Source: Paracyclopina nana
Taxonomy: Eukaryota > Arthropoda > Copepoda > Cyclopoida > Cyclopettidae
Assembly: GCA_019096065.1 (NCBI GenBank)
Contig: JAGUCH010000003.1
Span: forward strand, 1,054,001-1,118,000
Direction: 5' to 3'
DNA: 64,000 bases
Part shown: positions 1 to 64,000 of the stretch, in pieces
Position numbering within the stretch: position 1 is the stretch's first letter
Layout: every line of letters begins with the position of its first letter
Notes under the pieces: generated by a model
Database searches by the model: none
What the model saw: the letters and a program-made list of their open reading frames with translations, nothing else
What the model was told of the DNA's origin: nothing
Program-made: the position numbers and the translations under genes

Positions 1-1089
1 GCCAACCTCCTGGCCATGATAGCCTTCCCTCAGGATGACCAGGACACGCCGCACACCGGCCTCACTTACGTGGCTGCCCGCCTAGGCCTGCAACGGGTGC
101 CTCAAATCAAGGGCCGGAGGCTTTCCTATCTGCCACCACTCAAGCCCGGTCAGCGGGTCTTCGAGGTCAACAAGAAGACCGTGGACTATGCCAAGGACCC
201 CTGCGAATGGACCGAGGACATGCACGACTTCCTCTGGCTGCAGCATGTCGCGGCGCTTGGCCTGGTGGTCTTCACCACGGCAAAAGCCATGGTCCGCCAC
301 GGATTCTTTGGCAAGGCCGACCTTTGGAGGTATGCCCACTTTTTGTGTGACCGTGTGCGTGAGTGCGGGGGCGTGAGCAAGCTCAAGAAAGGCCGTGACC
401 AGAGGCCTTTGAACTCTGCCGAATGGATCGGCCTGGACACCCTGTACGAGGAAGACGGCATCAAGGCCGAGTTTTTGTTCTTGGTCCCGAGCGCTGCCCA
501 CAGCATCAATACTGTCCAAGACACCCGAAGGTATTGGAGGCTAGGAAGGCCTTACAAGGTCGACCTCCACAATGTTGACCGGAGGCTGGCAGAGGCTTTT
601 ACCTCCATCTTGGGGAAGCCCGCTCACCGAGCCAACCTCAGCCACCTTGCGTGTGTCCTCATCAAGAGGACGATTGGCCGCAGTTGCCCGCACTACTGTG
701 CCAAGTGCGGCAGCCTCGACCATTTGGAGGCTGGGTGCAACACCCCCCTCCACTGTGTGTTGCCTCTCTGCGACGAGGATGGCCACACCATCATGGCATG
801 CACTCGAGTCATGCACCAGTGCCACTTTTGCGATGAGATAGGCCATCATTCCGACCACCACTTTGAAGGACGTGGCAAGCCATGGGTGAGGATGGTCGAG
901 GAGGCTACCGTAGCCCACGCCTTGAGCCTTCAGGGCCACCGCCTCTTTGGAGGCTTTTCTGTCGAGATGGTCTACGACACAGATGGATGCATCGACCTGC
1001 TGCCGTACAACAAGATTGAAGAAGACGAGTACGGGCCCGATTTTATCTTGGAGGATCACGCCCTCCCCATTGCCTCTTCTTGGCCATAA
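1..1089 (+). CDS. Gag-like protein with three zinc knuckles, open at the left edge
   Basis: The frame is open from base 1, with the first ATG at 16, so the true start may lie upstream of the window; 357 residues are readable from that ATG. Residues about 229-276 carry three successive knuckles. The first is a perfect CCHC (CX2CX4HX4C), the second has spacing CX4CX4HX4C, and the third is a CX2CX4HX4H variant. Multiple knuckles are typical of Gag or ORF1 nucleic-acid-binding proteins of retroelements, though some cellular RNA-binding proteins have them too. The rest matches no family I recognise. The stop codon is 45 bp upstream of a polypurine stretch and a candidate LTR start, which favours a retroelement origin. 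No reverse transcriptase or integrase is visible, but the left part of any element is outside the window. GC content is clearly higher than in the flanks. Confidence 0.6.
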   Translation, partial: ANLLAMIAFPQDDQDTPHTGLTYVAARLGLQRVPQIKGRRLSYLPPLKPGQRVFEVNKKTVDYAKDPCEWTEDMHDFLWLQHVAALGLVVFTTAKAMVRHGFFGKADLWRYAHFLCDRVRECGGVSKLKKGRDQRPLNSAEWIGLDTLYEEDGIKAEFLFLVPSAAHSINTVQDTRRYWRLGRPYKVDLHNVDRRLAEAFTSILGKPAHRANLSHLACVLIKRTIGRSCPHYCAKCGSLDHLEAGCNTPLHCVLPLCDEDGHTIMACTRVMHQCHFCDEIGHHSDHHFEGRGKPWVRMVEEATVAHALSLQGHRLFGGFSVEMVYDTDGCIDLLPYNKIEEDEYGPDFILEDHALPIASSWP

Positions 1090-1134
1090 GTGCCGAAAGG
1101 CCGGTTGAGGCCGCGTCCTCCAAGAGGGGGACTT

Positions 1135-1583
1135 TGTTACGGGCCGCACCGGCAGCGGCGCTCAGCGCGCTGCGCACCTTTTCTCCGTCAGCAGCTCGGC
1201 CTCAAGAATGCGCAACTCAGCGCCAACTCGAATTTTGTGAATCAGTGTGAGAAAAATGTTGATCTGAATAAGAAGTATTTTTGTGCAATTTTTAGTCTTA
1301 GTTTTATTTTATGTAGTCTGTGTCATGTTGTCTTGTCAAGGTAGTCAAGTTGTGAGTCAATGGGCTCATTTAGGGACTGCTAAAGCTGTCCAGGTTGTCA
1401 TGAAGTCATTGTGATCAAGTCAGGCTTGATCCTTGTCAAGAAAAGTAGTATTAGTCAGGTTTTGAGTCTCTAGCTGGAGAAATCCAGCTCATGCATGTTT
1501 TACTTTCATGATCTAGCTTTTAGAGGACAAGCATCTTGTTCTATTGTCTTTATTGGTCTCTCACACTCAGAAGAAGAAGTAAC
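1135..1583 (+). mobile_element. Candidate LTR of a Gypsy-type retroelement
   Basis: A purine-rich tract (AAGAGGGGGA, 1122-1131) is followed by TGTTAC at 1135, a common start for Gypsy-type LTRs. The inverse hexamer, nearly complete (GTAAC, 1579-1583), occurs about 450 bp later. TGGGGACA follows it; this could be a primer-binding site starting TGG, or the LTR may instead end at CA, 1590-1591. Only one copy is in view, so this is a 3-prime or solo LTR by inference and the boundaries are approximate. Confidence 0.4.
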
Positions 1584-2196
1584 TGGGGACATTTTGTCTA
1601 CTTTTGCCCTCATCCTTGGGCATTGAGGAGCTGGACCAGGACCTTTTGAACTCCCTTGGCAGACCGACCATCGTGGAGTTGTGGAGGATTCGCTGTGGAA
1701 GCGGCCTTTCTCTATTGAAGCAGCCTCCTAGGTCTTCACAGTCCTCTCCAGGACGCCGAAGCCATCACCGGGCAAGGGGGACTTCAACATTTATACCGCA
1801 CTTGAGCACAGGCAAGTAGCAGTCCAAATATAGATGAGGATTGTCAAAAATCATCTGAAAATGGTACAAATATAGTAGATGACAAAGATCATCCATCTAA
1901 ATCATCTAACGCATCTATATTTATACAGAGCGGGTAGGGTCAGTTAAAGAAACTTTCTTTAGGGTCAGTATAGTTACATTCGTTGTCAGTTTGGTTGGGT
2001 AACCAGTCAGTAAAGTTAAGTAAATTCAATATTCAGTTGGGTTGTAAGTCAGTTTGCTTTTTGTATTCATATTTGTGGGGTAGGTAGCCAGTTGGTTTGG
2101 GTGAGTAGACAGTTTGGTAAAATAAGGTGTCAGTTGGGATCAGACTTGAGCCAGTTGTGTTAAGTCAGTGTTCAGTTGGGCTGAGCAAGTAGTCTA
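1584..2196. other. Non-coding, probably retroelement-derived flank
   Basis: GC-rich sequence at 1600-1810 ends in a second AAGGGGGACTT motif (1776-1786), similar to the polypurine stretch before the candidate LTR, so it may be a further retroelement remnant. From 1940 to 2190 a loose CAGTTGGG-like motif recurs irregularly. No gene can be supported. Confidence 0.35.
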
Positions 2197-2446
2197 CTGG
2201 TTAAAGGCTAATCGGTAAAAGGCTATTTGGTGTAAGGCTAATTGGTTAAAGGCTATATGGTTAAAGGCTAAATGGTTAAAGGCTAAATGGTTAAAGGCTA
2301 AATGGTTAAAGGCTAAATGGTGAAAGGCTAAATGGTTAAAGGCTAAATGGTTAAAGGCTAAATGGTGAAAGGCTAAATGGTGAAAGGCTAAAAGGTGAAA
2401 GGCTAGATTGGTGAAAGGCTAGATTGGTGAAAGGCTACAAAAAAAG
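2197..2446. repeat. 15-bp minisatellite (GGTTAAAGGCTAAAT units)
   Basis: About 16 head-to-tail copies of a 15-bp unit such as GGTTAAAGGCTAAAT or GGTGAAAGGCTAAAT. The array is the left arm of the foldback element copy described separately. The same unit forms both arms of the second copy at 11020-11698, where the arms are shorter. Confidence 0.9.
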
Positions 2447-2835
2447 CTAGATTGATAATGATACTCTACAAGAGTACAAAAACATTGAATTACATCTCTG
2501 TGATCATTGAAGTTCCAGCAATGAAAATCAGTGCAGTATGTTTGGTACTTGTAAGTATAAGCATGCATGCTCATTTGCATGAACTATACTAATTTTTTGA
2601 AATTGTGGATTCTAAAATATCGCCATATTTTTAATATCTACATAACATAACTGTTTTTCCCTGTTGGAACTGCGCTAATATTCCTAAGCTAAGCCCAAAT
2701 AAGCAATTTTGCGCCACAAACAATTATGAAACCAAGCATTATCAAGGAAAATGAAAAAGTAGAGATATGTCACTTGGCAACCAATCAAACAGTATCACTC
2801 ATAAACATCTGCTATTAACCTTTTTTTATATAGCT
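2197..2835. mobile_element. Foldback-type element, copy 1, lacking its right arm
   Basis: It starts CTGGTTAAAGGC immediately after a TA dinucleotide, like the copy at 11020. After the minisatellite arm it shares the internal segments around 2445-2530 and 2680-2825 with that copy, for example the stretch including GTTCCAGCAATGAAAATCAG. It stops matching near 2830, where the second copy has its right-hand inverted arm. It has no coding capacity, so it would be non-autonomous. Confidence 0.6.
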
Positions 2836-3540
2836 TTTGTTACAAAAAAGATGTTTACGCAAAAAAAACTATATAGTGATATATCTTTCATTTGAAATGC
2901 TTAGCAAGGCAAAGAAGATGTTTTTACAAGACAAAGTGAAGTGCTGCTTTAAGGGAAAAACCAATGAGTGTGAAAAAGTTAAAAGAAACCACAAGAATTT
3001 CATCTTGGAGGAGCATATGGCGAAGTTGCTTATTTAATGACGAGCAATTAGTGTAGTTCTAGGCATACATAGTAAGGTTTCCTTTTCAGTCATTAATTGA
3101 GTGCATGCGTGTGGCTTCTCTTCGTTTTGCCAACATTGACTTTGCATATCTCGGTTTTTTTTACTATCAACATAATTATGATTTACCCTAGTCTAGTGTA
3201 AATTCTCATGAAAATCAGGATTTTGCATACTATATATGCCCATTGCCAACTTTTGTCTGCAATTTGCTACACTTTCTGTTGCATGGAGTCTCATTAAGAA
3301 AAAACTTCATTTTCCCTATATTTACATCATCTCTTCTTTGAATTTTCCGTGTGTGGATTTTCTCCTCTTGACATCATTCTTCTGGCCAAAATTCCTTTTC
3401 TTGCCTGTTTGCCAAGCAAAGAAGGGCTTGAGTCCCCAAAAACTGTATATATTAGATGCATTGAAGAATTTTCTTTAAATAATTATATTTTCAGGCTGTG
3501 ATATGTTTGTTTGCAGCATTTAAAGATACGAAACGCGAAC
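2836..3540. other. AT-rich intergenic sequence
   Basis: Only short open frames are present (2837-3037 and 3236-3478), without codon character or splice structure. I see nothing functional. Confidence 0.5.
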
Positions 3541-3766
3541 TTCGTCGTCGTCGTCGTCATCGCGCGTCTCTCTGCATTTCCACTGCACCGCGATCGTGTA
3601 TTCTTCGGCAGAGGCTTCAGTTTTCCCCGGACCTCTTCAGGCTTTGGAAGTCATTAGGGTGAAGTTGAGACTGCTACACAGCAATGCACATGTCCATTGT
3701 TCGTGTTCATCTTGATGAATAATAGCGACGCTCCTCCACGATTTTGAAAGGAAAAACAGCCTCATC
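3541..3766 (+). promoter_or_regulatory. Candidate promoter and 5-prime UTR of the coiled-coil gene
   Basis: A GC-richer block with TCG runs (3540-3560) rises out of AT-rich sequence just upstream of ATG 3767, which begins a 24-nt coding stub followed by a GTAAGA donor. No TATA box or initiator was identified with confidence, so this is inferred from composition and context. Confidence 0.3.
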
Positions 3767-6700
3767 ATGGTCAGGCGATTTGGAAAAATGGTAAGACACT
3801 TCCATAATTAAACTTCCACAAAGAAAGAAAAAGTAGGATATCTATCTTCAGCTGGAATCTTGACGGAGACTAGTTCAAATCTCCCATTATAAGTAGCAAG
3901 GCAAAATGACTAGAATTAATCATCATTAATTTTGAGAGATGTAGTGCCAAATGTCCCTTTTTCTGCTCGGCTGGCCCTGATCTCTTGACTGATTGGCCCC
4001 CATATTTATATGCTATATATCCCATATATGCGCGCGCTGATTTGGCAATGCTGCTGGTGTGCAGACAATATCATGTTGGATGCCTTTGATGCTATCTCGG
4101 TGTCTGATCATTGATCAAGTAGCGAGAGTGGGTGTTTTTCTGGTTGATGGACATGTGTCAGTGGGGGACGACATCCTCACAAACGAAGCCATTAACTCAC
4201 TTGAGGTCATCTACAAAGAATGATGGGAAACTTGGCGAGGTGGTGGGATTTGTTCTAACCTTCAATGACACTTTGGCAGCCTATTTAGCTGCATGATGAT
4301 ACATCTAAAGCGTTTACGCGTTCATGTTGAGGTGTATACATGGCCATAATTGATTTTTAGCTGACGTCATTAGCGTCGTATTTTTGGCACACTTGTTACG
4401 AATATCCACGGGAAATAGGTAATATACTATAGTGCTTCAATCTTTTTAGTGTCAATATGTGTGCTGCTGTTTTTGTCTCGTATGTGGCATCATTATGAAA
4501 AACATTTGCATTGTGTTTGATAGATGTTTCGCAGATGCAATGCAACAGCAGCTAAATTGATAGATAACGCCAGATTGTTGCTGCTGCTGCTTCCCACGTG
4601 GATATGGGTTAAAATGCTGCCGTTTATGATATCACAATTTTGCTCTCGTAGCTGAAATCGATGCGCTTAAGGCGCAATGAAACTCCGGTGGCAATTTGTC
4701 TTTTACAACCCCTCCGGTTGAAAAATGTCGCGCGCTCGCGCAGCTTAATTATGAAAGGACAATCTTGTCATGCAGAGATGGTCCTCGTTTCCCTCTCTGT
4801 TTAGAGGATCTGGAAGCATATATCATTCATCAAAGGCGTGGGAATCCAGCTTACATGACGATGATGATGGTGACAAAAGTCCTGGCTCCTTCTGTTGAAA
4901 TCTCACTTTGGAAATTGGAACATGCCGCACTTTTTTGAGTTTCACCCAAGCTACTGTGAAGCTATTTTACCTTTTCGGTTTTTCGGCATATGGCAAGAAT
5001 TCCATCTCCACTGAGTAGGAAAGAAAGTTGCGAACGCTGACAATAACGTACGCAATTATAAAAAGCATGCAGTTCAATGGTGAGCATAATGCTCTAATTG
5101 CCGGTGCTCGTTAGTAAAAGTTCCGATCCCGTTGCTCGTTTTGTGTCCGTGAGCTCCAGATTTGCTCGGAGCGACGTCTGTTGAACGAGAGCTGGCAAAG
5201 TGAGAGTTCGTATCATTGGGCTCCCCAATATAATAGCCCAGCCTAGCTACAACAACATCTTGGAGAATGCAACGGAACACGATCGAGCGGCTGCTGGCTA
5301 GCTGGCATAATGTTTCAAAGGCATCGGATGCCATTTTTATTACCTGGATCGACCAAGTGGTATTTTCAAGGCTCGTCAACGACAAGATTAGTAGATATGC
5401 GTAGATATATGCGAAGGATTGCATTATTTTCCATATTCCGCGAAATGACGGGACTCGCGCGGCGCTTGGTAGCGTGCGCAGACCGTTTGACGGAATATGA
5501 CGCTCGGGTGTCATTGAAAAATAATATTAAAAGTGCCTCTTGTTTTCGTCGTGCGCTGCGCTAAAGAGGATTAGATTTGTGTGCCGCACGAGTGCGATTC
5601 TCACATTTCTCCGCGAATGCAACAATAATATTATAATATGCTTCAACGTAAATGGGAACGTGAGGCTGCGGAACGAGCGTGAAATGAGCGCTTAACCAAT
5701 ATAAAAGTCTTTGGATATTTCTATACATGAAACTTCTTGCGGTCCTCCCTGCTAATTGAGGTTGTGTACGTAGCTCACGATGGAGAAGAACTCTCTACGT
5801 ACGCACGTACTAATGGTGTTTCAATGCATGTAGCGGGAGATTTTCTTTTCCGCCGCCCTAAATTCCCATCTCAAAGTTCAGTCGCGGTGCCAATTTCTCA
5901 TGTCGTACCATCTCATCATATCGTGATCGCATACACGATGATACCATGTTGCCGCTACCAAAATCACCTCGCACGTAAGGGCAAAAGGCGCCAATTTCCA
6001 CATTTTTGTCGTCACTCGCACCCCACAGAGCTGGAGGTCCATCAGCGAAATTTCTCCCATACATCTCCAACGTACGTGCGACAAAGGCAGCTAGGCGTGT
6101 GTGTGTGTGTGACAATAATGAGCCGGCGTTTGCCGAAAAATATCTATATACGAGTTCGAAATCTCCGAGTTTTGTACGTACGTATGGCCGCCAAAATGAT
6201 CCATCACGGTGTCGCACAATGCCGCAGTCAGAATCCTTTGAAAAATGACGGCCGTAATTGCGTTCGCACTTGAAACGCGCCCATTTATAAGGAATCAAGT
6301 GTCCACTAGCTGTGGTTGCTGGATGCTTTGGCCGCATTTGGACATGCGATCCCACCTCTTATTCCGTATTTAGCCATCTAGACGAGTCAATTGCACTTCA
6401 TTGACAACGTTGCCATGCGATCTGCTTCAGACCACCCGGATCCACCCACTCTGCTCATACGTGACGCGGTCATTTCGTATCAAGCCAATGCAGCGATGAA
6501 AAAACTAAGCGGCCTTTGGATCTTTTTACTTTTCCGTTACTTGGAAGAAGTGGCCCGGAGCGTCAGTAGCTCCTCTCATCCCGCTACTCATTTTAGAAAT
6601 TATTGGGCGGCGTAGGCAACTGGGAAGTGTTGCAAACATGTCTAACTGTAAAATAGTTGGCCATCTCCGCGGCGCATAACTAGCTGCGGCGAAACTCTTC

Positions 6701-8370
6701 CATTATATGCGATAAGAGAGCGTATTGATCGATTCATCAAGTGTGCAGCGCAATCAAGCCACCGTTTGTTATGATTGCGTTGCGCTCGCGGAATAATTTT
6801 TATTCCGCCGTTGTTGTTGTTCATGACCGTGAATATGCCATATAAGAGTTGATAGCGTTCATAACATGCGCAGCCATCTTCAGTTTTTATGAATATTGAA
6901 TGCGTGGAGCCTTATGACCTTAAGATTTAATTTGGAGTTTCCACTTAGCACCATCATCATCATCATCTAAATGGAATGATGCCTTTTATATGTAGCCCTA
7001 AAAGCACTTTTGTCGACTCACAATGATAACAGCGTTGTCATTCATCCCAGTCTTCAAAATATATATATAAGTAGCATGGCTTATCTTCAAGCAAATATTG
7101 ATTGTTATTCCTCGCAAAAGGATTCTGACGAGATTAGCTTGCCTCGCAATTTTAAATACGCTACTAATTAGGCATGGGCGGAACGAAGTTTACCGAGGCC
7201 AACGCAACCTCCCTTGATAAAAAGATATTATCATTATTCCAGATGTCCTTCAGCGGGAGGCTGAGCCAGGACAGCAGCGGAGGCTCCAACGTTGTCCCGC
7301 TCTCCTTGAGCCTCCACGAGGACGAGGACAGGCTGTCACTGCCCATCCACACGGCCCTGCTCACCTCGGGCCACTTGATGCACCACGTGCAAAAGCAGGT
7401 GCTCGTGCAGGACTTGATCGACTGCAAGGCGCGGCTTCTGGAGCAGTCGCGGATGGTCAAGGAGCTGCGCCAGGCCCACGAGGCCCAATTGGTATCCGTG
7501 TCACGCCAACTCCTCGAGCTCGAATGTGGGCTGCGGAAACGCGAACGCGAGCTCTGCGCGACCCTCGCGCAACGAGACCGAGTCATCCGGGAGCAAGCTC
7601 ACATCATACGATTCCTCACCAAGAAGACTGGCACCAAACGGAGGGACATCCTCAAGCTGGCTGACGAGGCCGTGGCCAAAATACCTCAGCTGTCAGAGCT
7701 GCAGAACGAGCGGGCGGAACCATTGGATGACAGCCATAACGCTACTCCTCATAGCTTGACCTCCATTGTTGAGAGCGAGAGCGAGAACGACAGCGCCATC
7801 ATCCTGGACGAGTTGGGATCCGGAGGCGTCTCGAGGTCGGTGTCGGATGCCGACGCCGCTGACAAGGTGACAAAAGGTAATTACCACTTGCTGCGTCACG
7901 GGAGCTTCGAGAGGTACAAGATCCGCTGCTCCAAGATGCAGCAAGGCCAACATGAGCACTTTGCTCAAGTGGCGGCCAATGCCACGCTGCCACGGAGCAA
8001 AAAGCGCAAATCCGCAGCAGAGGTCTTCGACGTGAGCTCCAGCTTAAGCAAGGAGCGGAGTTCTGGAGGAGGATCAGCCACGACTGTGATTGTCATCGGA
8101 GCTAGCGCAAATAATAATGGTAGCAGCAATAGCAACAATCATCGCAGCGTCACTAAGCCGAGGGACGTGAAGAACAAGTCGAATCGGACCAAGATGATCC
8201 TCAAAAGCTTGTCATCATCCTCATCCGGATCCTCGTCATCCAGCAAGTCACCCTCGCCGCCCATAGGCTTGCCCAGTGACAAGTTTGTGCGGCAAAGTGG
8301 CAGCGTCTATTGCTCCATGTTTGGAGCGGATTTGCTAACTAGCGAAGAGGAATCGTACTCGTATGCTTAA
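3767..8370 (+). CDS. Serine-rich coiled-coil protein, family not recognised
   Basis: The large coding exon is 7243-8370 (375 codons). It begins with ATG directly after a good acceptor (TTATTCCAG). A first exon at 3767-3790 (MVRRFGKM, then the donor GTAAGA) joins it in phase 0, giving 383 residues; that joining is inference. The central region is a strong coiled coil rich in E, R, Q and L, containing QRDRVIREQAHIIRFLTKK. Downstream are a long low-complexity tail with Ser, Asn and Gly runs, basic patches (RSKKRKS) that could be nuclear signals, and an acidic end. There are no membrane segments or catalytic motifs. If the first exon is right, the intron is about 3.45 kb, far longer than most here. 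A poly(A) signal lies 24 bp after the stop. A further start at 7174 is possible but lies in sequence that looks intronic. Confidence 0.6.
3791..7242. other. Probable long intron of the coiled-coil gene
   Basis: About 3.45 kb without a supportable exon. The part from 4900 to 6900 is single-copy-looking, with many CG and CGTACG-type motifs and overlapping open frames on both strands (5737-6273 plus, 5858-6355 minus) that lack protein-like composition. The length and lack of repeats would suit regulatory sequence, which is a guess. A small CATCATCATCAT run sits near 6955. Confidence 0.35.
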
Positions 8371-8394
8371 CTATGATTCCTAATGTTTGAGTGC

Positions 8395-8400
8395 AATAAA
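8395..8400 (+). terminator. Poly(A) signal of the coiled-coil gene
   Basis: AATAAA lies 24 bp after the stop codon at 8370, a normal position for cleavage and polyadenylation. Confidence 0.65.
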
Positions 8401-10062
8401 TGTTGCTGGTCATGAACGAGTCAACTTGCGCGACATCAAGGAGAGATGCTTGCAAATGCTTGATGAGCCTTGAAATGTAGAAATTTGCATCATGATGCGT
8501 CGTGACTGATCGTAATTATCCGCATGTGTGCAATAAAATCAGAGCAAGTTTTCCAGCTAATTAATCAACGACGGGAAGTTAAAGGTCGAAGACGCTCACA
8601 TATGTATCATTACCAATGTACGCAGCATAGTACAATTTATACAAATACATGGATGCGCATGCAAGAAGCTATACTATTTCCTTTTTTATTTGTCGTGATC
8701 GTAATCAGCTTTTGCGAAATTGAATGGTTCTGTCAATGCTACAACTTTTTCAGCCATTGCTTCGGTCGTGCTGCACGAAAAAATTGCTCAAAAATAATTT
8801 GACTGACCTTACGCGGAAGAGATGATTATTATTGTGCCATTAAACGTGTGGAACTCACTTAGAGGGAGAAGAAACCTTTGACACGATATTGGCATTGTGT
8901 TCAAAAATAGTGCCAAAACTGCAATGAATATCTGTATATGTAGCGAAGCAAAAGAAACGTGCTGTTTCTTAATTGGCCTAATAACACCTTTATAATCGCT
9001 CATTCTTGATTTAAAAACTTCTAAAGTTCAGCAGATTCACTATTTGCCCTGATCATTGCTTCTCTATCACCGCTGAATAGCATCTAAACATCAAACAAGC
9101 AATAAAGACACTTGAAAAAGCTGGATTCTTAAAAGTTTTATGTTGACTTTGCAACTTCATGTGAAAAGCTAGCGGCTTGATCAAGCTCGCTAGATGTCAT
9201 CGTAAAAATAGGCTGATTTTCAACGTTACATAATATATATGAGCGTTCCACTCGTACATATAATGAAAAATCGTCTCTTAGATTTTTTTTATCACTTTTG
9301 CAAAGTCCGTGCAGAGAAAGTGCCCTGAAATTGGTTTAAAACTGTGAGAATTCCAAGGCATATCTTTGTATGTATGAGACTTGGACTTATCAGACTTGGG
9401 ATTAGTTTAGGCTTTAGGGTTCATAAGACTTGTGGCTAGCTGGCTGGTTCGCGCGTAGCATACAATTCTGGCTTTTTGTTAAGCACTAAGAAGGGACTAA
9501 GGAGACTGGCTCAGAAGACTTGAGGGCAGTTCTCAGTAGGATATTTTAGCGCTTAGGTATTTATGATTTTGTAAGTCCTGTTTAGAGTAGTTTCAGTGTG
9601 CTTAGTGCTATGTAAGACAAAGTTTGAGCACCCTTGCCATTCATTTCCCCCATAATCTGTGCATATGCAAAAGTTGGAGCTCATGTCTCAAATATAATTT
9701 TTCACTCATTTTTTCACAATTGACTTTGATTTGACTGCATTTTTTGAAAATGGAATTTTAGAGGACATTTCTTTGAAAAAGCACCATAAAAGGATGGTTT
9801 GCACAATTCTGTTAACAATGAAGAAGCTCAAAAGTTTCTTGGTTTTACCAAGGTATCAAGGCATTCAATGTTATATATTGACTTGACAGTTTGAGATTGT
9901 AAGCCACAAATATACACATCAACCTGAGGGCTATTGCAACCCAGAAAAAATTGCCCACCTAAAATATATACATATTCTGAAAGCTTATGCTCAGGGGTTC
10001 ATTTGGTAGTAATTTTAAAATCCTGGCCTAGCGCTTCCCATAGCATAAAATTTTAAAAAACC
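8401..10062. other. Intergenic, no gene seen
   Basis: AT-rich sequence with short incidental open frames (8524-8802 plus, 8809-9003 minus). Neither has splice signals that extend it or recognisable protein content. Confidence 0.45.
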
Positions 10063-10369
10063 TCTAGCGCCGAAAGCATTGACTAGGTCGGATTTTGTAT
10101 GTTAATATACCCCCACTAGAATTGCGAGATCTATATTTCTTTACTTCATACGAAAATTGCTAGGATGCCCAGGAATCGAGATATTGTGGTCGGATCATAC
10201 AACTATTGAATTTATGCCATTTGACAAAGAAGAAACCTGCCACCACTGTATCTCGATTCCAGGGCATCCTAGCAATTTTCTTATGAAATAAAGAAAGATA
10301 GATCTTGCAATTTTATTGGGGGTATTATAACAGTCAAAATCCGACCAAGTCAATATTTTCGACGCTAGA
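10063..10369. mobile_element. Long inverted repeat, MITE-like hairpin of about 307 bp
   Basis: Two arms of about 128 bp (10063 to about 10190, and about 10242-10369) are reverse complements at roughly 85-90% by eye, separated by about 50 bp. Shared blocks include TCTAGCG at the outer ends, GGTCGGATTTTG, AATACCCCCA and ATTGCTAGGATGCCC. It has no coding capacity. The structure fits a miniature inverted-repeat element able to form a long RNA or DNA hairpin. A target-site duplication is not obvious. Confidence 0.75.
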
Positions 10370-11019
10370 AATCCTGATACATGCTTTCATATTCAAAAAT
10401 CAGTTTTTTGGTCCAAACCCCTTGTAATGGTGTGTGAGCAAAAAAAATCAGAGTAGCCCTGGCCAGGGGCCTAGGCGATTCCAGTCATGCTGCATTGTGA
10501 CAGCTAACTGTTTAAATGGCCCTGCCCCTGGCCCCTGAATTGTTTTGCTTGTGACAAGCCTCCAGGTCAGCAGAGACCTCAAAGAGGCTGAAAAAAGACA
10601 CTTTCATCCACTGACATTGGCTCCTGGCCAGTGGCAGTGCCAATGTAACCTCAATTGTTTTACTTGTGGCAAGCCTATTGGTGTCCACTGACATTTTTAA
10701 GATGGTAAAAAGTTTGCCTATGACTTCACTTCTTCTAATCGGTGTTACATTTGTTACCATAAAGGCATATTTTAAAAAAGATGTATTTTTGAATTGCTCT
10801 GGGAGCTCCATTTGCAGGCATGAATTTTCTTTTTTGTAATTACACTTCTAATCTTTGACTTTCATCCAGAGTTGAAAAATCAAAAATCCATCCATTGACA
10901 TGGAAGGAAAATGTCCTCAAAGTAGGGTCCGAAAAAGTGAATTTTGGCCATTTCCCAACTAGTTTGTTTACATTTTTCAACTTTTTTCCCCTGACACCAA
11001 GGGACCCCCCTGGGCTCTA

Positions 11020-11698
11020 CTGGTTAAAGGCTAATCGGTAAAAGGCTAATTGGTAAAAGGCTAAATGGTGTAAGGCCAATTGGCCAAAGGCTAGATTGGA
11101 GGAAGGCTAACAGAAAAAGGGCTAAATTGATAACGATACAAGAGTACAAATCATTGAATGACATCTTCTTTGATCATTGAAGTTCCAACAATGAAAATCA
11201 GCTCCATCTTTTAAATGTTGAGTGAAATAACTGTTTTTCATTTTTCTCAACATTTAAAAAAGCAGATAGCTTAGCTTTTTTACCTTAGCTTAGCTTTTTC
11301 TGGCAACATGAGAACGGCCTAAGAGTCTTGCTTACCAAGTCTTCTTATATGAGCCAAATAAAATAAAGTTAATTTCCTTGGTGACAAGAGAATCAAGTCT
11401 AGCTTATTCTCAACAAGCTAATACAGCTAAGTCAGTTTAGTCAAGACAAGGAAGTCTTTTTTGGTATTCCCAAGCTAAGCCCAAAAAAACATTTTGTGTC
11501 ACAAAAAATAATGAAACCAAGAATTAACTAGGAGAATTAAAAAAATAGGGATATGTCACTTGTGAACCAATCACTCAAAAAACATCTGCTATTGAACTTT
11601 TTTTCTTATCGCCTTTTACCAATGTAGCCTTTGGCCAATTGGCCTTTTACCAATTAGCCTTACACCAAATTGCCTTTTACTGATTAGCCTTTAACCAG
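11020..11698. mobile_element. Foldback-type element, complete copy 2 (679 bp)
   Basis: The left end starts CTGGTTAAAGGCTAATCGG and the right end finishes with the inverse, GATTAGCCTTTAACCAG. TA lies directly outside each end, as expected for a TA target duplication. Both arms (about 100 bp each) are made of 15-bp GGCTAAATGGTAAAA-like units in opposite orientation, so the terminal inverted repeats are themselves tandem repeats, as in foldback elements. The interior is AT-rich and non-coding. It shares its interior with copy 1 at 2197. Confidence 0.8.
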
Positions 11699-11702
11699 TA
11701 TA

Positions 11703-11717
11703 CCCCCCCCCCCCCCC
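11703..11717. repeat. Poly-C run (15 C)
   Basis: Fifteen consecutive C followed by GGGG, two bases outside the right-hand TA of the foldback element. Runs like this are prone to length error in assemblies. Confidence 0.9.
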
Positions 11718-13559
11718 GGGGCCTAGATGACTAGGGTACAGTTGATTTTTGGTAGGCCAACATTTATATTTGCCTTAATCTATACAGCCTTTTGCTTACT
11801 GCATCACTTGACCACACGAGAGTGGTCCAGTGGTCATAAAATTTAATTTTCGAACTTTGGGCCAAAACACTGATTTTTGAATCCGAAAGCTTGTATCACG
11901 ATTGCTTGTGACTTACAGTTCGAAGCTGTTAAACTCGATGTTGATAAAACGTATAAGTTTCACTTTTTTCACTTTTCAGGGTTTTTTGGCGTAAGAGGGC
12001 TCAGAATTTCTGGTTGGGTACAGTTCACCTCTTAGGATTCCCGCTTCCGTTTGAATGTTTACTCTCACTCCTCAGTCGTCGACTGAGTAAAGGTGAAGCT
12101 AGGAGATCACTAAGGCGCACTACACAAAAAGGAAGGACTGCAATTTAACTTCTTTTTTCAATATTAACGCACCAGCAAGGCGTTCCCTTCTGGATTGGAA
12201 GTTTTACAACACTTTTTAAGCTCTGTATACAAATCAGTTCTACACATTTTCGTTTGATTACGGCTGATTTAAAACATGAGCTACTATTTATGCAAGAAAA
12301 AAACTATCAAAAGCAAAAAGAGCTTTTCAACTTTAGAAACAATGAATTTTAAGAAAACATTGAAATGGTAATGAATATAGAGGTAACATTCGTTGCCTCG
12401 TTGCTTGCCAAAAATAAGCTGTCAAAGAACAAGACGACTTTGATAGGCTCAGTGCAGCAGCCCTCTGGAGTTGAAGCAGCCTTCGGTTATATTTGAGAGA
12501 CAGCCATCAGAAGTGTGAAATATAGCCCCGAATTTGTGCCATGTGGCTGACTGAGTGCGAATTTTGTTGAACCGCAGTTTTCGACGAAAAGCTCTTTGCT
12601 TGGTGAGTTAATTCACCCTTTTCTAAAATTAAGCCAAGGAGCTCAAAAATACATCAATTTTGACATGCTCGAGTGAACACGAGCGCGAGAGCAACGAAGA
12701 AGCTTTATTTCCGCCCGATTGTTTTGGTTGCTACCATTTGACGACATTTTGGGGCTGTAGCTTATAAATTGAAAACAAATGCACACCTGGAGGCCGAGTT
12801 TGCCCTAGGCGAATCGAAGGACACTTTTGCATATATATGCAGCTTTCTAGCCAATGACATTTTCACCTATGCATCTATGCATTAGAGCCTGGCTCTGTCA
12901 TAGTAACTGCATAAACACTCGAATTTTGCAAATAATTCTTCCTAATTTTGTTTTTATCTCAAGGAAAATATCGTAGTACTTTGTAGCTTAAAATAAACCT
13001 GTTTCTAAATTAATGAATTTATGCAACGATATTACGATGTAAAAGTTGCCTAAAAATGCCTAAATTAAATGCTTATATAGCTGAAGTAAGAAATTGGTGT
13101 AGCCTAATGATGGTTTCAAGAGCATTCAATTGATAACCTTTACAGCATGACAGCCTATGTGGTTTTTATATACTCTATAATATTAGCATGGCGAGGGAAA
13201 AAAGTACTTCTTTTATTGCTGTTCTAGCAGAATAGACGTCAATGCATTACAGTAATGATTAGTCTGCGTTACTGGCCGGATTGAGTATTGTACTGCTGTA
13301 AACAATCGAGTTTTTTTTTTGAGTCTGAGCAAATTCTCAGAATTGGAAAAAGAAGCTGTCAGTGGAGGGCTGACAAAGGAATCATCCATTTTGCAGAGAG
13401 CAATTGAGATTTTGTGGCTGGCAAAAAACGTAAGGTTTTGATTGCCTTTCTTCCCCCTGCGTGCCTAAGCTTTTGCTCTCTGCTGTAGCCGTCGTAGTGC
13501 GCGGCGTCCTCAAGCTACTGAATGAATGTTAGTTGGCCATTTGCCTTGCTTTCTTGCAG
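11718..13559. other. Intergenic, upstream of the SNRK-like kinase gene
   Basis: AT-rich and without supportable exons. A good acceptor (TTTCTTGCAG, ending 13559) lies 74 bp before the kinase start, so a non-coding 5-prime exon or a trans-splice site may be involved; the matching donor was not identified. Confidence 0.4.
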
Positions 13560-13633
13560 TGCTCGAGATCGGGTGCCAAGTTACCTGCTCTAGGTGAACT
13601 ACTAGAGATGTAACAACCTGGAAGAACGCAAGC

Positions 13634-16600
13634 ATGGAGCGGTCGGAGGGGAGAAAAAACCGAATCGGTGGCCTCAGCAAAAACCAGATGGCCGGCCTCT
13701 ACGACCTCGAGGAGACCATTGGTGAGGGCCACTATGCCGTCGTCAAGATGGCAAGACACGTGTTCACCGGGGAGAAGGTGGCGGTCAAAGTCATTGACAA
13801 AATGAAGCTGGACGCTGCTACGAGGCTCCAAATGCTACAAGTACTTTCTCATAGAACTGCTACAAAGAAAATCCTTAGAAAGTCATGTCTCTTTTGAATT
13901 TTGTAGGAAGTGCGCTTAATGAAGCTGGTGCAGCATCCCTACGTGGTGAGGCTGTACGAGGTGATTGACACGCAGACCAAGTTATATTTGGTCCTCGAGT
14001 TCGCCGACGGGGGAGACATGTACGACTACATCATGAAGCACGAGGGCGGCCTCGACGAGGCCACGGCCAAGAAATACTTCCGCCAAATCGTCACAGCCAT
14101 TCAGTATTGCCACAAGCTCCACGTGGTCCATCGAGATCTCAAGCCGGAAAACGTGGTCTTCTTTGAGAAGTTGGGCATGGTTAAACTTACAGATTTCGGG
14201 TTCAGCAACAAGTTTAACCCTGGCCAAAGGCTGCAGACCAGCTGCGGAAGCCTGGCCTACTCCGCCCCCGAAATCTTGCTGGGGGACAGCTACGATGCCC
14301 CTGCAGTCGGTATGATAATTTATTTCATGCATATGCATTTTGACGATGCTGCATCACGCTCGCGCATTATAGTCAATATCCACAGTTGATTATAAAGTTG
14401 TTGAGAGGTTTCTCCTATTTCAGACATTTGGTCGCTTGGTGTGATCCTCTACATGCTAGTCTGTGGCACGGCCCCTTTCCAGGAAGCCAATGACAGCGAA
14501 ACGCTGACCATGATCATGGACTGCAAATACTCATTTCCAAGCCACATTTCGCAGCAGTGCAAAAGGTAGATTTGTGCCTCCATGCTGCATGCCATTTGTT
14601 CATATTTTTCTTTTTTCGTGCCAGTTTGATATCGAGGATGCTGCAGAGAGAGCCAGAACTTCGCGCCAGCCTCGAGGATATCGTGAGCGACTCCTGGCTC
14701 AACGAGGATGAGTCCACCATTCGTGTGGAGGAATTGTTCCCCTTGGTCGCTAGGGAACACCTCACGGACGAGGAGCATTCCAGCGTCCTCCAAAAGATGG
14801 TCAACGGCGCCATTGCACATCGAGACGACATCATTGCGTAAGCGACCTTATGGCTTCTCCTCTTATTTTGCCATACATGAAGTCCTAGAGACGGAAACTT
14901 TTGATGTTGGGAAACTACTGTATTTGTTTTTCTGCTTGGCTGATTTGATTACCACTCCAGCATACTGGGCCTTCTAGCTTTCTTCAGTCACTAAGCTTTT
15001 TCCTCCTTCCACTATTTGCAGGGCCCTGGATAGGAACGAGTACAACCACATCACAGCCACCTATTTTTTGCTGGCTGAGCGAAAGTTGCGAGTTCAGCGG
15101 TCAGATCAACTGAAGCAAAATGCGAAAGCCAAAGGCGACAACCTGCAACAGCAAGCAAGCTTCAATGCTGTGACAGCTTCTGCTGCTGCTTTGTCGTCAT
15201 CTCCTCTGCCTCCTATATCAATCCCATTACAGGATCCATCAGCGTAAGCTTTTCATGCTGCACTATATATTTATGGTCTAGGCATGTTTGAAAGAAAAAG
15301 TTCAATCACTCTTATGCAGATGAAATGGATATTTCTGTGCGCAGAAAGTGGTCTGATTGATTGGATGCATTGATAGAATTTGCTGCTCCTGCCAGAAACC
15401 TGCTAAAATGTGCGGTTTCAATTGACAGTTGACGGAGACGCGTCGTTCTAAAAGTAGCACTGTATGCATGAGAGCAGCATGCAAAATTGATGCGGTTGGT
15501 AACTTGAGCAAACTAAAGCAATCAAAATTGATACATTGCATAGTTTATGACTCTAGTTATTTGGAATTCGTTACTGAACACTCGTTAACTAGCCCATTAA
15601 AGTCACTTCCTCGCAGAGAAGATAAAGCAGCTTATAAACGAAACTTTTTAAGCTCATTTTTTATAGCGCCATAGCCAAGTTATATGCAATAATGCTATAA
15701 GATAATCAAGAAATAATTTCAAAAAAATATTTATTCGAAAAATGCGCGAAATTGAACGGGGTTAATTTTCATAAAATTGTGAAGAAAAAGTTGCCAAGTT
15801 TTGAAATGTTTTTAAACTGTAACAATTATGCCTAGCTAAGACGCTATCTCAAATTACGCGAAGAAGTGAAATCTCCATATTTCAGGGCTTCTCGATCACT
15901 TCCGACGACATCAAACAAACGAGTAGCCTTGCCTCCCCTTTCCTCACCAATCGTGGATGCTCTGTTTTCCCCTTCGGAGGCCGCAGCCTCGCTCCGACGG
16001 AAATGCACCATAGTACAGGAAGAAGAGGAGGAGGCTGAGGACGACCTCAAAGAATCCATATCGGTATGTGATGACTCGTTCTACAAATCCAAGTTTGTGG
16101 CTGCGGAAGCTGGCGCCAACCTCGACTTGGCGCTGTGTCAAGGCGCGACCTCAACCTCAAAGCCTCTGATGATGAGCTCTAGCGATTTGGAGGCCACTCC
16201 CGCACCCTTCCCGGTTTCCTCACAAATTGGCACGGGACTCAGCCGACAAGGCAGCCTCCGTAGGTCAGAGACGTCTGGCTCAGAGTCCCCTGTGGGCTCG
16301 ATCACGCCCCCAGGATCAGCCCCATCCTCGAGTCAAGGCTCGCCCGCTAGATACAAGCCCGGTGTCAACCGAAAGTTGAACTCTAATCTAGTACTGAACC
16401 AAATCCACGAGGAGGCCGAAGTCGACCTCGTGGACAATTTCCCCTCGACCTCGGCCGGGGCTGCAGTGATGAGGAGGATCGAGCAACGGCGCCGCATGAA
16501 ACTGCACAAGGCCAGAACAACCTCCTGCTCGAGTTCTGAGGCCAGTGACGAAGAGGGCGGCCCCTCATCCGAGGCAAATCGAAGGCCACTGCGGCCAGAG

Positions 16601-17576
16601 AAGACCCCGACTCCACCTCCCTTGGGCAAAGATCCTCATGAAGACTCGAGTGATAATGATCCGTCGGGTGCCGCGTCAGGAGATGCTGGAGGCCGCGGAG
16701 GTCACTACTACAAAGTCTCTAGAGCCGCCTCGGCTTCCTCAAATAGTCAAGCAACAACCAAGGGGTCACAGAGCGGCCCCCAAGAAAGCCAGGAGATGTG
16801 TGACGACCTCGGAGGAGGTCGAGTCATGGCCTCTGCAGCGAGACGTCACCGTCCTCTCCGCGTACGTCAGTCTCGCAGCCTCAATCGCATCAGTGAACTT
16901 CACGTTGTTGCTGATTTCTCTGGGAACGAGGACATGCTGACAAAGTACTTGGAGGCCAAGACGAGGTCACGTGATGACTCTCTGACCTCGAGTGATGGCG
17001 AATTCGACGTCGTGCAGCAGCCCCCACGACCCCGGTCGAAGGTGAATTTGAGGCTGCTCGAGCAAAGGCTCAACAAGATACAAGAGGAAGTGAATAACGC
17101 CAAAAACGAGGTAGCTTTAACTATAAATGTTTAGGTACATTTTTTTAACTATATGGATTTTTAAGGCTTTGTTCCAAGAAGAGGCCATGAGCTGCACCGA
17201 GATGGAGATCAGCCGCAACGGCACAATTGATTACAACCAGACAATGGTGGAAGATAAGGAGAACAAAGACAGTTCTTCCACCAAGAGTGAAGCCATTCGA
17301 GGCCGAAGGCCCACTCAGCCCAAGTTGCATAGGGCTCATTCCTGTGGCTCCCTCTTCAGCCTTAAGGAGCGTGCACTGCTCAGGAAGAAGTTGAGCAGTC
17401 ACGTGACTGCGGCCTTTTGGGACATCCTCAGCCAATCTGCAGCCTCAGCTGTCTCGGCATCTGAGGCCGCTGAGGTCATCATCAAGCCTCCTCCTGCGTC
17501 TGACCTGACCATAGCCTTGAATGCGAATCCTTTGTCGGTCATCCAGGGGACGTCACGATGCTGCAACCTTTGCTGA
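13634..17576 (+). CDS. SNRK: SNF-related serine/threonine kinase (SNRK-like), 7 exons
   Basis: Exons: 13634-13840, 13907-14309, 14424-14565, 14625-14837, 15022-15243, 15886-17110, 17166-17576; phases fit and give 940 residues. The N-terminal kinase domain (about 22-275) has the glycine loop (GEGHYAVVK), the catalytic Lys in [19 protein letters not shown] in [10 protein letters not shown], and an activation segment [12 protein letters not shown] whose Thr is the LKB1 site in this kinase family. A UBA-like region follows ([14 protein letters not shown] to ERKLRVQ), as in SNRK of the AMPK-related group. The remaining 600 residues are Ser-, Glu- and Pro-rich and probably disordered, with a short conserved-looking Arg/Ser patch ([19 protein letters not shown]). 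SNRK proteins act in metabolic and stress signalling after LKB1 activation. It is longer than human SNRK (about 765), all of it in the tail. Confidence 0.93.
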
Positions 17577-18563
17577 TCGTAAGCCAGAGCCAAAAGCAAA
17601 ATGCGACCGAGGAAAAGTAATGTGTGGCGGCCCCCTTAAAAAAGAAAGTGAAAACTTACAAACTACATCATCATAAACTACTACTACAGCAACAACAATA
17701 GAAGAGCTTGAAAAATTAGATAATTTTTGTAGGGAGATTCCACATTTGCTTTAGCATACGCGACATTTATTTTCTGGAAACACAAAAAATACAACTATAC
17801 ATAAAGTAACGAGCCCTCCCTTATAACTATTGTCAGAAATGAACGGCTCCCATATATATGTTGAAGAAAACCTACTGCAACTGCAAGAATCGTGAACTTG
17901 CTCGTCTAACCAAAACAGTTTATTGATCACTATCCCAATCACATTACTACTTCGATGATAATATTTTAAAAGCCACAGCAGGTAAAGTATATGTATACCT
18001 TTGTACGCAATTAGGAAAATAAAAGATATGATATGTTATTATGCGGCTGCTTCAAACTGTGGGCAACATTACACAGATAGCCCCAAGGAGCTCGCGTGAG
18101 CTATATCAGGTTTTCCAGCTCTTTTTCACCTGCTGTGCCTGGGGTGAGATCGAGGGTAGTAACCCAACTTTAACTGCAATTTCACGCTCTCTTGCATAGA
18201 AAAGAGCGTGTCTATTTCGTAGCATTCGTCATTTTTAATCATCATTAAGTTGTTGGTTTTTAAGAATTAAGACAGTTCACTGGCACGCAAAATTCTTATG
18301 CCTCACCAATCAATATCTATAAAGCTCTATTGTGATGGAACCAATAGAGGGCAATTTGTTAAATTGAGCTTGCAGAATTATTGGGCGCTATAGCTATCAG
18401 CTCTTACAACGCAAGCTCATCCAAGTGAGTCAATAATAAGTGGATAGAGAGTTTTTGGAAAAGAATCATCCCAGGTAGCAGAAGAAGGTTTTTGTATAGT
18501 ACAGTAGTGCAATGGCAGCGGTTGCAGCAGCAACACTGCGTTAAGATTATAAAACGTGAAAAG
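17577..18563. other. Intergenic between the SNRK and NPC1 genes
   Basis: AT-rich, with no gene or clear regulatory motif. It must contain the SNRK 3-prime UTR and the NPC1 promoter. No obvious AATAAA lies close to the SNRK stop. Confidence 0.4.
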
Positions 18564-21500
18564 ATGGCTAATATACATAGTGTCACTCTTTTGGCCTTGG
18601 CTGCCTTAATTGGCCACTCAAGTGGCAACTGTGTTTGGTACGATTCTTGTGGGCAAGATCCGGAGTATAACGATGGAGCACATGGTCTCAATTGTGTCTA
18701 TAATGGCCCTCCAGGTACCATTACATTGAAAAATTATGCAACCAAATTTGTGGAAATCATGTATGGTGATTTTTTCAGTTGAAACTACCGACAGTGAAAT
18801 GATTGGGATGATCAAAGAGGTTTGTCCTCACCTCCTGATGGAATTTGGTCAAGATGGGATGGAAAGCAGACAGATTGCCCTATGCTGTGCCAAAGGTCAA
18901 GTGCAAAGTTTCATAGAGCAGAATGAGCTTCCTTCTGCCATATTAGGTCGTTGCCCCACGTGTCTGTACAACTTCAAAAGGTTGATTTGTGACTTGATGT
19001 GTCATCCAGGTAAGCTAATTAATTAATGGAAAAAATGACCTTTAATTTTGTGTGTGTGTGTGGATATGTAGAGCAAGCCAACTTTCTGAATGCGTCTCAA
19101 ATCGTGACAAATGAAGAGTCTGGCAAGGACATGATTAAAGTGCTGGATTACCACGTCTCTGATGCCTATGCTGCCAAGGTGTATGAAAGCTGCGCTGATG
19201 TGGTCAATCCGAGCACATCTGGATCGGTGATGGACCTGCTTTGTGGCCCTTGGGGTGGAGCGTTGTGCTCTCCCAAGAGATTATTGGATTACCTAGGCAG
19301 TATTTCGAATGGATATGCCCCATTTCAAATCAACTATTTTCTTCATGCCAACAATGATTCCACGCTCATCCAGCCGCATAATCCCCCAGTAATTCCGTGC
19401 CATCTTGAAGCTTTGCCTGGTAACATAAATAATATTAAACCAGAATATGGAAAAAAATATGCTTTTAACTTTTAAGGGCTGGGAAGCTGCTCTTGCACCG
19501 ATTGCGAAAAAGCGTGTGCTCCGCCTGATTTCACACCTTTTAAAAAGTATCCATTTGGTATTATTGACAATATCGAATATTGGACAATTCTGGTCAGTGT
19601 TAGCTGTGCAAGTGTCATTGCTGCTGGTTTGGTAGTCTACGTCCTGGTGAAGAAGTGCTCGGCCAAATCGAAAATTGCCCCCTACAGCAATGATCGCAAA
19701 GAGTTGGGCAGATCTAATGTCAATCAAGAGCTTGTTGATGAGGGCATTGGTGCCAAAGTGGATGCCTGGATGGTCTACTTGTTCACCAGCATTGCCTTGG
19801 TTTCAGCCAAGCATCCTTCAAAAGTACTCGTTGGCATGCTTGTTTTAGCAGTTGTGCTTAGCACTGGAATCTCCCAGCTAAGGTACTTTTTCAATATCTC
19901 TAGACTTTTTTATAGAAAAAAATTAAAAGATGCTTTATTATTGTCGACATTACAAGTCAATTTGCAGGGAATTGTGCATAAAATTGCATTCTCTCTTATC
20001 TAATATTCAATGCAATTTTAAGTCAAATCAAATAATTTTGGTAAAATAAATTATTTTACCTAGAATCAAATAATTTTATCTAGAATCAAATAATTTTATC
20101 TTGAATCAAATAATTTTATCTAAAATCAAATTTTTTTTTACCAAGAATCTAATAATTTTTGTCCAATATCAAATAATTTTATCTAGAATCAATTAATTTT
20201 ATCAAGAATCAAATAATGTTATCTAGAATCAAATAATTTTAACTAAAACAAATACTTTTCTATAAAATCAGATAATTTTATATAAAATCAAATAATTTTT
20301 TGTAAAATCAATCAATTTTTTCTAAAATCAAATAATTTATCTAAAATCAAATAATTTATCTAAAATCAAATAATTATTCTAAAATCAAATAATTTATCTA
20401 AAATCAAATAATTTATCTAAAATCAAATAATTTTAAGTAAAACACATAATTTTCTCAAAAATCAGACAATGGTATAAAAAATCAAATATTTTTATCTAAA
20501 ATCAAATAATTTCACCTAAAATCAAATAATTTCACCTAAAATCAAATAATTTCACCTAAAATCAAATAATTTCACCTAAAATCAAGTATTTTCATCAAAA
20601 ATGATGCTAAAATACACGGAAAGCATTCATTTTATGGAGAGTTTAGAGGAACCTGAGAAAGATACTAGAAAATAAGGAGAGCTCTGTGAAAGCTGCAAAA
20701 GATCTTAAACTGCATGGAGATTGTGTAAAATGCAGAGCGGTTATATACGCTGAAAATTTTCAGTCTTGTTAACCTTTGGGTTAGGGTTACGTTATATGCA
20801 TATATTTTTTTCGTAGGCTGACCATTGATCCAATTGAATTATGGGCTGCACCAGAGAGTCGATCCAGAATCGAAAAAACCTTCTTTGACGAGACCTTCAG
20901 GCCATTTTATAGGGCTGAGCAAGTCATCATACGAGCAATGGGTGAACCCTTCAACTACACTGACTTGTTTGGCAATGATGTGACTTTTGGGCCAGTCTTT
21001 CAAAAGGATTTCTTGCTAGCTTTGCTAGACCTGCAAAAAGCCATTGAAGATATCCAAACTCCCAGTGGCTTAAAGCTAGTTGATGTGAGTAACAGATAAC
21101 TAAAATTACCCTTGAAAATCATATTTTACCCCCCATTTTTCAGGTTTGCAGTAAGCCTTTGTTGCCTAGTAGCTCTGCTTGCAACATCCAGAATATTTGG
21201 GCATATTGGCAAGATGATGTGGCCAACTTTGAAGCAACTGGCGTGAACCCCCAATCCGGACATCTGGATACATACTTGGACCATTTTCTGCTCTGTGCCA
21301 GAAATCCCACCTTGCCCAAAGACCAGACTGCCATGGCCCAACCCTGCATGTCAAGTGGGGGCATTCCCGTCCAGCCTTTTTTCGGTCTTGGAGGATTCCC
21401 CCAAAAAGAATACAGAGGCATAATTAGAATAATATAGGGATGAGCAAAGTAATTAACTATTTGGACTTTATATAGAGGCCACAGCCGCGGTGATGACCAT

Positions 21501-24040
21501 TCTGTTGGACAACTTCGACCACAGGAGTGGCAACGAGGAGCAATTGAGAAATCTTGCAAAAGCCAGAGAATGGGAGCTGGCTTTTGTGCATTTCATGGAG
21601 AATTATGCAGAGGCGCACAATGTCTCCCACCTCTTCGACTTGGCTTTCAACGCAGAACGTTCCATAGAGGATGAGCTGGAGAGGGAAACCTCTGGGGATG
21701 TGGACACTGTGGCCATTTCATATGCAATTATGGTCCTTTACATCATTCTGGCTCTTGGCAGGCTCACAAGGTAATACAAAGCCACTTTACAAAAGGACAT
21801 GCCAATTTTGCCTTATTCCTTCTTCAGCTGGAAGAGATTTTTCATAGAAGGAAAACTGAGCTTGTCTTTGGCTGGAGTGATCCTCGTTTTACTCTCAGTG
21901 ACAGCCTCCATTGGCATGTTTGGGTATGCCCAATTACCAGCCACGCTGATCATATTTGAAATCCTGCCTTTTCTGGTCTTGGCTGTTGGAGTCGACAACA
22001 TTTTCATCATGGTGGATGCTTTTCAGAAAACACCCAAAGTTGGAGCCGAGGATGATGATGCATTTTTGGCAAGGGTCATTGGTGAAGTTGCTCCATCCAT
22101 GTTCGTCTCATCTGCAGCTCAGGTAATCATCCAATCTTGACTCAATTTGACTTGACGATTGCATTGATGATTTCAGGCCACTGCATTCTTCCTTGGGGCT
22201 TTGTCAGACATGCCCGCAGTTCGAGCTTTTGCACTGTATGCAGCCGGATCTCTGAGCATCAACTTTGTCATGCAAATCACGTGCTTCGTCTCCCTTATGA
22301 GCCTCGATCACAAGCGATTGCAAAAGGGCTCTTTTGATGTTCTTTGCTGCTTTCAAGGATCTCCGTCCAGTGACTCACTCCAACCTGGGCTCATTCAAGG
22401 GTATGTTAGAACATGAACAAAAATTAACTGTGAATGACTCAACAACTCCTCTTAGGTTCATTGAGAAAGTCTATGTTCCAACCCTGTTTAAATCCTGGTG
22501 CAGAGTTCTGGTCGTGGTCATTTTTGCCGCATGGCTCACCAGCTCAATTGTGGTCATTCCCAAGATTGAAATTGGCCTCGACCAGGAAATTGCCATGCCT
22601 GATGGCTCGCACGTTCTCAAGTATTTTACCCATTTAAAGTCCTACCTGTCGGTCGGCCCACCTGTCTACTTTGTCCTGAACAACACAAATCACAAACTAG
22701 ACCTGTCAAATCCCCAAGTTCAAAACAAGCTTTGCGGTGGGCAAGGATGCAATCCTGACTCCCTGCAATCTCAAATCAAGCTGTGGAGCAAAAAACCCAA
22801 CGTGACATACATTGGAAGTCCGGCTCAATCCTGGATAGACGACTACTTTGGATGGAGCAAGGATTGCTGCCAATCATTCAAGGCTGATGGGACCTTTTGC
22901 CCTTCAGGCTACGTAGATCCCAATGATGCGTCCTCATCATCTGGGGATTATGGGGACTATGGAAATTATGGGGACTATGGAGACTATGGAGATTTTGGCA
23001 GCGATGACAAGAAAGGCTGCGAGCCCTGCTCCACGAGGAAAAAGACAAGGCCGGATTCTGAGGCCTTTAAAGGCCATATTCAATGGTTCCTCTCGGATGT
23101 GCCAGGAACTGCTTGTCCCAAGGGAGGGAAAGCAGCCTATAGTGATGGAGTCGTTACCAACTCCAATATGTCTGTGGGAGCTAGCAACTTTTTTGCCTTC
23201 CACACTGTGCTCAAGTCCTCTGAGGACTACTACGAAGCCCTTCGATGGGCTCGAAGGCTGGCCCAGAATATCACTGACATGATCAACAGAGATGAGCCAG
23301 ATCCATCCAATCATGTGGTCGTTTTTCCATACTCGATCTTTTATGTGTTTTATGAGCAATACCTCACCATGGTGGAAGACACTGCGAGAAGCTTGGGAAT
23401 TTCACTCAGTGCAGTATTCTGTGTCACATTCCTACTGGGAGGCTTGGACGTAAAAACTGCAGTCATCACCACTTTGACTATAATCCTAATTTTAGTAAGT
23501 CCATTCTGCAGAAAAAAGAAAGTTCTGGTATTCAACTTCACCTTTAGGTCAACTTGATTGGCATGATGTATTGGTGGTCAATTTCATTGAATGCAATATC
23601 TTTGGTGAACTTGGTGATGGCCAGTGGCATCAGTGTAGAATTTTGCTCGCACATTATCCGAGATTTTGCACTGAGCAAAAAAACTGTGAGTCCTTTTGAA
23701 ATTCTGGCTTAACTTGTATTATTAAAAATTCTTCTGCATTTTTAGAACAATATGGAGAGAGCTCAAGACACAGTGATCAACATGGGAGCAGTTTTGTTCT
23801 CGGGAATTCATGTTACCAACTTTTTAGGCGTGATTGTGCTAGCTTTTGCCAAGTGAGTTTCCAATGCCATAACTATCTTTTCATGGTTTCATGACACAAC
23901 ATTTTCTTTTCAGGTCACAAATATTCAACATTTTCTACTTTAGAATGTACCTAGGCATTGTGCTCATTGGAGCCGTGCATGGACTTGTTCTTTTGCCTGT
24001 ACTGCTATCATACTGGGGCCCTGACCCAAAATACAATTAG
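18564..24040 (+). CDS. NPC1: NPC1-type intracellular cholesterol transporter, 13 exons
   Basis: Exons: 18564-18714, 18779-19009, 19072-19419, 19477-19882, 20817-21084, 21144-21417, 21476-21770, 21828-22122, 22177-22400, 22456-23494, 23548-23685, 23746-23852, 23914-24040; 1300 residues, in phase throughout. A signal peptide ([15 protein letters not shown]) precedes the Cys-rich NPC1 N-domain ([26 protein letters not shown], then [10 protein letters not shown]). The sterol-sensing domain follows ([40 protein letters not shown]), then a second luminal domain and the C-terminal RND permease half ([24 protein letters not shown]). It would move cholesterol out of late endosomes or lysosomes. Oddities: one intron begins with GC (21418) instead of GT; an acidic GDYGDYG insert occupies the second luminal loop; and the protein stops soon after the last membrane segment (GPDPKYN), without the dileucine LLNF tail of vertebrate NPC1. 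The start was chosen for its signal peptide; an upstream in-frame ATG exists at 18492. Confidence 0.95.
20010..20595. repeat. AT-rich tandem repeat in an NPC1 intron (about 20-bp unit)
   Basis: About 28 degenerate copies of a TAAAATCAAATAATTTTATC-like unit. They fill most of the only long intron (934 bp) of an otherwise short-intron gene, so the intron probably grew by repeat expansion. Confidence 0.85.
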
Positions 24041-24061
24041 CTAGATATTTTCCAGAAATTC

Positions 24062-24067
24062 AATAAA
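24062..24067 (+). terminator. Poly(A) signal of NPC1
   Basis: AATAAA 22 bp after the NPC1 stop, in the 145-bp gap before the stop of the convergent PRPF18 gene. Confidence 0.65.
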
Positions 24068-24185
24068 AATACTCATGGTACAAATTATCTTTTAGTCCAG
24101 ACATGACAACGTGATAGTCTGAATAATTGCCTTAACGAGCCAAAATTGTCAAAAAATACTATTTGTATAAGAAAGGAAAGTATAT

Positions 24186-25381
24186 TTACTGCTTTTTCAC
24201 ATAGTCCACAGACCTTGAGGGATCGGTTGGGTAGTATTCTTGAGCCTTTGTGATCAACCTCTTTAAGCCTTGGATGTACTTGCGTTGCGTTTCATCGTTC
24301 AAGACATGGGCAACATTTTTCGAGAAAATGTTCTCTCGGGCCGGACGTGCGTGAATACCAGCATTTGTAACACCAATAGGCCAAGGTGCATTCCCCACAG
24401 CCATTTCCATGTAGGCTTCATGGCTGTAGATGTAGTCTTTTTGGAGGGCAAAAACTACCATTTTGACAAGGCTGTCTCTCACATCATCGGTCAATGTCTG
24501 CTTTTTCAGCATTTTTAACAAAGGCTTCAAATATGTTCTGCAAAAAATATGCATTTTAATAAATATTTATGAGCTTAAATGTAACGTACCTTGTTTGCGC
24601 ATGAATTCCAGTTTCTCGCTTCCCCATGACGCTGTTTACCACATTCTCGGGTCTCTTTTCCAAAGCTTGGGCCCATAGCGTCATCATGAACTTGACAAAT
24701 TCAGATACTATTTTGACATCCGCCTCCAAGTCATTTTTGTGCGATTTGGGAATCATTTCGAGGAGCTCCTCGTAAGTTGTCGTGGTTTCATAGAGGTCAG
24801 CATCGTTTTTGGATCCAGATGAGATTTCAGCATTGCGCACTTTCTCCACCTTTTCCATGGCTTCTTGAAAATCATTCTTGATGCCTTCTACCTTGTCTGG
24901 CTCATTCACCTGCAAAATGGAAGAAAAAGCCTTAGGTCATATGTAACGCCAAAAGCCAATGCAATTACTCACCTCAATTGATCTCAGCCGTTTTTCCGAC
25001 TCCTGCTCAGACTCTCCAAACAGCAAAATTGGCTCAAGTCGCTCTCTTAATCGACGGACGACCTCAACCCTTGGCAGCTCAGGAATTTCTGAGAGATTTT
25101 CGTCTTTTTTCGAAACCACTACAATAAAAAAATCAAAATACTCTACAAATAAAAAAGAAATACGGGGTTGGCTTACGTTTATCCTTGGATTTTTGACGAG
25201 CTTCAATAATTTCGGCCAGCTTTTTGACATCATCTTCTTTGGGTTGGTGTCGCTTTAAATACTCTTCCCTTTCTTTCTGAATCAGCTCTCCGCGTTTAAA
25301 GTACTTTTTCTCGGGCCCAACCACATTTTTCTCTTCCAACTGCCTTTTTTTCCGCTCAATCTCTGCTTTCAAAAAGTTCAT
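24186..25381 (-). CDS. PRPF18: Pre-mRNA-splicing factor 18, 4 exons
   Basis: Exons in reading order: 25381-25177, 25118-24973, 24909-24590, 24537-24186; 340 residues, against about 342 in the human protein. The N-terminus is a basic helical region (LKAEIERKKRQLEEK, EKKYFKRGEL). The PRP4-like middle follows (PRVEVVRRLRERLEPILLFGE). The C-terminal Prp18 helical domain includes HKNDLEADVKIVSEFVKFMM, WAQALEKRPENVV and the conserved loop region GNAPWPIGVTNAGIHAR. The protein acts in the second catalytic step of splicing together with SLU7. The gene is convergent with NPC1 and lies 380 bp downstream of the RNF2 stop on the same strand. An acceptor-like GAATTTTAG ends five bases before the ATG. Confidence 0.95.
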
Positions 25382-25726
25382 TTTGACTAAAATTCAGTCT
25401 ATTCAATTTTGACCGACGTTTCTTTGTTATTGTATTTTCTTTCGTTAAATGTGAGTGTTCCAAAATAGGTCCAAGCAACTATTTCGCCAAATTCGATTAT
25501 TTAACGAAAATTAAAATTTGCTACAATTGATCTTAATTTATCAACGTTAATGCTAAATAACTATTTATGCTAATAGAAAGTCATTTTTAAAAAACATCAT
25601 GAAATGCGAACGACAATGACGCATAATAAATATCATGAACGTGCCTAAAAAATAGAGAATCGCTTTATTAGCAATCTATGTTACTGAGCCAGATAATTGC
25701 AGTGAAACTTGCAACTGAAAAGAAAA

Positions 25727-25732
25727 TTTATT
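25727..25732 (-). terminator. Poly(A) signal of the RNF2/RING1 gene
   Basis: TTTATT on the plus strand reads AATAAA on the minus strand, 30 bases past the stop codon. Confidence 0.6.
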
Positions 25733-25761
25733 GGTATAAGTTAATTTGGCAAGATAAGTTT

Positions 25762-26910
25762 TCAAACACGTTTGAATGAATACAACATTTCCATGGGTTT
25801 GTTGACCTTCCAGTACTTTTCATTGACTTGTGTCAGCGACATTGACGTGGTCAGTGGAGTCATTTGGCCAGGTGAAGAAGTTACATAGATGGTGAGATCC
25901 TTCACAGAGCCCCCAGATGAGCCCTCTTTTGTGGCTCCATGAGAGTTGGCAGGGAATTTGTTAGCCAGATCCAGAGCTATTCTCATGGCTAGATATTTAC
26001 AAAGATGCTCCACAAGAGCACGCGAAGTGGTTTTGATATATCGTGTGGCGTTATCTTTCATTGCTTCAATCACTTCCTTTTGCTCAATGTCAGCAAGCAT
26101 ATCAGGGTGCAGCTTGAAGACAATTTCAACTTCTTGAGAGGGAGATCCTGAGGCTCCAGGCTCGTCAGCATTTTCATCGTTCAGAGATGTATTAAGTGAG
26201 GTCGGAGGCTTGATTTTCTTCTTTTTCTTTGGAGGTGGAATGGGGGTATCTTCATAGTCATCATTGTCTCTTCTACGCTCACCTATAATTGGGGTTAAAT
26301 GGGGAGAATCAGGATAGTCTTCGGTGCTCTTTTTCTTTGTGACAGCTTTCGCATGTGCCATTTGTGCCTTGATTCCATCTGAAATTGAAAGAATGTTCTA
26401 ATTTTCATGCCGTTGTGAGTAGAAGCGCATTTCACCTTTGATTGAGGCAATGAAGTTTTGGCTATGGCTGCGACTTATGGAATCGAGAATGCTTTCCTGG
26501 TGAGCTTCGTACTCCTCGCGATTAGGAAATATTTTCTCCACAAGTTGATCAAAATTCGGGTCTGGCCTCAGAGATCTTTTTGAGACAAGCTTTTTCCTAC
26601 ATGTTGGGCACTCCTTGTTACCAGACCTCAAAGCTGTGACAATGCATTCGGCACAAAATCTGAAAGGTACATTCCGTGCGTTTCATTTGTTTTTTCAATG
26701 AAAAGTGTTTTTTTTTCACCTATGGAGACACTCTTTTGTGGTCATTGTGCTAGAAAGCATATCAAGACAAATGGGACAAGTCAGTTCACTCTGAAGGCTG
26801 CGAGCAGACACAGCAATTTCCGTATCATCAGTGATAGCCTCTTGTGGAGTCCTGTGCAATTCGTACAGGGACAAATCCCACGTTCTTTCCATAGGATCAC
26901 TGCTCGACAT
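25762..26910 (-). CDS. RNF2: Polycomb E3 ubiquitin ligase RING1/RNF2, 3 exons
   Basis: Exons in reading order: 26910-26720, 26659-26436, 26378-25762; 343 residues. The N-terminus has the conserved [19 protein letters not shown] block, then a C3HC4 RING finger ([24 protein letters not shown]) followed by [17 protein letters not shown]. After a basic, Pro-rich linker ([12 protein letters not shown], probably nuclear targeting), the C-terminal 115 residues match a RAWUL domain ([35 protein letters not shown]). This is the catalytic subunit of Polycomb repressive complex 1, which monoubiquitinates histone H2A and binds CBX/RYBP proteins through RAWUL. RING1 and RNF2 cannot be told apart in an invertebrate with probably one copy. 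It is divergent from YTHDC1, about 1 kb away. Confidence 0.95.
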
Positions 26911-27939
26911 TGTGATTGGCTGATAGATTATCACTAAATTCCAAATTATCCGCTTCAACGACCAAAATTCCCTTCAAAATTCCCTTCAAAATCGTTGTTG
27001 TCGATATTGTTGCTAATATTTTGATTTTACTTTTCTGGGCTTTTTGCGGTGCCAGCCTTTAGAACTAAAAATAGGCCAAAAATAGGTCATAAACGCCATT
27101 ATAAATCGAGATAGTGAAGAAGTTTGTAATCAAATGTCAATTGATTTCTAGATAATTATCACTCCTTTTTGGGTGAAAGTCATTTTTTAGAGTGAGTAAA
27201 TAAAATACATAAAATATCTTAAATTAAATTTAATTTTAAGTAAATATTCCGCTAAAAGACAGAGTTATACTGATGAGCATTTTAAGTCTACATTTTGTTT
27301 TTGTGGCTTTTTATACGAATATATGGCTATTTCAAGCAAAAGTTCCGTCAACTTTCACTCTTGCTCTCAGCTAGACTCACGCTACGCTCTGACGCTTTGC
27401 ACTGTGTACTGTGGCTCAGTTAGAGAACTGTCCAGTGCGAATTTTTTTCAGGACTTCAAGTTCAAGATTTTCTGCAGACATCGATCAAGGATTTTCCGCC
27501 AAATCACAGTGCGTCAAATAGAGGAGAATCGACAGGGCGGAAAAAGTGGCGTATATTTTGAAAGTAATGACGGGACTGTTTAAAGACTCTAAACGCCGAA
27601 CTGGCTACGTGAAATCACGACGGTCAAGTTCTTGCTCAGTTAATTTTTTGCATTTCGAAAGTTCGCTCTCACCAACCGAGAGAAGAGACATGTTGTTGTG
27701 CCAAGTGAAATATCGTTGTGCTCATCAATGTTTGGTGGCGAATTGGTTTGCTTTCGAACCACCTTGAAAAAAGACATTGTTTTGTTGCTAGGAAAAAGTC
27801 TTCTGCTTTTCAGGATCTACTAGTGTTTTTCTCAATGGACTTGTTGTTTCTCAGCGGACGTTCTGTTCATGGACAATTGCGTCTTTTTCCCTTTACAGAG
27901 TGAAATCTTAAAAAAGTGACTTTTAAGAAATTCGCCATC

Positions 27940-29469
27940 ATGAGTGACAACGGAGGCAACGGTGGTTGTGGAGCAGGGGAGGAAAACTTCCTGGACGACC
28001 TCATGCAAAACAGCGTGCACTTTGACGAGGACGAGAAAGCTGCCACCAAGCCAGATGATGACACTGCGGGCAAAACAAAAGAAGATGACGAGGATGATGG
28101 CCGCAGTGACATTTCCGAGGATGAGGGATCCATCCATGACAAATCATCTTCCACGGACCAAAAGAGTTCGCCAAAGCGTCAATTGGAAGACCATCACAGC
28201 GACATCAGCGAAGAAGATAACGAAGCCAATGAAAAGAACGATGGAGAGCTTAATAGCGAATCAGAGGAAGAGGAGAAGAAACCAACGCTTGCCAGCAGGG
28301 TGACCAGGCCCCCTCCAATCATACAAGAGCAGCCACCAAAGAGAAAGAAGAGCAAGTCCTACGACTACGCCACAAAACTGAACTACTTGTTCAGAGATGC
28401 GCGATTCTTTGTTGTCAAGAGCTCAGTGTCCGAGAATGTGTCGCTTTCTAAGGCGAAAGGCGTGTGGAGCACTCCGCCTGCCAACGAGAGCCGATTCAAC
28501 AAAGCATTCCATGAGTCGAGGAATGTCCTTCTCATTTACTCAGTGAAAGAGTCGGGCAAGTTTTGTGGATTTGCGAGATTGGCCACCGAGTCTAGAAGGG
28601 ATGGTCCTCCAGTTCCGTGGGTTCTGCCTCCGGGCTTGTCTGCCCGAGCCCTTGGCGGAGTCTTCAAAATTGACTGGATTTGCAAAAAAGTACGTAGCAA
28701 ATCCTGATTCCATCATCTTCCGTCTTTCTCACTTTTACTTCTCAGGATCTGTCATTCCAAAAAGTGACACATTTGCACAACCCGTGGAACGAGAACAAGC
28801 CTATCAAAATCGGTCGTGATGGCCAGGAAATCGAGCCAAGTATGATAAGTTGCCTTTTCCTTTTGTAGTTGGTTTCACTCTGTTCTTCTCGTAGGTGTTG
28901 CCGAGGACCTGTGCAGACTCTTCGCCGTTGATGAGATGGTCGACATGACTCCGATTTTGAGGAGGTCCAAGGAGTCGGCGAGAAGGCAAAGGTCGAGGCC
29001 TGAATCTGAACGCAGCCAGGATGTGCCCATCAACAAGCCCTTGGCTGCTGATCGATCTCGTCCCTTGCCGTCCAACGAAAACCGAAAAAGGTCTCTCAGA
29101 CATGAGCCACCCCACAAATCCCAACCGAGGCCCAAGTACAGTCGGCATCCTTCTCCACCTGCGAGGAGAGATACCCACAGAGACCAATACCAAAGGCGAG
29201 GAGGAAGCAGCTATCGATCACAGCAAGAGTACTCTCGCGAGCCTCATTATCGCGAACGAGCTCAACCTGTTTCAAGATCGTATGAGGATTACGTAAGGTC
29301 CATGAGAGCCGCTGAGCCTCCTCGGCCTTCTCGTGGTAGCCACCATTACGACGACCACGACGACTACTCATATGACAGACGTCCAGCTCGCGTCAGTTAC
29401 GAAAGATCGGTAAATGAGTTCTTGCGGCGAACTGGCGATCATCACAGGCGATCGCGTGAGCGCCGGTAA
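27940..29469 (+). CDS. YTHDC1: YTH-domain nuclear m6A reader, 3 exons
   Basis: Exons: 27940-28689, 28746-28839, 28895-29469; 472 residues. The acidic, Ser-rich N-terminus ([20 protein letters not shown]) and the basic [17 protein letters not shown] patch precede the YTH domain (about 147-300). The m6A-pocket tryptophans are present in [10 protein letters not shown] and PWVLPPGLS, and [12 protein letters not shown] and [20 protein letters not shown] are characteristic of YTHDC1. The C-terminal tail is rich in Arg, Ser, Tyr and His. It ends with a stretch like that of vertebrate YTHDC1 ([20 protein letters not shown]), and an EDYVRSM motif lies further upstream. YTHDC1 binds N6-methyladenosine in nuclear RNA and affects splicing and export. 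An acceptor-like TTTCCCTTTACAG ends 42 bp before the ATG. It is convergent with the zinc transporter, with 63 bp between stops. Confidence 0.95.
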
Positions 29470-29532
29470 AACAAGTCTGATTGGAAGTATTATTTAATTA
29501 AGTATGGCGTTGGTAAATATAGATGATGATTT

Positions 29533-30921
29533 TCAACTCTTGATGAACTGACACTGCTCGCAATCGTTCATCACGGACGCTTTGTAGTCTTCAACCTGGA
29601 TGGTACTTCTCGCAATGTTATGCTTCTGCCTCAGCATGTTCAAGGCGTTCTGGAGTATTTTTTCTGTCTTCACAGAAGCGTCCACGGCCAAGTGAACAGT
29701 CAGGATTTCTTGGTCAGTAGTCAAAGACCAGATGTGTAGGTCGTGCACCTTGATCACGTGGTCCAGGTTAAAAAGGTCGTTAAAGATTGCATCGTAGTCC
29801 CTCGACTTTGGCTTCGACTCCAGCAAGATGAGCACTGTGTCCCTCAGAATAGTCACGGTGGTGCAGAAGACGATGATGGAAAAAAGCAGTGTGCACACGG
29901 GATCGGCCTTCTTGTACTCCGGCCACACCTTGATGATCACAGATGAAATGAGCACGCCTATGGACTGGATCAGGTCGCCGAGGACATGGATCATGGCAGC
30001 CCTCAAATTGATGTGCTCGTGCTTGTCATTCTTGGCAAATTCCACGCCTTCCTCTTGAAGAATGTGGGCATGGCCATGCCCTCCTCCATGGCTATGCCCG
30101 TGGCTGTGTGGAACTCCTCGGAGCAAGAGGCCCAAAATAATGTTGAAAATGACTGCGCAGCTCGCCACAATTATCATGGGATTGGGATCGACGTCAAAGT
30201 CCCCACTGATGAGTCTCTGACAGGCCAGGTAGAGGAGGACACCGGTGACAAACCAGATGATCATCACTGTCATCAAGGCCCCAAGCACTTCGGCCCTATA
30301 GAGGCCGTAGGTGAACTTCTTTGTGGATTTTTTGCTACCCAAATGGATAGCAAAGAGGCTGACAAGAAACGAGGCAAAGTCGGAGAACATGTGGGCCGCG
30401 TCGGACATGATGGCAAGGCTGCCAGAAAGGTAGCCACCGGTGACCTCTCCAGCAATGAAGAGCAGGCAAAGACCACTGGCTATGACGAGCTTCCTCTTAG
30501 CCGCTGACACGTGCTGTCTCCCCTGGACGGAGGTGTGACAGTGGTCCATAGCACCGAATTCTCCAATGCTTGATCCTGGAGAAGCTCCTTTCTGACTACG
30601 AGATCCGGCCTCTGACAAAAGAGGCGTATCGTCTGACGAGTCATCAAATCCTATTTGCTCGTCGAGCTGACCTAATTGAAGTATTTTTTCCGCCGTTTGA
30701 GGACCTGAGAATCCAGGGCAGCCCTGAGTCATACACACTCCGTTATAGTCAGTGAGTATAGAGGTCGATCGAGTGGGGGACAATTTGGCCAAGGTCTGGC
30801 ACTTCACACAAAAGGCCTCCTCGTTGTTGTTCTTCTTCAGCATGGAGAGGTCAAACGTGTGCTCATCTGCCTCCGTCTCCAGCCTGTTGTTGCTGAACGC
30901 AGTCCAAGCGTTAGAAGCCAT
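29533..30921 (-). CDS. Cation-diffusion zinc transporter, ZnT2/3/4/8-like (SLC30A)
   Basis: Single-exon frame of 462 residues. A long cytosolic N-terminus (about 140 residues, with CVKCQTL and a GVCMTQGC Cys pair) precedes six membrane segments. Zinc-site motifs are present in helix 2 (HMFSD in AAHMFSDFASF) and helix 5 (HVLGD in MIHVLGDLIQS). The loop between helices 4 and 5 is His-rich (HSHGHSHGGGHGHAH), as expected for vesicular ZnTs. The C-terminal domain starts ESKPKSRDYDAIF and holds VHDLHIWSLTTDQ, typical of the SLC30A2/3/4/8 group, which loads zinc into vesicles in exchange for protons. The exact orthologue cannot be decided without a tree. The gene is intronless, unlike most neighbours. 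Confidence 0.92.
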   Translation of the reverse strand: MASNAWTAFSNNRLETEADEHTFDLSMLKKNNNEEAFCVKCQTLAKLSPTRSTSILTDYNGVCMTQGCPGFSGPQTAEKILQLGQLDEQIGFDDSSDDTPLLSEAGSRSQKGASPGSSIGEFGAMDHCHTSVQGRQHVSAAKRKLVIASGLCLLFIAGEVTGGYLSGSLAIMSDAAHMFSDFASFLVSLFAIHLGSKKSTKKFTYGLYRAEVLGALMTVMIIWFVTGVLLYLACQRLISGDFDVDPNPMIIVASCAVIFNIILGLLLRGVPHSHGHSHGGGHGHAHILQEEGVEFAKNDKHEHINLRAAMIHVLGDLIQSIGVLISSVIIKVWPEYKKADPVCTLLFSIIVFCTTVTILRDTVLILLESKPKSRDYDAIFNDLFNLDHVIKVHDLHIWSLTTDQEILTVHLAVDASVKTEKILQNALNMLRQKHNIARSTIQVEDYKASVMNDCEQCQFIKS

Positions 30922-31245
30922 TTTATTCTATAGTTTCACTTCCTGCATTTCACTTGTAGTAGTAGTAGGTTATTAATGCACGAGTACGATAATCTGCTGC
31001 TGTCAATGGTGCGAGAGTACGACTGAAAATCCCTCGTCACAGGCCCACTTGCAGTGTTCTACTACGAGTATTTTTGTACCTGACCGGAGAAGGACGGGAT
31101 TCAGGATGTATGCCAGCAGCGTCACTAAACTCGCACTAGTAGAGCCAGGTTAGCACAGAGCACGCGCAGAGTTACAACACAGCTGCTGCCTCTATTGTTC
31201 ACTGAACACGATTGGATAATCTATAGCTGAGGTTGCGTGGATTTT
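30922..31245. other. Short intergenic gap between SLC30A and METAP1D
   Basis: Both neighbours are on the minus strand; the gap must hold the METAP1D 3-prime UTR and the transporter promoter. No motif was recognised. Confidence 0.4.
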
Positions 31246-32297
31246 CTATAGCTGGCTCAGCACTTCAGCTCCATATTCAGTTATGAGCACAGTGTGCTCA
31301 AATTGAGCAGTGCGCGTGTTGTCAGCAGTGATCACTGTGGAGTTGTCTTGCAGAATTTTGATGTGAGCAGAGCCTTCTGTCACGCAAGGGCATACCGATA
31401 ATACCATGCCTGGATTGATGAATTATTATTGTCACCAGATAATGAACACATTGAATAGTTGAGTAGTAGCTTACCTGGAACCATTGTGCCAGGATAGTTG
31501 TTCATAATGTGATACACGTCAGGGCTTGAGTGCAGGTATTTGCCTATGCCATGTCCGGTTAGAGCTGGAATGACTTTGATGTAGCGTTTTCGGGCAAACT
31601 TGCCAATGCCAGCGCCGATGTCAATCAGCATTGCACCAGGACGGCAAGCAGATATGCCTCGAAACAAGCATTCCTCGGCAACTGAACGCAAGTACCTTGC
31701 AACAGGATCAGAGGTAGCTCTATCCACTAGAATCGTTGACCCACAAACTCCGTGGAATCCGTCTTTAAAGACCGTCACATCTAACGACACCATATCACCA
31801 GCCTCGAGAGGCCTGTCATCGGGAATACCGTGGCAAGCTACGTTATTGACACTCGTACTCACAGCTTTGGGGAAGTTTCGGAAACCTAGCACGGAAGGAT
31901 AGCCGCCATGGGAAACGATCTCTTGGAACAAAATGTCATTCAGCTTATTAGTTGTGCTGCCAGGCCTTAAAATGTCCGGTGCGATGCGAACGCAGTGAGC
32001 AGCAATTTCAGCCGCCTTTCGAATCTTTTCCACTTCTTTGCTACTGTAGGTAATCACCTCATTTGGGGGATTTTCAGCGACGCCTTTGACGTAGGAGGGC
32101 ATAACACTTTGGTCCAACCCTTCGATCAATTTGGTCATCGAAGGGTCCAATTCTGACACCAATACTGGATCGATGACTGAATAAGACGGCCTTTCGAGGC
32201 CGAAATCAGCGATGTGGCGATCAAAAAATGATAGCTTCCTGCTAAGTGGTTGACCCCAGTTCCTTTGACGAAAAAAGTTCAAAAAAGCTCGCTTCAT
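31246..32297 (-). CDS. METAP1D: Mitochondrial methionine aminopeptidase 1D homologue with altered metal site
   Basis: Exons in reading order: 32297-31475 and 31409-31246; 328 residues, against about 335 in human. The basic N-terminus (MKRAFLNFFRQRNWG) fits a mitochondrial presequence. The pita-bread fold is clear: ITYSSKEVEKIRKAAEIAAHCV, NNVACHGIPDDR, SLDVTVFKDGFHG, LTGHGIGKYLH and AQFEHTVLIT. In E. coli MetAP numbering, the metal ligands D97 (LDVT), H171 (GHGIG) and E235 (QFEHT) are kept, and the active-site His79 (CHGIP) is too. The D108 position, normally in HGDTSE, reads HGVCGS. The E204 position, normally in FTIEP, reads LSVCP. The frame is intact on both sides, so this looks like a real change, not decay. 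Family members remove the initiator Met from organelle-made proteins; this one may be inactive or use a different metal arrangement. Confidence 0.9.
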
Positions 32298-32629
32298 CTC
32301 GATCTTGAAAATTTGCCGAAATTAGTATTTATTAGTAAACAAACGAAGCTACAACTGATAAAAGTAAGGCACCTCAAGAATACAAAATTAAACATTTTTG
32401 TGCAATGCAAATGAAATAAATAGAGATACTCTGCGAATGTCCATTTCATTTATTTTTACAAGAATTTTAGACAGCCTTTAAAAGGCTAATTATTCATAAT
32501 GCTCCATATTTTGGTTGACACTCATAATGAGTGGGTTGTTGTCGATCCGTCAACTAATAAACTCAACTAGCGCGAATGCTCAACGTTTGGTTTGAGAAAA
32601 GCTCAGAAACGTTGGTAGGATTTTACTGA

Positions 32630-33106
<477 letters not shown>

Positions 33107-33110
33107 AACC

Positions 33111-34355
33111 ATGCATTACATTGATGCCTCAAGCCTTGAGCAAATATGCTCTCTCCAACAAATTTTTGACTATTCGACAAAGTTGACTGCAAGCAATGGT
33201 GTTTGCAATATTGTTCTCTATCAGATCATATCAATGGACAAAAAAGAGCCTCGAAAGCAATTTGAAACAGCTCAAATTCTCCTAGATTTTGTGTGGGAAC
33301 GTCTCAACACTGGCCATTGGTCTTCCGTTGATGATTCTTGGCGGAAAATGTACGCTGTTCTGTCTTTGATCAAAGTGTATAGCATAGTGACAATTCTCAG
33401 GAAATGTTCGTATTCTCCTGAAAAAGAGGCTGCAGTGATTCAAGATTTGATCAAGATGTGCGACATAGGACTCCTCATGGGCGCACCAATTTTGAACGGT
33501 GCGTGCGCAAATTTAGCAAGCTATTTTTGCCAGTGTTTGCCTTCAGGAAATTCGCCGATGAAAAGTGACAATGCCAAGAAAAGAAAAGTTGACCCTCCGC
33601 TTTTGGGAGGCTCCGGCTTAAAATTAGTTGAAGAATTTGATGAACTGTCAATGGAAGAATTTATCGCGCATAAATCCTCGGAAAGTCCTGTCAAAATCAC
33701 CAATTGCTTGAACCATTGGCCAGCTCTGGAAGAAGACGGCAGGCATAAATGGTGCACAGATTATTTTAGCAAAGTGATGGGCTATAGAACTGTGCCCATC
33801 GAACTTGGAAAACGGTACACTGACGACTCGTGGACTCAGACTTTATCCACAGTGAATGACTTTATTGGCAAGTGCCTAGATTATCCCGAATTTCAAGGCT
33901 ACCTTGCCCAACACGAATTGTTCAATCAAGTACCTGAGCTCAAAGAAGACTTTGACATTCCGCTCTACTGCTACTCAGGCGAAAATGTCGCTGACGACAA
34001 TGACGTTGCCATTAACATTTGGTTTGGCCCAAGTGGCACCATATCCCCTTTACACACTGATCCCAAGCATAACTGTTTGTGTCAAGTATTTGGGCAAAAA
34101 TATGTGCGGCTGTACACTTCCAACCAAACAGATTTTCTGTATCCATTCAACTCTGAGAGCCTCCTGTCAAACACATCTCAAATCAACATGGAAGAAGAGC
34201 ACGAAGAAATTACCAAAAAATATCCCGAATTTAGAAAAGCAAGAGGATTTGAGTGCATCTTGAATCCTGGAGATATTTTGTATATCCCTCCAAAATGTTG
34301 GCATTTCGTGAAATCTTTGTCTACCAGCTGCTCATTAAGTTTTTGGTTCGAATAA
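33111..34355 (+). CDS. KDM8: JmjC dioxygenase KDM8/JMJD5
   Basis: 414 residues, one exon. The N-terminal 170 residues are helical and weakly conserved, as in JMJD5. The JmjC part runs from about residue 180 to the end. The Fe(II) ligands are His and Asp in PLHTDPKHN and the distal His in IPPKCWHFVKS. The family signature is WFGPSGTISPLHTDP, with YVRLYTSNQTDFLYPF after it. Vertebrate JMJD5 is a 2-oxoglutarate-dependent arginyl C3-hydroxylase; its reported histone demethylase role is debated. The ATG is four bases after the SREK1IP1 stop on the same strand. The frame stays open 135 bp further up (to 32976) inside SREK1IP1, but that extension is only a shadow of the Lys-rich repeat. An AATAAA at 34351-34356 overlaps the stop codon. 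Confidence 0.94.
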   Translation: MHYIDASSLEQICSLQQIFDYSTKLTASNGVCNIVLYQIISMDKKEPRKQFETAQILLDFVWERLNTGHWSSVDDSWRKMYAVLSLIKVYSIVTILRKCSYSPEKEAAVIQDLIKMCDIGLLMGAPILNGACANLASYFCQCLPSGNSPMKSDNAKKRKVDPPLLGGSGLKLVEEFDELSMEEFIAHKSSESPVKITNCLNHWPALEEDGRHKWCTDYFSKVMGYRTVPIELGKRYTDDSWTQTLSTVNDFIGKCLDYPEFQGYLAQHELFNQVPELKEDFDIPLYCYSGENVADDNDVAINIWFGPSGTISPLHTDPKHNCLCQVFGQKYVRLYTSNQTDFLYPFNSESLLSNTSQINMEEEHEEITKKYPEFRKARGFECILNPGDILYIPPKCWHFVKSLSTSCSLSFWFE

Positions 34356-34356
34356 A
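34351..34356 (+). terminator. Candidate poly(A) signal overlapping the KDM8 stop codon
   Basis: AATAAA includes the TAA stop at 34353-34355. If used, the 3-prime UTR would be only about 20 nt. Confidence 0.45.
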
Positions 34357-34702
34357 TACATATTTTTGCGAGTTCATTTTCCCACAGATTACTTGCATGG
34401 CCCAAGAAGACATGTGCAGACTGGGAAAATTCTAGATGCTACAATCTCTGCAATAGTTGCCAAGCAAGCTCCACATTTCACCTTATTATGCTCAAAAACA
34501 GTTGAGCGAACAGCTACAATTTCTGCATGTGTACTATTTATGTTGCACCCCATCGCAAAATGAGTTCCAAAAGCTTGACTTCAGTTTACACGTTTATGTT
34601 AAGCCAGGCAGTAATTTGAGTCTTATTGAAAAATATACGAGGTAAGCTTTACAGCTATTTTATGCAATATAAAGCATTTATATTTTATAGGAAATTGCCA
34701 AA

Positions 34703-35857
34703 ATGCTCAGAATTTCTTCGCGAGTAGTCCTATGCACTGCTCTGATCAATATATTCGGATGTTCAGTCAAAGCTGCTACATACCAAGGGAAATCAGGCCA
34801 TGAAAGTAGCAAAATTATCAGCGATCACATACATTTCGAGGGTGATCACCACGACAAAAAGTACGACCACGACGCCTTTTTGGGGCCAGATCATGCTCGA
34901 AAGTTTGACCATCTCCCTCCAGACCAGAGCAAAGCAAGACTGGGCCAAATTGTGGATCAAATCGACTCAAATGAAGATGGCTATGTGACCTTAGATGAAA
35001 TGAGAGATTGGATTAAATCCTCACATGAAAGATACATTTTTGCAGATGTTGACAGGCAATGGGCGTACTACAACATGAATTACAGGCAGAAGGAAAAAAT
35101 AGACTGGAGCCACTACAGAAAGCAAGTGTTTGGCTTCCTTGACAGTGATGTCAGACCAGGAGAGGAAGGTACTTGTATATTGGCCAATTCTTACTTTACA
35201 CCCCTAGGTGTATTAAGAAAATTGCAAATTATATGTATATGTATTTGCAACAAAGTAATAGTATTCTACTTTCCAGTTGATGAAGATACATTGAAATACA
35301 TCAAGATGGAAAGTCGAGAGAAGAGAAGGTGGGATGCTGCAGATGAAGATCAAGATGGGTACCTTACTGAGCTTGAATTCAAGTACTTTTTGCATCCGGA
35401 CATGGGAGATCACACCAAGGAGGGCATCATCATTGAGACCATTGAAAGCATCGACACAAATGAGGATGGAGTCATTTCCCTGGAGGAATACATCAGTGAC
35501 TTATACACGTAACTTGCATATGACCGACTCTCCTTTTAGAGCTTACTTTCAATGCCTCAATTTCGCAGGGGAGATGAAAAAACGGAGCCAGATTGGGTGA
35601 AAGATGAAAGAGAAGCGTTTCATCAGCACAGAGACGAAAATGGAGATGGCGTCTTGGATAGTGCAGAAGTGCGAAAATGGATTCAACCCCATGATTATGA
35701 CCCTTTTGAGGCTGAAGCTAGGCATCTCATTTATGAGTCGGATGCTGACAAGGACACGAGATTGACTAAGCAAGAAATCCTAGCCAAATATGACCTCTTT
35801 GTTGGATCACAAGCTACTGACTTTGGCGAAGCCATACTTAGCCATGACGAATTTTAG
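34703..35857 (+). CDS. CALU: Calumenin-like EF-hand protein of the secretory pathway, 3 exons
   Basis: Exons: 34703-35168, 35277-35508, 35569-35857; 328 residues. A signal peptide ([17 protein letters not shown]) is followed by a His/Asp-rich segment and the CREC-family motif [18 protein letters not shown]. Calcium loops are seen at [48 protein letters not shown] and [12 protein letters not shown]. The second EF-hand is degenerate: in [13 protein letters not shown] the acidic loop residues are lost. The C-terminus HDEF is the ER-retrieval variant typical of calumenin, where reticulocalbins end HDEL. Calumenins are low-affinity calcium-binding ER chaperones. Intron 1 (35169-35276) is 108 bp without an in-frame stop, so its retention would insert 36 residues. 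An acceptor (TATTTTATAG) ends 12 bp before the ATG. Confidence 0.92.
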
Positions 35858-38736
35858 AACAGCTTTGTTTAACTTGGAATTCATTAAAAAAGGGAACGAA
35901 ATTTAAACAGTTAACTATGAAAAAGAGTTAAGAATGATTTCAGAGTGCAGCATGTTCAATGCACAACGTCATAAAATTTCACAACAGTAACATAACAATA
36001 ACCAGGGCAATAAATAGAGAGGGTGCGCCACTCTGCTTGCTCAGTTTTGCTGAAATAGACTAATTTCACAGCTTTCTTACGTATTCTGCCATTTGGCGGT
36101 GGGCAGGCACATGCTAGCAGAGATGCTGCCATTGAACAAATGATTCTTCAAAATTCATCGATTTGCACCATAAGCACATATTTCTAGCTCGTGCAGGTAC
36201 AAATCTTAGTTTTTTTCCCACCAACATAACTCATTCTTGTTAAGAAAAATTTTAAAAATCATTTAATAAACGATCCATATCTGCTTTCCCACTCCCACTT
36301 TTTCTTCTCCCCTCTCTCACTTTCTTCAGTGTAGCCAGATAAAACCAAAAATAGTCATAAAGTTTACAGAAAAGCCAATTTTTAGAATAACTATTTGCAA
36401 AATTGCTACTTTAAGGCTTGCGTTTTCCCAGTTTTTCCATGCCAGTACAACAACTATAGCATGGCAATCATGATTACCAGAAAATTTTGTTTCCTCAACT
36501 TATTACAAGTAATGGCTTATTTGCTGAAAAATTGGCCATTTTTATTGAACCCACACCAGATGAACTTTTTTGTTTTGAACTCACACAGAGCAGAGCTACA
36601 AAAAGTAAGGCTATTTATTCTGATTTGATCCATCATGCTCAGGTCTGGATATGATGTGACTCATGATCCAAAATTCCTTGACTTTCAAGAATCTTACTCA
36701 AAATGGTACCAATCTAATCCTTGAATCAATTGTGCTGTTACAAGCTCAAAATGAGCACTTTCTTTGCCATTTTGTTCCCAACAATTCCAAAAAACGTTTT
36801 GTTTACTTTTAGTCAGAAGCACTATTTTTTTTGCAATTGCTGGGCGCGCTTACACGCACGTGAATTTTGTTGATAACAGTGTTTTAGATGTGGTTTCTTT
36901 AAGTCAAGTTAATCAGAGCAATTGGCTTTTTTCCAAACAAAAAGTCAATTGTTGTCAAAAGCCATACTGATAACTCTAACAAGATTGCACATCAATTTGA
37001 GTGGGAAATTCAAAAAAGAAAACAATTTTTTTAGAGCTCATATTTTAAATTCTAGAATTGTAATCCAAGTTTTTTTAGATCCATTCATCATTTTGAGGGA
37101 CAGAAGAAGAAATAGCAGGGACATTTTCTTGCTCAAGGCAAGATACAAGGCTTCATTTAAGTGGCCAAACGCATTCGCTCGTTTTTTAGTCAGTACTTGT
37201 TGTTGTTAGTCAAACTGAGTTTATTATACTCTTTACTCAATTTACTGCTCTGACAATAACAACCGCAAGTAGCACGCCTAGCGGACGGAAAGTTGAAACA
37301 TTTGGGATTAGGGAGTAGTCGATTCAAAATTCAGTGCTACAAGATCCCTTGATGTGCGCGTGCAGTGAATTTTGGATTGTTTACATCGTCTAACAAGAAA
37401 AGGATAAAAAACAGGACCAATCTTAGGGCAATTTTTGTGTGCATTAGCTATTTTTTAGTTTTGTGTTGGCTAGAAGTTTTCTAAGCTGTTAGAAATCATT
37501 AAGATCAATGGAGCAAGTTTTTTGGCACGCCAATTGAGAAGTCTGCAGATTATTTTGATTCTTGTTTTTATATTTCAGCCTCAAAAAAGTAGTACGGTTG
37601 TGTAAACCGTGAACCCTGAAATCCCAAGTATTTCTTCAGTAATGTCACTTGATGGCGTATCATTGTTATGTCTATAAAAACAGCACGAAAATGAGAAATA
37701 GCAAAAGAGTTCGCATTGGCGAATATTTTGGCTAAATTGTCAAATCGGATGACTCAGCGCTGGTCGCCATGAGTTATGGCAAATTCAACAATTTAACCAT
37801 AATTAATGGAGCTACTCCCCAATAAATACGAAAATGGCAATTTTGAGGCACTAAAATGGAATCTTTGGAAAAAGTTCATAAAATAACATGTGTAGAGCTT
37901 GGGCTGGGATTTGTAAAACTGACTTTGATTTTGCTCTAAGCCCAAGGACAACGGAGAAAATTGCAACTTTCTAAACCCTACATTTTGACGACATTTTTGG
38001 GCTCAAATAAAAGAGCAAGCTGACCCGATTGTAACAATGTGCTTAAAAAAACCGCGGATATGTTACGTAACGTAAGTTACGGCCGTTTTAGTCCGTTAGT
38101 TTATGTGATACTTTTTTCGCTCCGTGCTCAAATTTATAGCGGGTTGTCCCCTTTCTTTTTTATGAGTGACCTTTGTTCACTTCTACTAAGCTGAGCTAAT
38201 CTTAGCAGAAGAGTACAGTCTCTATCAGATATACCAGACAAAACTTGATCTAACACATCTTTTAGCTCCAAGCTAAATACCGCACAATACTTAATACGGC
38301 ACACAGCAAAAAAAATGCACACATTTCATCTTTACCGAGGTCAAGTGAACTGGGGTTTGCTCAGCAATTCGCGGCCAAAATAAACTTTGCCTCATGCCTA
38401 AGAACTGCAAACCGTGTTCTCCGCTTTGAATCGCGGTTGGGCTTGTCAGGGTTATTTTTACCGAGGTCTTCTGCACTTTTGACTGAAATGAGTCAAGGCC
38501 AATTCAGATCCTCCTCCTCTTGGAAAAGAGTTGGCGAACCGTCAAACTACTGAAACAAAGTTGAGGCTAAGTGAAAGTAGCACTCTCTGGAAATGAGACG
38601 ACTCTGAATCAAAGGGGCTTCGCCCGAATCAAAGGAGTTACCTCTCACTATTGACACTACAGGAACAGTAGTTTTGTGTAATAATAACTTGCGACGCAAT
38701 AAATTGAAATGATTTTGGGAAAGTATGAATATTTTA
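35858..38736. other. Gene-poor AT-rich interval
   Basis: About 2.9 kb with no supportable exon. Short open frames (36395-36628, 36922-37209, 38134-38322 minus) lack protein-like content. No repeat arrays or RNA genes were recognised. Confidence 0.45.
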
Positions 38737-39200
38737 TTAATTGAAAGACGAGCTAGGTAGGAACATTAAATGGTTTTTAATGCATTTTGCAAGTAATCCA
38801 GCACCTGTAGGATTGAGATGGACTCCATCAGCAAACAAATCGAGGTTGTTCCCCAGGTGAGGTGAGATTTACTTTCAATAATGTACACATACCTGAAACT
38901 TCTTAGCCAGATTAGGCAAGTAATAAAGTTGCTCTTGTTGGCTTGATCAATGTAACTATCTTTGACCTCGTCAAAAGCTTCTCTAACCCTTCCTCCAGAC
39001 TCAGGACTTGGAATGAGAGAGCAGAGAACAAGGTGGATGTCTCTGATCCCTCGACATTCCACGGTAATTTTGTCAACAATTTGGTCACCACCAGTAAGGT
39101 CCATAGGTGCCAACAAACTTGACTGATCATCTCCATAAGGTAGAAGATCCAATTCAGGAGGGTGATGACAACATTCAGAATCATTTTGACACGATTTGTG
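38737..39200 (-). pseudogene. Decayed SGNH/GDSL hydrolase fragment
   Basis: A plausible acceptor ends at 39201. The open frame after it contains IVDKITVECRGIRDIHLVLC and SLIPSPESGGRVREAFDEVK, which resemble the middle of SGNH esterases. In another frame, LYYLPNLAKKFQ and then LDLFADGVHLNPTGAGLLAK give the typical block V (DxxH in ADGVH). The frames do not connect: at least one frameshift is needed, and the apparent small intron after KKFQ would bring in a TAA. The expected GxND block reads like YGDDQ. Only the C-terminal half is present. Such esterase domains occur in cellular enzymes and in ORF1 of some LINE elements (CR1 type); I cannot tell which this was. Confidence 0.5.
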
Positions 39201-39709
39201 CTGAAATGAGTTAATAAATGGGTTAAATATCAATACTTTTAGCCTTGGAGGATGTTTTTCTGTTTAATTGATGTTTATTTTCAGATCATGTTGGTCAATG
39301 CTTCTTATCAGTGTCTTTGTTACTTTCCCTACACTGCTCTGATCTTCTTCACTATGCTGCTAAGTCCTTTTCTTCACTGTCTCCTTCCATAGTAGTGAAT
39401 TTGCAGCTTCTGCATTACTCTCTCTGTAGTGCAATGCTTGCTCTGTGCTGGTTTAACCAGAGCTTGCTCAGCTGCAGTTTCACCTTCTAGAAGCTGGATT
39501 ATCCAGTGTTAAGCTGAATTTTCTGGAATTTTCTCATCCAAGGCTTCACTTTTCCTCAGCAAAGCTCACAACCATTTTGTCAGTCCATTTTGACAACTCC
39601 AAGACCTCCATCCATCTCCTTTGGGTAACTTCAAGCCTTTTGTGAAAAGTAAGTTTTACACTGATTGCACTTTAATTTTTGTGCAGCACTTTTTGAGGTG
39701 TTGTTATAG
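39201..39709. other. T/C-rich interval before the unknown membrane genes
   Basis: Pyrimidine-rich and short of open frames. It holds a donor-like AAAAGTAAGT near 39646 and acceptor-like TTTTTGTGCAG and GTTGTTATAG, the latter directly abutting the ATG at 39710. A 5-prime UTR with introns is possible. Confidence 0.35.
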
Positions 39710-40165
39710 ATGTCTGACCTTATGGCCTTGATCCTGGCTTATGCCATTGACTTCCTGGGAGGTTATAAGCTGGACCCCTCCATAATGAGGTCAGCCATCA
39801 GGGTCATCAATGACCTGAAGGCTGCTGTGGCCTACCTCCATGGCCTGGAAGGTCAGTTTCAGTGGCCAGTTTTCACCAGCTTACTAGCCCTGGGCTTGGC
39901 CTTCATGGACCCGACAGTGGCTTTCAGGTCCCTCAGAGGCCACAATGGAATGACTGTGGATTTGGTCCGGCCTCTGAGGCTGGCCCTGAGGAGAACTCTT
40001 CTGGTGGTGGCCTTCCTATGGAACCTGTTGGCCTTTGGGGTTGAGGCCTGTCTGGGGGGGCCTCACCCTGTATCTGGCAGCCTCCAGAAGATATTTTTTA
40101 TTATTAATCTATATGACCTTTGCTTCCTTTTATTTATACTTGATGACTTCCCCTCCCAAACATGA
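39710..40165 (+). CDS. Unrecognised small membrane protein
   Basis: An open frame of 151 residues starting with ATG immediately after an acceptor-like TTGTTATAG. Codon use and GC content are clearly coding-like up to about 40070 (LKAAVAYLHGLEGQF, PTVAFRSLRGHNGMTV, VRPLRLALRR) and drop after that. Hydrophobic stretches are WPVFTSLLALGLAFM and TLLVVAFLWNLLAFGVEACL. A possible donor (CCTGTATCT, after 40069) would leave 120 codons in phase 0 and could splice to the exon at 40431, making both parts of one longer protein. Without that splice the protein runs through an AT-rich, hydrophobic end (IFFIINLYDLCFLLFIL). No family recognised. Confidence 0.45.
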   Translation: MSDLMALILAYAIDFLGGYKLDPSIMRSAIRVINDLKAAVAYLHGLEGQFQWPVFTSLLALGLAFMDPTVAFRSLRGHNGMTVDLVRPLRLALRRTLLVVAFLWNLLAFGVEACLGGPHPVSGSLQKIFFIINLYDLCFLLFILDDFPSQT

Positions 40166-40430
40166 TGACTGCTTCTTCTGCTTCTTTTAATAAATGGAAC
40201 TTTAATTCCTCACACAGATTTTCTTCTTTGCTTCTACTGTATATGCTTAATTGTTCCATTGAGGTAATTCTTTGCAGCAATTTTTCTTCTATGTTTTTGT
40301 AAATTTTCTCCCTATACCTTTTGTGGATGTTTTTTGGCAATTTTTTGACTGTAATGAGGCTCCTTAATAAGGGAATAGTTAGCCAAATGACTTGTATGAT
40401 GTGAAACTAATTCTTCTTTTTCTTCCTTAG

Positions 40431-41331
40431 ATGTCTTCCGTAACTGACTTGTTGTTGTACCGCATCGGCGATCTGGCCTCGCAAATGGAGGTTGTCTCGG
40501 AAGGCGTCTCGCGTATGGAAGACGAGCTGACGGTCCTCAGGAACGAGGTGGCGTCCTCTCGGGCGTGTGCGGTGGGTGGCCTAGGCTTCGAGGCTCTTCG
40601 GTGGACCCTGATTCCACAGCTGCACGGGTACCTCACCACGGCGTTTCTGGTTTTTGCCACGTATTGGGCGTTCTGCCACTTTCGATCTCTGGTAAGATTG
40701 TCTTTTCTTCATGGGTTTATTTTTTCTCTACCGGTAACCGACCTCGCACATTTTTCATTTCCTCGCTGCGCTCCGATGAAAAATAGTTGCTCGGTTCTCA
40801 AATTTTTCCCGACCTCTCAGGGATTTTTCTTGGGGTCTAACATTTGCTGAGGCGGTAGGGAACTATTATGTTTTACCCTTAATTTTCTCATGCAGCATAT
40901 CTGTTTCTTCTGGCTGGACCTCATCCTTAAAATGCTGGCGGTGTTGCTCTACCCGATAACATTGTGGATTTTCGCGTTGGTTTTGATACGCGACATAACT
41001 CATTTCCGGCTCACGCCTGTTCGGACTCGGTCCGAGGCTGCAGAGAGGCTGGCTTCCCTTTTGCGGATTGTGCTTCCGTATTTCATCGCGCTGTATAATA
41101 GCTCCGGAGGTGGGTAATTTTGGCTGTTATGTTTTGAGATGCTAAGCTTATTTATTCCTTACTTCAGATGACGACGCCGTGGCTGAGCTTTTGGACGCTG
41201 AGAACGTGTCATTGGTTTTTCGGTCCCAAGGGGACCAACGTTCGGCTCGATTGCGAGATATTATCTTGACTCGTGTGGACGACCTCAAGGCTGGCTGGCT
41301 TAAATGCCTAGACCGCTGTTTCTGCGGATAG
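40431..41331 (+). CDS. Unrecognised coiled-coil membrane protein, 3 exons
   Basis: Exons: 40431-40691, 40896-41109, 41168-41331; phases 0 and 1 match and give 212 residues with a proper stop, which supports a real gene. The N-terminal 40 residues form a likely coiled coil (IGDLASQMEVVSEGVSRMED). Two clear membrane segments follow (LHGYLTTAFLVFATYWAFC and DLILKMLAVLLYPITLWIFAL), then a third hydrophobic stretch (LLRIVLPYFIALY) and a soluble C-terminus with basic and acidic residues ending CLDRCFCG. The ATG sits directly after an acceptor-like TTCTTCCTTAG, so this exon may be internal or trans-spliced. It could be the downstream part of the gene starting at 39710. No known family recognised. 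Confidence 0.55.
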
Positions 41332-41519
41332 TCGGATGGCTCATTTTATTGATTTAGCCAATAATAACGGTTCATATTTTTCAGCTAACCATATTTGTCA
41401 TCTCAGTTTGGTTTGTTTACTTCTTGCTCTCCATTTGTTGTAAAAAATTGCTGAGTGGTGCGTGTCCGCCTTTACATGGCTCCCATAAATGGTATTATGT
41501 TTTTCTCTTTGCCTGCTTT

Positions 41520-41700
41520 TGAGCATGCTGATGTTGCGCATGCCGCTGTTGCGCATGCTGATGTGGTTGCGCGTGTTGTGGCACGCGTCGTTGCGCAAAC
41601 GGGTTGTTGCGCGCTGGTATCTGCCACGCGTCATTGCGCACACGTGTTGTTGCGCGTGCGTGCTGTTGATGCCCGTGTTGTTGCACACATGTGTTGGTGA
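41520..41700. repeat. Degenerate GTTGCGC-rich repeat
   Basis: Irregular units of about 8-18 bp built around TGTTGCGC, with CATGCTGATGTTGCG the clearest. CpG-rich in an AT-rich context. Single related motifs continue to about 41840. Confidence 0.65.
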
Positions 41701-42601
41701 CGGGCGGGCAGAATTCTGAATGATTTAGGACGTTGTTGCGCGCGCGTTACTCAGGTGGACTGCTACACATGCTATCAACCGCTGGGAGCGGGCTGAATTC
41801 GAAAACCCTTTTGCATGTTGTTGCACCTGCGTGTCGTTGGGTGCAAGCCAGTACTGACGTGGTTGGATCCATTTCTATTCCAGCTTAAGTTTTCACTAAT
41901 TGCTACTGCTGCTGTTTTTCATTGCCTCTTTGTAGCTTATATAGCGTATCGAGGGCGGGCCTCCGCCTTCTCACCCCCAACCACAAGAAAACAAACTTTT
42001 CCTTTTCATTTTGAGTGGTCTTTAGCAGAGACTTATATAACAAGAGAAGTGCTACTGGGCAAGGCTAAAGGGGGTGCGTTTGCAGATCTGCTGCACGCTC
42101 CAAAAGAGACTACAATGCATTGGAATGGAATTTTGCTCGCGGCTGCCTGAATTTGGGCCGGGGCAGACTTTTGGTTGCTGATAACTCTTAAATGAGTCAA
42201 CTTAGCCAAATTACTCCTATATTACGAGTTGCTCAATTTTGCTAGGGCTATCTTTTGTCTTAAATAAATATTTCCCCAAATATTAGGAATTAAAAGTTGT
42301 AAAACAGAGGTGCCAGATGGCGTTTTCTTTTCTGGATCAATACAGCCCGCTGACTATTTTATAAGAACAGCTGACCAAAACATTTTCAGAATCACTTGTA
42401 GCAATTGGCGCGCGCTCGCGTGCAGTGAAAATGCAAGAAGTAGCACTTCTCTTTCTATAAAGTCCCTGGTCTTTAGTTCGTATTCCCCCGTAAGAGTTGT
42501 GGGGGGCGGGCCTTCGTTCGCCCCGAAAACCCCGTTTTTGCTCGCTTTTTTAGTTTTTACAAAATCCATGCATTCATTAGGAGAACCTTGGATTTCGAAT
42601 T

Positions 42602-42673
42602 GTGGTCGCATTGTTCACGATGGTCGCATTGTTCACGATGGTCGCATTGTTCAAGATGGTCGCATTGTTCACA
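42602..42673. repeat. 18-bp tandem repeat, four copies
   Basis: Four nearly identical copies of GGTCGCATTGTTCACGAT in a row, with a few changes in the third and fourth. Confidence 0.9.
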
Positions 42674-43349
42674 TTAGTGTTTTTTCAGATTCACAAGTCA
42701 TGTGACTCATGTCCTTTAGTTGAGAAATTTAGCGGCCTTTTTTAAAGAAAATAAGCCCAAATCCTGCTAGTTTTGGCCAATATTTACGGCTATTTTTAGC
42801 TTATGTGCGGTGTCTTGTTAGGAACAATATCCGGTAGCCCTCTCCTCAGCTCTTTCCAATTTCCATACCTAGATTTCAATGATTCTTAAAACCTTTTCAT
42901 TTTCAGTTTTCCATTTCTTAAGACTTACCAATCGTTGCTTTTTATGCGACAAGTTGCTAGCCAAATAGAGAATTCATTGCCAATTTGCTGAGTCCGTGAG
43001 TCGCCTGACTCGCTGAATGGTTGAGTTAAAGAGTAAAGACACTTGATGAGTGCTGAGGCCTGAGAGTGTAAGTGTGTAGCGTGACTGATTGCTGAGACAT
43101 TTCGAATATTTGCATTTACATGTCAGATTCTTCACCTTCAGTCTTCGTCTCTTCAGATATCGTCTGAATTCTCCGAAAATCGTAAGTGATTCTTCCCGAA
43201 TTTTCAACTGTCTTGCTTCATGATTTTGAGCTGAGTTTTTGGCCAATTCGTCAACTTGAATTTCAAATTAACAACGGTTTGTTTGACGAGTTTTTTAAAC
43301 TTGTTGTTGTTACACACACTTTTTATTTAGCTAATCTCAATAATTCACT

Positions 43350-44883
43350 ATGCATCGAATGTTGGGCGAGCTCAAGGGACAATTCAACGCGGAAAAGAGC
43401 TTCATCGATAACGTCACTTTCCGCCTCCATTATCGCATCACGTTTGTCATTTTGCTTGCATCGTCCATCTTGGCCACTGCTTCTCAATTTTTCGGGTTTC
43501 CAATCAAATGCGAGGGAGTTGGAAGCATTCGAAAGGGTGAGCATAAATAAGATAAATAAAAATGGCTTTCTACGTTTTACACATTATTTCGGTAGATTTG
43601 CTCGATGTTTTTTGTTGGATGCATGGAACCTTTACTGTGCCTGCACCCCTGGCCGGAAATGTTGGTCAAGACATGCCCCATATGGGTATTGGACCCTCTA
43701 ATGATCCTACTCTGGTAAGCATATTACCATTTTCATTGAGCATAAGCATGTGGTTGTGTTTAATTTAGATTAAGGTCAAAGAAAATGGCGAGGAGCTCCA
43801 TCATGCTTGGTATCAGTGGGTCTGCTTTGTCCTGTTTCTCCAAGCTATTCTCTGTTTCTTCCCTCATTACCTTTGGAAAATATGGGAAGGTAAAGCAATG
43901 AAATCTTGCATTTATGTGAATGTATTGATGTCTTGTTCTATTCATAATTAGGTGGGAAAGTTGGAATGCTATTGCAAGATTTGCATGGGCCAATCTTGGA
44001 TGACCCTACCACAAAAACTAAAAGTCTGACCGCCTCAGCCAAATACTTTGTCCGCAACTTGCATTCCAATGGAGGCTATGCTGCAAAGTTTGTCTTTTGT
44101 GAAGCCCTCAACTTGGTCAACATTCTGCTTCAAGTGTATTTAATGGATGCATTCTTGGGTCATCATTTCACCACCTATGGTTTGGAGGCAATAAAACCAT
44201 GCAATGAGCCGTTTGATCAAAGAGTTGATGCGCTCTCCAAGATCTTCCCTAAGGTAATTAGAAAGACTCGCCTACCATGTTAAGGTTGATTATAAAAGAT
44301 CAATTTAGGTGACTAAATGTACGTTCAACAATTATGGAGCTTCTGGAAGTGTAGAAATGAAAGATATGATGTGTGTGTTGGGCTTCAATGTGATCAATGA
44401 GAAAATCTACATTTTCCTCTGGTATTGGTACTTGGTGCTCATCGTGTGCACTTGCCTACAACTGGTTTTGAGAATTGTTACCATTGCCTCCTCCAACTTC
44501 AGGTGCCTTAGTCTTAATATAATATATGATGATAATAGCATGTATTCTCTTTCTAGGGCCATTGTCATCAAGGTTATTCAACACAAGGGCCACAGTTCTT
44601 CACAGTAAGTCAAATAATCTTGATTAAAAATAGGTTTTCATATACTCTGTTTAACCATAGGCCTTTGTCTGAGAATGGGAAAAAATTAGCTTCCAAAAAG
44701 TACAAGATTGACAGCTTGATCAGACTTTGTGATTTTGGCGATTGGCTGATCCTCATGCAAGTATCTAAACATTTTGAGCCTGAGATGTTCAATGAGTTTG
44801 TTGCTATTATCAAATCCTGCTTAAATAACTCTAGGAAAATGGTAATGCTAACTGATAATGACATGAACACCTCCCTTTTGTAA
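43350..44883 (+). CDS. Innexin gap-junction protein, 7 exons
   Basis: Exons: 43350-43536, 43596-43714, 43769-43889, 43952-44253, 44309-44502, 44557-44604, 44661-44883; 397 residues, all phases consistent. Four membrane helices with the innexin signatures: YRITFVILLASSIL in TM1, DVFCWMHGTFTV in the first loop, YQWVCFVLFLQAILCFFPHYLWKIWEG for TM2, and FPKVTKCTFNNYGASGSVE in the second loop. These are followed by NEKIYIFLWYWYLVLIV for TM4. The first loop has one clear Cys after TM1 (KCEG) and one in FCWMHG; the second loop has PCNEP and KCTF, giving the two Cys per loop expected of innexins. Innexins form gap junctions and hemichannels in invertebrates. The family is multigene, so no specific orthologue is named. 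Confidence 0.95.
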
Positions 44884-44932
44884 GAGCTCTGATATCCTTC
44901 TAATATATGCTTAGAATACAATGTTCACAAAC

Positions 44933-44938
44933 TTTATT
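44933..44938 (-). terminator. Candidate poly(A) signal of the nuclear receptor gene
   Basis: Minus-strand AATAAA begins only four bases after the stop codon, within the 58-bp gap to the innexin stop. Confidence 0.45.
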
Positions 44939-44941
44939 AGA

Positions 44942-46159
44942 TTACAGTTGCAGCCTTTTTTGTGACAGCTCAAAAGCCCTGCTCGTGTCATGGCAGAGCA
45001 TGAGTGCCTTAGAGAATTGTACATGGGGTGGAAAAGCTTTGGATTTGCACTTTTCAGCAAGGTATTTTTGTAGCAGATTGGCGTATTGGGCCTGCACTTT
45101 CTCGATAGTTTCCTCATCCTTCAACTCACTTCGTATGCCATCGGTGCAGTGAAGTAGTACAAGAAAGACGAGTACCAAAATATTCTTGTCACAATCATAT
45201 GGTGAATTGGATAATCCCCAAAACCACTCGCGTATTCCCTGAAAAGGCCAATTGAGTACATTCAGAAAAGTTTTACCTGAAAGCCGTACCTTCATGATTC
45301 TCCTGTGCTCTTTTTCATAATCAGAATGGGCAGCCCACGGTGAGGAAAATATGGCCTCATACGATAGGTTAGGGGTGCCTTCACTGTTAAGGGATAAAGC
45401 ATCCACATGGGACATGACGAAATCAATATCCTCTGAGTATTGGCGCTGCTGCTTCCCGAACTCCAAGAACTCCTCATAAAATTGGCTTACATCGGCCTAA
45501 AAGTAGATGCGACTTTTTAAAAGTATTACCTTGCTTTGTGATTGAGTACTTCTTACATCAATACTTATTCCCAGGTAAAAGCTCTGCAGCCTGTGGTAGT
45601 TATGCTTGGCCAAAACGAATGTATCACTGTTGCTAACTTTGCTGTCAAAAGCCAACAGAGCAAGTGAAGTATCCACTAGGATAGCTTGGTCCATTTGGTT
45701 GCAATCATTGATGTCATCTGCTGTCAAAACATATCCAGGTCTCGAAATGAAGTGAGCGAAGAAAAGTTCCATTGCATTTGCGTAAAGCTGGAAGGACTTA
45801 AGATTGCTTGTGTAGGCATATTGAGAACTCAGCTCATCAAGGTATTTGCCTTCGTCACTCGTGAAACCGACTTGCAATAACTTGTGGGTATGCTGAATGC
45901 AGTCTTTCCTCTCATTGAAGGTCTTGACGTAGCTGATCTTCATGCCCACAGCGAGGCATTTGTCGAATCGGCATTTTTTGCAACTCTTTCTGTTCTTCGA
46001 GTCAATTTTGCATCCTTCACTCGAATGTGCTGTAAAGGCTGAGTAAAGGCCACTCTGAACAGATCTCATGAAGAAGCCGCGACAACTTGTGCACACTGAA
46101 TTGGCTCCATAGTAGCTATGTTTGCTACCATTCTGGTTATTGCACACTCGACAATTCAT
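44942..46159 (-). CDS. Divergent nuclear hormone receptor, 3 exons
   Basis: Exons in reading order: 46159-45557, 45496-45290, 45238-44942; 368 residues. The DNA-binding domain starts almost at the N-terminus: CRVCNNQNGSKHSYYGANSVC, CTSCRGFFMRS, then CKIDSKNRKSC and CKKCRFDKCLAVGMK, giving all eight zinc Cys. The P-box is CTSCRG, not the usual CEGCKG or CESCKA, so DNA preference may differ. The ligand-binding region is highly divergent and no AF-2 activation helix is evident at the C-terminus (FELSQKRLQL). This resembles lineage-specific receptor expansions in some invertebrates. Intron 2 (45239-45289) is 51 bp with no stop in frame. An in-frame ATG six codons upstream (46177) could be used. 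Divergent from the coiled-coil gene, 360 bp away. Confidence 0.85.
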
Positions 46160-46519
46160 TTTTAAAAGGATCCACAATTCAAGACATCAGCTACGCAGCT
46201 GCTCAAGGTCACGGAGAACATTGTTGAATCACTTCAATCAAATGTCAGTCTCAAATTAAACACCATTTTATAGTTTCATGCCCGATTTTTTTCGCATTAT
46301 ATTCCACTCTTAGTTGTTTTAAAAAACTATAATTAACTACTGTTTTGGTTATGGAACCTTAAGGCTATAATATACTGCGCGTGCTCAATAATAAAATGTT
46401 CCGTCAAAAGTTGCGCTTAATTTGGCGGAATTTTTTCTCGCCACCCTGTTGACGCAACCTTTGTTTACATTTCAAGCTTGCTAGTTGTGACAGCGGGCTT
46501 TTCCATTGATTAGCTCAAA

Positions 46520-48634
46520 ATGTCAGGCGAACTCTCAAATCAGAACCATGACCACGAAGACCAAGAATCAGCCCTCAATTGGAGCGTCAGCGGGATTTCA
46601 GCTGCCTCGGGGTTTGATCCCGACTTGTACACCATAGAAATGACACATTCGAGGTGCACCACGCCGGACAGTTCGAAGAAACCTCACGCCAGGGATGAAA
46701 TAGATCTCCTCATCAATAGCGTCCGGGATCTGCGGACAAGTTTGGCTACCATCAGCGAGAAATCAGTGACGCCGCTGAGTAGTCCACGGACCGGTTCTGC
46801 CAAAGTCCCCACCACTCCTGAGACCGTGCAAAAACGGCCTCTCAGCACAGGGCAAACTCCTCCTGTCAAGGACTCTGGACCAGCCGACTCCTCGGCGCAC
46901 AAATTAGAGCATATGCGAAAGATGCTCAAGGATTTGGAGGAGGCCAAAAATCAGTACAAAGTCAATAGGTCTAAAATCCCGAAGCGATCGTTGACCTTTC
47001 AAAATAGTAATAATTCCTCGACTTTGAGCTCAAAGGCATCCATCAATGACCAGTTCAAAGAAATGAGTGACTTCCTGGACAAAGTGAGAGCCTCAAAGTC
47101 GTCCAACAACAGCAGTGAAACCACAGTGATTGAACAAAACACCAAAGCTGTCATTGAGGACCTCCAGAAACAGGTGGAGGCTGAAAAGAATACTGTGATG
47201 GATCTCACGAGTCAAAAGAAAGTGTTGGAAGCTCAAATGAAAAAGCAGGCAGACGAACTGGTCAAGTTGCGTGACAATTGTGCTCAAAAGGACAAAATGC
47301 TGCTTGAGCTGAAATCATGCTGGTCTCAAGTTGTTGCTGCCATGACAAGCGAACGCGAGCAATTGATGGCTCAGAATGAGGCAGTTGTCAATGAAATTCA
47401 TGCCATCAAAGCAGAACAGGATGAGATCAAAAAGCAGTTTTTCGTGTGCCAAGAGGAGCTGGAAAAAGCTTTGGACTTGGCATCAGATTTCAAGCAAAAA
47501 GTGGACGAAGACGAGAAAATCAAGCAAGACTTGCTTGATCAAGTTTTGCTGGAGCGTCAGTTGAAACTTCGTGAGGCCGAGAAGGCTAAAGTAGTTACTG
47601 ATGAAATAGAAGCAGTTAGGAGACAACTTCAAGACATGGATGCCAATCACAAAGAACTTTTGAACGAAAAGCTAACTATAGAAAAAACTCTTGCCATCGA
47701 GCGTAGTGACAAAGAACGTACCAAAAATGAACTCTTAGGCCGTCTGAAGACGAAGGAAGAAGCTCTTCACGATTTCTATGGCAATCAAATGGAAGCCATC
47801 TTGGGGGAAAAGATATCTACCTTGCAGAACTATGTCAAGGACTGGGAGCTGAAGGTGTCTCAAGAGAAACAGGAGGCTGTCAATGCGTTAAAAGCCGAGC
47901 ATAATAGGCAAATTGAAGCCTTGAGACGTCAATTTGCTCAGCTCGAGGCTCAAATCAAGGCATCTGAGGCCATTCAGAAAGCTTCGAAACGAGAGGCAGC
48001 TGCCCTGAAAGGACAACTGGGCTGGAATCCATCTGAGGCCACTTCAACTGATGACGAAGAGGCGCTCCATTCGCATCGCAGTTTGCCTCCAGTGCTTCTG
48101 AATAATAAAGGTCATCCTAGTGTTAGGAGAAGCACGACATCCAGGATGAGCTCTATCACGGTGACCAACGACTTGAAGCAGCCGAGACCAGAGCAGCGAC
48201 CCTGCTCAGCGGGTGCCAAATTTTCTGTTCCAAGGTGAATTCAGATTGTCACCTCGAATCTTATAAAGAAGTTTGATGCTATCTTTTTTCAGTTACGACA
48301 TTTCGCCAGAAAGACTGCAAACTGAAACGGCTGATGATACTGATGCTTCTTTGCTCACTTCGAAGGAAAAGAAGGACTTGGTCAAAGCATTCATCAAGCA
48401 GGTAAGGAAAACCCAATGATTGGTTCAGAAATGCAACATTTGCATTGTTTTATCTTACAGTTTCTGGAAGACAACCCTGATGCCGTCCTCGATGTTAAGC
48501 TAATGGCCGGGCTGAGTGAAAAGGCCAACAAGCTAATAGACCAATCGTTCAGCATCGATGAAGAGGATCTTTCAAAGTTGACCCCAGTGAGAGACTTATC
48601 GACTCATAGCAATGTCCGCCGTCGAATAAATTGA
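46520..48634 (+). CDS. Long coiled-coil protein, possibly centrosomal, 3 exons
   Basis: Exons: 46520-48234, 48293-48401, 48461-48634; 665 residues. The N-terminal 170 residues are Ser/Thr/Pro-rich, with several S/TP sites (TPLSSPRTG, TTPETVQ) that proline-directed kinases could use. Residues about 200-490 form an almost unbroken coiled coil (EDLQKQVEAEKNTVMDLTSQ, ERQLKLREAEKAKV). It also contains QKDKMLLELKSCWSQVV, a pattern vaguely like centrobin. The C-terminus is short, with LLTSKEKKDLVKAFIKQFLE. I do not assign a family: centrobin is the best guess, but coiled coils mislead. An acceptor-like GATTAG ends six bp before the ATG. AATAAA lies in the last codons (48625-48630). Its stop is 12 bp from the stop of the convergent SLC7 gene. 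Confidence 0.7.
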
Positions 48635-48646
48635 AAAGGTTGCATT

Positions 48647-50390
48647 TCAAGTTGTCTTGTCTTCAGCTTCTGTAGGCATGGCTACGAACATCTTTTGCAC
48701 AGCGATATCCCAAGTATGGAAGATCCTCTTGAGCCAAAGCGGTTTTGAGGTCCAATAAATAAAAAAGTAGTAGACAGGAATGCCAGCCGCGATTATGGCA
48801 ATGTCCACTCCTACAAGTTTTGGGTCGTCAATGATGGGAAGCACCACCAGGAAAATGCACACGACCAGGAAACTCACTGGTAGCAAGATATTAACCTACA
48901 AAAACAAATTAAAAATGCAAGAAAGTCTTAATTAATTGACATGAAAAATTGCAGTTAAGAAAAGAGTCGGCATATAATGAAAAGCATACCTTAATAGGTC
49001 GTTCTCTGTTGGGCTCCTTGTAACGCAAGTAAAGCAAGCCAGCCACAGAAACGGCAATGAAAAGAGATTCAACAAACGAGGTGTAATTAATGAGCTCGTA
49101 CACATTGTCAGTGGAACACATCAACAGCGTTAAAACTCCCTACATCGAAGACCATTTTAATCATGACATTATATGCTTAATGTGAGTTATGAATAATCAC
49201 CAGGAAAATCAGGCAGGGCATTGGAGTGCAGTTGTAGATGTTGACCAGAGCCATGGATTTGGGCATGTGCCCACCTCGTGCTCCAACGAAAAACAATCTG
49301 GAGGAGGCAAAAATGCCTCCATTGACAGCTCCAAATGTGGAGCAGGCCACAAACACTGGCATGATCCATGACATCACCCCCAAGAGCCTCGAGCCGAAAG
49401 TCTGAAAAATGACCTACTTTTCAACGCACTGTAATTGTGGAGTTTTTATGGAGGAGTCTCACCACTGCGACAGCATTGGAGGCTAGAATTTCACTCGGGT
49501 TCAAAACTGCAAAGTAGGCAACGTTAGCCAGCAAGTAAGTGACTGTGACAAGTGGCATGGAAATGTAGATCGCCCTGGGCAAGTTCTTGTTCGGCTCCTT
49601 GAGTTCCTCGGTCACAAAGTTGAGGTAATTCCATCCAGCATAGGAGAAGAGACCGGAGTAAAAGGCCAGTGACAGCCGGCTCGGTGACCAATCAGTATTG
49701 CTCATGGGATTGGCCAAATTGCTCGTGTGTCCAAATCCAAGCCAAGTTGCACCCGCAACAATGATTATCACCAAAGCAAGCACTTTTGCGGCTGTGAAGA
49801 TATCCTGCACCATTGTAGCGGATTTCACATTATAGCAATTGATGAATGTCAAAAGAGCTGCAGAAAGGTATATAGTAAGCATGCGTAAGTAATCATAGTT
49901 AATTAAGAATAAGTATACTTATGACGCAGGCTGCTATGATTCGTATTGACTCATAGGGCGGCTCACACTCGGGATAGAAAGGCTGCAAGATGTAATTGGC
50001 AAAGGTCAAAGCTATGATTGCATTGCCAGCAGGCATGATCACGAGCAGGGCCATCCATAGGTACAAAAAGGCTGGCAAAGGCCCAAACGCTTCATTGATG
50101 TACGCATAGTCTCCGCCTGACTTGGGAATCATGGTGCCCAACTCTGCATAGCAAAGGGCACCCATCATTGACAGGATCCCGGAGAGCGTCCAGATGATCA
50201 GAGACATCCCCACCGATCCGGAGTACAGCAAGACACCTTTGGGAGACACAAAGATGCCCGAGCCCACAATGATGCCAATGATGATGGAGGCGCCATCCAT
50301 GAGGCCAAGCTGCCTTTTGAGCTTGGTGGAGGAGCCTTCATTGTTGTCAGTTTTGTCAAGGCTGTTTCTGCTCGAGCCAGATATGGACAT
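48647..50390 (-). CDS. L-type amino acid transporter, SLC7A5/6/7/8-like, 5 exons
   Basis: Exons in reading order: 50390-49919, 49857-49463, 49401-49201, 49139-48990, 48895-48647; 488 residues. It is a 12-helix APC-fold transporter. Helix 1 has the substrate-binding GSGIF motif ([18 protein letters not shown]), and [20 protein letters not shown] is helix 6. [18 protein letters not shown] and [17 protein letters not shown] are LAT hallmarks. The Cys in [11 protein letters not shown] matches the one that forms the disulfide with the heavy chain (4F2hc/SLC3A2) in mammals. Members exchange large neutral amino acids across the plasma membrane. Specific orthology (LAT1, LAT2, y+LAT) is not resolved. 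The C-terminus is short (EAEDKTT). Confidence 0.94.
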
Positions 50391-51491
50391 CTTTTTCTGG
50401 TGATGATCAACGAAGCCCAGGTGAAGAAATCATGACCAGGTAAGTATAAGGGTGGAGTGAATTGATTTGAGGCACTGATAAATGCTAGCACTAGTGCAAC
50501 ATCACCAACTAACGACTAACAAGTACTATTCAATGTGGTGAGCGCAAAGCCGCGCTCGCATTCATGCGCCACCTTGCTTAGCTTGACATATTTTTTATAG
50601 GTGCTACATAAAAAGCAACTGATGAAACATGAAAAAAGCCTTTCAGTACATGTATGTGAACCAATATATATTTTTTTAAATTGATTTTTTTAGTGGCAAT
50701 AGCGGTCATTACCAATTGCTTTCACACCTAAAAACGAGGCAAATTTTTAAAGTGAAATATACATATTTTGAGTTGGCATCATTAGTAATTTGATTTGATG
50801 AACAAAATTGCAAATTGAAAACGAGCACGTTTGATGCGACTCGCGCACAAAAGGAAAACGAGCCGTGCAAAAACATAGTACAATGCAACAAAATCTGCTT
50901 TTTGCAAACTCCCTAAATGAAGCACAAAAGATGGAGAAAATTCAGCTAGATATCGACCCCAATGATGAAGTGTTGCGCGCGCTTCATTTCACCAGGGAAA
51001 CACATCTGTTGAAAAATAAGATCATCATCCCCTCCGCGTTAATAATGCGGCAGGAAGTTTCAACAACAGGTTGTTGCTGCCGATTGTTAGCAACAGCTAG
51101 CAGGAAGAAGGCTTAAAATGTTTTATTTCCTCTAATAACAACGTTAATTCAGATATCTCATAAATAATCGAAAGCTCTGCCATTTCTACCTTGACTTGGC
51201 GGGGCAGCTAAAATCTACAAAGATTGCGTGGTGTTGTCACTACGTATTCAATTGCACACGTGGCTTTCTTTTGCTTAAAAAACATAGGAAGTGACATAAG
51301 GAAGGAATTTTGCAACTGTAAGCAAAAAAGGGGAGGGGGACTAAAATCAAGAAACCTGCTTCAAAAATGAAGCTTGCCGTAGTTTACCTGAACTGCAAAG
51401 GACGCAAAAAAGGAAAAGATATATACTCACGTTATCATCAGCATGAATTACTCTCTTGTCGTAATTATAACTTAAATCGTTGAAGCACATG
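50391..51491. other. Intergenic between SLC7 and WDR7
   Basis: No exon supported; a small open frame at 50865-51116 has no recognisable content. The interval must hold the SLC7 promoter and the WDR7 3-prime UTR. Confidence 0.4.
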
Positions 51492-54400
51492 TTAACAATT
51501 GAAACGATTCTCAGAGCCGTCGGGCATGAGTAATGTCACTGTCTTGGGGCTGATCCAGACCAACTTGGGGGTGAACAACGGCGTCCACGTGGATGCCTGT
51601 GGGTGCGGTGCAACGTTGTACGACCTCGTGCACTTGGTCTGAGCGTTCCCCAGGCCGAACATGGAGGTCGAGGTCTGCCAGAAGTACAGCTTATTGTCGG
51701 CCGAGCTGAAGGAGGCCAAGTTTTTTCCGTCTGGACCGAAAGCAACGGCTGTCACGCGGCCTTGGTGTGCGTTGATCATTTGTGTCTTCCCTGCGCCTCT
51801 CATTTCATACATTGCTAATTGCCCGTTTCTGGTGCCTACTGCAATTCGTCTGGACTGCGTACAGTGGGAGACCTGAAAAGGCAAAAATCATGATACAGTA
51901 GTGCAATTCATCAACGCAAAAAAACGAGAAAAAAGAGAACCTACTTTTAATTACTCACCAAACTTAAAAACCACAACTAACTAAAAAAACCATATCTATC
52001 TTATCCAGCTAAAAAACTTACCTAACGCCTTTTTAAACAAGCTTATTTTTGCCATCCTGATCTATAAAAGCTTTAGATATGAAAGCTTTTCTAATTTTAA
52101 AATGCCCTTCTAATTGCCTGACAAGCTATGTTAATTAAGCTCAATTAGTTTATTAAATTCAACAAGTTTGTAAGAAGATTTTGAATACATAATTTAATTT
52201 CGAATAATTTCCTACTAATGAACAGCTTATACAATTTTTCTCTATTAATAAGACAACTTCCAAAATTGTGAATTTTAATTTAATTAAAAGTTTTAAAATA
52301 TTATTCAGAACCTGCAACCAAGAACTCCCCAACGGTGTAGCTAATTTTGAGGCAGCAACTACATTTTAAAAAAAGTAAAATAAAATGGAAATGCTAAGAA
52401 ACGCCCGCAGCTCTGCTGTCATAGTTACCTGGGGAAACAAAACGATCGGATTAAAGACCTCGCTCAATGACCGGGCTTTCAAGTGATTATGGTCAATGCA
52501 GTGCAGAATGATGTCAACCACGTCAACGAGCAAGTCAGCCAAATCGACTCGGTTGTTGTCGATCAGGAGCTCTACCAGATGCAAGATTTCAGCCTTGGAC
52601 CTAGCCAGCACATGGTGATTCACGTTGATGTTGAGGGCTTGCGCGTTGGCAGCCAGATTGTTGTAGCGTGCAATCTCCTTCGAGATGGACGTGATGAAAA
52701 CTGCCGGCCTCACCCTGGCGATCAGAGTCAGCGCCATCCTCGAGGTTCGGCATGAATCTCCAGCTGCCGTCAACGGTAGGCCATACTTGGACGATGGTAC
52801 CCACCAATCTGCCTCGCAAGTCATCTCCAACAGACCGAGCAAGACCTTGGACACTTCCAAGTGGGGCTCCCAGAGGACGAAGCCCCGACTTATCAGGTCT
52901 ATGGCTGCTCTACGCAAAGCACTTCGAGCTGGAGTTCCCCTCAGAAAATGCGAGCTTGTGGGAGTACTTGAGCTGGTCGTGGGCGTGCTCCCCGTGGTGG
53001 AGCCCTCAATGCCATTTGGTATCAAGGTGGACACTTTGCTGCTGGTCGTCAACACCAAGTACATGAGCGCCTTTGCGGTCAGCCTCGTTAGGTGAGTTCC
53101 CAAGGCGACCTCGCCTTGGCCTTGCTTTTCCGCCTCGAGGTCAAAGAGGGCGCCAATGACTCCGAGGAGGATGACAGCGGTCGTCTGTTGTCTGCGATGC
53201 TGGAGGACGTCATCTTCGCCCTCCTCATCGTCGAGCTCATCAATGTCATCCTCCTGCTCGTGGTCGGATTGGTCTGGTTGGCCGCCGCCTCCGCCTCCGT
53301 TTTGGAAGGGCGGGTCGCCATACTTGGGAAGGAAGGCGCCCCACACATCCACCAGGTGCTTCCGGCCTTTGGGCCCGAGGTTCTTGAGCTCTGCTACGAG
53401 CAGCTCCTGCGCGGCGAGTCGGATCTGCAAGCACCGATCTTGCCACCGGATTGCCAGCTGTTCCACGTTGGGCTTCTTGAAAGCCTTCGAACCCAAGTGA
53501 CGGAGTTTGCCAGAGAGCAGCAGGCAGTGCAAGGTGGACAAAAGGCTCCAGCCTTTCTTGATGGTCTCTTGCTGCGCACTGAACCCGGCGGCCTCCTGGC
53601 CTTGAATATCCATAGCCCCATGCGTGGCCTGTCTGACCAGCTTCCTCTTCCTCTCTTGCTCAGGGATGAAGGAAGCGTTCGACACTGACACTAAAGTATT
53701 GGTGATGGCAATCACGGACAACAAGTGGTTGGTGGTGGTGGTATGGGACAGCTCCCAATGGCCCAAAGCAGTGAAAAAGTCGAGGCTGTCGGTCTCGATG
53801 GCGGCAGCCTTGGCCATGCCTTTGGGCTGCCATGTGGGCATCATCAGTGACATTATGCCACCCTTGGACATGAGCCCGTACGAAATGGGCACGCGAGGCC
53901 TCAGAAGGCCTAGTTTGCTGATGGCAACTTTGTCCAGGTCTTTATCCAGTCCCCAGGCATGCAGCAATGAGAGGAGCACTTGTCCTATTTCAAGCGTCAG
54001 GTTGATCTCCAAGTGAAGGGACGCTGGCCTCACCGTCTCACCGTTGTCTTTTGTCCCGTTGGCCATATTATCATAAGCTCCTGCTCTTTTTTCAATTTCG
54101 CGTTTGGCCTGCTCCATCTCAATTTTCGCCTTCTCTGCGCCCTCCTTCACCTTGGACATGAAACCCGTGAGCCTTCGCTGAGTCTCTGGCGAGGCAGTGG
54201 ACGAGAGGTTAGTGATCTTCTCATCAGCTCTGTCCTTGACCATACTGATGAACCCAGCTATTTTTCGGGCTGTGTCGGGACTCGCTGGCTTCGTCAGGGC
54301 CCAAATCCTGTCGTACTCCCTCTGATTGGTGAAGCCTTGAACCTCCATCGTGTTGGGGGACATTTGGCTGTACTCTTCTGTCAAAAGCTGGATGATGAGA

Positions 54401-56848
54401 GCTTCTACATCAAAGAAAAGAATGTGGCCCTCGGCATCTTTCGGATTCGTCCTGAACCCATTGATGACTAGTGGGAAGGCTCGGCTCTTGTCCTGGATTT
54501 GATCAACAGGGCCTTGCTTGCCTTGAATCTGATTGATGCCTGTCTGGGCCGCCAATTTAATAGCAGCTAGATTTCGGTGTCGCAAGCCTCGGAAGAAATG
54601 CAGGGCAGGATTGGAGCCCACATTGTCGCCTACATTCACTGACACGGTGTGCTCATCACAAGCTGCTAAAATATCCTCGGCCACGTGACCATGAACTACT
54701 CTATCGAGGTGTCCGGTTTCCATTTGCCAGATGTAGGCGGTGCCGTCGGAACAGCCTACGATGAGGAAATCGTCCAGAGGCCGCCACTTGATGGTTTGAA
54801 CAGGGAAAATGTGCCTCGAGGCCAACATGACTGCTCTCCTCTCCTTGAGGGACAAAAGGGTGACCGAGTTGTCGGAGGCTACACTACAAATGCACTGCTG
54901 AATACGGGGGCTGCAAGAGGCTGGTGGAACGTAGAGGTTGGTGATTTCTCCAGCATGAGCACAGAATCGGTGCAATAAGCTGCCAGTGTAAATGTCCCAC
55001 AAGCACACTGAGAAATCCACAGAGCCTGACACTAGGTGAGCCACATCATACCTACAAAAAAAAGATATCGCAATGATATGGCACTAGATAAAAAAACATC
55101 ATCCACACACTCACCTAGGATGCTCATTGTTCGGGTAGAGAAGACAATTTACCCTTCCAGAATGGCCAAGGAGCACTTGGTGCTGAGGCCAATTGTTGAA
55201 CTTTTGATGGCGGCCCGAGAGCAAATGCAACATGATGGTTTGGGTGGCTGGAACGAGAATTATGGATCCGTCCTCGCGGCCACATACCAAGCGACATTGC
55301 ATTGGGAGGAAAATAGTCGAGGTCAAGTCAGCCTCAGTTTCAGGACTTTCCATCTGATTGAGTACACCTGGAGGCTTGGGGGATAAGCTGGCCCAAATTT
55401 CCTCAAGGCTAGTTGAGAGTGTGGGCGGCAGCTGGAGCACACCCTCTCCACTTTCCTATATAAATGGACATGTTTACATTATGAAAATAAGCTATTCCAG
55501 GATTTTAAGTTACTCTTTTGAGCTGCATGCTGGCACACTCCGGAGTGTCTGGGATCTTCCAGAGGGCAATGCGGCCGTTTGCATCTCCTCGCATTAAGTA
55601 TTTCATCCACTTGTTCTCTCTCGAGAAAATGAGATACTTGAAGGCGGGTGGACAATGCAAAGGAGGCCGCGGCAAGTCCATGATCAGCTCGCAGAACATG
55701 AGGGCTGACCGTCCTCCACCTGTCTCTGTCTTTGACCGGTTCTTGAACTCTTTGCTCTCCACGATGCAATTGGTGGGCAATTTGTACAGATAGGCTTTGC
55801 CGTCATCGTTCCACACGGCAACCCTTTCAGCAGAGATGAACTCGCCACCCAGCCACCTCTCCCCTCTTTGACACTGAACACTACAGGAAAAACGTATGTC
55901 AATTGATCTCAGCATTGCAGAATGTGCAGGCGTACCTTAGGAGGCAAGTAAAATCGCCAGCATCGAAAATGCACCAGTACGTGGAACAGACCACCAATAC
56001 GGTCCTCATATTGTAGACGCAGCAATTCATGGAGACTGCATTGACGCATCTGATATGCTTCGACTCGTTTTCCAAAATGGGATCTTTGCTGTTGCTTTCG
56101 TCCCCGTTCAGAGTCCAAACCTTCACGGTGCCTGTGGTGGTGAGTGCGAGGACGACATCGTCGTTGCGATTTCTCGGCCTGAGCACGTGGAAAGAGCTGA
56201 TCCAGTCTGGATTGATGCGAGAGGACAGCGTGTACACCACGACCAATCCGATTGGATCCATGACGACAATCTCTTCATAAAACCCGCAACAGAATAATCG
56301 CACCACATGCGAGTCTGGAGATCGGTAGGCCTAAACAGAATTGGAATATCAAACTTCGAAAATTAAGAGCTTTTCTTGGCCACTAGTTGAAGAAACAATT
56401 ATAAAAAGCGTGCTCAGCAAAAAATGATTTGAGCTCTTTTTTCTGCTTAGAGTCGTTTTCTTTTAAGAATACTCACTTGAATGGAAGTGTGGATAAGGCC
56501 AGGATGCTTTTTATTCTCAATGCATCTCCCATCGGCGGTGTCCCATGAGAACATTTCCCCATTCTCAGAGCTGGTAATGACATGATGAGCCTCAGCCCCC
56601 GCAGTGGCCTTAGCAATACACTTAATGGGGGCAGTGTGACCCATCAGTAAGTGTCTGGGGTTCAGGGACATGCTGTCTGATGAAGTTAGGTCCACCTCCC
56701 AAATGATGACTTGGCCATCGGATGCGCCAGAGACAAGTGTCTTTTGATCGCGCATCAAGTACAACGCGGAAATGCAGTGAGTGGGAGCCCGAGGGCCCCA
56801 CATCACCATAGGAACAACCAGAGAGCTGTTTCCACCCCCGGACGACAT
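51492..56848 (-). CDS. WDR7: WD-repeat protein 7 (rabconnectin-3 beta), 6 exons
   Basis: Exons in reading order: 56848-56477, 56330-55936, 55880-55514, 55455-55115, 55051-52429, 51872-51492; 1492 residues, very close to human WDR7 (1490). The N-terminal beta-propellers start MWGPRAPTHCISALYL and include HLLMGHTAPIKC, SGEMFSWD-type repeats, LVCGREDGSIILVPATQT, SGSVDFSVCLWDIYTG, RHIFPVQTIKWRP and GHILFFDVEALIIQLLTEE. The helical middle has LLHAWGLDKDLD and AIRWQDRCLQIRLAAQELL. The C-terminal repeats close the protein (RRIAVGTRNGQLAMYE, VTAVAFGPDGKNLASFS). With DMXL1/2 it forms the metazoan RAVE-like complex that regulates V-ATPase assembly on vesicles. The linker has an acidic run after a Gly6 stretch (53,200-53,300) and Ser/Thr repeats. 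ATG is four bases after an acceptor-like TTACTTTTGCAG. Exon 5 is unusually long (2.6 kb). Confidence 0.96.
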
Positions 56849-57727
56849 GGTCTGCAAAAGTAAATATGCCAACTGAAGAATGACAGTGAAACTTGTTCGA
56901 CTAGTAAACAAAAGAGTTCTATGACAAAAGATTGCAAACAAAACGCCCTACGCTGCGATATAGGGACAAGTGTCAAACTTACTCGGAGATTTTAGGCAAA
57001 AATCGGGAAGAAAAGTGTTGCAATGTTTTGGCCTGGCTCTCACATGACCTCGCTTTCTGAATGCTGCTTGCGAGGGCCGATCAATGTTTTGAAGCTGCAC
57101 CAGTCGCAGCCTCGGCAGAGGCCGCCATCTGAGGCTCGAATCGTCCTCTGAAGTCACGTTGAATCAGCCTTGTCGGGCCTCTCACAGCGCAGCGCAGAAC
57201 ATACTGGCAAATAGAATCCTTGCGTGTCCCGTGTCGTTTTGACGAAATATAAATGAGCCGATTTTTCAAATCAACGCTACCATTTCTAGTTTGTGAAGAG
57301 TGGCATTATCGCAAAAGATATTTTGCCTACATGACTTTAAAACAAATATCTTACACTTTTTGAGTTGAAGTTGTTCTTATAACTGAAGTTGGCCTCAGAA
57401 AAGTGGGCTCTTTCTGCTCAGCCTGATGTTTTAAATGGCTTGAAGTAAACTAGCTTTTTTAGGGTTCAAGAAATTTTTCTTGTATATGCTGAACTGAGAA
57501 TTGAGAGATTGGTACCCTATGAATCCTTGAAGAACTCTTGATAAGATTTTTTCAGACGCACCTCAGTTAATTTAAGTGGAAATGAGCTTGTGTATCTGAA
57601 ATATAGCCCCAAATATGTCAAATTTTTTTGGGCTAGACTTACTAATTCGATCTCATTTTTGACTTCATAAACATAAACAAAGTCACGATTTCAACATTTT
57701 TCATTTTTCCCTATTGAAATTTGAGTA
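56849..57727. other. Divergent promoter region of WDR7 and TRAP1
   Basis: About 880 bp between two start codons on opposite strands. GC-rich near 57000-57200, AT-rich elsewhere. No specific factor site identified. Confidence 0.4.
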
Positions 57728-59743
57728 ATGTATCGAAGCAGAACGTTGACCCAAGCCGTTTTTAGGCTTGGTCTTCGGCAATTAGCTTCTCCCGTACATA
57801 AAACAAGGATTGTCACTCCTTTGATCAAGCTCACTCAACCCAGATTCTGCTCCACCGTTACTGAAAAGGTCGAGGCTGAAGCTGTTTGCGGCGAGGCCGA
57901 AAACCATGAATTTCAAGCTGAAACGCGCAAACTTCTCGACATTGTCGCCAGAAGTTTATATTCCGAAAAGGAAGTCTTCATTCGTGAACTCATTTCAAAC
58001 TCTTCGGATGCCATTGAAAAACTGCGATACATTCAAGTGACAAATGGTGCCAAGATTGCCAATCCTGACAGGGAAATGGAGATTCGCATCGACTTGGATA
58101 AGACAGGCAGAACAATGACAATTGCTGATACTGGTATTGGAATGACCAAGCAGGAAATGATGGACAACTTGGGCACCATTGCACGGTCTGGATCCAAGGC
58201 TTTCATGGACCAAATGAAAGAGCAAGGCAAAGACGATCCAAATGCAATTATCGGCCAATTTGGAGTGGGATTCTACTCAGCCTTCATGGTAGCTGATAAA
58301 ATCCAAGTGTTTTCCAAGTCCTACGAACCTGACAGCATTGGCTACCATTGGGAATCTGATGGCACTGGCACTTACAGAATCTCTGAAGCTCAAGGCGTCA
58401 AAGAGGGCACCAAAGTCATCCTGCATTTGAAGGAGAGCTGCTCTGAATTCGCTGACTACAACAATGTCCGTGACATCATCAAAAAGTACTCCAGCTTTGT
58501 GGGATCCACTTTGTATTTGGATGGTCAAAAGGCAAGTGATTTGAGGCCTGTTTGGCTCATTGATCCCAAGGAAGTGGACACTGAAACGCACGAGGATTTC
58601 TATAGATACATTGGAAACACGTATGACAAGCCCAGATTCATCCACCATTTCCGAGCTGATGCACCCATGGACATAAGAGCTTTGCTCTATGTGCCAGAGT
58701 CACGACCAGGCCTTTTTGAAACAAGCAGAGAAGGAGATGCTGGCGTGGCATTGTATTGCAGAAAAGTTTTGATCCAAAACAAGACTGAAAATATCGTGCC
58801 CAAATGGCTGAGATTTCTGAAGGGCGTTGTAGACTCAGAGGACATTCCACTGAATTTAAGCCGTGAGCTGCTCCAGGATTCTGCTCAAATTCGCAAATTG
58901 AGAACTGTAATCACCAACAAGTTTTTGAGATTTCTGCAAGATAAAGCCAGAAAGGAGAAGCGCTCCTTCATGGAATTCTACAAGGACTATGGCTTCTTCC
59001 TGAAGGAAGGAATCATCACGAGTCATGATCAGTACGAAAAGGAAGAGATTGGCAAACTGCTAAGGTTCGAAAGTTCTAAGCAGCCCGCTGGTGAAACCGT
59101 GAGCTTGCCTGAGTATGCTAATAATATGAAGGCTGGTCAGAGGGACATTTACTACTTGGCTGCTCCTAGTCGTCAGCTTGCGGAAAGCTCTCCCTACTTT
59201 GAAGCTCTCAAGGAGAAAGATGTTGAGATTCTCTTTTGCTACGAGACATATGATGAGCTGGTCTTAATGCAACTGCAAGAGTTTGACAAGAAAAAGCTGA
59301 CCTCTGTGGAGAAAGAGATGAGGCAAACGCCAGAGGACATTGAGACCAAGGACTCTCAAGAGTCTACGGATCTGGCTAATTGGATCAAAACTCAGCTTGG
59401 CTCCAAGGCTGCGAAAGTTAAGCTGACCAAAAGACTCGAGTCTCACCCATGTGTCATCACTGTTGAGGAAATGGCTGCAGCCCGACATTTCATCAAGACA
59501 CAAGGCTCCAATTTTAGTGAGGAGCAGAGGTTTAATATTCTGCAGCCCCAGCTAGAAATCAATCCCGATCATGCTATCATCAAAAAGCTGGTGGAGTTGA
59601 AAAATTCTAATCCCAAATTAGCCTCTCTTGTGGCTGAACAGTTATTCGCCAATGCAATGGTCTCTGCTGGTTTAGTAGAGGATCCGCGAACCATTTTGCG
59701 TTCAATGAACGAGCTTTTGGCTTTGGCTCTAGAAAAACACTAA
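57728..59743 (+). CDS. TRAP1: Mitochondrial Hsp90 chaperone TRAP1
   Basis: Single exon, 671 residues. The N-terminus is basic and hydroxylated (MYRSRTLTQAVFRLGLRQLA), fitting a mitochondrial presequence. The GHKL ATPase domain carries LYSEKEVFIRELISNSSDAIEKLRY with the catalytic Glu and Asn, DTGIGMTK, and the lid motif GQFGVGFYSAFMVADK. The middle domain has the catalytic-loop Arg region (PLNLSRELLQDSAQIRKLR). The C-terminal dimerisation domain ends LNELLALALEKH. There is no MEEVD or KDEL tail, as expected for TRAP1 and unlike cytosolic or ER Hsp90. It folds mitochondrial proteins and protects against stress. Intronless; divergent from WDR7. Confidence 0.97.
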   Translation: MYRSRTLTQAVFRLGLRQLASPVHKTRIVTPLIKLTQPRFCSTVTEKVEAEAVCGEAENHEFQAETRKLLDIVARSLYSEKEVFIRELISNSSDAIEKLRYIQVTNGAKIANPDREMEIRIDLDKTGRTMTIADTGIGMTKQEMMDNLGTIARSGSKAFMDQMKEQGKDDPNAIIGQFGVGFYSAFMVADKIQVFSKSYEPDSIGYHWESDGTGTYRISEAQGVKEGTKVILHLKESCSEFADYNNVRDIIKKYSSFVGSTLYLDGQKASDLRPVWLIDPKEVDTETHEDFYRYIGNTYDKPRFIHHFRADAPMDIRALLYVPESRPGLFETSREGDAGVALYCRKVLIQNKTENIVPKWLRFLKGVVDSEDIPLNLSRELLQDSAQIRKLRTVITNKFLRFLQDKARKEKRSFMEFYKDYGFFLKEGIITSHDQYEKEEIGKLLRFESSKQPAGETVSLPEYANNMKAGQRDIYYLAAPSRQLAESSPYFEALKEKDVEILFCYETYDELVLMQLQEFDKKKLTSVEKEMRQTPEDIETKDSQESTDLANWIKTQLGSKAAKVKLTKRLESHPCVITVEEMAAARHFIKTQGSNFSEEQRFNILQPQLEINPDHAIIKKLVELKNSNPKLASLVAEQLFANAMVSAGLVEDPRTILRSMNELLALALEKH

Positions 59744-60044
59744 TGATTTTTTACTGTAATGGTGTCAAATATTACATTGCCTTTGATATCTCATATTTTC
59801 CGAAATATACTATTATCTCTTTTTATGTAGACATGTTTTTGTAAATATTTATATCAAGCGCGGGAACGTAAAACCGGAGTGTAAGATGGCTGAGAATTGA
59901 ATATAAATTAGAAAAAAATAAGAGAAGCTTTTACTATCCCAAGCCGCAAAGTTTGCTATTTTAAAATCAATTGCTTACTTTTGCCCCATTAAAACAGTGG
60001 TTAGTAAAGCTTGCATTCAAATAAAAAAGCACAGTACACACAGC
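59744..60044. other. 3-prime flank of TRAP1
   Basis: AT-rich; no convincing AATAAA within 60 bp of the stop (ATTAAA-like and AATAAA-like variants occur further on, e.g. near 60019). No gene. Confidence 0.35.
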
Positions 60045-63000
60045 GGCTAGCCTTGTCATTTTCTCATTTTTCTGAACTCTAATCTGATAACTTTTCAGCC
60101 ACATTTTCTGATCTGAACTCTAATCTGATAACTTTTCAGCCACATTTTCCGACTACTTTGTGTGATCCCTTTTTCAGATCACTTCTCGACTCCTTTAAGA
60201 CTGCCCCGTTCTGTGACCACTTTCGGTGACACTTTTCTGATTGAGACATTTTTCTGGCAGTGACACTTTTCTGATGGTGACACTTTTCTTACTGCAACAC
60301 TTTTCTGACTGTGACACTGATCTTGCTGTTACACTTTTCTGACTGTGACACTTTTCAGACAGTGACACCTATCTGATTGTTACACTTTTGTGACTGTGAC
60401 ACTTTACTGACAGTTAAATTTTTCTGATGGCGACACTTTCCTGACTGTGACACTTTTCTGATTGTTACACTTATCTGACTGTGACACTTTACTGACAGTT
60501 ACACTTTTCTGACTGTCACACTTTTCTGACTGAGACACTTTTCTGACTGTGACACTTTTCTGACTCTGACACTTATCTAACTATTACACTATTCTGACTG
60601 TGACACCTTTCTGACTGTAACAGTTTTGTGACTGTGACACTTTACTGACAGCTACATTTTTCTGATGGCAACACTTTCCTGACTGACACTTTTCTTATTG
60701 TGACAGTTTTCTGACAGTGACACTTTTCTGATGGTGACACTTTTCTTTCTGCTACACTTTCCTGACTGTGACTCTTATGTTACTGTTACACTTATCTGAC
60801 TGTGCCACTTATATTACTGTTACACTTTTCTGACTGTGACACTTTACTGACTGTGACACTTTTCTGACTTTTACACTAATCTGACTGTGACACTATAATG
60901 ACCGTTACACTTTTCTGACTGTTACACTTTTCTGACTGAGACACTTTTCTGACTGTGACACTTTTGTGACTGTGACTTTTTATTGACAAATACATTTTTC
61001 TGATGGCAACACTTTCCTGACTGACACTTTTCTTATTGTGACAGTTTTCTGACAGTGACAGTTTTCTGATGGTGACACTTTTCTTACTGCAACACTTTCT
61101 TGGCTGTACACTTATCTTACTGTTACACTTTTCTAACCATGACACTTTTCTGACTGTTACACTTATCTGACTGTGCCACTTATATTACTGTTACACTTTT
61201 CTGACTATGACACTTTTCTGACAGTTACACTTATATGACTGTGACACTTTAGTGACAGTTACACTTTCTGACTGTTACACTTTTCTGACTGTGACACTTT
61301 TCTGACTGTGACACTCTTCTGACTGTGACACTTATCTGACTATTACACTTTTCTAACTTTTTTTAGGGTGACACTTCTTTGACTGTTGCACTTTTCTGAT
61401 AGTGACACTTTTCTTATTGTGACATATTTATTGTCAGTGACACCTTTCTGTTGGTGACACTTTTCTAGCTGTAACACTTTCTGACTATGACACTTAACTA
61501 ACACTTTTCTGATGGCGACACTTTCCTGACTGTGACACTTTTCTTATTGTGTCACATTTTCTGACTACTTTGTGTGATCCCTTTTTCAGATCACATCTCG
61601 ACTCCTTTCTGACTGCCCTTTTCTGTGACCACTTACGGTGACACTTTTCTGATTGAGACATTTTTCGGACAGTGACACTTTTCTGATGGTGACACTTTTC
61701 TTACTGCGACACATTCCTGACTGTGACACTTATCTTACTGTTACACTTTTCTTACTGTGACACTTATCCGACTATTACACTTATCTGACTGTGCCACTTA
61801 TCTTACTGTTACACTTATCTGACTATGACACTGTACTGACAGTTTCACTTTTCTGACTGAGACACTTATCTGACTGAGACACTTTTTTGACAAAGACTCT
61901 TTTCTGACTGTGACATTTTACTGACAGTGACACTTTTCTGACAGTGACACTTTTCTGACAGTGACACTTTTCTGATGGTGACACTTTTCAGAATGTGACA
62001 CTTTACTAACAGTTTCACTTTACTGACACACTTTTCTGACTGTTACACTTTTCTGACTGAGACACTTTTCTGACTATGACACTTATCTGACTGTTACACT
62101 TTTCTTACCAAGACACTTTTCTGACCGAGACTCTTTTCTGACAGTGACACTTTACTGACAGTGTCACTTTTCTGATGGTGACACTTTTCTGATGGTGACA
62201 CTTTTCTGATGGTGACACTTTTCTTACTGCAACACTTTCCTAACTGTGATGCTTATCTTACAGTTACACATTCCTAACTGTGACACTTATCTTACTGTTA
62301 CACTTTTCTGACAGTGACTCTTATCCGACTATTACACATATCTGACTGTTACACTTATCCGAATATTACACTTATCTGACTGTTACACTTAGCTGACTGT
62401 GCCACTTTTATTACTGTAACACTTTTCTGACTGTTACATCTGACTGTGACACTTTTCTGACCGAGACACTTTTCTGACCGAGACACTTTTCTGACAGTGA
62501 CACTTTTCTGACAGTGACACTTTTCTGATGGTGACACTTTTCTGACTGTGACAGTTTTGATCTAAGACTGCTTTCTGTAATGACTTTCTGTGACCACTTT
62601 TCTTAAACCACTTTTCTGATGGGGACACTTTTCTAACTAATACTACTTTCTGCCACTGCTTTATGTGACCGCCTTCTTTGATTGCTTTCTGTGATGACTT
62701 TCTGTGACCACATTTCTGACTGTGACACTTAATTGATTAAGACAACTTTCTTTCACTGTTTTAAGTGACAACATTCTATGATTGCTCTCTGTTATGACTT
62801 TATGTGATCACCTTTCTCAAACCACTTTTGTGACTGTGACTCTTTTCTGATTGTGACACTTTTCTGACTGAGACACTTTCTGACTGTGACATTTTTCTGA
62901 CAGTGAAATTTTTCTGATGGTGAAACTTTTCAGAATGTGACAATTTTCTGGCAGTGACATTTATCTGATGGTAACACTTTTCTGACTGTGACACTTTTCT

Positions 63001-63420
63001 ATCTAAGACTGCTTTTTGCAACTGATTCATGTGACCACATTCTTTGATTGCTTTCAGTTTTGACTTTCTCTGACCACTTTTCTGGTGGTGACACTTGACT
63101 AAGGCAACTTTCTTTCACTGTTTTATGTGACAACATTCATTGATTGCTTTCTGTGATGACTTTCTGTGACCACTTTTCTCAAACCACTTTTCTGCTGGAT
63201 GGTGACACTTTTCTGACTGTGGCGGCACTTTCCTGACTGTGGCGGCACTTTCCTGACTGTGGCGGCACTTTCCTGACTAAGGTAACTTTCTGTCACTGCT
63301 TTATGTGACTGCATTCTTTGATTGCTTTCTGTGACAACTTTTCTCAAACCACTTATCCTTTTCACTTTGTGTGACCACTTTTATCTGACCAATTTTCTGT
63401 GACCTCTGTCTCTTTCTAAT
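60045..63420. repeat. 3.4-kb satellite of a 17-bp unit
   Basis: Almost entirely degenerate copies of TGACACTTTTCTGACTG (roughly 180 units). Within it a larger block repeats: the segment starting near 60141 (ACTACTTTGTGTGATCCC) recurs near 61553, about 1.41 kb later. Toward the right end another motif, TTGATTGCTTTCTGTGATGAC, recurs irregularly, at about 90-290-bp spacing. Three units with GGCGGCACTTTC occur at 63213-63275. Minus-strand frames are long and stop-poor only because the unit lacks stops. Confidence 0.95.
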
Positions 63421-64000
63421 AACACTTTTTAGATTAAAATGTAGATCTTCTAGGCGAAACTGCCTTTTTATGAGAACTGTCTCAAAGTTTCTTTTTATTT
63501 GCTAAGTTGGTTTGCGTAGATCATCTTGCGTTTGCCCTCATCTGTCCACTCAAGTCCAAATTATGAATCGGGCTCCGTCCTAGGGTTTTTCCGATCCGCC
63601 AACTACGCAAAGTGTTTACTTTTTTGCCAGTAATTTTGAAACGACCTGATTGTCAATAAAACGTGCAAATTTTGCGGTTATCTGTCATAATTGATAACTC
63701 AAAAGAGTCGGGGGCGGGTCTGCTAGCTCATCCCAATGCAGGCCTTGCTACATTTATAGCTGGCTCGATTTTCTTGGTACTTGTCACAATCATGGAAAAT
63801 CATCATCATGGAAGAGGAAACAGTTTGGGACCTCTTTGTGGCTCGGTCAACTTGGGCTTGGATCAAGCTTGTCTCCAGATTCTGACATCTCCAGAGGAAC
63901 ATCATCCAAGTTTCTTAGCTCAAACCTCGGAATGCTTTGAATGTTGCTTCGCAGTACGATTGGATGACAAAATGGATCCAGCATTGCTGTCAATGCCAAA
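63421..64000. other. Sequence after the satellite, no gene seen
   Basis: Non-repetitive to the window edge, with no supportable exon. A gene could begin outside the window. Confidence 0.4.

Follow-up and report, generated by a model that had tools for sequence, protein, structure and literature searches.

The METAP1D-like gene at 31246–32297 raises the question of what a methionine aminopeptidase (MetAP) becomes when two of the five residues that bind its metals are replaced. An earlier note on this DNA had read the locus as a METAP1D homologue with a clean frame and two lost ligands, and had proposed either a catalytically dead but conserved protein or a Cys-containing metal site. The window, meaning the whole stretch of DNA analysed here, comprises 64,000 nucleotides (C3:1054001-1118000) of a 92-Mb genome in 10 contigs, and positions without a contig name are window coordinates. 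The genome is probably that of an arthropod, as 80 matches to Chitin_bind_4 suggest; a search for 7tm_6, the family of the insect odorant receptors, run without a positive control, gave no match.

Two exons on the minus strand make up the gene and encode a spliced protein of 328 aa. Exon 1 (31475..32297) covers residues 1–274 and the first base of codon 275, comprising a basic N-terminus and the M24 fold up to VPG in an open frame that ends at the donor GTAAGC. It is followed by a 65-bp GT–AG intron (31410..31474), the length of which is not a multiple of three, and by exon 2 (31246..31409), which encodes residues 275–328 and the stop codon (MVLSVCPCVTEG ... AQFEHTVLITEYGAEVLSQL). The splice junction (31474/31410) is a predicted one, placed from the GT–AG ends and homology; if the gene is read unspliced, the first frame continues into an unrelated tail. 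Neither a broken frame nor broken splice sites, the marks of a pseudogene, were found in the 328 codons and the intron. The spliced protein matched Pfam PF00557 (Peptidase_M24) at 1.4e-37 with the whole domain covered, and its best match in the PDB by sequence was human mitochondrial METAP1D (8khm, 9.8e-64).

A second, intact METAP1D, which the earlier note had suggested looking for, was found elsewhere in the genome at C4:1739030-1740002 (L014; exons 1739030-1739497 and 1739556-1740002; 304 aa). Its motifs read HGDCS, FTVEP and AQAEH, and all five ligands as well as all six P1 residues are kept, so that mitochondrial Met removal need not rely on the window copy. Codon use in frame was similar for the two genes (scores of 0.051 for the window gene vs 0.057 for the paralogue), while other frames of the window gene scored −0.234 and −0.288 (two forward) and −0.109 (one reverse).

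The metal ligands of E. coli MetAP are D97, D108, H171, E204 and E235, according to PMC2238726 and PMC2807865. For human METAP1D, PMC10724148 names Asp178, Asp189, His252, Glu284 and Glu315, and proposes that Glu284 accepts and hands on the catalytic proton. The window protein has D173, V184, H249, C281 and E312 at these positions, and thus keeps three of the five. V184 (codon GTT, 31746..31748, motif HGVCGS; this and all codons below on the minus strand) replaces the ligand Asp (E. coli D108, human D189), and C281 (codon TGC, 31390..31392, motif LSVCPC) replaces the Glu that is both a ligand and the proposed catalytic base (E. coli E204, human E284). Asp and Glu, respectively, were present at these two positions in all 130 comparators, and none of the five ligands was missing in any MetAP of the comparator alignment, a set which draws in part on the best 80 of at least 589 relatives from genome_contigs. 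The retained ligands D173 (31779..31781), H249 (31551..31553) and E312 (31297..31299) correspond to E. coli D97, H171 and E235, and the active-site His pair is likewise kept as H156 and H256 (E. coli H79 and H178). The earlier description of the metal site, with two ligands lost and the other three and the active-site His intact, was therefore correct. Compared with human METAP1D (8khm, 8khn and 8kho), the window protein shares a basic N-terminus and the equivalents of D178, H252, E315, H161 and H259, and differs by D189 to V184, by E284 to C281 and in most of its P1 pocket.

The change in this pocket goes beyond the two lost ligands that had been noticed before. The P1 residues given for human METAP1D are Pro141, Tyr144, Phe147, Cys152, Phe258 and Trp301, and five of these six are changed in the window protein (Pro141 to V136, Tyr144 to F139, Cys152 to S147, Phe258 to L255 and Trp301 to S298), with F142 alone kept. 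S147 (31857..31859) stands in place of a Cys (E. coli C70) that is found in 130 of 130 comparators, and S298 (31339..31341) in place of a Trp (E. coli W221) that is found in 127 of the 130. PMC2807865 reports E. coli MetAP to be fully active with a single metal, so partial ligand loss alone is no proof of inactivity. With both the Asp and the acid/base Glu lost and the Met pocket rebuilt, ordinary Met removal by the window protein nevertheless appears unlikely. The protein still scored 212.5 bits with TIGR00500, the equivalog model of type I MetAPs (curated cut-off 171.35; paralogue 277.4). As the model passes it despite two missing ligands, automatic annotation may mislabel the gene at 31246–32297; this is a clear instance of a curated equivalog model that would assign MetAP activity to a copy that appears dead.

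The 130 comparators consist of 127 prokaryotic or viral-contig MetAPs, the intact paralogue, human METAP1D and the MetAP1 of 8bqd. The relatives were taken from two collections, viral_contigs (58 loci) and genome_contigs (the best 80 of at least 589), described as consisting of viral contigs and of genomes of bacteria and archaea. A matching ORF was present for 133 of these 138 loci and absent for 5; 127 were full length and were used, while six partial ones (L051, L052, L058, L067, L068 and L070) were left out. Since the relatives were found with the patterns [RL][ST]AQ.EHT and [PV]L[NG][YF].[GN]FPK, conservation is inflated at the alignment positions of E235 and Q233 and at those of the P1 residues Pro141, Tyr144 and Phe147; D108, E204, C70 and W221 lie outside both patterns. 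The phylogenetic tree had 44 rows, made up of at most 38 of the 127 comparators and six named rows.

An error in the assembly or the reads at the two motifs is a highly improbable explanation of the missing ligands. Nine active-site codons differ between the window gene and the paralogue: seven show two- or three-base differences and two a single-base difference, in a frame that is otherwise clean. The Glu to Cys change involves three bases (GAG in the paralogue, TGC in the window gene) and the Trp to Ser change two (TGG, TCC), and the single-base pairs are Asp to Val (GAT, GTT) and Tyr to Phe. A single base-calling error cannot account for a pattern in which seven of nine codons show multi-base differences, and sequencing error was rejected on this ground. 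The window copy, moreover, has one place in the assembly, on an 11.6-Mb contig.

The lost motif could also be supplied by an alternatively spliced neighbouring exon, which the earlier note had named as a finding that would overturn its reading. A six-frame scan of the 64-kb window with loose patterns found no hidden FTIEP or HGD exon in the gene or in its 65-bp intron. The scan gave eight FTIEP-like and three HGD-like matches in total, all outside the gene; the nearest minus-strand FTIEP-like matches lie about 17 kb to each side (14652 and 49292) in unrelated context, and one HGD-like match, at 32951, is in a plus-strand frame rich in Lys and Ser. With no match in a MetAP-like context in or near the gene, an alternative exon supplying FTIEP was rejected.

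Other M24 loci are present in the genome as well. A MetAP1 locus grouped with the MetAP1 of 8bqd (100/99 in the 44-row tree), and MetAP2, EBP1, Spt16, prolidase and aminopeptidase P were named from their translations alone. Two loci are aminopeptidase-P-like, XPNPEP1 by reading of the translation (C2:6899747-6900434 and C1:749898-750128). The EBP1-like locus (L016; C5:5797382-5797675, minus strand; named from its translation) has Val at the position of MetAP2 Asp262 and human EBP1 Asn120 (KIDLGAHIDGFIAVVAHT); in an ungapped by-eye comparison with the MetAP2-like locus of the genome, both the ligand concerned and its replacement are those of V184 in the window gene. Within the window itself, the only Pfam match of an ORF at 45497-46177 was a C4 zinc-finger (nuclear receptor) DNA-binding domain, and an open frame of 362 aa at 1-1089, cut by the window start, contains Cys/His zinc-knuckle-like motifs, has no Pfam match and possibly belongs to a mobile element.

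The window gene, the C4 paralogue and human METAP1D formed a clade (100/98 in the same tree) apart from MetAP1 and the bacterial MetAPs, and this clade, together with the alignments, upholds the METAP1D homology claimed earlier. Within it, the two copies of the genome were sisters (99/83), although the window row was flagged as a long branch and its placement is unsure. Its length of 1.88 made it the longest end branch of the tree, compared with 0.70 for the paralogue and 1.04 for human METAP1D. In AU tests, neither a grouping of the paralogue with human METAP1D (p 0.126) nor one of the window gene with human METAP1D (p 0.125) was rejected, and the duplication may therefore fall before or after the arthropod–vertebrate split. 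The duplication is old, as 39 of 60 fourfold sites at residues common to both copies differ; the NG86 dN between the copies is 0.62. The copies also have no intron position in common (VPG|GM, 65 bp, in the window gene; VYL|DGF, 58 bp, in the paralogue), which means that one may be retrocopy-derived, or that introns were turned over in both.

The differences between the copies are unevenly distributed over the protein. If the 17 active-site positions are set aside, 131 of 243 residues differ between the window protein and the paralogue and 129 of 243 between human METAP1D and the paralogue, while at the 17 positions themselves the numbers are nine and one, respectively. The body of the window protein has thus kept a similarity like that of METAP1D, and the special constraint on the active site has been lost. 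Among 42 columns that are at least 95% conserved in the 127 MetAPs, nine are changed in the window protein, compared with one in the paralogue, two in human METAP1D and one in the MetAP1 of 8bqd. Conserved columns that are changed in the window protein were modestly enriched in the active site with a 90% cut (7 of 14 vs 8 of 44 in the rest; Fisher p 0.025) and weakly so with the stricter 95% cut (5 of 12 vs 4 of 30; Fisher p 0.058).

Neutral evolution was simulated over a period long enough for 9 of 41 conserved sites to be lost, with 2000 runs per setting. A neutral window gene would on average have gained two to three stop codons in this period. Of the 2000 runs, the frame stayed intact in 101 without indels, in 7 at an indel rate of 0.05 per substitution and in 2 at a rate of 0.1. 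When the transition bias was stronger, 190 of 2000 runs stayed intact without indels and 2 of 2000 at the indel rate of 0.1. Taken together, the simulation and the conservation pattern favour retention over decay, and are compatible with a recent loss of function followed by slow decay.

The N-terminus of the window protein resembles a mitochondrial presequence. Its first 30 residues (32208..32297, minus strand) contain seven Arg/Lys and one acidic residue (position 26), with a maximum helical hydrophobic moment of 0.63. The corresponding values were three Arg/Lys, one acidic residue and 0.44 for the paralogue, six, none and 0.43 for the TRAP1 of the same window, and three, five and 0.19 for ZnT. 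Composition and hydrophobic moment together suggest that the window protein may be located in mitochondria.

A gene that is dispensable beside an intact paralogue may simply be dying, with catalysis lost first and frame-breaking changes yet to come. The nine changed conserved columns and the longest end branch of the tree are what such a pseudogene would show. The open frame, the GT–AG intron, the normal codon use and the near-normal similarity outside the active site speak against it, as do the neutral simulations, in which the frame was rarely, though not never, kept; on balance we regard decay as unlikely. A quite different role would be that of a regulatory partner of the intact METAP1D, either dominant-negative or as a subunit of a heteromer. 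Both copies are found in one genome and perhaps act in one compartment, but type I MetAPs act as monomers, and such a partnership seems very doubtful. A precedent for it is alpha-MPP, which stands in this relation to beta-MPP (PMC11266112).

The second option of the earlier note, a Cys-containing metal site, fared differently at the two changed positions. The Cys near each of them had been taken as a common feature. At the first, C185 (31743..31745) directly follows V184, but Cys is also present there in the paralogue (HGDC) and in 7 of the 130 comparators, so it is most simply explained as inherited, and 'V-C' was rejected as a new ligand. At the second, C281 does not lie beside the Glu but replaces it, and both C281 and C283 (31384..31386) are new. 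C283 lies at the P1' position of human I286 and E. coli M206, where none of the 130 comparators has Cys, and C155 (31833..31835) at that of human C160, where 129 of 130 do. C155, C281 and C283 thus occupy three of the five P1' positions (human Cys160, Glu284 and Ile286), and the retained ligands H249 and E312 are found in the same pocket. A thiol site could therefore have arisen in which C281 stands where the Glu ligand was and, together with C155, C283, H249 and E312, binds a single metal, zinc for instance, as a structural site or in a changed hydrolase. Compared with the paralogue, the codon pair Glu/Cys differs at three bases and the pair Leu/Cys of C283 at two. Given the Cys content of the protein itself, the chance of at least two Cys among nine changed residues is about 0.015, a figure calculated post hoc. 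This Cys excess and the placement of the three residues keep a single-metal or redox thiol site among the candidates. However, the second ligand Asp is now Val, its neighbour C185 is common to the paralogue, the proposed acid/base Glu is lost and the P1 pocket is rebuilt, and we consider such a site improbable. Slightly more doubtful is the fuller version, that the carboxylate dinuclear site was rebuilt as a Cys site of these five residues that carries one soft metal or a redox thiol pair and has a sensing or new hydrolytic role beside METAP1D.

The reading we prefer, and hold to be somewhat probable, is that the window gene, a nuclear one, encodes an M24 pseudopeptidase of mitochondria that was derived from METAP1D in parallel to EBP1. 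It agrees with the first option of the earlier note, a dead but conserved protein, which appears the better of the two: the frame is open and the active site differs from that of the paralogue at nine of 17 positions, compared with one for human METAP1D, while the rest remains METAP1D-like. As judged by its sequence, the protein combines a MetAP fold with the loss of catalytic residues, as M24 pseudopeptidases do. An old METAP1D duplicate would have kept the M24 (pita-bread) fold, presumably under selection, and the basic presequence. Its dinuclear metal site would have been lost by the change of Asp to Val, the Glu that serves as ligand and proposed acid/base by that of Glu to Cys, and its Met pocket by the changes in five of the six P1 residues, while the intact METAP1D on contig C4 could carry out the catalysis. 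The protein might then bind, without catalysis, something that enters the old pocket or touches its rim; the ends of nascent chains and a matrix partner are two examples. Such a binding role in the mitochondrial matrix is a guess by analogy with EBP1 and its presumed role on cytosolic ribosomes.

Non-catalytic use of the M24 fold is known from other proteins. The N-terminal domain of Spt16, a histone chaperone, is M24-like and inactive, though far more divergent than the window protein. EBP1 is a cytosolic protein and more closely related to MetAP2. At 31.9 bits, compared with a cut-off of 430, the EBP1 model gave no indication that the window protein descends from EBP1. According to PMC11266112, EBP1 is an M24 pseudopeptidase located at the exit of the ribosomal tunnel, which its pseudo-active site faces, and has D109, N120, H188, D227 and K320 where MAP2 has its ligands D251, D262, H331, E364 and E459. 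On these assignments, EBP1 (PA2G4) resembles the window protein in having a MetAP fold with ligands lost at the same two positions, among others, and differs in that it keeps two of the five ligands, whereas the METAP1D-derived window protein keeps three.

No prior description of a METAP1D pseudopeptidase was found in the literature searched on METAP1D, mitochondrial methionine aminopeptidase and MetAP pseudoenzymes. To our knowledge, the known M24 pseudopeptidases, EBP1 and Spt16, act in the cytosol or the nucleus. If the reading is true, a METAP1D-derived M24 pseudopeptidase with a presequence would be the first known candidate for a mitochondrial counterpart of these proteins.
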